DNA from: Candidatus Spechtbacterales bacterium
GTDB taxonomy: Bacteria > Patescibacteriota > Minisyncoccia > Spechtbacterales > 2-12-FULL-38-22
Assembly: GCA_040879145.1 (NCBI GenBank)
Contig: JBBDKX010000007.1
Span: 1 to 43,441 of the forward strand
Length of the DNA stretch: 43,441 nucleotides
Direction: 5' to 3'
Translations under genes and position numbers: made by a program
The notes under the pieces: model-generated
The model's database searches: none
What the model saw: the letters and a program-made list of their open reading frames with translations, nothing else
Told to the model about the DNA's origin: nothing
Shown here: positions 1-43,441 of the stretch, piece after piece
Layout: each line of letters begins with the position of its first letter
Numbering within the stretch: position 1 is the stretch's first letter

Positions 1-89
1 TATTTCACTTAACTCGTTTTTATCCGAACTAGGTACATTTATTGTATCAACATCTTGTATGTTATGCAAACTTTTGTTATTCTTTGTAT

Positions 90-902
90 ATGGAAAATAT
101 TTTGGACAAAACTGACCGAGCTCTGAAGCTCCGCAACTACTCCCCAAAGACTCATAAAGCGTATACATTCTATATAAAAGAGTATATCAGTTTTTGTAAA
201 GGGAAAGGAATTAAAGACAAGCAAAAAGCTATTGAGGATTATTTGCTCGATAAGCATATGCGGAAACAATCTCCGCAAACAATCAATCTGGCCCTTAACG
301 CTGTAAAGTTCTTGTATGCGGAAGTTCTTAAAGATCCGCAAAAGATTGACCTAAAATTTGCGAAGAGAAGTAAAAAGTTACCGATCGTATTATCACGCTC
401 TGAAATTCAGAAGATTATTGAAGCAACTGATAATTCAAAATATAAGCTTATGATCTCGCTCGGGTATGCATGCGGCTTGCGAGTAAGTGAGGTAGTAAGC
501 TTAAAGGTTGCAGACTTAGATATTGATGAGCTTGTTGTGCATATCAAGGGAGCAAAGGGTAAAAAGGATAGGATTAGTGTGTTGCCAGAAAAATTGCAAA
601 ATGACTTGCGTAACATCATTGCTGGTAAGAGTCGGAATGATTTTATTTTTGCTTCTAATCGAGGAGGTGCGCTCACAACCACATCTCTGCAGAAGATGTT
701 TCGCAAAAGTTTATCAAGGGCACAAGTGCAGAAGCCAGCAACTTTTCACTCGCTTCGTCACTCCTTCGCTACACATTTACTAGAAAATGGCACAGACGTC
801 CGATATGTGCAAGAGTTGCTCGGGCACAGCAACATACGAACAACACAAATATACACACAGGTTACTAATCCAAAGTTAAAAAATATTAAGAGTCCATTAT
901 AA
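90..902 (+). CDS. Tyrosine recombinase/integrase, XerD-like
   Basis: A 270-residue site-specific recombinase. The N-terminal about 90 residues form the SAM-like DNA-binding domain (NYSPKTHKAY..). The C-terminal catalytic domain has the full active-site set: Arg near residue 131 in GLRVSE, Lys in KGAKGKKDR, HSLRHSF, GHSNIRTT, and the nucleophilic Tyr near residue 254 (QIYT). Length fits XerC/XerD or a small phage-type integrase. I chose the ATG at 90, where the conserved N-terminal domain begins; an in-frame ATG at 42 would add 16 unsupported residues. No Shine-Dalgarno is seen. It lies directly upstream of tRNA-Ser and a degenerate tRNA-like copy, which is suggestive of an integrase beside its attachment site. 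However, CPR genomes also carry single Xer proteins for chromosome dimer resolution, so the specific role is undecided. Confidence 0.9.
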   Translation: MENILDKTDRALKLRNYSPKTHKAYTFYIKEYISFCKGKGIKDKQKAIEDYLLDKHMRKQSPQTINLALNAVKFLYAEVLKDPQKIDLKFAKRSKKLPIVLSRSEIQKIIEATDNSKYKLMISLGYACGLRVSEVVSLKVADLDIDELVVHIKGAKGKKDRISVLPEKLQNDLRNIIAGKSRNDFIFASNRGGALTTTSLQKMFRKSLSRAQVQKPATFHSLRHSFATHLLENGTDVRYVQELLGHSNIRTTQIYTQVTNPKLKNIKSPL

Positions 903-1027
903 AATCGCAGAGCGAAGCAATGAAAAGAGAGAAACAAATTAAATCTTGGAAAAACAGGGTCGCTATCGAACGATTATTTGTTTTATAATAAATCGAAGAT
1001 CCACGATAATTTAATTTTCTATTGAGC

Positions 1028-1111
1028 GGAGGGGTGTCCGAGTGGTTTAAGGAGCACGCTTGGAAAGCGTGTGGGCGCAAGCCCTCATGGGTTCGAATCC
1101 CATCCCCTCCG
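1028..1111 (+). tRNA. tRNA-Ser(GGA)
   Basis: Complete class II cloverleaf. The acceptor is GGAGGGG paired with CCCCTCC (1104-1110), with discriminator G at 1111. The anticodon loop TTGGAAA gives anticodon GGA, closed by CACGC/GCGTG. There is a long variable arm (GGGC-GCAA-GCCC) and T-arm ATGGG-TTCGAAT-CCCAT. CCA is not encoded. It reads the UCC/UCU serine codons. Confidence 0.95.
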
Positions 1112-1130
1112 CTAAGTAGAAAATTATTAT

Positions 1131-1257
1131 CAGGACTGTGCGGGGCAACCCGCCCGTGGGTTCCTCCGATTTGACTGCAAAATCGAGAGTCCTCGATGTG
1201 ATCGTTAAATCAAAGATTTGTGATTATCACATCGGGAGAATCCCACCCTCTCCGCCA
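1131..1257 (+). ncRNA. tRNA-3'-half-like structured RNA with split T-arm
   Basis: The stretch carries a class II variable-arm-like hairpin (GCGGG-GCAA-CCCGC, 1140-1153), then GTGGGTTC (1156-1163), and after 74 nt GAATCCCAC (1238-1246), CCTCTCC, G and an encoded CCA (1255-1257). Joined, the two parts make a perfect tRNA T-arm and 3' acceptor strand. The 74-nt insert folds into two hairpins: CTCCGATTT with AAATCG-A-GAG, and a long stem CGATGTGAT with ATCACATCG. No 5' half is present here, although CCTCTCC could pair with the 5' GGAGGGG of the neighbouring tRNA-Ser with one G-U. It is either a broken tRNA duplicate (an att-site scar) or a new structured RNA. Confidence 0.35.
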
Positions 1258-1260
1258 AAT

Positions 1261-1287
1261 ATAAAACCCCTCTACGAGGGGTTTTAT
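1261..1287. terminator. Bidirectional terminator
   Basis: Stem ATAAAACCCCTC / GAGGGGTTTTAT with loop TAC. It has a T-run on both strands and sits between the + strand tRNA/RNA genes and the convergent ornithine aminotransferase gene. Confidence 0.85.
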
Positions 1288-1291
1288 TGTA

Positions 1292-2488
1292 TTAAAAAAC
1301 TTTAGCTATCCGCTCCATTGCCCAGTCAATATTGTTATGAGTGGTAATAAGCGGTGGTGCAAACCTGACTACATTTCCATGTGTATTGTTGCACAGAATA
1401 CCATTTTCCTTAAGTTTAAGGCAAAAGTCTCGAGCGGGACCGGCGTCTTCTTTCAGCTCAATACCAAGCATAAGCCCTTTGCCGCGAATCTCTTTAATGT
1501 GTGGCGACTTTAAAGACGCAAGCTCTTTCTTTAAACGGTCCCCTATTGCGCGCGCGTTACGCGCCATACCCTCTTCTTTTAACGCCTTAAGGGCGGCGAG
1601 CGCCGCAGCGCTCCCAAGCGGATTCCCGCCAAAAGTAGAACCGTGATCTCCCGGGCCGAGTACATCCATTATTTTACGGTTGGCAACAACAGCGGAAACA
1701 GGATATGCTCCGCCACCGAGCGCTTTACCTAAAATATAGATATCAGGCACGACACCTTCATGGTCGCACGCAAACATTCTGCCTGTTCTGCCAAGTCCTG
1801 TCTGAATTTCATCTGCCATAAATAAAACGTTTTCCTTGGTGCACAATCCCCGCAAAGCAGTAAGATAGCCCTCAGGTGGCACAATTATACCGCCTTCGCC
1901 CTGAATAGGTTCTACAAGAATTGCCACGGTATTTTCTGTTACAGCAGATGTAACGGCATCCAAATCACCATACTCCACAAGCTTAAACCCGGGGGTAAAA
2001 GGACCGAAACCTTCCCTGTACTGCCCCTGAGAAGAAAAACCAACTATTGTAGTTGTTCTGCCGTGAAAGTTGTTGCCAAATACAACAATTTCGGCTTTAC
2101 CTTGCGGTATTCCCTTCTCCTGATAACCCCATTTTCTGGCTATCTTTATGGCGGACTCAACCGCTTCAGCTCCTGTGTTCATTGGCAAAACTGCTTCTTT
2201 TTTGCAAAGCCTAGCCAGATATTCTACAAATTCTCCAAGGCGCGTGCTGTAAAAAGCACACGAGGTAAGATACAGTTCCGAAGCTTGTTTTGTCAGTGCT
2301 TCAACAATTTTAGGATGATTATGTCCCTGGTTTAAAGCTGAATACGCGGAAAGAAAATCCATATACTTATTTCCTTCCATGTCCCATACCCAGACACCTG
2401 CTCCCCTTTCAATTACGACGGGAATCCGGTCGTAGTTGTGGGCTCCCCACTTTTTTACAGATTCAATTACACTATCGCTTGCGGACAT
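1292..2488 (-). CDS. rocD: Ornithine aminotransferase
   Basis: A PLP-dependent class III aminotransferase of 398 residues, the normal length. It transfers the delta-amino group of ornithine to 2-oxoglutarate, giving glutamate semialdehyde and glutamate. Visible motifs are the substrate-entry region FLSAYSALNQGHNHP, the PLP-site NTGAEAVE, the Asp-containing DEIQTGLGRTG, and the Schiff-base Lys in LGKALGGG. The combination 'SAYSALNQGHNHP' and 'TSCAFYS' is typical of RocD rather than acetylornithine or GABA transaminases. A strong AAGGAGG lies a few bases before the ATG, and a good promoter lies just upstream. It stands alone. With the glutamate dehydrogenase at 8368-9672 it suggests glutamate-centred use of arginine/ornithine, which is an inference. 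Confidence 0.92.
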   Translation of the reverse strand: MSASDSVIESVKKWGAHNYDRIPVVIERGAGVWVWDMEGNKYMDFLSAYSALNQGHNHPKIVEALTKQASELYLTSCAFYSTRLGEFVEYLARLCKKEAVLPMNTGAEAVESAIKIARKWGYQEKGIPQGKAEIVVFGNNFHGRTTTIVGFSSQGQYREGFGPFTPGFKLVEYGDLDAVTSAVTENTVAILVEPIQGEGGIIVPPEGYLTALRGLCTKENVLFMADEIQTGLGRTGRMFACDHEGVVPDIYILGKALGGGAYPVSAVVANRKIMDVLGPGDHGSTFGGNPLGSAAALAALKALKEEGMARNARAIGDRLKKELASLKSPHIKEIRGKGLMLGIELKEDAGPARDFCLKLKENGILCNNTHGNVVRFAPPLITTHNNIDWAMERIAKVF

Positions 2489-2514
2489 AATTCCTCCTTT
2501 TAAGTACTAAAGAA

Positions 2515-2543
2515 AGTATACCTACAATCCCCCTGTAACGCAA
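2515..2543 (-). promoter_or_regulatory. Sigma-70-type promoter of rocD
   Basis: On the minus strand, TTGCGT (2538-2543), a 17-nt spacer, then TATACT (2515-2520). The -35 box lies inside the stem of the preceding terminator. Confidence 0.6.
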
Positions 2544-2575
2544 TAAAAACGACCTTTAGGCCGTTTTTATTGCGT
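2538..2575 (-). terminator. Terminator after the IMPase-family gene
   Basis: A 14-bp perfect stem, ACGCAATAAAAACG (2538-2551) with its complement at 2562-2575, and inner pairs CC/GG. It lies about 50 nt after the stop at 2629 and is A/T-rich on both flanks. Confidence 0.75.
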
Positions 2576-2628
2576 TTGATACCACTTACCTTACAATTTC
2601 AAAGTTTTTCTTTGGCGGCAAATTCTTT

Positions 2629-3519
2629 TTAAACTCTTGATTTTATCCGTTCTAGCAATTCTTCTGCCAACCCTCTTGTCGCGGCAGTAATGATTGGAGT
2701 TTTTTCTTTTTGTCCAAATTCCAAATATTTTTTATCTCCAATTGATACGCCTTCCAAATCAACCATCACAGCACCGGCCTCTGTTTCTAGCCCATACGCG
2801 ACAGCAATTTCGAGATTGTTTTTACGCGTACATTCAAGAGCTAAGTCTGCAACGCCAGAGGCGACATCAACATAGTGAACAGCAGAAGAACCCACGGAAA
2901 AATCTCGTGATGTGGGTTTGAAATCTTGTAATTTTCTTGAAAAAGTATCTTTATTTATTTCAAAGTATTCATCAATATATATGTTTACATCGGGGCTTAG
3001 TTGGGTTCTATCCGAAGAATGAATTTGTGTTCTTTGGATTCCCTCAACAACAAAAGCTCCATTATTTTTTTGTGCAATAAACAAACGTTTGGTTGGGTGC
3101 TCCATTATTCCGCTAGTAAGGTAATCTTCATAATTTGGATCAACAGTGTTAAAAATTCCAAACATTGTTCCGTACCGGGCGCGCCCCCTTTCTTTTTTAT
3201 AAACATTTGATCCGTCCAGCCCGTCTAAAATTCCTAAATAGCGCGGATTTTCTGTTATATCGACTTGTCCATGTTCTTCAGAAATAACGCGAATTGGAAC
3301 TCCCGTCTCTTTCAGAAAATCGAGGATTGCTTTTTCACACTCTATGTCAACTCTCAACGCGGTTTCTCCGAATTGGTTTTTTTGAACAAGTTCTTCGCCG
3401 GCTTCACCAAGATTATCGTGTACCGATAATGCTCTGCGCAAACTATCAACGGTTGTTTGCTCAAATCGTTCTTTCCATTCGATTGAATTTTCCATTTTTT
3501 CAATTTTATCCATACTCAT
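2629..3519 (-). CDS. Inositol monophosphatase-family phosphatase
   Basis: 296 residues, a Mg2+-dependent phosphatase of the IMPase/FBPase/CysQ superfamily. Metal-binding signatures are SEEHG (80-84), LDGLDGSN (98-105), standing in for the usual DPxDGT, and a C-terminal variant of the second motif, EIAVAYGLETEAGAV, where Asp is replaced by Glu or Ala. The substrate cannot be read from sequence; inositol-1-phosphate, fructose-1,6-bisphosphate and PAP are all hydrolysed in this family. The altered second motif makes the assignment to a subfamily unsure. Its ATG overlaps the TGA of a truncated helix-turn-helix fragment (ATGA), so it may have been translationally coupled to a regulator that is now lost. 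Confidence 0.8.
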   Translation of the reverse strand: MSMDKIEKMENSIEWKERFEQTTVDSLRRALSVHDNLGEAGEELVQKNQFGETALRVDIECEKAILDFLKETGVPIRVISEEHGQVDITENPRYLGILDGLDGSNVYKKERGRARYGTMFGIFNTVDPNYEDYLTSGIMEHPTKRLFIAQKNNGAFVVEGIQRTQIHSSDRTQLSPDVNIYIDEYFEINKDTFSRKLQDFKPTSRDFSVGSSAVHYVDVASGVADLALECTRKNNLEIAVAYGLETEAGAVMVDLEGVSIGDKKYLEFGQKEKTPIITAATRGLAEELLERIKSRV

Positions 3520-3602
3520 TTTATTAAATCTTCTATTGAAACGTCCAGCGCCTTAGCGATTTTTGCTATCACTTGGACGCTCGGCTTTTTCACAAAGTCG
3601 CC
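3516..3602 (-). pseudogene. Truncated XRE/Cro-type helix-turn-helix remnant
   Basis: 28 codons encode a typical C-terminal part of a Cro/CI-type HTH domain (KPSVQVIAKIAKALDVSIED..) ending in TGA, which overlaps the next gene's ATG. An in-frame TAG at 3603-3605 and only about 40 bp before the neighbouring gene leave no room for the DNA-reading helices. A GTG with an AGGG upstream could still give a 25-residue peptide. I read it as the decayed tail of a regulator. Confidence 0.55.
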
Positions 3603-3642
3603 CTAAATTTTTTTATAGCGTTTGATTTTCAACACTCATACT

Positions 3643-4560
3643 CTACATCTCTTTTAACGCCTTTACTCTTTCCTGTACGGGTGGGTGCGTCATAAATAAC
3701 TTTGCGAATTTGCCAACTTCCTTATCTTGAGCACCTCTTTTGTCAGCTTTAAATGGGTTTTCAAAAAATAAGTGTGCTGTAGCGTTGTTTGCAAAACGCA
3801 TCTTTGTCGGATCCTGTGATATTTTTTCCAAAGCGCTTGCAAGCCCCTCAGGATAACGCGTTAAAAGAGCGCCCGACGCATCGGCAAGAAATTCTCTTTT
3901 ACGAGACACGGCCAGTTTTAAAATTGTAGCTAAAATAGGCGCCAATATCATGGCCACCAAGCCAACTATCATAATAACTCCTCCGGCTCTTGAATCGTTA
4001 TTTCTTCCGCCAACACCACCCCAAAGCATACTGCGAAATAAAATATCAGTTGCATAAATTATCACACCTGCCAAAACCACAACAACAGTTGAAACAAGCA
4101 TGTCGCGATTGCCAATATGGCTCATCTCATGCGCCAAAACACCTTCAAGTTCGGGTCTGTCTAAAATCTCAAGAAGGCCTGTTGTTACAGCAACCACTGC
4201 GTGTTCCGGATTACGCCCTGTAGCAAACGCGTTTGGAGCTCTCTCTTCAAGAACATATAATTTGGGCTTAGGTAGTCCCGCGGTAATTGCAAGATTTTCT
4301 ATAATATTATGTATTTCTTCAAATCTGCCCTCATCCGGCACAGGCTTAGCGCGTGTCATAGCAATTACCATTTTATCGCTCCACCAGTAGCTTCCCACGC
4401 TCATAAATATACTGATTGCAATAGCTATAACAAGTATTCCCGGAGCATTAAAATAATAACTAAGAAACCAGCCTAAAAACATTGTTAAAATAAAAAAACC
4501 CGTGATTAAAAACCACGTCTTTCTGATGTTTGAATCCTTGTGAGTGTAAAGTGATGCCAT
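3643..4560 (-). CDS. htpX: Zinc metalloprotease HtpX
   Basis: 305-residue M48 membrane protease that degrades misfolded membrane proteins. Zinc site: HEMSH at 144-148, with the third ligand Glu near 224 in REFLADA. Four membrane segments are visible: about 16-36, 40-60, 156-176 and 194-220, the last two flanking a short soluble loop. The C-terminus has the FENPF.. and THPPVQERV signatures of HtpX. It is the last gene of a lemA / small Cys protein / htpX series on the minus strand. LemA-HtpX pairing is common in many bacteria. No Shine-Dalgarno is visible. Confidence 0.95.
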   Translation of the reverse strand: MASLYTHKDSNIRKTWFLITGFFILTMFLGWFLSYYFNAPGILVIAIAISIFMSVGSYWWSDKMVIAMTRAKPVPDEGRFEEIHNIIENLAITAGLPKPKLYVLEERAPNAFATGRNPEHAVVAVTTGLLEILDRPELEGVLAHEMSHIGNRDMLVSTVVVVLAGVIIYATDILFRSMLWGGVGGRNNDSRAGGVIMIVGLVAMILAPILATILKLAVSRKREFLADASGALLTRYPEGLASALEKISQDPTKMRFANNATAHLFFENPFKADKRGAQDKEVGKFAKLFMTHPPVQERVKALKEM

Positions 4561-4585
4561 ATTAGTAAAAATAAAGGGGCTAAAC

Positions 4586-5020
4586 TTAGTTTAGCCCATA
4601 ACACTTGAGGTAAAACTCTTTTTTACTGTGGTCCGGTGAAAATGATCCGACACCAAGCCCAAGAGAGCTGGAAAACAAAAACTCATTAAAAACTGCTATA
4701 AAAAGAGACGGATGAAAATCTTTTTCCACATTCTTTCCAAATATTTCGCTATATTCGAAACTATTATGAAATTTAACACAAAGCGGGCAGTAATCTTCGG
4801 AGGCCCACCCAAAACCAGATGAACCACACATGTGTTTTTTAAACACAAGATCGCCATGAAATTTTTTTGCCACAATGCGCAAAATATCTTTATCAATCCA
4901 TTTTGTCAGAAGATTCGGTACTAACTTAGACTGTTCTTGAAGCCATTTCCACGTCTCATCAATAACATTTTGAGAAATATTTTCATTTTCAAGAACCTCT
5001 CTAAAATCCTTCTCGTCCAC
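4586..5020 (-). CDS. Uncharacterised 144-residue protein between lemA and htpX
   Basis: I do not recognise this protein. It starts at GTG (5018-5020), supported by AGGAGG 4-5 nt upstream; the ATG further inside would lose the first helix. The N-terminal about 60 residues look helical and charged. The middle has MCGSSGFGW and then DYCPLCVKFH, which gives three close cysteines plus histidines and could be a small metal site. The rest is aromatic-rich (FNEFLFSSS..). There is no signal peptide and no membrane segment. It has 26 bp to htpX and 59 bp to lemA on the same strand, so it is probably co-transcribed, which suggests a role in membrane protein quality control. That is context only. Confidence 0.75.
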   Translation of the reverse strand: MDEKDFREVLENENISQNVIDETWKWLQEQSKLVPNLLTKWIDKDILRIVAKKFHGDLVFKKHMCGSSGFGWASEDYCPLCVKFHNSFEYSEIFGKNVEKDFHPSLFIAVFNEFLFSSSLGLGVGSFSPDHSKKEFYLKCYGLN

Positions 5021-5079
5021 CTTACCTCCTAAATGAGCTGACTATATACTACCAAACTTTTTAAATAACTTCAACTTGT

Positions 5080-5634
5080 CTAAAACTCCACATTAGGAAC
5101 ACCTCGCTCTGTTTCTATCTCTATCTTAAAGAGTTCCTCGTGCTTAAAACGAAACATTCCCGCTATAAGATTAGTTGGAACAGATTCTATTGTTGTATTG
5201 TAATCACGGACATTGGTGTTGTAAAAGCGTCGGGCTGCCTGTATCTTATTTTCTGTATCGGAAAGCTCCCTTTGAAGCTCAAGGAAGTTTTGGGACGCCT
5301 TTAGGTCCGGGTAATTCTCTGATACCGCAAAAAGGCTCTTTAAAGCGTCTGTAAGCATGTTTTCTCCCTTCTGGCGGTCTTCAGGACTTTGCGCCTGCAT
5401 AACCTCGGTTCGCGCCTTTGTGACGTTTTGAAGAACTTCTCTTTCGTGGGTCATATAACCCTTAACCGTATCAACAAGATTAGGGATAAGATCGTGCCTT
5501 CTCTTTAACTGAACGTCTATATCTGCCCAAGCTTCGCGTACACGGTTTCGACTTCTTATTAACCCGTTGTACATAAAAACAACGGCAAGAGCCAAAAATA
5601 TTAAAACTGCTGAAAATATTACTACTGTATCCAT
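5080..5634 (-). CDS. lemA: LemA family membrane protein
   Basis: 184 residues, full length for LemA. One N-terminal membrane segment (about 3-23) is followed by the coiled-coil helical bundle with hallmark stretches NRVREAWADIDVQLKRRHDL, ENYPDLKASQNF and ARRFYNTNVRDYN. The family is widespread; its molecular job is not known, but it often stands next to HtpX, as here. Start at the ATG near an AT-rich TATAAT without a clear Shine-Dalgarno. It is the first gene of the lemA / Cys-protein / htpX series. Confidence 0.95.
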   Translation of the reverse strand: MDTVVIFSAVLIFLALAVVFMYNGLIRSRNRVREAWADIDVQLKRRHDLIPNLVDTVKGYMTHEREVLQNVTKARTEVMQAQSPEDRQKGENMLTDALKSLFAVSENYPDLKASQNFLELQRELSDTENKIQAARRFYNTNVRDYNTTIESVPTNLIAGMFRFKHEELFKIEIETERGVPNVEF

Positions 5635-5712
5635 AAAATTAAATTTAATTATATTCCTTTCTTACACATATACATTATACACCATTATTTTTTAATTAAG
5701 AAACCCCGCCAA

Positions 5713-5863
5713 TACCCCGCACAGAATTTTGATTGTTGCGCAAGGCGGCACGCTCTCCACAGGAAAGGGCTATTCGCCCCCGCGTGCCGATAGATAATAA
5801 TCAAAGAATGCAATTAACTACAAATTTAATATTATTATGTCCTGGCAAAATTTATGCGGGGTA
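5713..5863. repeat. Inverted-repeat element IR-1 (homologue of IR-4)
   Basis: A 151-bp non-coding element between groL and lemA. The ends are TACCCCGCACAGAATTTTG (5713-5731) and CAAAATTTATGCGGGGTA (5846-5863), inverted repeats with a 2-3 nt mismatch in the middle. Inside, CGGCACGC/GCGTGCCG (5746-5753, 5782-5789) closes two hairpins, one being GGGC-TATTC-GCCC. The element at 33988-34135 has the same ends, the same length class and the same hairpin loop on the opposite strand. Confidence 0.75.
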
Positions 5864-5877
5864 AGGCTACACTAAAT

Positions 5878-5906
5878 TCAAAAGCCGGTATTAACCGGCT
5901 TTTTCA
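5878..5906 (-). terminator. Terminator of groES-groEL
   Basis: Stem AAAAGCCGG / CCGGCTTTT with loop TATTAA, just after the groL stop at 5920, with a T-run on the minus strand. Confidence 0.85.
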
Positions 5907-5919
5907 TTAAGTGAGTGCC

Positions 5920-7757
<1,838 letters not shown>

Positions 7758-8051
7758 TTATTCTAACTTAGCAATTATGTCGTCTGCTTTTACGAGCAAA
7801 TATTCTCTGCCTTCAAATTTTAAGGGTTCAGATGAATATCCGCGTGTAAACAAAACCGTGTCCCCTTTTTTGACTTCAAGGGCAATTGTTTCCCCTTCAT
7901 CATTTTTTCTACCGGGACCAACGGCAACAACTGTACCCTGTTCAGGACCCTTTTTGTCTACGCTTTCTGGCAAAACAATACCGCTCTCTGTAACCTCTTC
8001 GGGTTTTTGAGGCTCAATAATAACATTATCTCGCAATGGACTGACTCTCAT
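7758..8051 (-). CDS. groS: Co-chaperonin GroES
   Basis: 97-residue lid of the GroEL chamber. It contains the beginning MRVSPLRDNVIIEP, the mobile-loop region with SGIVLPES, and GKVVAVGPG-like AVGPGRKNDEG. Full length. First gene of the operon. About 120 nt separate its ATG from the -10 box, and most of that leader is a type A spacer element; no Shine-Dalgarno is visible before the ATG. Confidence 0.97.
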   Translation of the reverse strand: MRVSPLRDNVIIEPQKPEEVTESGIVLPESVDKKGPEQGTVVAVGPGRKNDEGETIALEVKKGDTVLFTRGYSSEPLKFEGREYLLVKADDIIAKLE

Positions 8052-8059
8052 ATTGTTTT

Positions 8060-8157
8060 TTCACTTCGTTCGCAAACAGGTTCTAGGTATTAGGAGTTAG
8101 GTACTAGTCTAATACCTAAAAGCTAAAACCTGATACCTGCGAGCGAAGCGAGCTTAA
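8060..8157 (-). repeat. Spacer element type A (A1) in groES leader
   Basis: Arms ttcacttcgttcgc and gcgagcgaagcgagctt enclose a degenerate 'ctaatacctaa' core containing a near-palindrome around GTCTAATACC. It is related to copies at 15709, 22951, 28838 and 30151. It lies in the transcribed leader of groES. Confidence 0.75.
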
Positions 8158-8172
8158 TTTATAACATTACCC

Positions 8173-8211
8173 ATTGTAATAAAATTAGCACTCACTTGTC
8201 AATACTGCTAA
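8173..8211 (-). promoter_or_regulatory. groES promoter with CIRCE operator
   Basis: CIRCE, the HrcA-binding repeat, is at 8185-8211: TTAGCACTC, 9 nt, TACTGCTAA (7 of 9 bases match the consensus second half). On the minus strand the promoter is TTGACA (8197-8202), an 18-nt spacer, and TACAAT (8173-8178), so the operator covers the -35 box and part of the spacer. The same layout recurs before hrcA. Confidence 0.88.
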
Positions 8212-8251
8212 TGTTTCGGCAGGCTCAACATCTTCTTTTATGTTTCGGCAG

Positions 8252-8283
8252 GCCCCCACACCAAAATCTTTGGTGTGGGGGGC
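8252..8283. promoter_or_regulatory. Hairpin upstream of the heat-shock promoter, copy 1
   Basis: Stem CCCCCACACCAAA / TTTGGTGTGGGGG with loop ATC, 40 bp upstream of CIRCE. The identical core occurs before hrcA (24811-24843). There is no T-run on either side, so it does not look like a terminator. Function unknown. Confidence 0.6.
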
Positions 8284-8305
8284 AAGCTCAACTTTCTACA
8301 CAGTC

Positions 8306-8335
8306 AAATAAAAACCCGCATCTGATTAATGCGAG
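8306..8335 (-). terminator. Terminator of glutamate dehydrogenase gene
   Basis: On the minus strand CGCAT-TAATCAG-ATGCG followed by GGTTTTTATTT, about 35 nt after the stop codon. Confidence 0.65.
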
Positions 8336-8367
8336 AACACTGCTACATAACCTCCTTAACTTTTTTA

Positions 8368-9672
8368 TTATCTGTTTTTTTCACCATCCTGTTCGTCGGT
8401 AGACGAGCTTGCAAAAGTAGCAACAGGATGTTGTATTCTTATACTTTCTTCTCTTTGTGCTTTATTTTTATCGCCGGCATGTCTTTGACTGCGTTCTTTC
8501 ATTCTTTCTCTAACCTTCTCCTGGGCTATAAATAAAGCTGTTGCGCGCGGGCTTGTTTTATTTTCAATGCTTTCCTGTATAACTTTTCTTGCAACTTTAT
8601 TTATTTTCTTCTCAATTAGACTAAACATTTTGTCTATATCGTAACCCCTAAACTCCGCGTACGAGGATATTACGCCCCCGGCATTTGCGACAAAATCGGG
8701 TACTATCAATACTCCTTTCTTAAATAACTCTTCCTGTATTTTTTCTGACATAGAAATATTCGCGCCCTCTACAATTATTCTTGCATTTATCTTATTTTTG
8801 TTTTTTTCGTTTATAACATCCGTAACGCTCGCCGGTATAAGTACATCAACTTTTGTTTCCAAAACCTTTCCGGGAGATATGTGCTTAGCTTTTTTGTAAG
8901 TTTTTAAAGGCATTTTATTTTCGGCAACATCAAAAAGTTCCGGTGACAAACCATCGGGATTATACAATCCCGTCTCCTTATCGGCAATTGCTATAACTTT
9001 TGCGCCCATTTCCTGTAGGAATTTAAACGCGAAAGAACCGACATTGCCAAACCCATGAATGGCCACAGTAGCTCCGTTTAAATCTAACTTATCAAACTTG
9101 GCGGCAACTTTCGTAGATACGGCAACTCCGTATCCCGTAGTGCCGAGCTCGTGCGGTATCCCTTGACGCTTTTTTCCGTTAAATACAGTGTACTCATCTT
9201 TACTGTGACCTGTAGCCCCCCTAAAATCGTTTATAGCATCTGTAAACCACTGCATTTCTTTTTTACCGGTTCCAACGTCGGGCGCCGATACATACATTTT
9301 GGGTACAAAAGACTTTATAGCGTGGGCATATGCCTGTACATACTCTTTTTTCTTCTCGTCCGACCCGCCATTCCAAATTATTCCACCCTTAGCGCCTCCA
9401 AACGGAAGTTCAGCCAGTGCTGTTTTCCACGTCATTGTTCTTGCAAGTCTAAATACTTCCTGCGCTGTAACATCCGGAGTCATGCGAAAACCCCCCTTGC
9501 CTCTGCCAAATGCTGTATTATCAATAACTAAAAAACCGCGCATTCCAACACGCGGATTATAAACTTCCAGAACTTTTTCAGGTCCAAACTCGTCGTGCAC
9601 AATTACGTGTGACTCGCCCTCTTTGTTTTTTATTTTCTTGCTCACGTCCTCTTTTAATAAATACCGGACCAA
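8368..9672 (-). CDS. gdhA: Glu/Leu/Phe/Val dehydrogenase (glutamate dehydrogenase)
   Basis: 434-residue NAD(P)-dependent dehydrogenase converting glutamate to 2-oxoglutarate and ammonia, or the reverse. Substrate domain: KGGFRMTP and the catalytic-Lys region ELPFGGAKGGI, then SAPDVGTG. Nucleotide domain: HGFGNVGSFAF, a Rossmann GxGxxG. Then VEGANISM and PDFVANAGGV. The last about 40 residues form a charged, repeat-free tail (ERSQRHAGDKNK..) beyond the usual end. The start is uncertain: TTG at 9672 lies about 15 nt after the predicted transcription start and has no Shine-Dalgarno, while GTG at 9645 has AAGAGG too close before it. Coenzyme preference cannot be told here. Own promoter and own terminator, so monocistronic. 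Confidence 0.93.
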   Translation of the reverse strand: MVRYLLKEDVSKKIKNKEGESHVIVHDEFGPEKVLEVYNPRVGMRGFLVIDNTAFGRGKGGFRMTPDVTAQEVFRLARTMTWKTALAELPFGGAKGGIIWNGGSDEKKKEYVQAYAHAIKSFVPKMYVSAPDVGTGKKEMQWFTDAINDFRGATGHSKDEYTVFNGKKRQGIPHELGTTGYGVAVSTKVAAKFDKLDLNGATVAIHGFGNVGSFAFKFLQEMGAKVIAIADKETGLYNPDGLSPELFDVAENKMPLKTYKKAKHISPGKVLETKVDVLIPASVTDVINEKNKNKINARIIVEGANISMSEKIQEELFKKGVLIVPDFVANAGGVISSYAEFRGYDIDKMFSLIEKKINKVARKVIQESIENKTSPRATALFIAQEKVRERMKERSQRHAGDKNKAQREESIRIQHPVATFASSSTDEQDGEKNR

Positions 9673-9691
9673 ATAATTAAGCTACAATTTT

Positions 9692-9720
9692 ATAATACCA
9701 CCATCGTAGATTTATGTCAC
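9692..9720 (-). promoter_or_regulatory. Promoter of gdhA
   Basis: Minus strand GTGACA (9715-9720), 17-nt spacer, TATTAT (9692-9697). It predicts a very short leader for the TTG start at 9672. Confidence 0.55.
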
Positions 9721-9830
9721 CTGTGGAAAACATGCAAGACATACAAGACATATTTAAAAAATACATCTGTAAAATTTAAATAAAAGAAGTTATAATTGAA
9801 TTAAGCACAAATAGAAAAAGGAGAACAGCC

Positions 9831-10022
9831 GTGCGTCTAATGCTCAAAAAATTACTCCTTATAACAGTCGGGGCACTGTTTGCAATAGTTCTTAAACAGC
9901 TTGTCGTAATATTTTTAGATACTCTTCCTGTAAACGAGGAGGAGGTAAAAATGTTTGCCAAAAAAATACGCAACATGAGTACTGAGGAAATCATAAAAGA
10001 AGCAATAAAGAACCTTAAGTGA
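9831..10022 (+). CDS. Small membrane-anchored protein, unknown
   Basis: 63 residues from a GTG start preceded by AAAAGGAGAACAGCC, a good Shine-Dalgarno. The N-terminus is a basic start plus one membrane segment (LLLITVGALFAIVLKQLVVIFL). The rest is a short charged helix ending in TEEIIKEAIKNLK, facing either the cytoplasm or the surface. A possible TATAAT box lies about 35 nt upstream, and a strong terminator follows 10 nt after the stop, so it is a self-contained unit on the strand opposite its neighbours. I do not recognise a family. The layout and signals make it a real gene. Confidence 0.7.
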   Translation: MRLMLKKLLLITVGALFAIVLKQLVVIFLDTLPVNEEEVKMFAKKIRNMSTEEIIKEAIKNLK

Positions 10023-10026
10023 ACTA

Positions 10027-10056
10027 AAAATCCCCCGCAAACACGGGGGTTTTATT
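10027..10056. terminator. Terminator after the small membrane protein
   Basis: CCCCCG-CAAACA-CGGGGG followed by TTTTATTTT. A-rich on the other flank too, so it can also serve the convergent VKOR gene. Confidence 0.85.
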
Positions 10057-10072
10057 TTATATAAGCAAGATG

Positions 10073-10561
10073 TTATTCTACTTCTTCCTGTTTACTCTTT
10101 TTTATAAACGCGAGATACAAAAACACAGTGCTTCCCGTTATAAGCAAAATTGAAATATCGGCGGCAAGACAGTACACACACACCGCTTTTAATACCCCGA
10201 ACTGAAGAAAAAGGAGAACAAGGGAAATTAAAGCGCCCGGTATTGTCATCAAGGCAAACAGTTTAAATATCTTCTCCTTTTTCATATCAAGATATGCTAC
10301 AAGCATTATGAGAAGCGACAGGAAATACCCCAACCCCAAAAGAGAAGTGGGTATTGGGCCTATTTTTGAATACTGACTTGTTGTTACCTCCTCACAACCT
10401 TTCAGTACTGTACAGGTAGGCACCTCTCCAAGATAGAAAGTTGCCGTTAAGTACGCGGATACTGAAAAGCCAACAAAACTGAAAAACAGCAGGGTGAATA
10501 TCCACTTATTGCTTATCTTAGTTTGCGAGCGCTCCATCAAGGAGGGCTTTAAGTTCGTCAT
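10073..10561 (-). CDS. Vitamin K epoxide reductase (VKOR) family protein
   Basis: 162-residue four-helix membrane protein that passes electrons from disulfide formation to a quinone. The redox cysteines are C50/C56 in the loop (CTVLKGC) and the CVYC pair (128-131) in the last helix region. The conserved small residue after the loop pair (SQYSKIGPIPTSLLG) is present. Membrane segments are about 21-43, 70-92, 98-122 and 132-153. It overlaps the start of the DsbA-like gene end by 44 nt on the same strand, so the two are surely co-transcribed. VKOR plus a thioredoxin-fold partner is the DsbB-less oxidative folding system of many bacteria. An ATG 8 codons downstream would reduce the overlap. Confidence 0.92.
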   Translation of the reverse strand: MTNLKPSLMERSQTKISNKWIFTLLFFSFVGFSVSAYLTATFYLGEVPTCTVLKGCEEVTTSQYSKIGPIPTSLLGLGYFLSLLIMLVAYLDMKKEKIFKLFALMTIPGALISLVLLFLQFGVLKAVCVYCLAADISILLITGSTVFLYLAFIKKSKQEEVE

Positions 10562-11255
10562 AATCTCTTGGGTTTTGTATCTTGTCTCCGTTCAAAAAGA
10601 ATGTAGGGGTACCGCTTACTCCAGAACTAAAACCGCTGTCGTAATCATTATTTACGCGCTGCTCAGATGCATCAGAAAGCATATCGTTTCTAAATTGTTC
10701 TGTGTTAAGCCCTAAATCTTCCGCGTATCCAACAAAAGTGTCTTCTGGGTTACCGATATTAGACCAGCTTGGCTGTTCCGCGTACAACATGTCGTGCATC
10801 TCCCAAAACATCCCCTGACTTTCGGCTGCAACAGCTGCCTGAGAGGCAAGTTGCGCGTTGCGGTGTATCTGCCTTAAAGGAAAGTGCCTAAATACAAACG
10901 CGATAGAATCGCCGTATTCCTCCTTCATCTCTTTAAGCATTGGCGTATAGCTCCTGCACGCGGGGCACTGAAAATCTTCGTATGCCACAAGCACAACACC
11001 GGATTCGGCGTTGCCCGCGACATGGTCTTCGGCTGTAACTTCGTTTGAGAGCTTAACATTCTCCAAATCCGGAGCCTGGTTTGAAGCAAGTTTTACCACA
11101 CCCCAAAGAGATGCGACAATAATCAGCGACGTAGAGCCCCAAATAACCATCTTTTTTGCCTTTTGTTTTTTCGCGGCCTGTAATTTTTGTTCCGCTTTTT
11201 GTTTTTTACTTAACTCGTACTTTTCTTTTTTTGTGTGTTTTTTATTTTCTTCCAT
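10518..11255 (-). CDS. DsbA-like membrane-anchored thiol oxidoreductase
   Basis: 245 residues. A very basic, Lys-rich cytoplasmic head (1-35) is followed by one membrane anchor (36-55) and an extracytoplasmic thioredoxin-fold domain of the DsbA/thioredoxin_4 type. The active site is FQCPACRSY (C97, C100), and the cis-Pro loop is SGTPTFFLNG. It introduces disulfides into exported proteins and should be reoxidised by the VKOR encoded right behind it. The many alternating Lys/Gln in the head look like a low-complexity ribosome- or membrane-proximal tail. No Shine-Dalgarno is seen. Confidence 0.93.
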   Translation of the reverse strand: MEENKKHTKKEKYELSKKQKAEQKLQAAKKQKAKKMVIWGSTSLIIVASLWGVVKLASNQAPDLENVKLSNEVTAEDHVAGNAESGVVLVAYEDFQCPACRSYTPMLKEMKEEYGDSIAFVFRHFPLRQIHRNAQLASQAAVAAESQGMFWEMHDMLYAEQPSWSNIGNPEDTFVGYAEDLGLNTEQFRNDMLSDASEQRVNNDYDSGFSSGVSGTPTFFLNGDKIQNPRDYDELKALLDGALAN

Positions 11256-11352
11256 AAAAAATAATTCTTAATAATTATAATTGCATAATAAATATTACCA
11301 TAAAATGAACACACATCCAATAGAGCTTATGCTCATTCTTCCTGTATTTAAC

Positions 11353-11385
11353 CAAAAAAAAGCACATTGTCCGCCCACCAATGTG
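11353..11385 (-). terminator. Terminator behind tRNA-Lys, loop copies the tRNA 3' end
   Basis: On the minus strand CACATTG - loop GTGGGCGGA - CAATGTG followed by C and eight T. The loop repeats the tRNA-Lys 3' acceptor sequence GTGGGCGGA. Confidence 0.75.
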
Positions 11386-11393
11386 ATTTAGAC

Positions 11394-11497
11394 AAAATAA
11401 AAACAGTGTCCGCCCACCTGGATTCGAACCAGGGACCACTGGCTTAAAAGGCCATTGCTCTACCAACTGAGCTATGGGCGGACACTGTTTTTATTTT
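11394..11497 (-). repeat. 16-bp inverted repeat extending the tRNA-Lys acceptor stem
   Basis: AAAATAAAAACAGTGT (11394-11409) and its exact complement (11482-11497) directly flank the acceptor strands, so the precursor can form a 23-bp uninterrupted stem. Confidence 0.8.
11409..11481 (-). tRNA. tRNA-Lys(TTT)
   Basis: Acceptor CCGCCCA/TGGGCGG with discriminator A. D-arm AGCTCAGTTGGTAGAGC. Anticodon loop CTTTTAA with anticodon TTT. T-arm CCTGG-TTCGAAT-CCAGG. The anticodon stem has one A-G mismatch at its outer pair. CCA is not encoded. Gene order on the minus strand: tRNA, then a terminator. Confidence 0.93.
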
Positions 11498-11541
11498 TAA
11501 AAGGTGTAAATAGATTTATCTCTACCAAACTTACATACCCA

Positions 11542-11664
11542 AGAGTTTTAAGATTTTAGTGCAGTTCTAGGCGCAGGCGAGGAACGCAGCGGAGTTTACA
11601 TATTAGTAAATGAAGCGAGTACCGCAGCCTGCAACAACGAAATGTGCTAAAATCTTAAAACTCT
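11542..11664. repeat. Inverted-repeat element IR-2
   Basis: 123 bp with perfect 18-bp ends, AGAGTTTTAAGATTTTAG (11542-11559) and its complement (11647-11664). Inside, GCAGG/CCTGC encloses a GCGG..TTTAC..GTAAA..CCGC hairpin. The right end overlaps the stop codon of the next gene. No open frame. Confidence 0.75.
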
Positions 11665-12181
11665 AAACCTTTCTTGAAACTGCTATGGCTACAAGCGGAG
11701 CCGCAGCCCATACGAAGGCGGCCGTTGAAGAAAGGAAAAATTCAGCCATAAAGGGAGAAACCTCCCTACCAAACAATAAATTTATATCATTAAAAAGAAG
11801 ACTTGTCAAAAACCCCGCTAACGCAACGCTTAAAAATACGACCTGCCAAAAAGGGCCTTTCCTTCGTTTCATTTTTGGAAATGACAACTTCAAATACGTA
11901 CCTGAAAATACGTAATAGAGAAAAAAGGTAAACACAAACAGTAGTACAAGGTTAACCACGCCGTGAGTCAAGCCGGGAAACCTGCTTACAAACCACTCTC
12001 TATACGGAAAGAACTCAAGAAGCACAATACTTCCATAAACACTCAAGGCAAAAGATGTGAGGTTTTTTCTGCCCGCATTCATGCCATAGAGCACACCGGC
12101 AACAAAAATAAAGAATACAACCACAATATCCCATGTGAACGATAAGAAGGCCTGTGCTTTAAATATGTCTGTAATGTCCAT
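11663..12181 (-). CDS. Four-to-five-helix membrane protein, CvpA-like
   Basis: 172 residues with about five hydrophobic segments (near 15-33, 43-58, 76-95, 108-128, 140-165), separated by short basic loops (KMKRRKGPF). The overall build resembles CvpA-type small membrane proteins, but no motif fixes the family. It follows dnaJ after only 2 nt on the same strand and is likely co-transcribed with it. Its stop codon TAG is shared with the end of an inverted-repeat element, so the element sits exactly at the gene border. Function unknown. Confidence 0.75.
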   Translation of the reverse strand: MDITDIFKAQAFLSFTWDIVVVFFIFVAGVLYGMNAGRKNLTSFALSVYGSIVLLEFFPYREWFVSRFPGLTHGVVNLVLLFVFTFFLYYVFSGTYLKLSFPKMKRRKGPFWQVVFLSVALAGFLTSLLFNDINLLFGREVSPFMAEFFLSSTAAFVWAAAPLVAIAVSRKV

Positions 12182-12183
12182 TT

Positions 12184-13254
12184 TTATAATCCCTCTTCAC
12201 GAAGTTTTTTAAATAATGACTCTGTCTTTTTTGTAACCTTTTTAGGTATATCTACATTTACTTCAACAAAATGGTCTCCCCTTCCCCTGCTTCTCAATTT
12301 GGGCATACCCTTTGAACGCATGCGTATAAGTTCGCCACTTTGAGTGCCCATGGGAACTTTTAAATCCACCTTTCCATCTATTGTATCCACTTTTATTGTA
12401 TCACCCAGTACTGCCTGAGAAACATTAACATTTACAGAACTGTACAAATCAGACTCTCTGCGTTTAAAAACGCTGTGCGGTTTTACTCTAATATGCGCGT
12501 AAAGAGCCCCGGAGGAGCCATTCGTACCCGCCTCACCGGCGCCTTCTATCTTAACAGCGCTGCCATCACTTATTCCGGCCGGTATGTCTACTGTAACATT
12601 AACCGAATCCTGAATCCTTCCCTCTCCATAACATTTAGTACATTTTTTATCAGGAATACTCCCTCCACCGTTGCACTCAGGACATGTCTGAACATTCTCA
12701 AAAACACCAAGAAAGGTTCTTTGTTGCTGTTTGATCTTCCCGACACCGCGGCAAGTTGGGCATGTTATCATTTTAGAACCCGGCTCGTGCTTTTTCCCGC
12801 CACACCTTTCACATACCACATGGGTCTGATACGAGACATCTTTTTGTGTCCCTAAGTACGCTTCCTCCAGTGTAATTTCCAAACTTACTTCAATATCTCT
12901 GCCGCGAGTTTCACGCCTGCCCCGCCTATCGCCAGGCGAAGCCCCTCCGCCAAAAAATTGTTCAAAAATATCCCCCAAATCAAACTCCACACCTTGTCCG
13001 CGGAAAGGATTTCCTTGCCCGCCAAACGGGTTTCCCTGGGCACCTCCGCCAAAACTTTGTCCAAACTGGTCATATTGCTGTCGCTTTGAATCATCGCTCA
13101 AAACCTGATAAGCCTCGTTTATCTCTTTAAACTTGTCCTCATCTCCCCCACCTTTATCAGGATGGTGTTGATGTGCCAATTTGCGATATGCTTTTTTTAT
13201 TTCCTCTTTTGAGGCTCCTTTAGAAACCCCTAGGATATCGTAGTAATTCTTCAT
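12184..13254 (-). CDS. dnaJ: Chaperone DnaJ (type I Hsp40)
   Basis: 356 residues, co-chaperone that stimulates DnaK ATPase and delivers clients. J-domain 1-70 with HPD at 31-33. Gly/Phe-rich linker about 72-105. Four zinc repeats: [32 protein letters not shown]. Then the two beta-rich substrate domains, with a short end (no dimerisation tail). It lies about 9 kb away from hrcA-grpE-dnaK, and I see no CIRCE before it. Its immediate upstream DNA is a type B spacer element, and there is no Shine-Dalgarno. Confidence 0.97.
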
Positions 13255-13434
13255 AGTTTTTGTGCCCGCCTACCGGCAGGCAGGCACTAACGCTCACAAA
13301 AAGTATAAAGTATACAGTATTCAGTATACAGGGGTGCTTTGTAATTAGCTTTGCTGAATACTCTATACTCTATACTATATACTGCATACTTGAACGAGCG
13401 TGAAACACGAGTTCTAAGCTCGCGAAGCGAGCTT
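13255..13434 (-). repeat. Spacer element type B (B1) before dnaJ
   Basis: It fills the gap from the previous stop to the dnaJ ATG. It has a CCGGCAGG-type palindrome next to the start, a degenerate 'agtatacagtata / actatatactgcatact' core, and the arm gctcgcgaagcgagctt. The same core recurs at 40901-41047. Confidence 0.75.
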
Positions 13435-14374
13435 ATTCCAAAACAGGCACCTGCTTCACTGTTGTTACCTCCTTTAAGACTATAATATTATACAACAAAA
13501 GAACCTTAATAACAAGTAGAAAGAGTCCTGTAGAAACCCACACAAAAGGTAGAAAAACAAAACGTAATGTAAGAAATATACCGAATACAAACAGTGCGGG
13601 CAACACACTCTTATACGGAGTAAGGATATTATCTATAGTTTCATTTATCCAGGCGAGACTAAATTCCTCAACTGTGATACTTCCCGCTTCTTCCCCAAAA
13701 AAATCCGGTAACGCGCCTGAATCAAACTGCCCCGACATCTCACCGGGTAAAAAGCGGGCCATAAAACCATTTATTAAAACCTCCTGAAACTCTTCCACTG
13801 TCATGCCTGTCTCATAGCCGGGCGCGACAAACCTTAACGAATATTCCACAGGCGCAAAAACGACACTGTACACGCTTTCAGGTATCTGTGGTTCCTCTAC
13901 ATAGTACTGCAATACAAAACTGTTGTAGACAAAAGAAATCATAATAGCTAAGGCGGTAAAAAATAAGGGGAGAAATTTTCGGGAAAGATAATACGGCCTA
14001 AAGTCGGCTATAAAATTTTTAAATCTCTGAGCTCTAAAATGGGCTAAAAACAGTACAGAGGTAAACAGCAAAACACCTACGAAATTAAAATCGTAAAAAC
14101 CATACAATACAAAAAGAAGTGTACCCGTAAATACATAGAGAAAATAGGTTAGATGCTTACGCGCGAACAAAACCAGCAAACTATACACAACAGCTAAAAT
14201 AAGTCCCAATATAATTACAGAGGACACAAAAAGAGATGATGTTACTCTAAGTGCCAAAGAATAAGTAAGCAAACTCCAAAAAGCCAGATTAAGACTTACA
14301 AAAATTATTCCAAGCCATACCTGTTTTTTGGGAATGTCGGGCATTTTGAAATTTTTAACAAAGCTTTCTTTCAT
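13433..14374 (-). CDS. Polytopic membrane protein, unknown
   Basis: 313 residues from the ATG of MKESFVKNFKM. The open frame extends 15 codons further but overlaps a terminator. Hydrophobic segments: about 22-45, 52-75, 80-98, 103-120, 140-160, 248-268 and 272-295. An extracytoplasmic or cytoplasmic stretch of about 90 residues between the fifth and sixth segments is acidic (GMTVEEFQEVLINGF..). I do not recognise a family. It stands between an unknown soluble protein and dnaJ on the minus strand. Confidence 0.7.
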   Translation of the reverse strand: MKESFVKNFKMPDIPKKQVWLGIIFVSLNLAFWSLLTYSLALRVTSSLFVSSVIILGLILAVVYSLLVLFARKHLTYFLYVFTGTLLFVLYGFYDFNFVGVLLFTSVLFLAHFRAQRFKNFIADFRPYYLSRKFLPLFFTALAIMISFVYNSFVLQYYVEEPQIPESVYSVVFAPVEYSLRFVAPGYETGMTVEEFQEVLINGFMARFLPGEMSGQFDSGALPDFFGEEAGSITVEEFSLAWINETIDNILTPYKSVLPALFVFGIFLTLRFVFLPFVWVSTGLFLLVIKVLLLYNIIVLKEVTTVKQVPVLE

Positions 14375-14391
14375 ATATTTATAATACCACA

Positions 14392-14428
14392 ATAAAAAAC
14401 CCCGCTTATATCTATGCAACGGGGTTTG
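14392..14428 (-). terminator. Terminator containing the stop codon of the upstream gene
   Basis: Minus strand CCCCG (14420-14424) with CGGGG (14400-14404) and then TTTTTT. The TAG stop of the 14412-14819 gene lies in the loop. Confidence 0.75.
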
Positions 14429-14819
14429 AAATTAAAACTCCTGTTATGTTGAGGAGTTTTTTCTTAAGGCGGTTGAACACGCGTTCGTTATATACATCAG
14501 AAAAAATAGTGAGTTTACAGGACTCGCCTGTTCTGTTGTTAAAATGCTTAACCATAAGTTCGCAAAATATATCAACGCGGGAATCTAACTCTTCATCTGT
14601 TCCCGAAAATTGAATGTACCAGACAACATGCCAGTTGGTTGATTTAATCGTAGCCCACCGGACCATAAGGTCCAGTTCTTCGGCGTTATATTGAAACACA
14701 TCTATGGGTCTTATACCTATACTGTGTACAGTTCTTTCAAGTTCAAATATGGGGGTAAAAAAACGCTCCTTCATTACATAGTGATAAAAATCACCATGAA
14801 CCACATTGATGTGTATCAA
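14412..14819 (-). CDS. Uncharacterised 135-residue soluble protein
   Basis: It starts at TTG (14817-14819), with AGGGAGG five bases upstream. The sequence is mixed alpha/beta without cysteine clusters, signal or membrane segment: an N-terminal FFTPIFELERTVHSIGIRP, a central TNWHVVWYIQFSGT strand, and a C-terminal helix of Lys/Arg (FNRLKKKLLNITG). I recognise no family. It has its own terminator, which overlaps the stop codon, so expression of the next gene is separate. Confidence 0.65.
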   Translation of the reverse strand: MIHINVVHGDFYHYVMKERFFTPIFELERTVHSIGIRPIDVFQYNAEELDLMVRWATIKSTNWHVVWYIQFSGTDEELDSRVDIFCELMVKHFNNRTGESCKLTIFSDVYNERVFNRLKKKLLNITGVLISNPVA

Positions 14820-14897
14820 GTTATCCTCCCTTCTGTTGTTGTAAAATTGAAAGTGCTACTTAGGTTATATAACGAATTAAACCAATTGTCAAAAAAC

Positions 14898-15698
14898 TTA
14901 TTCAAGCATTATCTGAACATCCGCGCCATCCTTTAACTCCGCGAGTATTTTTTCCACTTCTCCCTGTGTTTTTTGATCTCTAAGCAGTTCTTCTATCTGA
15001 GGCTTTAATTCTTCCAGTTCCGGTGCTTCAGGGTTCTGGGCTTTGTATTCGGTGTAAAAATTGTTTACCTCTTCTTCTGAAACAACAACAAGCTCGCTGC
15101 TAATTACCTCGTCAAAATACTTCTGTACCGTAAGTTGTGTTTTTATATTTTCTCTTAGAATATCTCGTGTAAGGCCGTTATCTTTTAACGCTTCTTCAAA
15201 AGCCTGTTCGCTCTCAAAATTACCGGCGGTAGCTTCAAACTGGGCGTCAACCTCTTCGCTTGTAACGCTTATATTTCTGGCCTCTGTGTCCTGTAATATT
15301 AACTCCTCATTTATCATAAAATCAAGAGCCTGTTTTTCTATCTCGCTATATGTGGCAGGGTCGCTTAAATCCGCGCCTTGCGCCTCATAAGATGTTTTAT
15401 TCTGCAAAATACGGGCATCCAACTCTACTCTGGTTATCTTTTCTCCATTAACGGTGGCTACAACTTTACTGTTATCGGTTGTTCCGCCTAAAAATGGAAG
15501 AGTTCCTGTCATATAAAGCGTACCGCCCACAAGCACAAGCGCTATAACCACAGAGGTAACAACAAGAAGCATTTTGTTGTTACCTCCCGATGTAGCTAAG
15601 TTTTTCTGTGTTGTTTTAGCATTATCTTCTGATACTGTTTCGTTAACTACTTCAGTCTCTTTTTCTTTGTTGTCTTTTTTGTTTTTTTCTTCTGACAT
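14898..15698 (-). CDS. SurA-like chaperone / peptidyl-prolyl isomerase family protein
   Basis: 266 residues. Cytoplasmic Lys/Glu-rich head to about 40, one membrane anchor (MLLVVTSVVIALVLVGGTLY), then a SurA N-terminal-type helical domain beginning VVATVNGEKITRVELDAR and running through LDFMINEELILQDTEARNI and NGLTRDILRENIKTQLTVQKYFDE. There is no parvulin domain after it: the protein ends after a short helical return segment (VEKILAELKDGADVQ). It probably helps exported proteins fold at the membrane surface, as PrsA/SurA do, but without isomerase activity. Start chosen at the ATG of MSEEKNKK; the open frame upstream is repeat. Confidence 0.85.
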   Translation of the reverse strand: MSEEKNKKDNKEKETEVVNETVSEDNAKTTQKNLATSGGNNKMLLVVTSVVIALVLVGGTLYMTGTLPFLGGTTDNSKVVATVNGEKITRVELDARILQNKTSYEAQGADLSDPATYSEIEKQALDFMINEELILQDTEARNISVTSEEVDAQFEATAGNFESEQAFEEALKDNGLTRDILRENIKTQLTVQKYFDEVISSELVVVSEEEVNNFYTEYKAQNPEAPELEELKPQIEELLRDQKTQGEVEKILAELKDGADVQIMLE

Positions 15699-15708
15699 AG
15701 TTTTGTTA

Positions 15709-15809
15709 ACTTCGTTCACAAAACAGGTGCTAGGAATTAGGATTTAGGTATTAGTCTAATACCTAAAAGCTAAAACCTGATACCTATAAAGCGAGCGAAG
15801 CGAGCTTAA
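15709..15809 (-). repeat. Spacer element type A (A2)
   Basis: Arms aacttcgttcaca and gcgagcgaagcgagctt around a perfect TTTAGGTATTAG-t-CTAATACCTAAA palindrome (about 15745-15769). It lies directly upstream of the SurA-like start. Confidence 0.75.
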
Positions 15810-15863
15810 TTTTTAACACTTCATCCAACAATAACATTATTTAAGAACTACTCCAAATATGCC

Positions 15864-15892
15864 TTGCGGACAGATTAAATAAATGTTACTAT
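15864..15892 (+). promoter_or_regulatory. Promoter of the Ntn-hydrolase / IscA pair
   Basis: TTGCGG (15864-15869), 17-nt spacer, TACTAT (15887-15892), with AAAAAGGAGGTC before the first ATG. Confidence 0.55.
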
Positions 15893-15926
15893 TTTTTCAG
15901 ATTCGCTCTTTAAAAAGGAGGTCAGT

Positions 15927-16478
15927 ATGACCTGCATTGCAGCCATATTAGACAAAGATGCCATATGGATGGGGTGTGACAGCATGATATCAAGCGGAGA
16001 TCGCTCCAGTATGATAGACAGCAAGATTATAAAAAAAGGAAATATAATTATGGGTTTCGCTGGAGGGTTAAGAGATATAAACCTTTTGAAATTTGGATTT
16101 GATGCGCCGAACCAGGACAAAAAAATGTCTGATTACGAATATGTAGCTACTGTGTTTTCAAGCTCAATTCGTGAAAGATTGAAAAAATTCGGAGCGTTAA
16201 ATGTTCAAGACCGGGAAGAGACAGGCAATGCACATATACTTATGGGTTACAAAAAAAGATTATATCAAATGTATTTTGATTTCGGCGCGGAAAGAATAGA
16301 GGGAGTTAACTTTTACGCAAGTGGAAGTGGAGCATCACTAGCGCTTGGTTCGCTATATTCAACGGAAAACTCTGCTCTTACGCCTGAAGAAAGAATACGC
16401 CTTGCATTATCCGCGGCTGAAAAATTTACAAGGTCTGTAGGCGGGCCGTTTATAATAGAACAGCTTAAATTTTCCTAA
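15927..16478 (+). CDS. Ntn-hydrolase, proteasome-beta-like
   Basis: 183 residues. The protein begins MTCIAAILDKDAIWMGCDS, the N-terminal pattern of proteasome/HslV-type Ntn hydrolases: removal of Met would leave Thr-2 as nucleophile, and the following beta strand ends in GCDS. The later FYASGSGASLALGSLY and EKFTRSVGGPF match the glycine turn and the helix of the same fold. Perfect AAAGGAGG before the ATG. It is not an HslV partner here, since no HslU ATPase is near. The family is found in many bacteria and phages, often with unknown substrate. It is followed after 60 bp by an IscA-like gene, probably in one transcript. Confidence 0.75.
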   Translation: MTCIAAILDKDAIWMGCDSMISSGDRSSMIDSKIIKKGNIIMGFAGGLRDINLLKFGFDAPNQDKKMSDYEYVATVFSSSIRERLKKFGALNVQDREETGNAHILMGYKKRLYQMYFDFGAERIEGVNFYASGSGASLALGSLYSTENSALTPEERIRLALSAAEKFTRSVGGPFIIEQLKFS

Positions 16479-16537
16479 TAACAGTGTAGTTCTAAAATAT
16501 TAAAAAAAAATGATAGCGCGAACGAAAGGAGGCTTAA

Positions 16538-16900
16538 ATGAATTTACACATAAACAGCAATGCAACACTTAAAGCTACAAAAACGGCGCAGGAAAAGATA
16601 CTTGAAAGCGCAAAAGCGGAAAAGGAAAATAAAGACCTTGAAAAACTGCCCTTAGTGCGCGTATCTGTAAAACCGGGTGGATGTTCGGGGTTTCTATATG
16701 AGATGTTCTTTGAGAAAGAAGCAGAGGCGGAAGACGAAATAATACAGCTGGGGGATGTAAGTGTTGTTATAGACCCTCAAAGCGCTGAAAAGATAAAGGG
16801 TACGACTCTTAACTATGTGGAAACATTAGAGATGAGCGGGTTCAAGTTTAACAACCCAAACGCCAGTCGCACATGCGGGTGCGGAAGCTCATTCGGGTAG
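16538..16900 (+). CDS. Iron-sulfur cluster A-type carrier (IscA/ErpA/HesB family)
   Basis: 120 residues, slightly longer than the usual 107-115 because of an acidic insertion (EKEAEAEDEI). It carries the three cluster cysteines in the family pattern: GGCSG near residue 49, and the C-terminal RTCGCGSS. It delivers Fe-S clusters to target proteins. AAAGGAGG precedes the ATG. There is no suf or isc operon around it, so this may be a lone carrier. Followed by a strong bidirectional terminator. Confidence 0.92.
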   Translation: MNLHINSNATLKATKTAQEKILESAKAEKENKDLEKLPLVRVSVKPGGCSGFLYEMFFEKEAEAEDEIIQLGDVSVVIDPQSAEKIKGTTLNYVETLEMSGFKFNNPNASRTCGCGSSFG

Positions 16901-16982
16901 TTCGACAGGTTTCGATGGTGAGTCCACCGAACCGCTCACTATTTTTAGATAGTTCAGTAAGATAACTACTTAGTACAAAAAC

Positions 16983-17010
16983 AAAACGGCTCATTTTGAG
17001 CCGTTTTTTA
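16983..17010. terminator. Bidirectional terminator between iscA-like gene and a small ORF
   Basis: AAAACGGCTC-ATTTT-GAGCCGTTTT with T-runs on both sides. The TGA of the small minus-strand ORF lies in it. Confidence 0.88.
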
Positions 17011-17158
17011 AATAGTTCACAAATAGTACTTCCGGACGAGTACGCCACCTTTGAGTGCCGCACCTATTTATGCATACAGATACTATTGTTTTTTTAGTGC
17101 TTAACTTCCTGCTTATCACAAAATAGTGCGTGCACTTAAGTGGTGTACTTTCCTGCAT
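16991..17158 (-). CDS. Small ORF of 55 residues, unknown
   Basis: Starts ATG at 17156-17158 with AGGAGG six bases upstream, ends TGA inside the terminator. The sequence begins MQESTPLKCTHYF and ends VLFVNYLKNGSK. It is basic, with three cysteines (CTHYF, VCINRC) and no membrane segment. A good promoter (TTGACA, 17 nt, TATTTT) precedes it. Promoter, ribosome site and terminator together argue for a real gene, although the residue pattern matches nothing I know. Alternative: it is a leader or small RNA, and the frame is accidental. Confidence 0.55.
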   Translation of the reverse strand: MQESTPLKCTHYFVISRKLSTKKTIVSVCINRCGTQRWRTRPEVLFVNYLKNGSK

Positions 17159-17186
17159 ATTTGCCTCCTATGCATGTGCTGATTAC

Positions 17187-17215
17187 AAAATATATCAAAT
17201 ATTACCTTGTGTCAA
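17187..17215 (-). promoter_or_regulatory. Promoter of the 55-residue ORF
   Basis: Minus strand TTGACA (17210-17215), 17-nt spacer, TATTTT (17187-17192). Confidence 0.65.
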
Positions 17216-17220
17216 AATAA

Positions 17221-17309
17221 AATCGACTCATATACATGAGTCGATTTAAAAGAATGCATCACGAGCATGAGTCGATTTTCGCTAATTGACTCATATATAT
17301 GAGTCAATT
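17221..17309. repeat. Tandem 'gactcatata..tgagtc' palindromes
   Basis: Two palindromes, AATCGACTCAT/ATGAGTCGATT (17221-17246) and AATTGACTCAT/ATGAGTCAATT (17284-17309), with a half copy CATGAGTCGATTTT between them (about 17266-17278). They lie between the DUF3467 stop and the promoter of the small ORF, so they could be operators or an end-of-gene structure. Confidence 0.6.
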
Positions 17310-17311
17310 AT

Positions 17312-17581
17312 TTACTCGCTTTGAAAGCCGATATTTCCACCTTTTGGCGCCTCCGCTATTTCTACTTTGCCATGCTGCTTTTCGTATTTTTCAATATTCT
17401 CTTTTAAAGCGTTCGCAAGTCGCTTCATGTGCCCTGGGCTTAGAATTATGCGGTCAAGCAACTGCCCCGCGGGCGGATGCGCCAAAAAGAAGTCTAAAAT
17501 AAACTCCTCTTTTGTATGCGGCACCTGTGCCATATTGGCGTAGCGCCCCTTCAACTGCTCATCATTCGCCTTAATCTGCAT
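17312..17581 (-). CDS. DUF3467 family protein
   Basis: 89 residues, matching the DUF3467 core: LKGRYANMAQVPHTKEEFIL, DFFLAHPPAGQLLDRIILSPGH, and KRLANALKENIEKYEKQHG. The function of this family is unknown, but it is very common in Patescibacteria and other bacteria. The ATG used here is internal to the family's usual N-terminus: the DNA upstream still resembles the ENQPNQ.. head seen in the remnant at 18999-19064, but its start reads ATA and the frame is shifted. No good Shine-Dalgarno is found. The protein still keeps the whole conserved domain. Confidence 0.88.
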   Translation of the reverse strand: MQIKANDEQLKGRYANMAQVPHTKEEFILDFFLAHPPAGQLLDRIILSPGHMKRLANALKENIEKYEKQHGKVEIAEAPKGGNIGFQSE

Positions 17582-17655
17582 TTTTTGTTGTTTGGTTGAT
17601 TTTCTATAGTTTTTTATTTAATTTTTATTTGATAAAACTGCTCCTTTTTCCTTGA

Positions 17656-17898
17656 TTAAATATTTTTATATGTATTATCATTTCTTCGCTCAATAGCCAA
17701 AATTGATATGTTATCGTTTGTTTTTATAAAGATGATTCTAAATTGACCCTTTCGTACACGAAAAAGACTATTATGGCCTTTTAACTTTTTAACATCTAAA
17801 TCGCGCCAATCTAAAGAAATAATTTTCTCAATTAATTTTTCAAGAATAATCCTTTCTTCTTTGTTAAATTTAGAGAGAAGTTTTCTAAGAGGAGGCAT
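17656..17898 (-). CDS. RelE/ParE-superfamily toxin
   Basis: 80 residues with the RelE/YoeB-like fold: two N-terminal helices (LRKLLSKFNKEERIILEKLIEKI), then RDLDVKKLKGHNSLFRVRKGQFRIIFI and a final strand with basic residues (AIERRND). These toxins usually cut mRNA in the ribosome or block gyrase; the subgroup is not clear. It is encoded after, and overlapping by 14 bp, the antitoxin gene, the standard antitoxin-first order. In CPR such modules occur sparsely. Confidence 0.85.
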   Translation of the reverse strand: MPPLRKLLSKFNKEERIILEKLIEKIISLDWRDLDVKKLKGHNSLFRVRKGQFRIIFIKTNDNISILAIERRNDNTYKNI

Positions 17899-18166
17899 TT
17901 AATTTGCGAAGTTCCTTTAATATCTTTCTGGCATCTACACCGTTTTTGTTGATCTGAGTAAAGTCTGTAACAACCTCCCACTGCCCCTCCTCATCCGGAG
18001 GTGTAATGCGAAAAACAGGACGAGAGCGTCTAACAACTGTAAAAGACTCCCCTCTATGCACTTTTTTTATGTACTTATCCATATGCAAACGCAGCTCCTT
18101 AAGCCCTATAATATCCTCTTTTTTTTGTTTTTTATTTTTTGTAGCCATAGCTTTTTCTAATCTCAA
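17885..18166 (-). CDS. Phd/YefM-type antitoxin
   Basis: 93 residues. Starts at TTG (18166) with AGAGGA about seven bases before; an ATG six codons inside is the alternative. The core GLKELRLHMDKYIKKVHRGESFTVVRRSRPVFRI is the DNA-binding, dimerising N-terminal domain of Phd/YefM antitoxins. The tail (VTDFTQINKNGVDARKILKELRK) is the toxin-neutralising part. It should repress its own promoter. The Lys-rich head (NKKQKKED) is longer than usual. Confidence 0.85.
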   Translation of the reverse strand: MRLEKAMATKNKKQKKEDIIGLKELRLHMDKYIKKVHRGESFTVVRRSRPVFRITPPDEEGQWEVVTDFTQINKNGVDARKILKELRKLNASS

Positions 18167-18258
18167 AATTATCCTCTATGTTTAAAGTTTAACCTTAGAT
18201 AAACTTTAAGTCAAGCTTTACGCATCCAATTCTTTAAAAATTATATCAAATAAGTACT

Positions 18259-18290
18259 GAAAACAAAACAGCCCATGCTTTGGGCTGTTT
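18259..18290 (-). terminator. Terminator of the 18677/18312 gene pair
   Basis: AACAGCCCA-TGCTT-TGGGCTGTT, with TTTTGTTTT following on the minus strand. Confidence 0.8.
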
Positions 18291-18311
18291 AAGGAACTTT
18301 ACATGCTGGCG

Positions 18312-18680
18312 TTATGCCGGCTGTTTTTGAGTTTCTAACTCCAATTCTTTCAATGCGTTATAAACCTGTAATGGCTCTAAGAAAGGAACAAGCCATGCGG
18401 TTCTTGGGTCTGGTCTATATGGCATGCCTGTTAACTTTTTAATGAATTCCTTTACCGCCGGGTTCAACTCTGGCCAAACTGATACAAATCTACGGCTAAA
18501 GCTCAGTGCTACACGATCATCAGGATAACCTGATAAACTCTTAAACCCACCTCTGCTACTGGCATCGCAAATAACAACGTCATGCTCCTTTAGCAGGTCC
18601 TGAATTTTCTCACCATGCTTACCATTTGCCTCCTTGTCATAAAATGATATAAAAGGACAATCTATCATCGCAACTTTCAT
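18312..18680 (-). CDS. Uncharacterised 122-residue protein (cassette gene 2)
   Basis: The N-terminus MKVAMIDCPFISFYDKEANG, followed by EKIQDLLKEHDVVICDASSRGG, looks like a receiver- or Rossmann-like alpha/beta start (strand, loop, helix, strand ending in CDAS). The middle GYPDDRVALSFSRRFVSVWP and the PYRPDPRTAWLVPFLEPLQVYN part are unfamiliar. No membrane segment. AAAGGAG precedes the ATG, which overlaps the stop of gene 1 (ATGA). I recognise no family. The alpha/beta start suggests a small regulator or ligand-binding domain, a weak inference. Confidence 0.7.
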   Translation of the reverse strand: MKVAMIDCPFISFYDKEANGKHGEKIQDLLKEHDVVICDASSRGGFKSLSGYPDDRVALSFSRRFVSVWPELNPAVKEFIKKLTGMPYRPDPRTAWLVPFLEPLQVYNALKELELETQKQPA

Positions 18681-18868
18681 CTTTTCTCCTTTCGAATCGT
18701 ATGCTGATACTCAGCGTCATGTATCATATCTCCTGAGTCCTGCACTAAAACTTGCTTGAAAAAATCCGGTGAAAGCCCTAAAAACCATTTATGTTGAGTA
18801 GGCTTTGCACCGCTCATTACTCCGTAAGGCGGCCCGCCAAGCTCTACTGATTCAATTCTCCTCTTCAT
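18677..18868 (-). CDS. Uncharacterised 63-residue protein (cassette gene 1)
   Basis: A small protein, MKRRIESVELGGPPYGVMSG.. then KWFLGLSPDFFKQVLVQDSGDMIHDAEYQ. AGGAGAAAAG stands before the ATG, and a near-perfect promoter lies about 30 bp upstream. The stop overlaps the ATG of the next gene, so the two are translated together and end at a shared terminator. No family recognised. Confidence 0.7.
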   Translation of the reverse strand: MKRRIESVELGGPPYGVMSGAKPTQHKWFLGLSPDFFKQVLVQDSGDMIHDAEYQHTIRKEKR

Positions 18869-18898
18869 CTTTTCTCCTATCTCGCTTGCGATGACGAT

Positions 18899-18927
18899 AT
18901 AATACTATAAGCAATTCAATTTGTCAA
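18899..18927 (-). promoter_or_regulatory. Promoter of the two-gene cassette
   Basis: Minus strand TTGACA (18922-18927), 17-nt spacer, TATTAT (18899-18904). The leader to the first ATG is about 25 nt. Confidence 0.75.
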
Positions 18928-18935
18928 CTTATCTC

Positions 18936-18967
18936 AAAGTGGCATCGGTAGGTGCCACTTTTTTTAT
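18936..18967 (+). terminator. Terminator-like hairpin facing the plus strand
   Basis: AAAGTGGCA-TCGGTAGG-TGCCACTTT followed by TTTTTATTT on the plus strand, just upstream of the cassette promoter. No plus-strand gene is seen before it. It may insulate the promoter or end an antisense transcript. Confidence 0.5.
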
Positions 18968-18998
18968 TTAATTCATTTTTCAATCATTAAGACAAAAA

Positions 18999-19064
18999 TT
19001 AAAGCGCCTCATCCGACGCCTTAATCTGCAAATGCTGTTGATTTTGATTTGGTTGATTTTCCAT
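18999..19064 (-). pseudogene. Truncated DUF3467 gene head
   Basis: Encodes 21 residues, MENQPNQNQQHLQIKASDEA plus Leu, then TAA. This is the usual N-terminus of DUF3467 proteins, cut just before LKGRYAN. The DNA resembles the region upstream of and into the intact gene at 17312-17581, so the pair is a partial duplication with the second copy lost. Confidence 0.65.
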
Positions 19065-19069
19065 AATGT

Positions 19070-19162
19070 TTTGATAACTGCGTTCACAAATAATTTTTAA
19101 TTTTAAATTTGAAATTTATCAATAGGAATTAGTCATTTGTAAAGCTTTAGCGAGCTTAATTT
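19070..19162 (-). repeat. Degraded spacer element
   Basis: Arms ataactgcgttcacaaat and agcgagcttaatttt around an AT-rich middle. This is the same arm pair as in the type A-C spacers but with a decayed core. Confidence 0.4.
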
Positions 19163-19199
19163 TAAATAATAAAGGGTCTTGACTTGCGCCAAGACCCTT
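19163..19199 (-). terminator. Terminator of the patatin-like gene
   Basis: AAGGGTCTTG / CAAGACCCTT with 8-nt loop, followed on the minus strand by TATTATTT. It overlaps the stop codon. Confidence 0.75.
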
Positions 19200-20106
19200 A
19201 TTGTGCAAAATAGCTTAATGTTTTTTCTCGCATATCATCTGCGAGTTGTTTTATTTTATCTGCGCTCATTTCCAGTGAGCTCAGGTCATGAGGGGCCCAA
19301 ATTACTCCGGCGTTAATTTTTGGAATATTCTTTAATTTGTAAAACGCCTCGCGATAAAGCCGGTGCCGATTTTTAGCGTAATACCACATATCTCCAAAGA
19401 TCCAGCGGCCGAAAATTTTCTCGCGAAGGTGCGGCTTAGCATGAAAAGCGGCATCAAAAGTCCTGTTGGGTATAACCAATATGTCGGTTGGATCAAATTT
19501 TTCTATTATTAATTCAATGGGAAAAGGGTTGCCGAAAGATCCGTCAAAATAATCTTTTCCATTAATTTCCACCGGCCTACCCCAGAGCTTGCCGGGCAAT
19601 GCGGCTGAAGCTATTACAGTAGAAATTATATCGGGTGAGGCAGTTTTTGCGTCAATTATGGCAGGTTTTTTTGTTTGTAGCTCTGTCGCAACTACGCAAA
19701 GCTCAGAACGGTGACGTTGTATCACGTTTGTATCCAGTGCTTTAGGGCCTTCGCGAAAAACGCTTTCTAAATACTTTAAGTCCGTTATTGGTCGCCTGCT
19801 TGCCTTAACAAATCTGCCAGCCAGCTCTTCATGATAAATTGAAGTTCCAAGCACCATCTGCTCTTTTCCTGCCAAAAAATACGCGCAATCACACGCGCCA
19901 GCAGAGATCCCTACCGTCGTATCAAATACATTGCCAAGTCCGAGCTCATGAAGCGCTATGCATGCAGCACTGCCGCCAACTCCAACCATTCCCCCGCCAA
20001 GAATAACGAGCAGAGGGCGAATTTCTTTGTGCGCAGAGTCTTCCGCCTCCAGTAATTCTTTTTTAAGGTACAATCTTTCAACAACTTTGCTGTCATTAAA
20101 AGGCAA
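19198..20106 (-). CDS. Patatin-like phospholipase
   Basis: 302 residues from a TTG start. Lipid acyl hydrolase with the Ser-Asp dyad: oxyanion glycines ILGGGMVGVGG, nucleophile elbow GISAG, and Asp in YFDGSFGNP. It acts on phospholipids or other acyl esters at the membrane; the exact substrate is unknown. The open frame continues to an ATG at 20154, but that ATG overlaps the -10 box of the likely promoter, while TTG at 20106 has AAAGGAGG eight bases before it. The TTG start is therefore preferred, which removes 16 basic residues (MWLFKPKIKRRK..). Confidence 0.88.
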   Translation of the reverse strand: MPFNDSKVVERLYLKKELLEAEDSAHKEIRPLLVILGGGMVGVGGSAACIALHELGLGNVFDTTVGISAGACDCAYFLAGKEQMVLGTSIYHEELAGRFVKASRRPITDLKYLESVFREGPKALDTNVIQRHRSELCVVATELQTKKPAIIDAKTASPDIISTVIASAALPGKLWGRPVEINGKDYFDGSFGNPFPIELIIEKFDPTDILVIPNRTFDAAFHAKPHLREKIFGRWIFGDMWYYAKNRHRLYREAFYKLKNIPKINAGVIWAPHDLSSLEMSADKIKQLADDMREKTLSYFAQ

Positions 20107-20152
20107 TTCAAACACCTCCTTTCGTCTCTTTATCTTCGGTTTGAATAGCCAC

Positions 20153-20181
20153 ATAATACTATAAATTTAGTGAAAAGTAAA
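20153..20181 (-). promoter_or_regulatory. Promoter of the patatin-like gene
   Basis: Minus strand TTTACT (20176-20181), 17-nt spacer, TATTAT (20153-20158). Predicted transcript start near 20146, which excludes translation from the ATG at 20154. Confidence 0.6.
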
Positions 20182-20332
20182 GGGTAGGATTTTGTTTTAC
20201 AAAATCCGTACGTTTCAGGTTTTAAGAGGTAAGCGAAGCGAGCTTAATTTTATTAATTATACTAAAGAAGAGTTGAAAATAAAAAAATAGGCACTGTCTA
20301 ATTTTTGGATTGATTTTGCATATATTTTTAGT

Positions 20333-20788
20333 TTAATTATTTTTCTCTGCTTCAAATGCCAGAGGTAAAAGTTCTGAAAGTTTAGCAATGGTTGCGGAAC
20401 TTTTTGCTTTATTAACCATATAAATATCTACATCACCCTGCTCTGTTTCACCTATTGCTTCCCAAAGCATTTCCCTGCAAGGCCCGCAGGGCGAAGTAAT
20501 ACTATCACCTTGTTTTTTATCAGAGGTAGAATAGACCACTACTCTGTCTATACTTTTTATATCATCAAAGAATGCTTTATCCAGCGCCATTCTTTCGGCA
20601 CACGTACCGTTACTCCACGACCATCTTTTCACATTTGCACCCAGGAATCTATCATCGCCCGAAATAATAACCGCCCCTACTTTTGTATTTTTATCCCGAG
20701 GATAAGCATGCTTCTCTGCGGTTTCTTGAGCAAGATCAGCATCTTTTTTTATTTCCTTGGGGAGGTCTTTATATTTTATTTCTTGCAT
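20333..20788 (-). CDS. Cytidine deaminase-family protein
   Basis: 151 residues with the zinc deaminase signature: TCAERMALDKA (Cys ligand and catalytic Glu) and SPCGPCREML (PCxxC ligands). This spacing and the CAE form fit cytidine/blasticidin-S-type deaminases, homotetrameric enzymes that salvage cytidine to uridine. The N-terminal KVGAVIISGDDRFLGANV is the usual nucleoside pocket strand. Slightly longer than Cdd (about 130) because of a helical head. Upstream of the patatin gene on the same strand with 180 bp between them, and the latter has its own promoter. Confidence 0.88.
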   Translation of the reverse strand: MQEIKYKDLPKEIKKDADLAQETAEKHAYPRDKNTKVGAVIISGDDRFLGANVKRWSWSNGTCAERMALDKAFFDDIKSIDRVVVYSTSDKKQGDSITSPCGPCREMLWEAIGETEQGDVDIYMVNKAKSSATIAKLSELLPLAFEAEKNN

Positions 20789-20888
20789 ATGTTTTACAAA
20801 TTAATTTTAAGCGGAGCCCTGCCTGCCGGCTCGCCTCGCTCCCTCGGCGGAGCGGGCAGGCAGACAAACTTTCTTTTAAACCTATAGC

Positions 20889-20911
20889 CACCAGCAGTTG
20901 CTGCTGGTGGC
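20889..20911. repeat. CCACCAGCAG palindrome downstream of dnaK
   Basis: CCACCAGCAG / CTGCTGGTGG hairpin with a tiny loop, behind the dnaK terminator. A GC-rich palindrome block (ctgcctgccgg .. gcgggcaggcag) lies at about 20818-20862. Confidence 0.6.
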
Positions 20912-20928
20912 TTAAACCACCAAACTTA

Positions 20929-20963
20929 TAAAAAAGTTTCCCGCAAAACGGGAAACTTTTTTA
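20929..20963 (-). terminator. Terminator of the hrcA-grpE-dnaK operon
   Basis: AAAAAGTTTCCCG / CGGGAAACTTTTT with loop CAAAA, directly at the dnaK stop. Confidence 0.9.
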
Positions 20964-20965
20964 GT

Positions 20966-22939
20966 TTATTCCTTTTTATCCTCAGGATCCGAAGGGTCTT
21001 CTTCTTCATCCTTGTTTTCCTCTGTAAATTCGCCCTCTTTCGCCTCAGAACTGTTTTCTGTTTTCTGTTCACTGTTTTCTGATCCTACCTCGTGGTCCGC
21101 CTGGTCTTCCTGCTTCTGTGCCTCTTGCTGTGTGGCTTTATATATCTCTTCGCCCAGCTTTTGTGAAGCAGTGCTCAGTTCCTGCACTGCCTTTTTAATA
21201 TCCTCAGATGTAGCATCTTCCTTTGCGCGTACCCCATTAAGCGCTTTTACTTTTTCTTCTATATCTGTCTTTATGCTTTCGTCTACCTTGTCTCCGTGCT
21301 CCTTCAAAGATTTTTCTGTGGCATAAGCTAAAGTTTCTGCTTCATTTTTTGCATCAACAAGCTCTTTTTTCTTTTTATCTTCCTCCTCGTGAGTTTCGGC
21401 ATCTTTTTTCATCTTTTCAACTTCTTCATCGCTTAAACCGCTTGAAGCTTCAATCCGGACTGACTGCTCTTTTCCTGTTGCTTTGTCTTTTGCATTCACA
21501 TTTAAAATACCATTTGCGTCTATGTCAAATGTAACTTCAACCTGAGGCATGCCACGAGGCGCGGGAGGAATACCGTCCAGCATGAACTGCCCGAGCAATT
21601 TATTGTCTTGAGCCATTTGACGCTCACCCTGAAACACCTTTATCTCTACCTGTGGCTGACTGTCTGCCGCGGTAGAAAACACCTGCGACTTCTTTGTCGG
21701 GATGGTTGTGTTTTTTTCAATAAGAGGGGTTAGTACGCCTCCCAATGTTTCAATTCCCAAAGTTAAAGGGGTTACATCAAGCAATAGCATGGCATTTACA
21801 TCCCCGCCCATAATTCCTCCCTGAATAGCGGCGCCAAGCGCTACTACTTCATCGGGGTTAATATCTTTATGAGGCTCTTTGCCAAACAAATTCTTTACAC
21901 TTTCTGTAATGGCGGGCATTCTGGTTTGACCCCCCACCATAATTACCTCGTTTATATCGGAAAGCTCAAACCCGGCATCCTTTACAGTCTGGCGTGTTCT
22001 ATCTTCAGCGCGCTTTATGTATTCGCTTACAAGTTCTTCCAATTTCGCTCGGCTCAGTTTTAAGTTAAGATGTTTTGGTCCTGAAGCATCGCTTGTTATA
22101 AACGGAATGTTTATCTCTGCCTCGGTCGTACTGGAAAGCTCGTGTTTAGCATTTTCAGCGGCATCTTTAAGGCGTTGTTTGGCTAAATTATCGTTTGACA
22201 GGTCTACCCCTTCTACTTTTTTAAATTCCTCTACTATCCAGTTCATAATTTCGCGGTCAAAGTCTTCGCCTCCAAGATGTGTGTCTCCACCTGTACTTTT
22301 TACTTCTATGGTATCCTCGGATACTTCAAGAACAGAGACGTCAAAAGTTCCGCCCCCAAAATCATAGACTACTATTTTTTCATCTTTTTTCTTGTTAAAA
22401 CCGTACGCCAAAGCGGCGGCTGTTGGCTCGTTTATAATGCGCTTTACATTAAAGCCCGCAATAGCTCCGGCATCTTTTGTTGCCTTTCTTTGTGAATCAT
22501 CAAAATATGCGGGAACGGTAATTACTACATCTTCTATCTTTTCTCCCAGACGATCCTCCGCGTCCTGTTTTAATTTCTGCAAAACCATAGCTGATACCTC
22601 AGCCGGACGCAGCCATTTATCTCCGAGCTTTATTTCCACCTCCCCCTTGTCCCCATTTTTTGTCTCAAAGGGTACGGACTTTATAACTTCCTGTGCCTCA
22701 GCATCAGAAAACTTTCGCCCAATAAGTCGTTTGGCTGAAAAAATAGTATTCACGGGGTTGGTTACCGCCTGGCGCTTTGCCAAAAGACCAACAAGCCTGT
22801 CACCATTCTTTGCTAAAGCTACAATTGAAGGTGTCGTGCGATTCCCTTCTTTGTTCTCAATTATCTTCGGCTCGCCGCCTTCTACGACAGCCATTGCCGA
22901 GTTTGTTGTTCCTAAATCTATTCCTAAAATTTTTGACAT
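20966..22939 (-). CDS. dnaK: Chaperone DnaK (Hsp70)
   Basis: 657 residues, ATP-driven Hsp70. Nucleotide domain: [51 protein letters not shown]. Then the [14 protein letters not shown] linker, the substrate domain, and a helical lid. The C-terminal tail is unusually long and acidic (Glu/Asp/Ser-rich, ending PSDPEDKKE), longer than the usual EEVxxK end. Third gene of hrcA-grpE-dnaK; each gap in the operon is filled by a spacer element (types A and C). Confidence 0.98.
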
Positions 22940-22950
22940 AGTAACTTTTT

Positions 22951-23050
22951 TTTCGCTACGCTCACAAAACAGGTGCTAGGTATTAGGGGTTAGGTATTAG
23001 TCTAATACCTAAAAGCTAAAACCTAATACCTGTGAGCGAAGCGAGCTTAA
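22951..23050 (-). repeat. Spacer element type A (A3) between grpE and dnaK
   Basis: Arms ttcgctacgctcaca and gtgagcgaagcgagctt around a perfect TTAGGTATTAG-t-CTAATACCTAA palindrome. Confidence 0.8.
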
Positions 23051-23620
23051 TTATTTTTTTAATACTACTTTTGCGGGTCTTACTACTTTTCCTTCTTCAA
23101 CCCCGCCCGCGATATGTCCCATCCAATATCCCTTTTGCATAACCTCATCTACCGTATCCCCTTCTCCTTCAACTGCCCAATGGATGGCCGGGTCAAATTC
23201 ATCGCCAGGTTTAACTTCTATCTCATGAACTTCCATCTCTCTAAGTTTAACAGTCATCTGCTTGTATGCCTGCTCTACTCCTGTATACCACTCACTTGCC
23301 TGAATTTCTTTTGACGCGTGGCGCATCATAAGCTCAAAATTATCTGCAACCTCAAGGAGTTTTTCCGCGGCATCTTCTTTTATATACCTCTTTGATTCGT
23401 CTATCGTTTTTTGAATCTCTTTTTTATAGTTGGCAAAATTCGCGCGCTCCCGCTGCCAACCATCCAGATACTCTTTCGCTTCCTTTTGAGCCTTTTTCAT
23501 CTTTTTGTGAATCTTTTTAATATCTTCAGCCACATCGTCGGCTACATTCTCAACTATATAATCAAAACCTTCCTGCTCGGAATCTGTTGATTCGTCTTTT
23601 TTGTTTTTTTCTTCTGCCAT
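23051..23620 (-). CDS. grpE: Nucleotide exchange factor GrpE
   Basis: 189 residues, the ADP/ATP exchange factor of DnaK. Long N-terminal helix (KKIHKKMKKAQKEAKEYL..RANFANYKKE), then the four-helix head and beta-wing with DEFDPAIHWAVEGEGD and GYWMGHIAGG. The C-terminal GKVVRPAKVVLKK is typical (RPAxVxV). The acidic, Lys-rich first 15 residues resemble the head of the SurA-like protein. Start ATG without Shine-Dalgarno, next to a type C spacer. Confidence 0.96.
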   Translation of the reverse strand: MAEEKNKKDESTDSEQEGFDYIVENVADDVAEDIKKIHKKMKKAQKEAKEYLDGWQRERANFANYKKEIQKTIDESKRYIKEDAAEKLLEVADNFELMMRHASKEIQASEWYTGVEQAYKQMTVKLREMEVHEIEVKPGDEFDPAIHWAVEGEGDTVDEVMQKGYWMGHIAGGVEEGKVVRPAKVVLKK

Positions 23621-23621
23621 A

Positions 23622-23783
23622 GTTTTTGTTTTGGCTTCGCCTCACAATAACCGCTGATGTATGCAGATTTTTGCGGATTCTATGCTGATGCTGTCCGCAT
23701 TAATCTGCTGCAATCCGTATTAATCCGCGGTTTAAGCGAGCCTGTCTGCGTGCGGAACGCACAGGCAGGCGAAGCGAGCTTAA
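23622..23783 (-). repeat. Spacer element type C (C2) between hrcA and grpE
   Basis: Arm ggcttcgcctcac by the start codon, then a degenerate 'ccgcattaatctgc / tgcagattt' core, then a GC-rich palindrome (cctgtctgcgtgcgg .. cgcacaggcagg), and arm gcgaagcgagctt by the hrcA stop. Confidence 0.75.
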
Positions 23784-23786
23784 TTT

Positions 23787-24626
23787 TTATTCCTCAAACA
23801 AACTCCTTATCTCGCTAAGAAGCTGTAGGTTTTCGTTGTAATGCATTCTCATCGGTCCTATTATGCCAAACACTCCTCTTTCTGAACCATTAAAATCGGA
23901 TGTAAAAGCCATCAAGCTAAAAGGAAGGGCTTTCTCCGAATCACCTGCCCGCGCGTTGCGCGCAGGCGGGCTAAAATCTCCTATATAAACCCTAACATCA
24001 TCCTGTATAGCTTTGTACAACTGATCAAGCCTTTTTTCAAGAGAATCGGCATATTCAACTATATCACGTATATTTTCCGTAGTTATAAACTCGGGTTCAT
24101 CCAAAAGATACCTTAGGCCTTCTTTGTAAAAATGGTTAATACTCAAAAGTCCTGCAAATGCCATTGCGTTTGTCATCTCGGCTAAATGGCGGGACAACAT
24201 GTGTGCCGCGGCATCGGGAGATTCGCGCATAGCCTCACGCAAATCCTTTTTAAACTTTGAACTTACATTTGAACTCTTCTTCTCTTTTTGGCGCTCAGAT
24301 TTTCCTTCGCCAGTGCTTTGGCGGGCAGGCATCCCCGCCTTCGCCGAGGCTTCGGTGGGCAGGTCTCTGGAACCAAGCGATACTTTATCCACAAAAAACT
24401 GGTACGCTTTCCGTGTTGGTATTCTACCTGCGGATGTGTGTGGTTGATGTAAAAACCCAGACTCGTCCAAAACTGCCATTATATTGCGCAGTGTGGCAGA
24501 GCTAAAATTATACTTGTACTTTTCAAGTAGCTGATGCGAACTTACAGGCTCCGCTGTTTTTATGTATTCCTCCACAATGTCCAGAAGAATTTGTTCGTTA
24601 CGATTAGATTTATGTTCTTGCTTCAT
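23787..24626 (-). CDS. hrcA: Heat-inducible transcription repressor HrcA
   Basis: 279 residues, shorter than typical HrcA (about 340). N-terminal winged helix (NEQILLDIVEEYIKTAEPVSS..SSATLRNIMAVLDESGFLHQP..AGRIPT..), then a GAF-like domain and C-terminal FGIIGPMRMHYNENLQLL. It binds CIRCE and is kept active by GroEL. Two in-frame segments look foreign: about residues 87-110 (LPTEASAKAGMPARQSTGEG) and 218-227 (PPARNARAGD). Both are encoded by the GC-rich palindromes found between genes. A CIRCE in its own promoter makes it autoregulated. Confidence 0.95.
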   Translation of the reverse strand: MKQEHKSNRNEQILLDIVEEYIKTAEPVSSHQLLEKYKYNFSSATLRNIMAVLDESGFLHQPHTSAGRIPTRKAYQFFVDKVSLGSRDLPTEASAKAGMPARQSTGEGKSERQKEKKSSNVSSKFKKDLREAMRESPDAAAHMLSRHLAEMTNAMAFAGLLSINHFYKEGLRYLLDEPEFITTENIRDIVEYADSLEKRLDQLYKAIQDDVRVYIGDFSPPARNARAGDSEKALPFSLMAFTSDFNGSERGVFGIIGPMRMHYNENLQLLSEIRSLFEE

Positions 24627-24675
24627 ATAGAAATTTTGCTTACAAACTTTTCACAACAAAACCTGAGAGAGGACC

Positions 24676-24706
24676 CAGCACATAAAATCCAATCTTTTAT
24701 GTGCTG
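24676..24706 (-). promoter_or_regulatory. Leader hairpin of hrcA
   Basis: 12-bp stem CAGCACATAAAA / TTTTATGTGCTG with a 7-nt loop in the 120-nt leader between promoter and hrcA start. Could be an mRNA-stability or thermosensor structure. Confidence 0.45.
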
Positions 24707-24744
24707 TGGTGTTCGTTCCGATTAGACCTATCCATACAACAACT

Positions 24745-24783
24745 ATTTTATTATATTTAGCACTCTTGTGTCAATACTGCTAA
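24745..24783 (-). promoter_or_regulatory. hrcA promoter with CIRCE operator
   Basis: CIRCE at 24757-24783: TTAGCACTC, 9 nt, TACTGCTAA, with the same two substitutions as the groES copy. Promoter on the minus strand: TTGACA (24769-24774), 18-nt spacer, TAAAAT (24745-24750). HrcA should repress its own operon here. Confidence 0.88.
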
Positions 24784-24810
24784 TATTTCGGTGAGCTCAA
24801 TATTCTTACT

Positions 24811-24843
24811 TGTCCCCACACCAAAATCTTTGGTGTGGGGACA
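24811..24843. promoter_or_regulatory. Hairpin upstream of the heat-shock promoter, copy 2
   Basis: Stem TGTCCCCACACCAAA / TTTGGTGTGGGGACA with loop ATC, 27 bp upstream of CIRCE. Same core as 8252-8283 with a compensated pair in the lower stem (TC/GA against CC/GG). Confidence 0.6.
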
Positions 24844-24932
24844 GGCTCAATATATTTTTATCCTAAATCGTTAAAAAACTGTGAATGCTTTAAAAATTTG
24901 TGATATGCTACAATTATTAAAATATAAGCAAC

Positions 24933-26327
24933 ATGCAAATATACGACACATTGAGCAGGCAAAAAAAAGAGCTGGACTATCCTAAAGATAAAGTCCTTCA
25001 AATTTTTGTATGCGGACCTACGGTTTATGACTACTCGCACATAGGCCATGCAAGGACTTACGTGGCTTTTGATATGTTCGTAAAATATCTTAGGTACAAA
25101 GGATATAAGGTTAAATACCTGCAAAACATAACAGACATTGACGACAAAATAATAAATCGCGCCGCGGAAAACAAAGAAGAACCCAAAAAACTTGCTAAAC
25201 GATTTGAAAAAGAGTACCACACAGACATGGAGGCCTTAGGTGTTACAAGTATAGATGAATATCAGCGCGCAACCGACCATGTTCCCGAAATTATCTCCCA
25301 GATAGAACGTCTTTTAGAAAAAGGGGTAGCTTACGAAATTGAAGGTGACGGTATATATTACGACATTTTAAAATTCGCAGGTTACGGAAAGCTTTCAAGA
25401 CGTACCGCTCTTGCAGCTGAAGATGCCACAAGCCGCATTGACGAAAGTATAAAAAAACACAACAAGGGAGATTTTGCCCTTTGGAAGTTCTCTTCCCAAA
25501 AAACAGATGAGCCTACATGGCCAAGCCCGTGGGGAAACGGACGTCCCGGTTGGCATATTGAAGATACCGCAATAACCGAAAAACACTTAGGCGAGCAGTA
25601 TGACATTCACGGAGGCGCCCGAGACCTTATATTCCCTCACCACGAAGCAGAGATTGCTCAAATGGAAGCAATAAGCGGCAAAGAACCTCTTGTTAACTAC
25701 TGGATGCACCCGGGGTTTCTTACAATAAACGGAGAAAAAATGTCAAAATCTCTAAATAACTTTACAACAATAAAAGATACTCTAAAAAAATATTCGCCCC
25801 AAACTCTTCGTCTTTTTTTTACAACTAAACATTATCGCTCCCCTATTGATTACACCCCTGAAGGATTAGATGAGGCAAAATCCAACGAAGAACGCCTTGA
25901 GGAATTTTGGCTGAACCTAAAAAATATTGAAATCAATAAAGACGAGACATCTGATACAGAAGAGATTGTTATAATAATGAGTAATTTCTGGGATTATCTG
26001 GATGATGACTTTAACACACCCAAGGCTTTTGGAGAGCTGTTTCGGCTTGTTAGCTTTGTTTACAAACAAGAAACTTTAAGCGCGGAGGGTAAAGAAATAG
26101 TTTTGGAATTTCTCAAAACTATAAACAACATCTTTAATATGGTGGATGAGCAAAAGATGGAAAATGCCATAAAGATACCGCCCGATATTATAGACCTCGC
26201 GGACAAAAGAGAAAAAGCGCGGGAAGACAAAAAATGGGAAAAGGCAGACGAACTAAGAGAAAAAATAGAAGAGGCGGGCTACACCGTAAAAGACACAGAA
26301 GACGGACCGCAAATTAAAAAGAAATAA
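24933..26327 (+). CDS. cysS: Cysteinyl-tRNA synthetase
   Basis: 464 residues, class I synthetase charging tRNA-Cys. CGPTVYDYSHIGHARTY contains the zinc Cys (27) and the HIGH motif (36-39). Further motifs are GRPGWHIEDTA (Cys zinc-site region), HHEAEIAQMEA, and the KMSKSLNN loop at about 269-273. The C-terminal anticodon-binding domain has the usual REDKKWEKADELRE. Divergent from hrcA and sharing its intergenic region. No Shine-Dalgarno. Ends in a spacer element with bidirectional terminator. Confidence 0.97.
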   Translation: MQIYDTLSRQKKELDYPKDKVLQIFVCGPTVYDYSHIGHARTYVAFDMFVKYLRYKGYKVKYLQNITDIDDKIINRAAENKEEPKKLAKRFEKEYHTDMEALGVTSIDEYQRATDHVPEIISQIERLLEKGVAYEIEGDGIYYDILKFAGYGKLSRRTALAAEDATSRIDESIKKHNKGDFALWKFSSQKTDEPTWPSPWGNGRPGWHIEDTAITEKHLGEQYDIHGGARDLIFPHHEAEIAQMEAISGKEPLVNYWMHPGFLTINGEKMSKSLNNFTTIKDTLKKYSPQTLRLFFTTKHYRSPIDYTPEGLDEAKSNEERLEEFWLNLKNIEINKDETSDTEEIVIIMSNFWDYLDDDFNTPKAFGELFRLVSFVYKQETLSAEGKEIVLEFLKTINNIFNMVDEQKMENAIKIPPDIIDLADKREKAREDKKWEKADELREKIEEAGYTVKDTEDGPQIKKK

Positions 26328-26437
26328 CCGCAGATTAATGCGGATCAAGCCGATAAAATACAGATAAAAAGCCTCGCATTCGCGAGGCTTTTGGTTTCGG
26401 CATAGAATCTGTTAAAATCAGCATAAATCAGCGGTTT
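26326..26437. repeat. Convergent spacer element type D (D1) with terminator
   Basis: 112 bp between the convergent cysS and phosphatase genes. A degenerate 'cagattaatgcggat / aatcagcataaatcagcgg' repeat surrounds the terminator AAAAGCCTCGC-ATTC-GCGAGGCTTTT (26367-26392). The copy at 29592-29699 is nearly its reverse complement. Confidence 0.75.
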
Positions 26438-27258
26438 TAACTTACATCATATCTTGCCCAGACAAGATCGTGGTCGGACTCGGGAGTGGTAACTTTGCCA
26501 TATTTAAAAAATGGCAACTCGCTCGCGACAATGTCGTAATGTCTTGGCATATCTATGCCTATTTTCCCCATCCATGAAGGAACTTTTTGTATCCACTTCG
26601 CTTTGCCGTAAAGCCGGCTAAAATAATATGTAGGTTCATGCCCAAGCGGATCTTTTACATTAAAAAACTTAAGAGCGGAACTTATAGCGCGGCGGTGCAT
26701 CATCTTAGTCCACGCAAACAGATTTGTATCTCCGCATATAACAAGTCTCTTAGATATATCTCTTTTGCCCAACTCCTCTTGTATCGCAGCCATTTGCCGC
26801 TGTCTTAATTTATTTCCACCAAACGCTGTAAGGTGAAGACTCACCACAGTAAAGGGCTCACTTCCCCGCATGCGCAAACGGGCAACAGCGGCATATCTTT
26901 GCATAGGCCTTTTTTCTGAAGCAACTATTTTTGCCATCCTTGAGTACTCTTTTTTTTCGGGAAGCTTTATAGAAAACTGATCCACACAATCGAGCATATC
27001 AGAATCGTATATGATGCCCGGACTTGGAAATTCATTAAAAAAGTAGTTTTTATAATTTGCCCCCAAAGACCGGCTTATCTTGTCTATGTGAGCTACACCA
27101 TTTTGTATTACATTTTCCTGTATGCAAAAAACACTGAGGCCTTCTTCTTCTTTTAAGTTTTTGTAGTATCTTATAAGTGCATCAAGCCAAACCCCACGCA
27201 TAAGATTGTGCGCTGCAAAAACAATGCCTTCTTTTATGTTTTTTACCTCGGATTCCAT
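26437..27258 (-). CDS. Endonuclease/exonuclease/phosphatase-family protein
   Basis: 273 residues of the EEP superfamily (DNase I-like, sphingomyelinase-like). Metal and catalytic residues: CIQENV (Glu), SLHLTAFGG (His), GDTNLF (Asp-x-Asn), and TPESDHDLVWA (C-terminal SDHD). No signal peptide, so probably cytoplasmic. Substrate unknown (nucleic acid or phospho-/sphingolipid). The -10-like TATAAT lies only six bases before the ATG, so the mRNA may be leaderless. Confidence 0.82.
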   Translation of the reverse strand: MESEVKNIKEGIVFAAHNLMRGVWLDALIRYYKNLKEEEGLSVFCIQENVIQNGVAHIDKISRSLGANYKNYFFNEFPSPGIIYDSDMLDCVDQFSIKLPEKKEYSRMAKIVASEKRPMQRYAAVARLRMRGSEPFTVVSLHLTAFGGNKLRQRQMAAIQEELGKRDISKRLVICGDTNLFAWTKMMHRRAISSALKFFNVKDPLGHEPTYYFSRLYGKAKWIQKVPSWMGKIGIDMPRHYDIVASELPFFKYGKVTTPESDHDLVWARYDVS

Positions 27259-27428
27259 ATATTTATTATACTATATAAACCACTTAACTGTTCCCCCCAA
27301 AAAGAGGGCTTTGTACCAACAAAGGTATTGGTGTATAATCTTAGTGTGCAATCTAAATATTGCTGTCCACAGCTTAACCACAAGTGAAATAGATTTTTTC
27401 TAAAACTTAATGGTATCATTTATATAAC

Positions 27429-28835
27429 ATGCCAAACTCTTCCAAAAACGACCGCCTTCCACCACAGGATATTGACGCAGAAATGTCTGTACTCGGATCC
27501 ATTTTAATGGACAAGGATTCTCTTTTTAAAGTGGCGGATCTTTTGAACTCAAGCGATTTTTACTTAAATACACACGGGGTAATTTACGAAACAATGCTGG
27601 AGCTGTCTGAAAAAGGACAGCCACTTGATATACTTAGTGTCAGCAGTAAATTGAAGGAAAAAAAGAAGCTCGATGATATAGGCGGAAAAAGCGCTCTAAC
27701 CAAGCTTGTGAATTCCGTACCCTCTGCAATGCATGTTGCACACTATGCCGACCTGGTTCACAAAAAATCTCTTCTCAGAAAGATGATACAGGCATCATAC
27801 GACATAGGACAGCTGGGTTACAGAGAAGACGAAGATGTTGATGTACTTTTAGACGAAGCGGAAAAACAGGTATTTCAAATATCCCAAAGAATAAATTCCC
27901 AGAGTTTCTATCCGCTTAAACACAATCTTGAAGAAGCGTTTGAAAGAATTGACAACCTGCACAAAAACTCAGGAATAATGCGCGGCGTACCTACAGGGTT
28001 TACAGACCTAGACAACTATCTCGCGGGGCTTCAAAAATCAGACCTGGTGATACTCGCGGCCCGACCGTCTCTTGGTAAATCGGCCTTAGCTATGGATATA
28101 GTGCGCCACGTTGCTGTTGAGCAAAAAGTTCCAGTCGGTGTATTCAGTCTTGAGATGAGCCGCGACCAGGTAGTAGACAGACTTATTGCCTCAGAAGCAG
28201 GTGTGGACCTCTGGAGGCTTCGCACGGGGAAGCTATCTTCCAAAGGAGAACACAATGACTTTACTAAGATACAAAATGCTCTTGGAAGCCTATCAGAAGC
28301 CCCTGTTTACATTGACGACGGACTAGTATCCTCTGTCCTTCAAATGCGCGCTATGGCAAGAAGGTTGCAAGCGGAACGCGGCTTAGGACTGCTTGTGGTA
28401 GACTACCTCCAGCTTATCCAACCCAGGAGCATAAGTGATAACATGGTCCAACAAATAACCGAGATATCACGCTCGCTAAAATCCCTTGCGCGAGAATTAA
28501 ATGTGCCTGTTCTGGCTTTGAGTCAGCTATCACGAGCGGTAGAACAAAGACCTGACAGAACGCCAAAGCTTTCAGATCTTAGAGATTCGGGGTCCATAGA
28601 ACAGGATGCCGACGTTGTGTTATTTATATCCCGCGATGTACGAAACGAAGAGGATAATATAGCAGAAATACATATAGCAAAGCACAGAAACGGACCAACA
28701 GGAAAAGTTGAGTTATTTTTTGACAGAAAAGCTGCGTCATTCAAAAACCTGGACAAAAAGTTGTACGCCAACTATACCCCGCCGCCAATGCCGGATAGCG
28801 AAGATGAGATAGATGTCGGGGATATACCGAGTTAA
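27429..28835 (+). CDS. dnaB: Replicative DNA helicase DnaB
   Basis: 468 residues, hexameric 5'-3' fork helicase. N-terminal domain begins PPQDIDAEMSVLGSILMD; linker helix; RecA-like domain with GVPTGFTDLDNYLAGL, Walker A ARPSLGKSALAM, VFSLEMSRDQVVDRL, Walker B LLVVDYLQLIQP, and the arginine-finger region AKHRNGPTGKVEL. The end is short and acidic. No intein. Its own AT-rich promoter region lies upstream; no Shine-Dalgarno. Followed by a type A spacer and recR. Confidence 0.97.
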   Translation: MPNSSKNDRLPPQDIDAEMSVLGSILMDKDSLFKVADLLNSSDFYLNTHGVIYETMLELSEKGQPLDILSVSSKLKEKKKLDDIGGKSALTKLVNSVPSAMHVAHYADLVHKKSLLRKMIQASYDIGQLGYREDEDVDVLLDEAEKQVFQISQRINSQSFYPLKHNLEEAFERIDNLHKNSGIMRGVPTGFTDLDNYLAGLQKSDLVILAARPSLGKSALAMDIVRHVAVEQKVPVGVFSLEMSRDQVVDRLIASEAGVDLWRLRTGKLSSKGEHNDFTKIQNALGSLSEAPVYIDDGLVSSVLQMRAMARRLQAERGLGLLVVDYLQLIQPRSISDNMVQQITEISRSLKSLARELNVPVLALSQLSRAVEQRPDRTPKLSDLRDSGSIEQDADVVLFISRDVRNEEDNIAEIHIAKHRNGPTGKVELFFDRKAASFKNLDKKLYANYTPPPMPDSEDEIDVGDIPS

Positions 28836-28837
28836 GT

Positions 28838-28983
28838 TCGCTTCGCTTTATAGGTATCAGGTTTTAGCTTTTAGGTATTAGACTAATACCTAACTCCTAA
28901 TACCTAGCACCTGTTTTGTGAGGCGAAGCCGAATCCCTAGGCCTAACGGCCGGGATGGCGGCCCAAAGGGCTTAGCCACAAAA
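28838..28983 (+). repeat. Spacer element type A (A4) plus GC-rich block before recR
   Basis: Arm gttcgcttcgcttta, the TTAGGTATTAG-a-CTAATACCTAA palindrome, arm tgtgaggcgaagcc, then a GC-rich block (28930-28980) which repeats, in reverse, the block before groEL at 7571-7620. It stops three bases short of the recR ATG. Confidence 0.8.
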
Positions 28984-28986
28984 TCT

Positions 28987-29592
28987 ATGTTACCCAAACC
29001 CTTACAAGAACTACAACAAATTTTTGAAAAATTCCCGGGAATAGGTCCGCGCCAAGCGAGCCGTTTTTCTTTTTTTCTTTTAAAGCAGCCACCTGAAGAA
29101 TTGGAACGGATGGCAGACGCGATAAAATCACTTACGAAAGAGGTTGGTTTATGCAACACATGTTACCTGCCGGCTTCGGGAAGCACCTCATGTGTTGTCT
29201 GTTCTGACAATAAACGCGATAACTCAATTATTTATATAGTTGAAAAAGAAAGCGATGCTATAGCCATGGAAGATGCGAAAATGTTTAATGGAACCTATCT
29301 TGTTTTAGGGGAAAACATATCTCCAATAGGAAAGAGTGACGCAGCAAAAGAAAGATTACGCACATTTTTAAAAAAAGTAAAAAATGAAAACAACATAAAG
29401 GAAGTTGTGCTGGCGCTAAACAATACCCGGGAGGGAAATTTTACAACAATGTACATTGAAGAGATGTTCAAAAAAAACATAGAAGGTGCAGAGGTGAAAC
29501 TAACACGCCTGGGGCGGGGGCTTTCAACCGGAAGCGAACTTGAATACGCGGATGAAGAAACACTGAGGAATGCGTTTGAGAATAGAAGATAA
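28987..29592 (+). CDS. recR: Recombination protein RecR
   Basis: 201 residues, full length. Helix-hairpin-helix LQQIFEKFPGIGPRQASRF; zinc finger CNTCYLPASGSTSCVVC; Toprim domain with IYIVEKESDAIAME and the LGENISPIG.. and LTRLGRGLSTGSELEYAD motifs. It loads RecA through RecOR at gaps. The start is the ATG at 28987; the frame is open 23 codons further, but that part is translated spacer block. Usually close to dnaX, here after dnaB. No Shine-Dalgarno. Confidence 0.97.
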   Translation: MLPKPLQELQQIFEKFPGIGPRQASRFSFFLLKQPPEELERMADAIKSLTKEVGLCNTCYLPASGSTSCVVCSDNKRDNSIIYIVEKESDAIAMEDAKMFNGTYLVLGENISPIGKSDAAKERLRTFLKKVKNENNIKEVVLALNNTREGNFTTMYIEEMFKKNIEGAEVKLTRLGRGLSTGSELEYADEETLRNAFENRR

Positions 29593-29699
29593 ACCACTGA
29601 TACATGCTGATTTAGCGGATTTTATGCCGAAAGCAAAACCTCGCTAAAGCGAGGTTTTTTATCTGTATTTTATCAGCTTGATCCGCATTGATCTGCGGT
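29592..29699. repeat. Convergent spacer element type D (D2) with terminator
   Basis: 108 bp between the convergent recR and rplU genes; reverse-complement copy of 26326-26437. Its terminator is AAAACCTCGC-TAAA-GCGAGGTTTT (29635-29658), differing from D1 by a paired G-C to A-T change. Confidence 0.78.
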
Positions 29700-30145
29700 T
29701 ATTTCTTGGCTGTTGCCTTCTTTTTGGGTGCCACTTTTTTGGTTTCTGGTTTTTTAACTGTTTCCTGCCTGCCTGCCGAAGCCTCGGCGTAGGCAGGTTT
29801 ACTGTTTTCTGTTTTCTGACTACCTCCTTTATGTATTTCTGTTATTTCTACTTCTGTATACGGCTGGCGGTGACCCTTCTTTTTACTGTAGCGCTTTCTT
29901 TTCTTTTTCTTAAAAACTATTACTTTATCCCCTTTTCCATGTTCTACAACACGGCCGGTAACACTGACACCGGATAAGTTTGGAGTACCAACATCTACTC
30001 CCCTTCCATCGGCATAAAGCAAAACTTCTTTAAACTCAATATCCTTGCCCTCTTTTTCGGGAAGCTTTTCAAATTTAAGCTTACTGCCTTCGGAAACTTT
30101 ATACTGTTTCCCCCCTGTCTTTATAATTACAAATTTATCACTCAT
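29699..30145 (-). CDS. rplU: 50S ribosomal protein L21
   Basis: 148 residues, longer than the usual 100-105. The core MSDKFVIIKTGGKQYKVSEG .. VIVFKKKKRKRYSKKKGHRQ is complete. The extra C-terminal about 45 residues contain PAYAEASAGR (about 116-126), encoded by a GC-rich palindrome, followed by a Lys/Ala/Pro tail (KKVAPKKKATAKK). rpmA (L27), normally next to it, is not here. Transcribed from a clear promoter with a leader that contains a type A spacer. Confidence 0.96.
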   Translation of the reverse strand: MSDKFVIIKTGGKQYKVSEGSKLKFEKLPEKEGKDIEFKEVLLYADGRGVDVGTPNLSGVSVTGRVVEHGKGDKVIVFKKKKRKRYSKKKGHRQPYTEVEITEIHKGGSQKTENSKPAYAEASAGRQETVKKPETKKVAPKKKATAKK

Positions 30146-30150
30146 AATTC

Positions 30151-30250
30151 TTGTTCACTTCGTTCACAAGTAGGTTTTAAGTATTAAGAGTTAGGTATTA
30201 GACTAGTACCTAAAAGCTAAAACCTGATACCTGCTCGCAAAGCGAGCTTA
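30151..30250 (-). repeat. Spacer element type A (A5) in the rplU leader
   Basis: Arms cacttcgttcacaag and gctcgcaaagcgagctt around TTAGGTATTAG-a-CTAGTACCTAA. Confidence 0.75.
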
Positions 30251-30261
30251 TACACTAGTAA

Positions 30262-30290
30262 ACTATAAATCATTTTATAGAATAATGCAA
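30262..30290 (-). promoter_or_regulatory. Promoter of rplU
   Basis: Minus strand TTGCAT (30285-30290), 17-nt spacer, TATAGT (30262-30267). Confidence 0.7.
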
Positions 30291-30309
30291 GATTTGCATT
30301 TAACTTTAC

Positions 30310-30493
30310 CTATGTTACTATATTTGCGGTACTTTAACAAGTACATATCCGCCTATGCATAAAGCTATGGCGAGATAGATCGGTTCCCAGACGACTGCTT
30401 TGAGGTTTGCTGTTTTAAGCTGCCAACAGAGGATGGAGTTGTGGGAAAAGACAAGGTCCACGACACTTTGTGTCGGGACAGAAGGAGGCAAAG
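30310..30493 (+). other. Structured leader before the 30494 gene
   Basis: About 180 nt without a convincing gene. It begins with GCGG-TACTT-taac-AAGTA-..-CCGC (30327-30353) and ends with CGACAC-TTT-GTGTCG (30462-30476), five bases before the Shine-Dalgarno. In between are several GC-rich stretches. It may be a cis-regulatory leader. I recognise no known riboswitch. Confidence 0.35.
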
Positions 30494-31234
30494 ATGCCAC
30501 AGGAAAATGAAAAATGCTGCGAGCATAATTGCTACAAAAACCAGGAAGAAGAGATTACCTCTGAAGAAGCGGTGAAAATACTAAAAGAAGATATACCATT
30601 TTTTTTGAAAAAACACTCTAAAGAATTTAATGCTTTTAGCCTGTTTGAGAAAGTTTTAGGAGTTGAAGAAAATCAAGAAAAATTCCACTTAACGGGTGAA
30701 ACCGCAGGCGAAGGGTTTTTACTGCACTGGAATCTTTTTTTATGGGTCGGAAGCGCCTGGCCATTAAGGCTTTCTGTAGAATATACAGGCGGCAAGTTGG
30801 AAATTACGCAAGTCAGGATCTATGATGAAAATCGTCTTGCAGAAATAATATCTTCAGGAGACTTACCCGCAAAAGCAGTAAAAGCTCTTTATGCAGACCT
30901 GCTTAACCTTGAGCACATGCGGCAGAGTGGGGAATGGGACCTTACCTGGGCAAAACCTTCAAAAATAAGAGAGTGGAACCACAATATTAGAGAGTTAATT
31001 TGTGAAAAAACAGGTTTAAACATAGGTACGCTGGGCAAAATAATGAACAATTATGAAGCCATGCAAAAAATAATTGTAAAAATGAACGCATATAAAGAAG
31101 GTCTCAAAAAAGCAATACAGGGACTTGAAGAATCAAAACAATTCACAAAAAGCCCCCAACTTAAAGAATTGAGAGAAGAGCTTGAAATCATCTTAGATCC
31201 AAACAAACATGCCTACGAATTCTATAACAATTAG
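30494..31234 (+). CDS. Uncharacterised 246-residue protein with Cys-rich head
   Basis: Start ATG with AAGGAGG six bases upstream (an earlier in-frame ATG at 30470 lacks this). The first residues MPQENEKCCEHNCYKNQEEE contain a CCxxxC cluster. The middle KFHLTGETAGEGFLLHWNLFLWVGSAWPLRLSVEYTGGKLE.. is a beta-rich stretch; the last third is a long amphipathic helix (NAYKEGLKKAIQGLEESKQ..LREELEIIL). No signal or membrane segment. I know no family. It is isolated by a leader before and a terminator after. Confidence 0.75.
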   Translation: MPQENEKCCEHNCYKNQEEEITSEEAVKILKEDIPFFLKKHSKEFNAFSLFEKVLGVEENQEKFHLTGETAGEGFLLHWNLFLWVGSAWPLRLSVEYTGGKLEITQVRIYDENRLAEIISSGDLPAKAVKALYADLLNLEHMRQSGEWDLTWAKPSKIREWNHNIRELICEKTGLNIGTLGKIMNNYEAMQKIIVKMNAYKEGLKKAIQGLEESKQFTKSPQLKELREELEIILDPNKHAYEFYNN

Positions 31235-31243
31235 CACATTTAA

Positions 31244-31275
31244 AAAAACACCGCGTAATGCGGTGTTTTTATTTT
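31244..31275 (+). terminator. Terminator of the 30494 gene
   Basis: CACCGC-GTAAT-GCGGTG followed by TTTTTATTTT, A-rich before. Confidence 0.88.
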
Positions 31276-31298
31276 AGCGGAATCAGGCCTTCTGTGAA

Positions 31299-31732
31299 CA
31301 GTTTTCCAAATATCCGGTTTTAAACCATCTCGCAGGCGGAGCGGGCATCGTTTTTTTAACACGCCAACGCGTTGGCGTGTTAAAAAAGAGTGACGCCGAG
31401 AGTGAGGGCATAAATCCTCGCTGGGGATGAGCCCTCTCTTTAAAATACAAAATACGCTTTAGAAGCACAGGAATGAGTCAGATTCGCGAAGCGAGGGTAA
31501 AGGAGTAGTTTATCTACTTCAATGCCCGAGCGACAAAGGAGATGGCTCATTCCTGTGCTTCCCGAAGGGCGGGTGTATATTTTCCATATCCTTTGTTTTC
31601 ATCGCTCATGCACATCTGTGCATTTCACTCTTCAGGCCTAGGCTATGGAAAATATTCACTCCGCTAAATGAATTCTGTATTTTAAAGAGAGGGCCGGACC
31701 CGTGTGCAAAAATCGGAGTATTTGGAAAACTG
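31299..31732. repeat. Nested inverted-repeat element IR-3 (434 bp)
   Basis: This fills the 500-bp gap between two convergent genes. Outer ends CAGTTTTCCAAATATCCG (31299-31316) and complement (31714-31732, one extra base). A perfect 36-bp palindrome centred on ACGCGT (31352-31387). A perfect 19-bp pair GCCCTCTCTTTAAAATACA (31431-31449 with 31676-31694). A perfect 16-bp pair GAAGCACAGGAATGAG (31462-31477 with 31546-31561). ATATTTTCCATA (31577-31588 with 31644-31655). ATGCACA-TC-TGTGCAT (about 31606-31621). No plausible open frame. Confidence 0.75.
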
Positions 31733-31762
31733 ACAAGCATTAAAAATCTACAAAACTAAAAA

Positions 31763-33925
31763 TCAAATCTCTACCACCGCACCCCAAGTGTCATAACCTG
31801 GCGATGCGGTAAACAAAACTATTTGAAAATCATGGGATAATCTCTTAAGTACATGCCGCATATTATCTTTTCTTTCCTCGTCAAAATTAACAAATGGGTC
31901 GTCCAAAAGCATTACGGGTCGGCGTAAATATTTTAAGCCCTCCACGCCATCTGTGTTTTGTGTATCCGCCCCGGTCTGTCCCGGGATAGAGGGATTATAT
32001 AAAAGTTGTACAAAAGCAAAACGACTAACTATGTAGAGCTGGTCAATAGCCCCGGTTGAAAGTACACTAACATCCACATAATCATCTTTTTCGGGGCTAA
32101 ATACCTCCAGGTTAAATTCGTCGTCAAGCCGTACCTCCGTATATTTTTCAGAGGTTATCTGCCCTATATACTCTGACATCATGCGTTCCAGGGCTTCGCG
32201 TGTTTTTTTAAGAGAGCGGGACTGAGCCTCCTGCAAAACGTCTTTCACTACCACATATAATTCGGCCCGGCGCTTTAAACGCTCCAAAGATGTTTTGAGA
32301 GCAGATATTTTTTCTTCTGTCTCTGTTATGTCCTCCTGTGATATATTTTGTCCCTCAAGGCGCGCTTTTGCTTCCAGGTATTTGTTATTCGTCTTTTTTA
32401 TTTCCTTATCCAACTCTTCAAGTTGGCGCTCCAGTTCATGTTGCCGTTTCGTAGTTGGGGGCTCTGTTTTTTGCTCTTCTGTTATTTTCGCCTGTTCTAT
32501 TCCAAGCTGACGCTCAAGTTCTTTCTTTTTTTGAAGAAATTGCTTTATGTCTTTTCCGCGTAATAAAGTTTTTTGCTGTTTATCTATACTTTCAAGCCGG
32601 AGTTTCATTTCTTGTATGTGCTTATTATGCTCATGTGCATGTGCCGGACTCTCCAAATTAAATTCTGAAAGCATCCCTTCAAGTTCTTTTTCATATTCCT
32701 TTAGATCTTTTTCTCTTTTCTCCTTTTCCCCCTCAAGATCTTTTAAACCTACCGATTCCGAATATTTTCCGGATATAAACATATACGCTGCAAACAATCC
32801 CAGTAAAATCCAAGAGACAAAAAATACTTTAAAAACGAAACCCAAAAGACCCAGTAATATAAGCGCAAAACTCACACCAAAAGTTAGGCGCGCGGAAGGG
32901 TAATACTTTGTAAGTTTGTGGTCTTTAAGTTCCGATATCCGTGAGTTTAGCTCCTCAAGCCTGTCACGATTAAGCCTTATCTTGCTTGTTGCATCTTCCA
33001 TTCTTTCCAACTCCTTATCTGTAACAGGCTTAGTTTCTTTAATTTTAGACTGCAGCTCTTGCGCCTCTTTGCTAAGTATGTCAAACGCGTTTACATCTTC
33101 AAGAACGCTGTCCAACTCCTTTCCTACTTTTTCTGACTCTTGCAAAGCAATAAAATACTGCTTGTTGGCATCGTATTCACGCTGAGCAAGATCTTTTTCT
33201 TTTTCCAGACCATTGAGCTTTTCTTCAAATTCTTTAAATATTACCTGAGCCTGCTCTTTTTCGCTAAGGCGTTTTTTCATATCATCAAGATTGCCGCGTA
33301 ACTCTTTTATATTCTCCTCAATCATTTTAATTTTTCCGTAATTCTCGCGCTTAACCGGGCGGGACGCGTCAAGCCCTTTTGTGAGGTCCTCAAACCCTTT
33401 TTTTAACTTTTTTAATATCTGCGATATGGAAGCACCGCTTGATGTGCCTGCCACCATATCACGCATGCGCTCAACTATTTTTTTCTTATCCTTACTGTCT
33501 AAAATAAGACTATCTCTAAAAATCACAGACAAATTACCAAACAGCTCTTTACTGGAATAACCGCCTAATTCTTCTAACTTGGCTGAAACCTCTCTAAAAT
33601 CATGAGACAAAATATCGCCATCTATATTTTTCAAAAATACGCGCTGTTTTTCAAAATCTTTCTCTAAAATATAGTTTTCACCGCCTGACTCAAAAGAAAT
33701 ATTCAACTGATAAAGATCTTCTGTATGCCAGCTCTGGTGATCTTTTATATACTGGGGAACATTTGAAGATGTGGGGTCAAAAAATAAGGCGGCTACAAGC
33801 GCCTCACGCACGGTTGATTTACCCGCTTCGTTGTTTCCTTTCAAAACAGTAATATCCGCGGGAAAATCCACTTTAGTATCCCTAAATTTTTTAAAGTTAT
33901 TTAATTGTAAGGATTTAATATACAT
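31763..33925 (-). CDS. YhaN/SbcC-like membrane-anchored AAA ATPase
   Basis: 720 residues (start ATG of MYIKSLQLNNFKKF; the open frame begins 18 codons earlier in element DNA). Rad50/SbcC-type ATPase: Walker A GNNEAGKST near residues 29-37, ABC-type signature STGAIDQLYIVSRFA about 621, and Walker B VMLLDDPFVNFDEER about 670-684. Long coiled coils separate the two halves. At their middle, where Rad50 has the zinc hook, there are two membrane helices (about residues 347-385) and no CxxC. This is the architecture of Bacillus YhaN. Partner of the upstream Mre11-like YhaO; together they probably process DNA ends or hairpins at the membrane. Confidence 0.88.
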   Translation of the reverse strand: MYIKSLQLNNFKKFRDTKVDFPADITVLKGNNEAGKSTVREALVAALFFDPTSSNVPQYIKDHQSWHTEDLYQLNISFESGGENYILEKDFEKQRVFLKNIDGDILSHDFREVSAKLEELGGYSSKELFGNLSVIFRDSLILDSKDKKKIVERMRDMVAGTSSGASISQILKKLKKGFEDLTKGLDASRPVKRENYGKIKMIEENIKELRGNLDDMKKRLSEKEQAQVIFKEFEEKLNGLEKEKDLAQREYDANKQYFIALQESEKVGKELDSVLEDVNAFDILSKEAQELQSKIKETKPVTDKELERMEDATSKIRLNRDRLEELNSRISELKDHKLTKYYPSARLTFGVSFALILLGLLGFVFKVFFVSWILLGLFAAYMFISGKYSESVGLKDLEGEKEKREKDLKEYEKELEGMLSEFNLESPAHAHEHNKHIQEMKLRLESIDKQQKTLLRGKDIKQFLQKKKELERQLGIEQAKITEEQKTEPPTTKRQHELERQLEELDKEIKKTNNKYLEAKARLEGQNISQEDITETEEKISALKTSLERLKRRAELYVVVKDVLQEAQSRSLKKTREALERMMSEYIGQITSEKYTEVRLDDEFNLEVFSPEKDDYVDVSVLSTGAIDQLYIVSRFAFVQLLYNPSIPGQTGADTQNTDGVEGLKYLRRPVMLLDDPFVNFDEERKDNMRHVLKRLSHDFQIVLFTASPGYDTWGAVVEI

Positions 33926-33987
33926 GCCATTATTGCCCGCAAAGGCAAGCAACTTGTTGCGCCGCGCGAGTGGTTGCAATTATGAGC

Positions 33988-34135
33988 ACCCCGCCCTTAT
34001 TTTGCCTTGTACACCCTAGCGGCGCAAGGGGCGAATAGCCCCTGCCCTATGCGGGCACAGCGCCGCGGGATTTTAACTCACTTAAACTCATAATCCCGCT
34101 TTAGTTATTTATACGAAGCAAAATAAGGGCGGGGT
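33988..34135. repeat. Inverted-repeat element IR-4 (homologue of IR-1)
   Basis: 148 bp between yhaO and yhaN. Perfect 18-bp ends ACCCCGCCCTTATTTTGC (33988-34005) and complement (34118-34135). Inside, GCGGCGC/GCGCCGC (34019-34025, 34060-34066) closes the two hairpins GGGGC-GAATA-GCCCC (34028-34042) and TGCCC-TATGC-GGGCA (34043-34057). Next comes a GCGGGATT..AATCCCGC stem. Ends, size and hairpin loop match IR-1. Confidence 0.8.
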
Positions 34136-34167
34136 AATAACTTACTAAATTCGCTACGCTCATTAAG

Positions 34168-35292
34168 TCAAGTTATTACATCCGGGTCATAAAATGCCTC
34201 CAAACCCAGTTGCAACGCCTCTTCATATAGCTTCCTTTCTTCTTCATCTTTCGCGTTACTTATTTTTTCTTCCATAAGTTCCACAAACTGTCCGCTTATT
34301 AATATGGAAGAATGTTCAGGTGAAGCGCCGGTCTCATTTGCGAGCATGCGGCTTTTGTTTTGTACGCGCAAGCGCCAAAACTTACCCCCGAGGTCTTCCT
34401 CAATCGCATCAACATTAACTACAATCTTATTCCGATTAGTGCCTGTTATGTTTGCGGTAAAAATAAGATTATCATCCGCGTACTCTTCTATTTTGCGCGC
34501 TATCTCAGCCGCATCTTCTATCTCCTCAATGTTTATCTCAATCTCTTTTGCCTCGCGGGCTCCTATTTGTACCGGCTTAACATCTGTAACACCATACTCT
34601 ACAGTGCCAACTATTACATAACCGGCGCCACTCTGGCTTATGGACAACATCTCAGGAGAACCGGAGTAATACGCTGTAACACCTCCTTTGCTTTCTTCTC
34701 TAAGAGAGTGCCAGTCTCCAAGCGCGACATAATCAGCTCCGCTTTCTTCTATCTCTTTTGAACTAATTGGCCAATCGGGACTCTTTGCTTGTCCCACAAC
34801 TCCACCATGCGCCATAATAATCTTTTCAGCTTGGCGCTGGTTATCTGTTTTTACCATTGGGCTTTCAGCTGACTTGTTGGTCGTATTAGCTTTGGCATAT
34901 ACCTCTGTATTTATATCTTCAAAATAGGTCTTAGTGCCCTCTGAGTCGGTAAACAAAAATACACCCTCTTTCTCAAGACCGGAAAAATGCTTGCCTAAGT
35001 CTTTTTTGTCTCCGAGTTTAAAATCGTGATTACCGGGTATAAGGCACACTCTAATACCGGCGGTATTTAGACGCGCAAACTCGCCTTTTACAAAGTCTAT
35101 ATTCTTTTGGGAGGGGTGGTTTGAATCAAACAAATCTCCCGCAACCAAAAACAGGTTAACCTTTTCGCTTATCGCGAGGTTCACAATATCGGAAAAGGTC
35201 TGTCTTAACTGTTCACGCTGTTCATTTGCTTTCTCGCCAAGTATTTCAAACTTAGCGCCTAAATGAATATCAGAAGTATGTAGAAATTTCAT
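34168..35292 (-). CDS. YhaO/SbcD-like DNA repair exonuclease
   Basis: 374 residues, Mre11/SbcD-type calcineurin-like phosphoesterase. Metal sites in order: TSDIHLGAK (DxH), LVAGDLFDSNHPS (GDLFD), IPGNHDFKLGD (GNHD), IMAHGG, and LGDWHSL. The C-terminal domain (VGTVEYGVTDVKP..) resembles the capping domain. It should act as nuclease with the YhaN-like ATPase encoded 243 bp downstream; the gap holds a palindromic element. Typical Mn2+-dependent nuclease on DNA ends and hairpins, known from the family rather than seen here. Confidence 0.92.
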   Translation of the reverse strand: MKFLHTSDIHLGAKFEILGEKANEQREQLRQTFSDIVNLAISEKVNLFLVAGDLFDSNHPSQKNIDFVKGEFARLNTAGIRVCLIPGNHDFKLGDKKDLGKHFSGLEKEGVFLFTDSEGTKTYFEDINTEVYAKANTTNKSAESPMVKTDNQRQAEKIIMAHGGVVGQAKSPDWPISSKEIEESGADYVALGDWHSLREESKGGVTAYYSGSPEMLSISQSGAGYVIVGTVEYGVTDVKPVQIGAREAKEIEINIEEIEDAAEIARKIEEYADDNLIFTANITGTNRNKIVVNVDAIEEDLGGKFWRLRVQNKSRMLANETGASPEHSSILISGQFVELMEEKISNAKDEEERKLYEEALQLGLEAFYDPDVIT

Positions 35293-35354
35293 AATTTGCC
35301 CAAGAGGGCGAATTAATTTTAATTAATGAGCACCGATTGGCTGTAAATTATAGA

Positions 35355-35447
35355 ACCGAGCACTCAGTGTACACAGCTGTAAAAAAATTTAAAACAAGTT
35401 TCGCGATTACTTGCAGATATTCCAATCATACATACTGAGTGCTCGGT
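35355..35447. repeat. Inverted-repeat element IR-5
   Basis: 93 bp between gtrA and yhaO. Perfect 14-bp ends ACCGAGCACTCAGT (35355-35368) and complement (35434-35447). Inside are ACAGCTGT and CAAGT-ttcgcgatt-ACTTG hairpins. Confidence 0.7.
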
Positions 35448-35472
35448 CGAAAGATGCTAAGCTCGTGCCTCG

Positions 35473-36159
35473 CTAAGAATCTTTTCGAAAAACCCAAAAC
35501 TTATACCCTACAAAGTTCCAGACAAAAACAACCACAGTTCCCAAAAGCGCTCCTATGCTTGCCCATAGTTTTGGGGTAATTCCAAATTGCGGACCTACAA
35601 CATTCACGGTCAAGGTTGCTGTACCAACATTCAAAAAGAATCCTATAACACTAACAGACATAAATTGAGTAAATTCTTTTCCGATCTTTTCTTGCTTGCT
35701 TTCAAATGTCCACCACTTGTTCCACGCGTAACTGTTCAAAGCCGCAACTATAAAAGATGCTCCTTTAAACACGCTAAACATGGTGCCCGCGCTAATTCCT
35801 GTAACAAGTATAAGTAGGTTTAAAACACCGAGATCTAAAAATGTATTTAAAGCTCCCACCATAGCAAATTTTGCAGCCTGGTATAAAATAGCTACTTTTT
35901 TAGCTATAAAATACGCAGAGTACATACCCGCAACAGCTAAAATGGGTAAAACAACCGCGAGCATTAAAGCTCCCTGTAACGTTGAAAACGTAGTTACAAC
36001 ACCCGCGGGAAGAGGCATTTCTGCCACATTCACACTACCTACTACAAACAAAAGCCACGCTATGGCCTCTCCTATAACTAAACTTCCTACTATGTCTGCC
36101 CTATTGAAGTGTACACTTTTTGATTTAACATCTTCTTGATTTTGAGTTTTTTCTTGCAT
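35473..36159 (-). CDS. GtrA-like membrane protein
   Basis: 228 residues. The second half is a GtrA domain: QAAKFAMVGALNTFLDLGVLN, SYAWNKWWTF, and FVWNFVGYKFWVFR, with four membrane helices. GtrA proteins carry or flip lipid-linked sugars during wall or surface-glycan synthesis. The N-terminal 90 residues add three further membrane helices and are unlike classic GtrA (about 130 residues), so this is a fused or extended form. Divergent from the GT39 transferase, a plausible functional partner. No Shine-Dalgarno. Confidence 0.85.
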   Translation of the reverse strand: MQEKTQNQEDVKSKSVHFNRADIVGSLVIGEAIAWLLFVVGSVNVAEMPLPAGVVTTFSTLQGALMLAVVLPILAVAGMYSAYFIAKKVAILYQAAKFAMVGALNTFLDLGVLNLLILVTGISAGTMFSVFKGASFIVAALNSYAWNKWWTFESKQEKIGKEFTQFMSVSVIGFFLNVGTATLTVNVVGPQFGITPKLWASIGALLGTVVVFVWNFVGYKFWVFRKDS

Positions 36160-36170
36160 GGGGATAATCC

Positions 36171-36249
36171 TTCGGTACAGCTCAGGATAAAATTTATTTA
36201 AACAAACCTGAGAAGAATGTAAAACAAGTTTTACATTGAATTTACCGAA
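36171..36249. repeat. Inverted-repeat element IR-6 in the gtrA/GT39 divergent region
   Basis: Outer pair TTCGGTA/TACCGAA (36171-36177, 36243-36249) encloses CTCAGG/CCTGAG and AATGTAAAAC/GTTTTACATT hairpins. A direct repeat ATGGGGATAA (36158-36167 and 36250-36259) brackets it. Confidence 0.6.
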
Positions 36250-36388
36250 ATGGGGATAAATTTAACTTATATTTATTATCATAGCACATATTAAAGTGTA
36301 CAATGAAGTTAATAAACTAAATAGTTGCCCACATGTAAAAAGGGTAACAAATACATACTATATGGGTTACTTTAAAGGAGAAATATCT

Positions 36389-38308
36389 ATGGAAAAAACT
36401 AAAAAATTTTCCGCTTCAATACTAATAGCCACCCTGCTTTTGGGAACAATGGGGCTATTAATGATGGTGGAAAGCAGTAAAACATCCACTATTGTGGATG
36501 AATCGCCACACATTGTAGCAGGATACGCGTATGTTGCAAAAAGGGATTATAGACTAAATCCCGAACACCCCCCGCTTATTAAAATGGCGGCGGGTCTACC
36601 ACTCGCGTTTCAAGATGTTAATTTTATAGAGGGGCGGCAGTCCTGGGTCGAGGACATTAACGGACAATGGTCGGGAGGAAGTGAATTTCTGCACTGGCAA
36701 GGAAATGACCCGCGCCAAATAATGTTTTGGAGCAGGCTTGGGCCAACTATTATTACCCTTCTTATAGGCGTGCTTATTTTCATATGGGCAAGGCAGTTAT
36801 ACGGAAGCACTGCAGGTCTTTTTGCCCTAACTCTTTTTGTTTTCTCTCCGACATTTTTAGCGCACGGCCCTCTTGTAACTACGGACGCCGGAGCTGCTTT
36901 CGCTTTTATTTTTGCTTCATATTTCTTCTTTAAATATTTATATAACCAAAATAGGAAGAATCTCATCTGGGCAGGTGTGGCATTTGGAATTGCCCAGCTA
37001 ATGAAGTTCTCACTTATTTTAATTGTTCCCTTTTTCACAGTAGCGGTAATAATGTGGGTTGTTTTCAAAGACAGGCAAGGCAAAGTTTGGTCCCTGCAAA
37101 CCCTTAACAGAGTAATGCTTTATTTTGGAAAACTTATGCTTATAGGCATAATTGGACTTATTGTTGTGTATCCTGTATACGCGTACACAGTATCAAATTA
37201 CCCCGTAGAGCGGCAGGTTGCAGACACGATATGGACACTTAACAGCCATCCATGGAACACGAATCCTGATTCAGCAGCACAAGGAGTAGGACCCAGCGGA
37301 ATTCCCGCAGTTGTTGTAACCATGGCTGAAAACCCTGTGTTGCGCCCTTACGCGCAATTCTTCCTCGGACACCTTATGGTGTTCCAGCGTGTTGCGGGAG
37401 GAAACACCGTTTACTATCTGGGTGATGTCGCCGAAAGCGCGTGGCTAAGCTACTTTCCTGTTGTCTTCTTCCTTAAAGAGCCTACCGCTCTCTTTATACT
37501 GCTAAGCATAGCAACATCTGCTGTATTTATTGCATTCTTTAGACAGATAAACACAACCACAAAAAATCTACCAGGAGTAAAGGAAAAGCTCAAAAAAATT
37601 ATAGACGTAAAGAGCGAATGGATAAGCAAATACTTTCTTGAAACTTCTTTCCTTTTCTTTATATTCTTTTACTGGTTTGTAAGTATTATAGGAAATCTAA
37701 ATATTGGTGTGCGCCATGTTCTGCCAACATTTCCCTTCATATACATAGTTTTAGCCGGAATTTTACACAGATGGCTGCACCCCGGAATAAACCTAAAAGG
37801 GCTTCCACTGCTTGAGCAAATAAAATCTGTGTTTTCAACCATAATGAAGCAATGGACAAAGGGAGGAGTCATAGCTATTCTTTTACTCTGGTACATACTG
37901 AGTTCTCTTTCGGCATTTCCACACATGCTTGCTTACTTCAACGAACTTGTTGGCGGACCTGCAAATGGGCACAAGTACGTTGTAGATTCAAACCTGGACT
38001 GGGGGCAGGATATGTACGGGTTGCAGGAATATGTAGAAAAAAACAATATTGAAAAGATAAAAGTTGATTATTTTGGCGGATCCAGCCCTGAGTATTTCCT
38101 GGGAAACAAGTATGAAAGATTTAACCCATTTGACCCGGGAGAACGCGAAGGATGGATTGCGGTTTCAGGAACACTAATGATGAATGGGCGAGGAATACCC
38201 ACTAAGGGATTCCAGGGAAGCACAACACACTACAGATGGATAGAAGAGTATGAACCGGTAGAGATTATAGGACACTCAATATTTATCTATTACATACCTG
38301 GGGAATAG
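36389..38308 (+). CDS. GT39-type membrane glycosyltransferase
   Basis: 639 residues from the ATG behind AAAGGAG (eight bases); a longer frame begins at 36296 without signals. ArnT/PMT-like: a catalytic extracytoplasmic loop with DESPHIVAGYAYVAKRDYRLNP and HPPLIK, then about ten membrane helices through the middle and end. It transfers a sugar from a polyprenyl-phosphate donor to protein or lipid. The C-terminal 120 residues form a soluble domain (YVVDSNLDWGQDMYGLQEYVEKN..) typical of this group. Divergent from gtrA, which may supply the donor. Confidence 0.85.
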   Translation: MEKTKKFSASILIATLLLGTMGLLMMVESSKTSTIVDESPHIVAGYAYVAKRDYRLNPEHPPLIKMAAGLPLAFQDVNFIEGRQSWVEDINGQWSGGSEFLHWQGNDPRQIMFWSRLGPTIITLLIGVLIFIWARQLYGSTAGLFALTLFVFSPTFLAHGPLVTTDAGAAFAFIFASYFFFKYLYNQNRKNLIWAGVAFGIAQLMKFSLILIVPFFTVAVIMWVVFKDRQGKVWSLQTLNRVMLYFGKLMLIGIIGLIVVYPVYAYTVSNYPVERQVADTIWTLNSHPWNTNPDSAAQGVGPSGIPAVVVTMAENPVLRPYAQFFLGHLMVFQRVAGGNTVYYLGDVAESAWLSYFPVVFFLKEPTALFILLSIATSAVFIAFFRQINTTTKNLPGVKEKLKKIIDVKSEWISKYFLETSFLFFIFFYWFVSIIGNLNIGVRHVLPTFPFIYIVLAGILHRWLHPGINLKGLPLLEQIKSVFSTIMKQWTKGGVIAILLLWYILSSLSAFPHMLAYFNELVGGPANGHKYVVDSNLDWGQDMYGLQEYVEKNNIEKIKVDYFGGSSPEYFLGNKYERFNPFDPGEREGWIAVSGTLMMNGRGIPTKGFQGSTTHYRWIEEYEPVEIIGHSIFIYYIPGE

Positions 38309-38341
38309 CTTTTAGGTTTTAGCTATTAGCTTTTAGTAAAC

Positions 38342-38371
38342 AAAAAAGGCGAGCTAATGCTCGCCTTTTTA
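38342..38371 (+). terminator. Terminator of the GT39 gene
   Basis: AAAAAGGCGAGC-TAAT-GCTCGCCTTTTT, 35 nt after the stop. Between them is a short 'agcttttaggttttagc' stretch like the type A core. Confidence 0.88.
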
Positions 38372-38499
38372 AATTAGGAACTAATTGTATTAGAATCAGG
38401 GTGTTTTTTTATTCTGTTTCTTCAACCTCTGACTCTGCATTTTTGTATTTATATAGCAAGTATATAAACGGTTCACTCGGCGAGAATAAAAATTTATTT

Positions 38500-39381
38500 T
38501 TATTCTGCGCCTCCCTGCCATTTATAAAAAACCTTGTTTCCTAACCTAAGGTCTATATATTCAAGCTCATTCACTCTTGCTCCTATTTTTTCATCCAAAA
38601 CCAGTACAAAATTTTCAACTGATTCTATTACAGGATTAGAGCGCGAAAAATATATATCCCAATCCGAGTAATGTACCTTTATGGTGTTCCACTCTTCTAT
38701 GGTTACATGTGTGGGCCTGTTATACGCAATCTCAAGCGCTTCTACTAATTTATCCAGGTAATCGGACGTCTCTGTATCTAAGACCTGCTGAGGAAGCGTG
38801 ACATCCGGTGTCCTTGTGTCGCGTATAGCAACAATAATAGACCCTCTGGAAACTCCCGGTGCATCTTCGTATACAAACCCTTCTGTGTCATAAAAATAAC
38901 AAGGCGCCACGGCAGGGTTGCCGGCGTAATTACACCATATTCCTTTTTGTTTTCGTTCGATTACTTCTATGTTTAGCGCGTTAGGAGGGCTTAGTTTTAC
39001 ATCCACGCTTTTTATTTTTGGAATATCCCTTAAGATGCCTACTTCAAACTTATTTTTAGGAAAAAGAATGGTATTGTTACGATTTAAAAAAACGAGTACT
39101 TTCTCTTCCGCTGTTTTCTCATAATATGCCTTTAAATTACTTGCGAGCTCTTCATTTACACCATTTATACTTACTTCTTTAATTTCAAACTCGCCTGAGA
39201 ATAAAAAATAATAAACAAGAACTGCTACGACTACTAAAAAAATTGAAACCACCACAAAATACTTTGTAAAAATAAATTTACGCACAAAAGAAACCCTCTT
39301 GCGCTTCCGCTTCCGAGGGTTTTTATTTTTTATAACAGCATCAAAATTCTTAACTCTTTTGTTTTTCTTTTTAAATGCCAT
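38500..39381 (-). CDS. ftsQ: Cell division protein FtsQ/DivIB-like
   Basis: 293 residues. Basic head (KKKNKRVKNF..KRKRKRVSFVRK), one membrane segment about 35-62, then the POTRA domain (FEIKEVSINGVNEELASNLKAYYE) and the FtsQ beta domain with IRDIPKIKSVDVKLSPPNALNIEVIERK. It links the divisome. FtsQ in this lineage often has this short form. A stem AGAATAAAAA/TTTTTATTCT overlaps the stop codon. The gap to serS is filled by IR-7; ftsA/ftsZ are not in the window. Confidence 0.88.
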   Translation of the reverse strand: MAFKKKNKRVKNFDAVIKNKNPRKRKRKRVSFVRKFIFTKYFVVVSIFLVVVAVLVYYFLFSGEFEIKEVSINGVNEELASNLKAYYEKTAEEKVLVFLNRNNTILFPKNKFEVGILRDIPKIKSVDVKLSPPNALNIEVIERKQKGIWCNYAGNPAVAPCYFYDTEGFVYEDAPGVSRGSIIVAIRDTRTPDVTLPQQVLDTETSDYLDKLVEALEIAYNRPTHVTIEEWNTIKVHYSDWDIYFSRSNPVIESVENFVLVLDEKIGARVNELEYIDLRLGNKVFYKWQGGAE

Positions 39382-39385
39382 AAAT

Positions 39386-39632
39386 ATTCGTGTCTGGGGT
39401 TTATGTTTTTAAACGTCGTAAGCCCGTCTCGCCTGAGGCTTGCCGAGGTGGACGGGAATGAGGGAGCTTTGTGCAAATACCCGAAGTGAGTAGGAAAAAC
39501 GATTTTGTCGTAAGACCTACCTTTTACTATAAGCAAAAGGTAGCTATCGTTTTTCCGTTAAATGAACTAGGCTGTATTTGCCAAAGTGAGTGAATGGCAG
39601 CGTGTGAGAAAACATAAACCCCAGACACGAAT
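39386..39632. repeat. Inverted-repeat element IR-7 between serS and ftsQ
   Basis: 247 bp with perfect 24-bp ends (39386-39409 and 39609-39632; ATTCGTGTCTGGGG.. first). They begin 4 bp before the ftsQ ATG and stop 6 bp from the serS stop, so the element is the whole intergenic gap. Inside: CCCGTC/GACGGG with a GC-rich palindrome, GGAAAAACGAT/ATCGTTTTTCC (about 39491 and 39547), and within it CCTTTT/AAAAGG. GCAAATACCC and GGCTGTATTTGCC also pair partly. Confidence 0.8.
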
Positions 39633-39638
39633 TATCTT

Positions 39639-40895
39639 CTACCCAATTTTACTAAAATCAACATATTTCCGGAGCGCTTTTGGTATTTTTACAGTACCAT
39701 CAGCCTGTTGATGGTTTTCAAGCAGGGCAATAAGTATGCGCCCTACAGCAAATGCTGTGCCATTTAATATGTGTACAAATTCGGTGTTGTTTCCTTCCTT
39801 TGTTTTGTATCTAATATTGAGCCTACGTGCCTGAAAATCTGTCGCGTTACTTGTTGAATGCGTCTCGCGATACTTGCCTTCGCTCGGCACCCATGCCTCA
39901 ATATCAAATTTTTGTGCCATAGGAAATCCTGTATCTCCTGTACATATATCTACAACCTGATACGGTAATTCTAATGCCTTCATAAACCCCTCTTCCAGAG
40001 AAAGTAAGAACCTGTGCTCTTCCCTGCTTTTTTCAGGATGCACAAAAGATACCATCTCTACCTTATCAAACTGATGCACTCTTAATATTCCCCTGGTATC
40101 TTTTCCATAAGAACCGGCCTCGCGGCGAAAACAAGTTGAAAAGGCCACAAATCTCTTAGGCAGGTCGGCTTCATTCAAGACCTCGTTTGCAAAATAAGGA
40201 ACAACTGACTGTTCTGATGTTCCCACAAGATACATGTCGTCTTTTTCAAGGTGGTATATATCTTCTTCTCCTCCCTGAGTGGTATATCCGAGCTTGTCCA
40301 TAAATTCAGGACGAACAAGAACAGGAGGTATTATTGGTGTAAAACCTTCTTCCATCAAGGTGTCCATTGCAAAATTCACAAGCGCGAACTCAAGCCTAAC
40401 AGCCTGGTTTTTAAGATATCCGAAACGGGTTCCCGATATTTTCGCGGCCCGCTCTGTGTCTATTAAATCGTGTTGCGCCGCTATTTCCATATAATCCTTG
40501 GGTTCAAAATCAAACTCCGGCAGTTTACCTTCTTTACGGGCTACAACATTTTCGGTATCATCTTTGCCCACGGGAACATCCCCAAAAGGCATATTTGGAA
40601 TAGCCAGCAAAAGCTTATCTAAAGAATTTTTTATTTCATTCAGTTTTTCTTCTTTTTCCTTAAGCTCTTTTTTTAATTTCTCAGCATCTTTTAAATGCTT
40701 TTCTCTTTTATCTTTATCCGCTAAAAGCTTAGAAAGTTCGTTTCTTTTAGAACGCAGCTCTTCAACTTGCTGCAAAATATTTCTGTATTCTTCATCCAGT
40801 TTTAAAACTTCTTTTACATCAATAATAACGCCTTTTACTTTGGCGCCTTTTTCAACTTCTTTTGGATTTTCGCGTATGTAATTTATATCCAGCAT
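39639..40895 (-). CDS. serS: Seryl-tRNA synthetase
   Basis: 418 residues, class II synthetase. N-terminal coiled-coil arm (about 30-100) that grips the long variable arm of tRNA-Ser; then motif 1 region FTPIIPPVLVRPEFM, motif 2 CFRREAGSYGKDTRGILRVHQF, and motif 3 FAVGRILIALLENHQ. Complete. Charges the tRNA-Ser seen at 1028-1111. No Shine-Dalgarno; the ATG is at the edge of a type B spacer. Confidence 0.97.
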   Translation of the reverse strand: MLDINYIRENPKEVEKGAKVKGVIIDVKEVLKLDEEYRNILQQVEELRSKRNELSKLLADKDKREKHLKDAEKLKKELKEKEEKLNEIKNSLDKLLLAIPNMPFGDVPVGKDDTENVVARKEGKLPEFDFEPKDYMEIAAQHDLIDTERAAKISGTRFGYLKNQAVRLEFALVNFAMDTLMEEGFTPIIPPVLVRPEFMDKLGYTTQGGEEDIYHLEKDDMYLVGTSEQSVVPYFANEVLNEADLPKRFVAFSTCFRREAGSYGKDTRGILRVHQFDKVEMVSFVHPEKSREEHRFLLSLEEGFMKALELPYQVVDICTGDTGFPMAQKFDIEAWVPSEGKYRETHSTSNATDFQARRLNIRYKTKEGNNTEFVHILNGTAFAVGRILIALLENHQQADGTVKIPKALRKYVDFSKIG

Positions 40896-40900
40896 AATTG

Positions 40901-41047
40901 TTTCGGCTCCGCCTCACGAAAAGTATAAAGTATACAGTATTTAGTATACAGGGGTGCTTTATAATTAGCTTTGCTTAATACTATATACTAAATACTGTAT
41001 ACTTGAACGAGCGTGGAGCGCGAGTTCTAAGCTCGCGAAGCGAGCTT
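40901..41047 (-). repeat. Spacer element type B (B2) before serS
   Basis: Arm ggctccgcctcac, the 'aaagtatacagtattta / tactaaatactgtatact' core, and arm gctcgcgaagcgagctt. It matches B1 at 13255-13434 over most of its length. Confidence 0.78.
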
Positions 41048-41265
41048 TAATAATATGAATCTACATAAAACTGAGCGCCTTCCAAAGCAAAATCATCAGC
41101 CTCTGCCTGTTCATCAAACTCCCTCTCCCAACTCATGGGCATTTCGGAATTTTGAGCTTCATCCATGGGCACTATTAAAACGCTTGGAACCCATTTTCCG
41201 CTTTCATCGTCCTGATACGACTGAGATGTTATTTTATAACCTTTGTATTCTATTTCTTCTGCCAT
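41047..41265 (-). CDS. Small acidic protein, unknown
   Basis: 72 residues, MAEEIEYKGYKITSQSYQDD..WVPSVLIVPM..ALEGAQFYVDSYY. The pattern YKGYxI .. W .. A .. G .. F(V/I)D resembles small one-domain beta-alpha proteins found in many bacteria (often annotated as hypothetical). No signal or membrane segment. It precedes serS on the same strand, with a spacer element between, and its stop is shared with that element's edge. Confidence 0.65.
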   Translation of the reverse strand: MAEEIEYKGYKITSQSYQDDESGKWVPSVLIVPMDEAQNSEMPMSWEREFDEQAEADDFALEGAQFYVDSYY

Positions 41266-41295
41266 GATGTTAGTTAAGTTTTAGTATAAAATTAC

Positions 41296-41649
41296 TTATT
41301 CCACCATTACCCCCTCAAGCGGATATCCTGCCTCTTTCCAGCCGGCAAGTCCGTCCTCAAAATCCGCCACATTTGTGTACCCCTCCTCTACCAGCTTGCG
41401 CGCTGCAGAAGGAGATGCCTGACATGTTGCGGATGAGCAGTGTACTATTATTTCCTTATCTTTGTCCCCTTCTGTAACTTTTTCCATTCTTTCAACAAAC
41501 CCGCTTTCGTGTACATCTACATTAACTGAGCCCGGAATGCGCATGCCTTCAAAAGAGGATGCTGAAAGCACATTAACCAAAAGAAAATCCTCTTTGGAAT
41601 CAAGCTTGTTTTTAAGTTCTTGCGCGGAAACTATTTTATAATCAGCCAT
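41296..41649 (-). CDS. Rhodanese-like domain protein
   Basis: 117 residues (start ATG of MADYKIVSAQEL; a longer frame of 20 codons has no support). Single rhodanese domain with the active-site loop VHCSSATCQAS and the CH2-type end FEDGLAGWKEAGYP. Moves sulfur from donor to acceptor, or serves as a thiol switch. The loop has two Cys (HCSSATC). No Shine-Dalgarno. Confidence 0.9.
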   Translation of the reverse strand: MADYKIVSAQELKNKLDSKEDFLLVNVLSASSFEGMRIPGSVNVDVHESGFVERMEKVTEGDKDKEIIVHCSSATCQASPSAARKLVEEGYTNVADFEDGLAGWKEAGYPLEGVMVE

Positions 41650-41846
41650 AAATAAAAAGTGTATTAATTTTATATACTCAGTATAAACCAGATGGAAGGT
41701 CGTTCGCAACCCTGAATAAGATATTTAAAAAAATGAAAATTAAATTGTTATAAACCAAAATATTAGTTATGTAAACTTTTCAACAAACTTATTTTCTGAT
41801 ACCCTACTACCAGATAAAGTTACAAAGTAAGAATCTCTATTTACCG

Positions 41847-43271
41847 ATGTGTAAACCTTGTATAATTACAGCTATATTATTTCTTCTGATAGCTACAGGC
41901 GTGTTTTTTTACTTGTGGAACGAGGCGCATGCAGCTGAAGTTGGGGAGGTTGTTATAAATGAAATTGCATGGATGGGAACAGAAAACTCTCCGGCAGATG
42001 AGTGGATTGAACTATATAATACAACTAATTCCGATATAGACATCACAGGCTGGGGAATTTACGAAGACTCGGGAGATACTTTAATTGAACCTCTTGAGGA
42101 CATAATAAAAGCTAATTCATACTACTTAATAGAAAGAACAGATGATACAACTGTACCTACTGTGCCTGCCAGCCAAGAACCTACGCCTTGGGGCGGGAAT
42201 GGCTTAATAAATCTTCCGAGTGGCGAACATTTAACCTTAGAGGATGCAGGAAATAATATCATTGATGAAGTAAACGCGATTGAAGGCTGGCCCGCCGGCA
42301 ACAATGATACAAAAGCTACCATGGAACGAACGGAAAGCGGAACCTGGCAAACAGGCCCTGTGGGTGGGACGCCAAAAGCCCAAAATTCTTCAACAGAATC
42401 GGAATCGCAAGAAGAGCCTGAACCCGAGCCAGAACCTGAACCACAGGAAGAACCTGAGTCAACCTCGGAACTGGAACCCGAACCTGAACCAGAACCTGCA
42501 TCTGAGCCAGAGCCTGAGGAAACGCAAGAAGAAGAGCAACCAGAAACAGAAGAACCAAGCGAACCTCAATTTACCAAAACAAAAGATGTTATAATATCCG
42601 AATTTATCCCAAATCCTGAAGGAAGTGACTCAGAAAACGAATGGATAGAACTTTACAACACGGGAGAGGGCATCATAGATATTTCAGGTTGGTTTTTAGA
42701 TGATATAGAGGGCGGTTCAAAACCATTTGAATTTCCTAATGGCACAACTGTGCTTCCCAGTGAATACAGAGTATTTTCAATAAAACTCACAAAAATTTCT
42801 TTGCATAATACCCAACCCGATGCGGTACGCCTGCTTTACCCTGATAATTCAATAGCAGATGAAGTAGAATATTTTGAAAAAGCTGACGAGGGAACCTCTT
42901 ACGCGCTTGTAGCCGGAAACTGGACATGGACAGACAACGCGACGCCAGGATACGCAAACCAGGAGCCGAGTCCGGCAACAAGTGACAAGAAACAGGCGAC
43001 AAAAAAAAGTACTGCAACCGCAACAAAAACTGGAAATATAAACGATGATCCTTCGGCAGGCTCCGCGCCAAAGGGCGGGCAGGCAGGACAAGATTCTTCG
43101 GATGAAAACTCCTATACAGACAATAAAACACTAACAGCAGAAGAATTTTCAGCCCAAATAGGCGGGGACAATACAGGAAGAGGTGGTTTTTTACCCGTTA
43201 TCTTAGGAATCTTTATAGCCCTGATTGGAGGAACAGGATTCTTAATTTTATATAAAAAAATATCGCAGTAA
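41847..43271 (+). CDS. Lamin-tail-domain surface protein with two LTDs
   Basis: 474 residues. N-terminal signal (ITAILFLLIATGVFFYLWNEAHA), first lamin tail domain about 33-175 (VGEVVINEIAWMGTENSPADEWIELYN..), then a Pro-Glu-rich linker (about 180-245, EPEPEPEPQEEPE..), a second lamin tail domain about 250-370 (KDVIISEFIPNPEGSDSENEWIELYN..), a Lys/Thr tail with an inserted AGSAPKGGQAG (about 409-419) coded by a GC-rich palindrome, and a C-terminal membrane anchor. LTD proteins of CPR are thought to be surface or S-layer-associated. No Shine-Dalgarno. Followed by a clear terminator. Confidence 0.9.
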   Translation: MCKPCIITAILFLLIATGVFFYLWNEAHAAEVGEVVINEIAWMGTENSPADEWIELYNTTNSDIDITGWGIYEDSGDTLIEPLEDIIKANSYYLIERTDDTTVPTVPASQEPTPWGGNGLINLPSGEHLTLEDAGNNIIDEVNAIEGWPAGNNDTKATMERTESGTWQTGPVGGTPKAQNSSTESESQEEPEPEPEPEPQEEPESTSELEPEPEPEPASEPEPEETQEEEQPETEEPSEPQFTKTKDVIISEFIPNPEGSDSENEWIELYNTGEGIIDISGWFLDDIEGGSKPFEFPNGTTVLPSEYRVFSIKLTKISLHNTQPDAVRLLYPDNSIADEVEYFEKADEGTSYALVAGNWTWTDNATPGYANQEPSPATSDKKQATKKSTATATKTGNINDDPSAGSAPKGGQAGQDSSDENSYTDNKTLTAEEFSAQIGGDNTGRGGFLPVILGIFIALIGGTGFLILYKKISQ

Positions 43272-43330
43272 TTATAAATTCAGCAGATTAGCGTTCACCA
43301 CAAATCTTGGCCCGGTTTTTACCGGAAAAG

Positions 43331-43355
43331 AAAAACCCCCGATATGGGGGTTTTT
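43331..43355 (+). terminator. Terminator of the lamin-tail gene
   Basis: AAAAACCCCC-GATAT-GGGGGTTTTT, 60 nt after the stop. Confidence 0.9.
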
Positions 43356-43361
43356 GTTAAA

Positions 43362-43441
43362 ATGAACTACAATTCTTGCCCTTGTGTTACTGTTTTGTTT
43401 TTATGGGCAATATATTTCTTACTTTGGTTGTCATTGGCTCT
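43362..43441 (+). CDS. Possible start of a membrane protein, cut by the window end
   Basis: An open frame from ATG runs to the window edge and begins MNYNSCPCVTVLFLWAIYFL, a hydrophobic, signal-like start. There is no Shine-Dalgarno, and the ATG is only six bases behind a terminator T-run, so it may be accidental. Confidence 0.2.
   Translation, partial: MNYNSCPCVTVLFLWAIYFLLWLSLA

Follow-up and report, generated by a model that had tools for sequence, protein, structure and literature searches.

The palindromic block and its neighbours

The window analysed here is a stretch of 43,441 bp from a Candidatus Spechtbacterales bacterium, and within it a dense block of inverted repeats occupies positions 31299-31732 (features are given on the plus strand unless stated otherwise). 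The block lies between convergent neighbours, an unclassified gene at 30470-31234 on one side and, on the other, a gene for an SbcC/Rad50-like ATPase followed by one for an SbcD/Mre11-like nuclease. The inverted pairs that the first-pass annotation had listed were all recovered in an inverted-repeat search. The outermost arms, 31299-31321 and 31710-31732, are perfect over 14 bp, or pair over about 18 bp with one bulged base, and a perfect palindrome of 36 bp, to which no strand is assigned, covers 31352-31387. Further inward, 22 of 23 positions match between 31431-31453 and 31672-31694 (including 19 perfect), 18 of 19 between 31462-31480 and 31543-31561 (16 perfect), and 18 of 20 between 31573-31592 and 31640-31659 (12 perfect). 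As had been described, the 16- and 12-bp pairs lie within the 19-bp pair, but the two stand side by side and are not nested in each other. Compared with 100 dinucleotide-preserving shuffles per strand, the block folds far more stably on both the plus (z = -14.2) and the minus strand (z = -11.5). The palindromes are real and far beyond chance.

Folding predicts a small hairpin in the outer shell at 31401-31422, formed by AGTGAGGG and TCCTCGCT and including wobble pairs. Outside the element, at 31244-31276, the inverted pair AAAAACACCGC/GCGGTGTTTTT with its T-rich tail forms an intrinsic-terminator-like hairpin of the upstream gene. The 36-bp palindrome was also considered as a terminator and was rejected, because its T-run lies on the 5' side of the stem whichever strand is read.

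BLAST of the block against its own genome (G000; 847 kb in 39 contigs) gave matches on many contigs, all of them to the inner 264 bp at 31431-31694. This inner part is one copy of a dispersed element and a complete repeated unit, and the surrounding 31299-31430 and 31695-31732, with the left outermost arm and the 36-bp palindrome, have no other match in the genome. The insertion of one element into another, which the first-pass annotation had raised as a possibility, is supported by this composition. The outer shell is separate and probably older material, and the simplest reading of the nest is that the element inserted into an older hairpin, or that palindromes accumulated around the site. 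Since the inner part recurs at many unrelated sites of its own genome and in other genomes, an assembly artefact could be dismissed. The annotation had also pointed to a hairpin-processing complex next door, and an SbcD/Mre11-like and SbcC/Rad50-like pair is indeed adjacent. The position of the element beside a complex of the hairpin-cutting type is suggestive but is apparently a coincidence: G000 has a single copy of the ATPase gene, so that the other 13 copies of the element are not beside it, and the carrier genome G001 lacks the gene. The pair was therefore rejected as a functional partner.

Architecture, distribution and fold of the inner element

By our own tally of BLAST matches, matches to a covariance model (R1) and extracted loci, G000 contains 14 copies of the element, one of them in two parts at the ends of contigs C4 and C25 and another with a single hairpin; six copies are present in G001, which represents a sister genus. 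Every extracted copy follows the same plan of arm, TTTAG, hairpin A, CCC-nnn-GGG, hairpin B, CTAAA and arm. The copies are gene-less, and a unit length of 220-330 bp leaves no room for a gene. In the copy studied here, the left arm (P1, 31431-31457) is near-identical to that of the copy at G000:C36:22497-22761, with which it has GCCCTCT[A/C]TTTAAAATACA... in common. It is followed by the P1 foot TTTAG (31458-31462), which pairs with CTAAA at 31664-31668, and by hairpin A (P2, 31463-31560), which has a 19-bp covarying stem and a tip with regularly spaced 2x2 internal loops. The mini-hairpin P3 (CCC-GAA-GGG, 31561-31569) separates hairpin A from hairpin B (P4, 31570-31663), which carries the motif of A on the minus strand, and the right foot and right P1 arm (31664-31694) complete the unit. 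Just outside the nest, the sequence TTTAGCGGAATCA at 31274-31287 equals the foot of hairpin B in copies from G001 (L096), and is perhaps a remnant of another copy.

Although R1 was built from 13 hairpin-A sequences only, many copies have an additional R1 match, in hairpin B and on the opposite strand; therefore, the two hairpins represent one motif in inverted orientation. Matches to R1 were found in 32 of the 286 genomes of the class (28 of 221 genera), with up to 13 matches per genome, typically a plus-strand match followed 4-6 bp later by a minus-strand match, and some weaker matches being single hairpins. In a phylum-wide sample, four genomes of other Patescibacteria classes (G471, G488, G494 and G570) also gave matches. 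A junction pattern derived from the element, and hence not independent evidence within Patescibacteria, was scanned against named genomes and retrieved loci from Staskawiczbacteria, Nealsonbacteria, Yanofskybacteria, Paceibacter, Berkelbacteria and other Patescibacteria, together with chance matches elsewhere that served as negative controls. R1 matched every one of the 27 Patescibacteria-type loci, including two with the bare title 'bacterium', but none of 26 loci from other bacteria and none of 36 viral loci. Viral contigs, whose 36 loci have part of the tip motif, were considered as carriers and rejected for want of a model match, and the element was not found outside Patescibacteria or in the viral contigs sampled. 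Rfam gave no convincing match at gathering and relaxed thresholds, and none above the gathering threshold, and a literature search that left most subscription papers outside its reach found no description of such elements. The family is apparently undescribed so far. One genome, G249, has a single-hairpin version (L084, L142, L143 and L144) with constant outer arms, AGACCATTACAAAACTC, and a near-constant tip, and the inner stems of 16-18 bp differ between its copies.

An alignment of 24 copies from 15 genomes supports a fully paired four-way junction composed of the P1 arms and foot, hairpin A as P2, the mini-hairpin P3 and hairpin B as P4. Paired cells amount to 93.1%, as against 71.1% in shuffled alignments and at most 44.1% when the structure is slid along the alignment; because the structure came from this very alignment, the sliding comparison is to some extent biased in its favour, but double changes are in large excess (426 versus 122 cells). 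Compensatory changes on both sides were observed for 70 of the 83 base pairs, with a covariation score of 0.597 versus 0.192. Even the P1 foot covaries, TTTAG/CTAAA being replaced by TTGAG/CTCAA in other genomes. These results show that pairing has been conserved through compensatory change while the sequence of the stems is free. The first-pass annotation had read the perfect matching as a sign of recent formation or strong selection, and this holds insofar as pairing, not sequence, is conserved across the 24 copies.

Stem wobbles counted on the plus strand, uncorrected for common descent, comprise 19 GT and 7 AC cells in hairpin A and 4 GT and 14 AC cells in hairpin B, and P1 is biased towards the minus strand (28:13). 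The counts suggest that the strand on which a hairpin is read is the one with its motif pointing inward, and the opposite biases argue against one RNA strand carrying the whole function.

Mobility and broken tRNA genes

Two copies in G194 contain 100%-identical stretches of 271 bp at unrelated sites. In the congener G251, the flanks of one of these sites are present without the element, and conversely one copy of G251 is absent from G194. This reciprocal absence in two congeners, together with identical copies at different sites, shows that the element moves. The identity of the flanks is about 80%, and the boundaries of the empty sites are thus not base-exact. No clear target-site duplication was seen among the extracted copies and congener sites, and 3-6 nt were lost at the tRNA breaks described below. 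Among the R1 matches, in a search that was not exhaustive, no longer partner element with the same ends was noticed. The sites are intergenic, several of them directly before start codons, and no constant neighbour gene was seen across copies. Two loci, L010 and L015, repeat the end of the right arm in direct orientation ahead of the left arm, which gives a short hairpin. For the copy at 31431-31694 no precise empty site was found, because no close relative has the flanking gene; only G004 has the ATPase gene, at 32% identity, and a DNA search of that genome gave no element.

Six of the 20 copies in G000 and G001 adjoin the remains of broken tRNA genes. At G000:C21:68842-69168, the element separates nucleotides 1-13 from nucleotides 20-76 of a tRNA-Glu, and an intact tRNA-Glu is located between the two hairpins of this copy; the copy at G001:C22:44726 lies between fragments of tRNA-Arg (nucleotides 12-42 and 46-77) with an intact tRNA-Arg inside hairpin A. 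Similar breaks associated with the element affect tRNA-His, tRNA-Thr and tRNA-Lys in G000 and tRNA-Glu in G001. The breaks fall in, or at the edge of, the D, anticodon or variable loops. The His and Thr loci have a second break, in the anticodon loop, and in it the intact tRNA stands on a palindromic stem of 17 and 10+ bp, respectively, the order at the Thr locus being partly inferred across two contig ends and an N-run.

ARAGORN detected 37 tRNA genes (2.85 kb) in 845.8 kb of G000, an incomplete set from which some isoacceptors (e.g., Ala and Asn) were missed. His-gtg, Glu-ttc, Lys-ctt and Thr-cgt are each represented by one intact gene in the 845.8 kb, which stands beside or inside an element. 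As tRNA sequence makes up about 0.3% of the genome and 4 of the 14 copies lie in tRNA genes, we estimate that the placement of the element in tRNA genes is far above random. Of six tRNA genes with fragments of at least 24 nt, four are at elements, and flank palindromes scoring at least 10 surround 5 of the 37 tRNAs, compared with 1.3% of random places. Perfect inverted flanks of 10-14 bp with no adjoining element were also observed around tRNA-Lys(ttt) at 11408-11481 and tRNA-Ser(gga) at 1028-1112 of the window, and around tRNA-Arg(gcg) at L279:14455-14528. A second kind of tRNA-breaking element occurs in G000, where a small GIY-YIG nuclease ORF (PF01541) lies between an intact tRNA gene and a tRNA fragment, with tRNA-Arg(tcg) at L285:5185-5583 (G000:C38) and with tRNA-Gln(ttg) at L295:7544-8122 (G000:C25).

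Identity and possible movement of the element

We consider it probable that the inner 264 bp is a copy of a family of miniature, gene-less mobile DNA of Patescibacteria, which was inserted into, or became wrapped by, other palindromic material and which moved as a folded single strand. Most likely the element is REPIN- or MITE-like, non-autonomous and recognised as a folded single strand. Like MITEs, it is short and gene-less, with terminal inverted repeats and dispersed copies. REPINs and BIMEs are doublets of REP sequences moved by RAYTs (PMC3116915, PMC3733652), each REP unit being 20-40 bp long and tagged GTAG or CGTC (PMC3733652). The element resembles them in being non-autonomous, intergenic and present in multiple copies per genome, and in its two inverted hairpin units with a short spacer, its compensatory changes in paired regions and the tetranucleotide at each hairpin foot. 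However, its hairpins are about 100 nt long, with covarying 19-bp stems and an elaborate tip, its outer arms close a four-way junction, its foot reads TTAG/TGAG (TTTAG/TTGAG), and it is frequent in tRNA genes. Because it is REPIN/MITE-like but lacks two defining REPIN features, the tag and size and the link to RAYT, we term it a variant of miniature palindromic mobile DNA.

It is accordingly improbable that the element is a strict REPIN or BIME with a RAYT tyrosine transposase as its mobiliser, even though its inverted, gene-less doublet of hairpins tolerates compensatory change and has a tag-like TTAG at each hairpin foot. Within the order, both strong carriers have RAYT genes (PF01797) and the five remaining genomes have none, but by our count these genes occur in 24 of 32 carriers and in 188 of 286 genomes of the class, which is no enrichment. 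Some well-assembled carriers, such as G243 (97% complete, with eight hairpin matches and four elements), gave no PF01797 match, and around the four RAYT genes that were tested R1 found no element hairpins up to a distance of about 1.5 kb. Moreover, the RAYT-type Y1 transposase genes at L102-L105 (G001 and G000:C19) are flanked by short perfect palindromes of their own, e.g., GACCTACTATAGGGTTGCC T GGCAACCCTATAGTAGGTC, which differ from the element motif and are apparently the REPs of Patescibacteria. RAYT was therefore rejected as the mobiliser, and our analysis identified no mobilising enzyme.

Two other known systems invite comparison. The double-hairpin or repetitive hairpin-forming elements of mitochondrial DNA (PMC2800124) are likewise mobile and gene-less, sometimes lie inside RNA genes and have no flanking duplications. 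They belong to other organisms and stay in the transcripts of the gene that they enter, whereas here an intact tRNA copy coexists with the broken one. Tyrosine recombinases serve the integrative elements that target tRNA genes (PMC9897764), and a partial and a complete tRNA gene copy are found at the element in both cases. In contrast to those, the Patescibacteria element is only about 265 bp long and has no integrase, the tRNA is broken in the D, anticodon or variable loop, and the intact copy can sit inside the element on a palindromic stem. The mitochondrial elements have, to our knowledge, no motif in common with the element described here.

As to the mechanism of movement, we infer that the element would be moved in trans in the form of a folded single strand and that, as with REPIN ends or IS200/IS605 hairpins, each hairpin would be read on its inward-pointing strand. 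It would enter the single-stranded loops of other hairpins, such as the D, anticodon and variable loops of tRNAs or the loops of other elements, and we propose that such entry gives rise to nests like that at 31299-31732. Insertions that keep or copy an intact tRNA would be the ones that survive. The bias of P1 towards the minus strand is without explanation in this strand-reading model. It is also conceivable, although rather unlikely, that the system recognises the shape of a cloverleaf or four-way junction and not a sequence, copying a structured unit on a palindromic stem of about 20 bp into the loops of folded strands. Such a system would also handle tRNA genes, which encode cloverleaves, and broken tRNAs would be rescued by an intact copy in a hairpin loop.

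The first-pass annotation had suggested a large structured RNA. A structure confined to this locus does not agree with a unit that is dispersed, patchy and insertion-polymorphic and whose two hairpins look conserved on opposite strands. A family of structured non-coding RNAs with a host function (an sRNA, riboregulator or 3'-UTR element), present in several copies by chance, would account for the extreme compensatory variation, the conserved internal-loop motif and the intergenic sites, several directly before start codons and two (L015 and L017) with a ribosome-binding site in the right arm. We nevertheless think it improbable, given the two near-symmetric inverted halves, the opposite G-U versus A-C biases of A and B, which favour no single strand throughout, the patchy distribution with insertion polymorphism and insertion into tRNA genes, and the lack of a constant neighbour gene among the copies seen. 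Least probable of all, in our opinion, is an origin without any dedicated mobility, as a by-product of general palindrome-forming replication errors (template switching at hairpins). The arms that are perfect and of arbitrary sequence, the T-loop-T' hairpins in the left flanks at L010 and L015 and the tRNA genes on palindromic stems of 10-17 bp speak for such errors, which may well contribute to the outer shell of the nest. However, these errors leave unexplained why a single architecture of 220-265 bp and its tip motif are conserved in many families of Patescibacteria, and why distant sites have identical copies.

Patescibacteria have reduced genomes, and these host an apparently undescribed family of mobile DNA that extends over many families within the phylum and has no counterpart in Rfam. 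The extreme covariation of this DNA, in which the fold is kept and not the sequence, makes it a test case for mobility by recognition of shape, and the element may show how DNA spreads by shape instead of sequence. The tRNA breakages are natural experiments in a cell whose tRNA genes are mostly single-copy. Both shape-dependent movement and tRNA rescue are processes that we infer.

The arms of many copies (L069, L106-L125, L075, L097 and others) resemble the complement of the tRNA T-arm (GGATTCGAACC), which hints at an ancestral capture of a tRNA. At L015 (G000:C20) and L017 (G000:C34), what is likely to be the ribosome-binding site of the following gene lies in the right arm, and the left arm has the complementary sequence; in a read-through transcript, the start signal would therefore be hidden.
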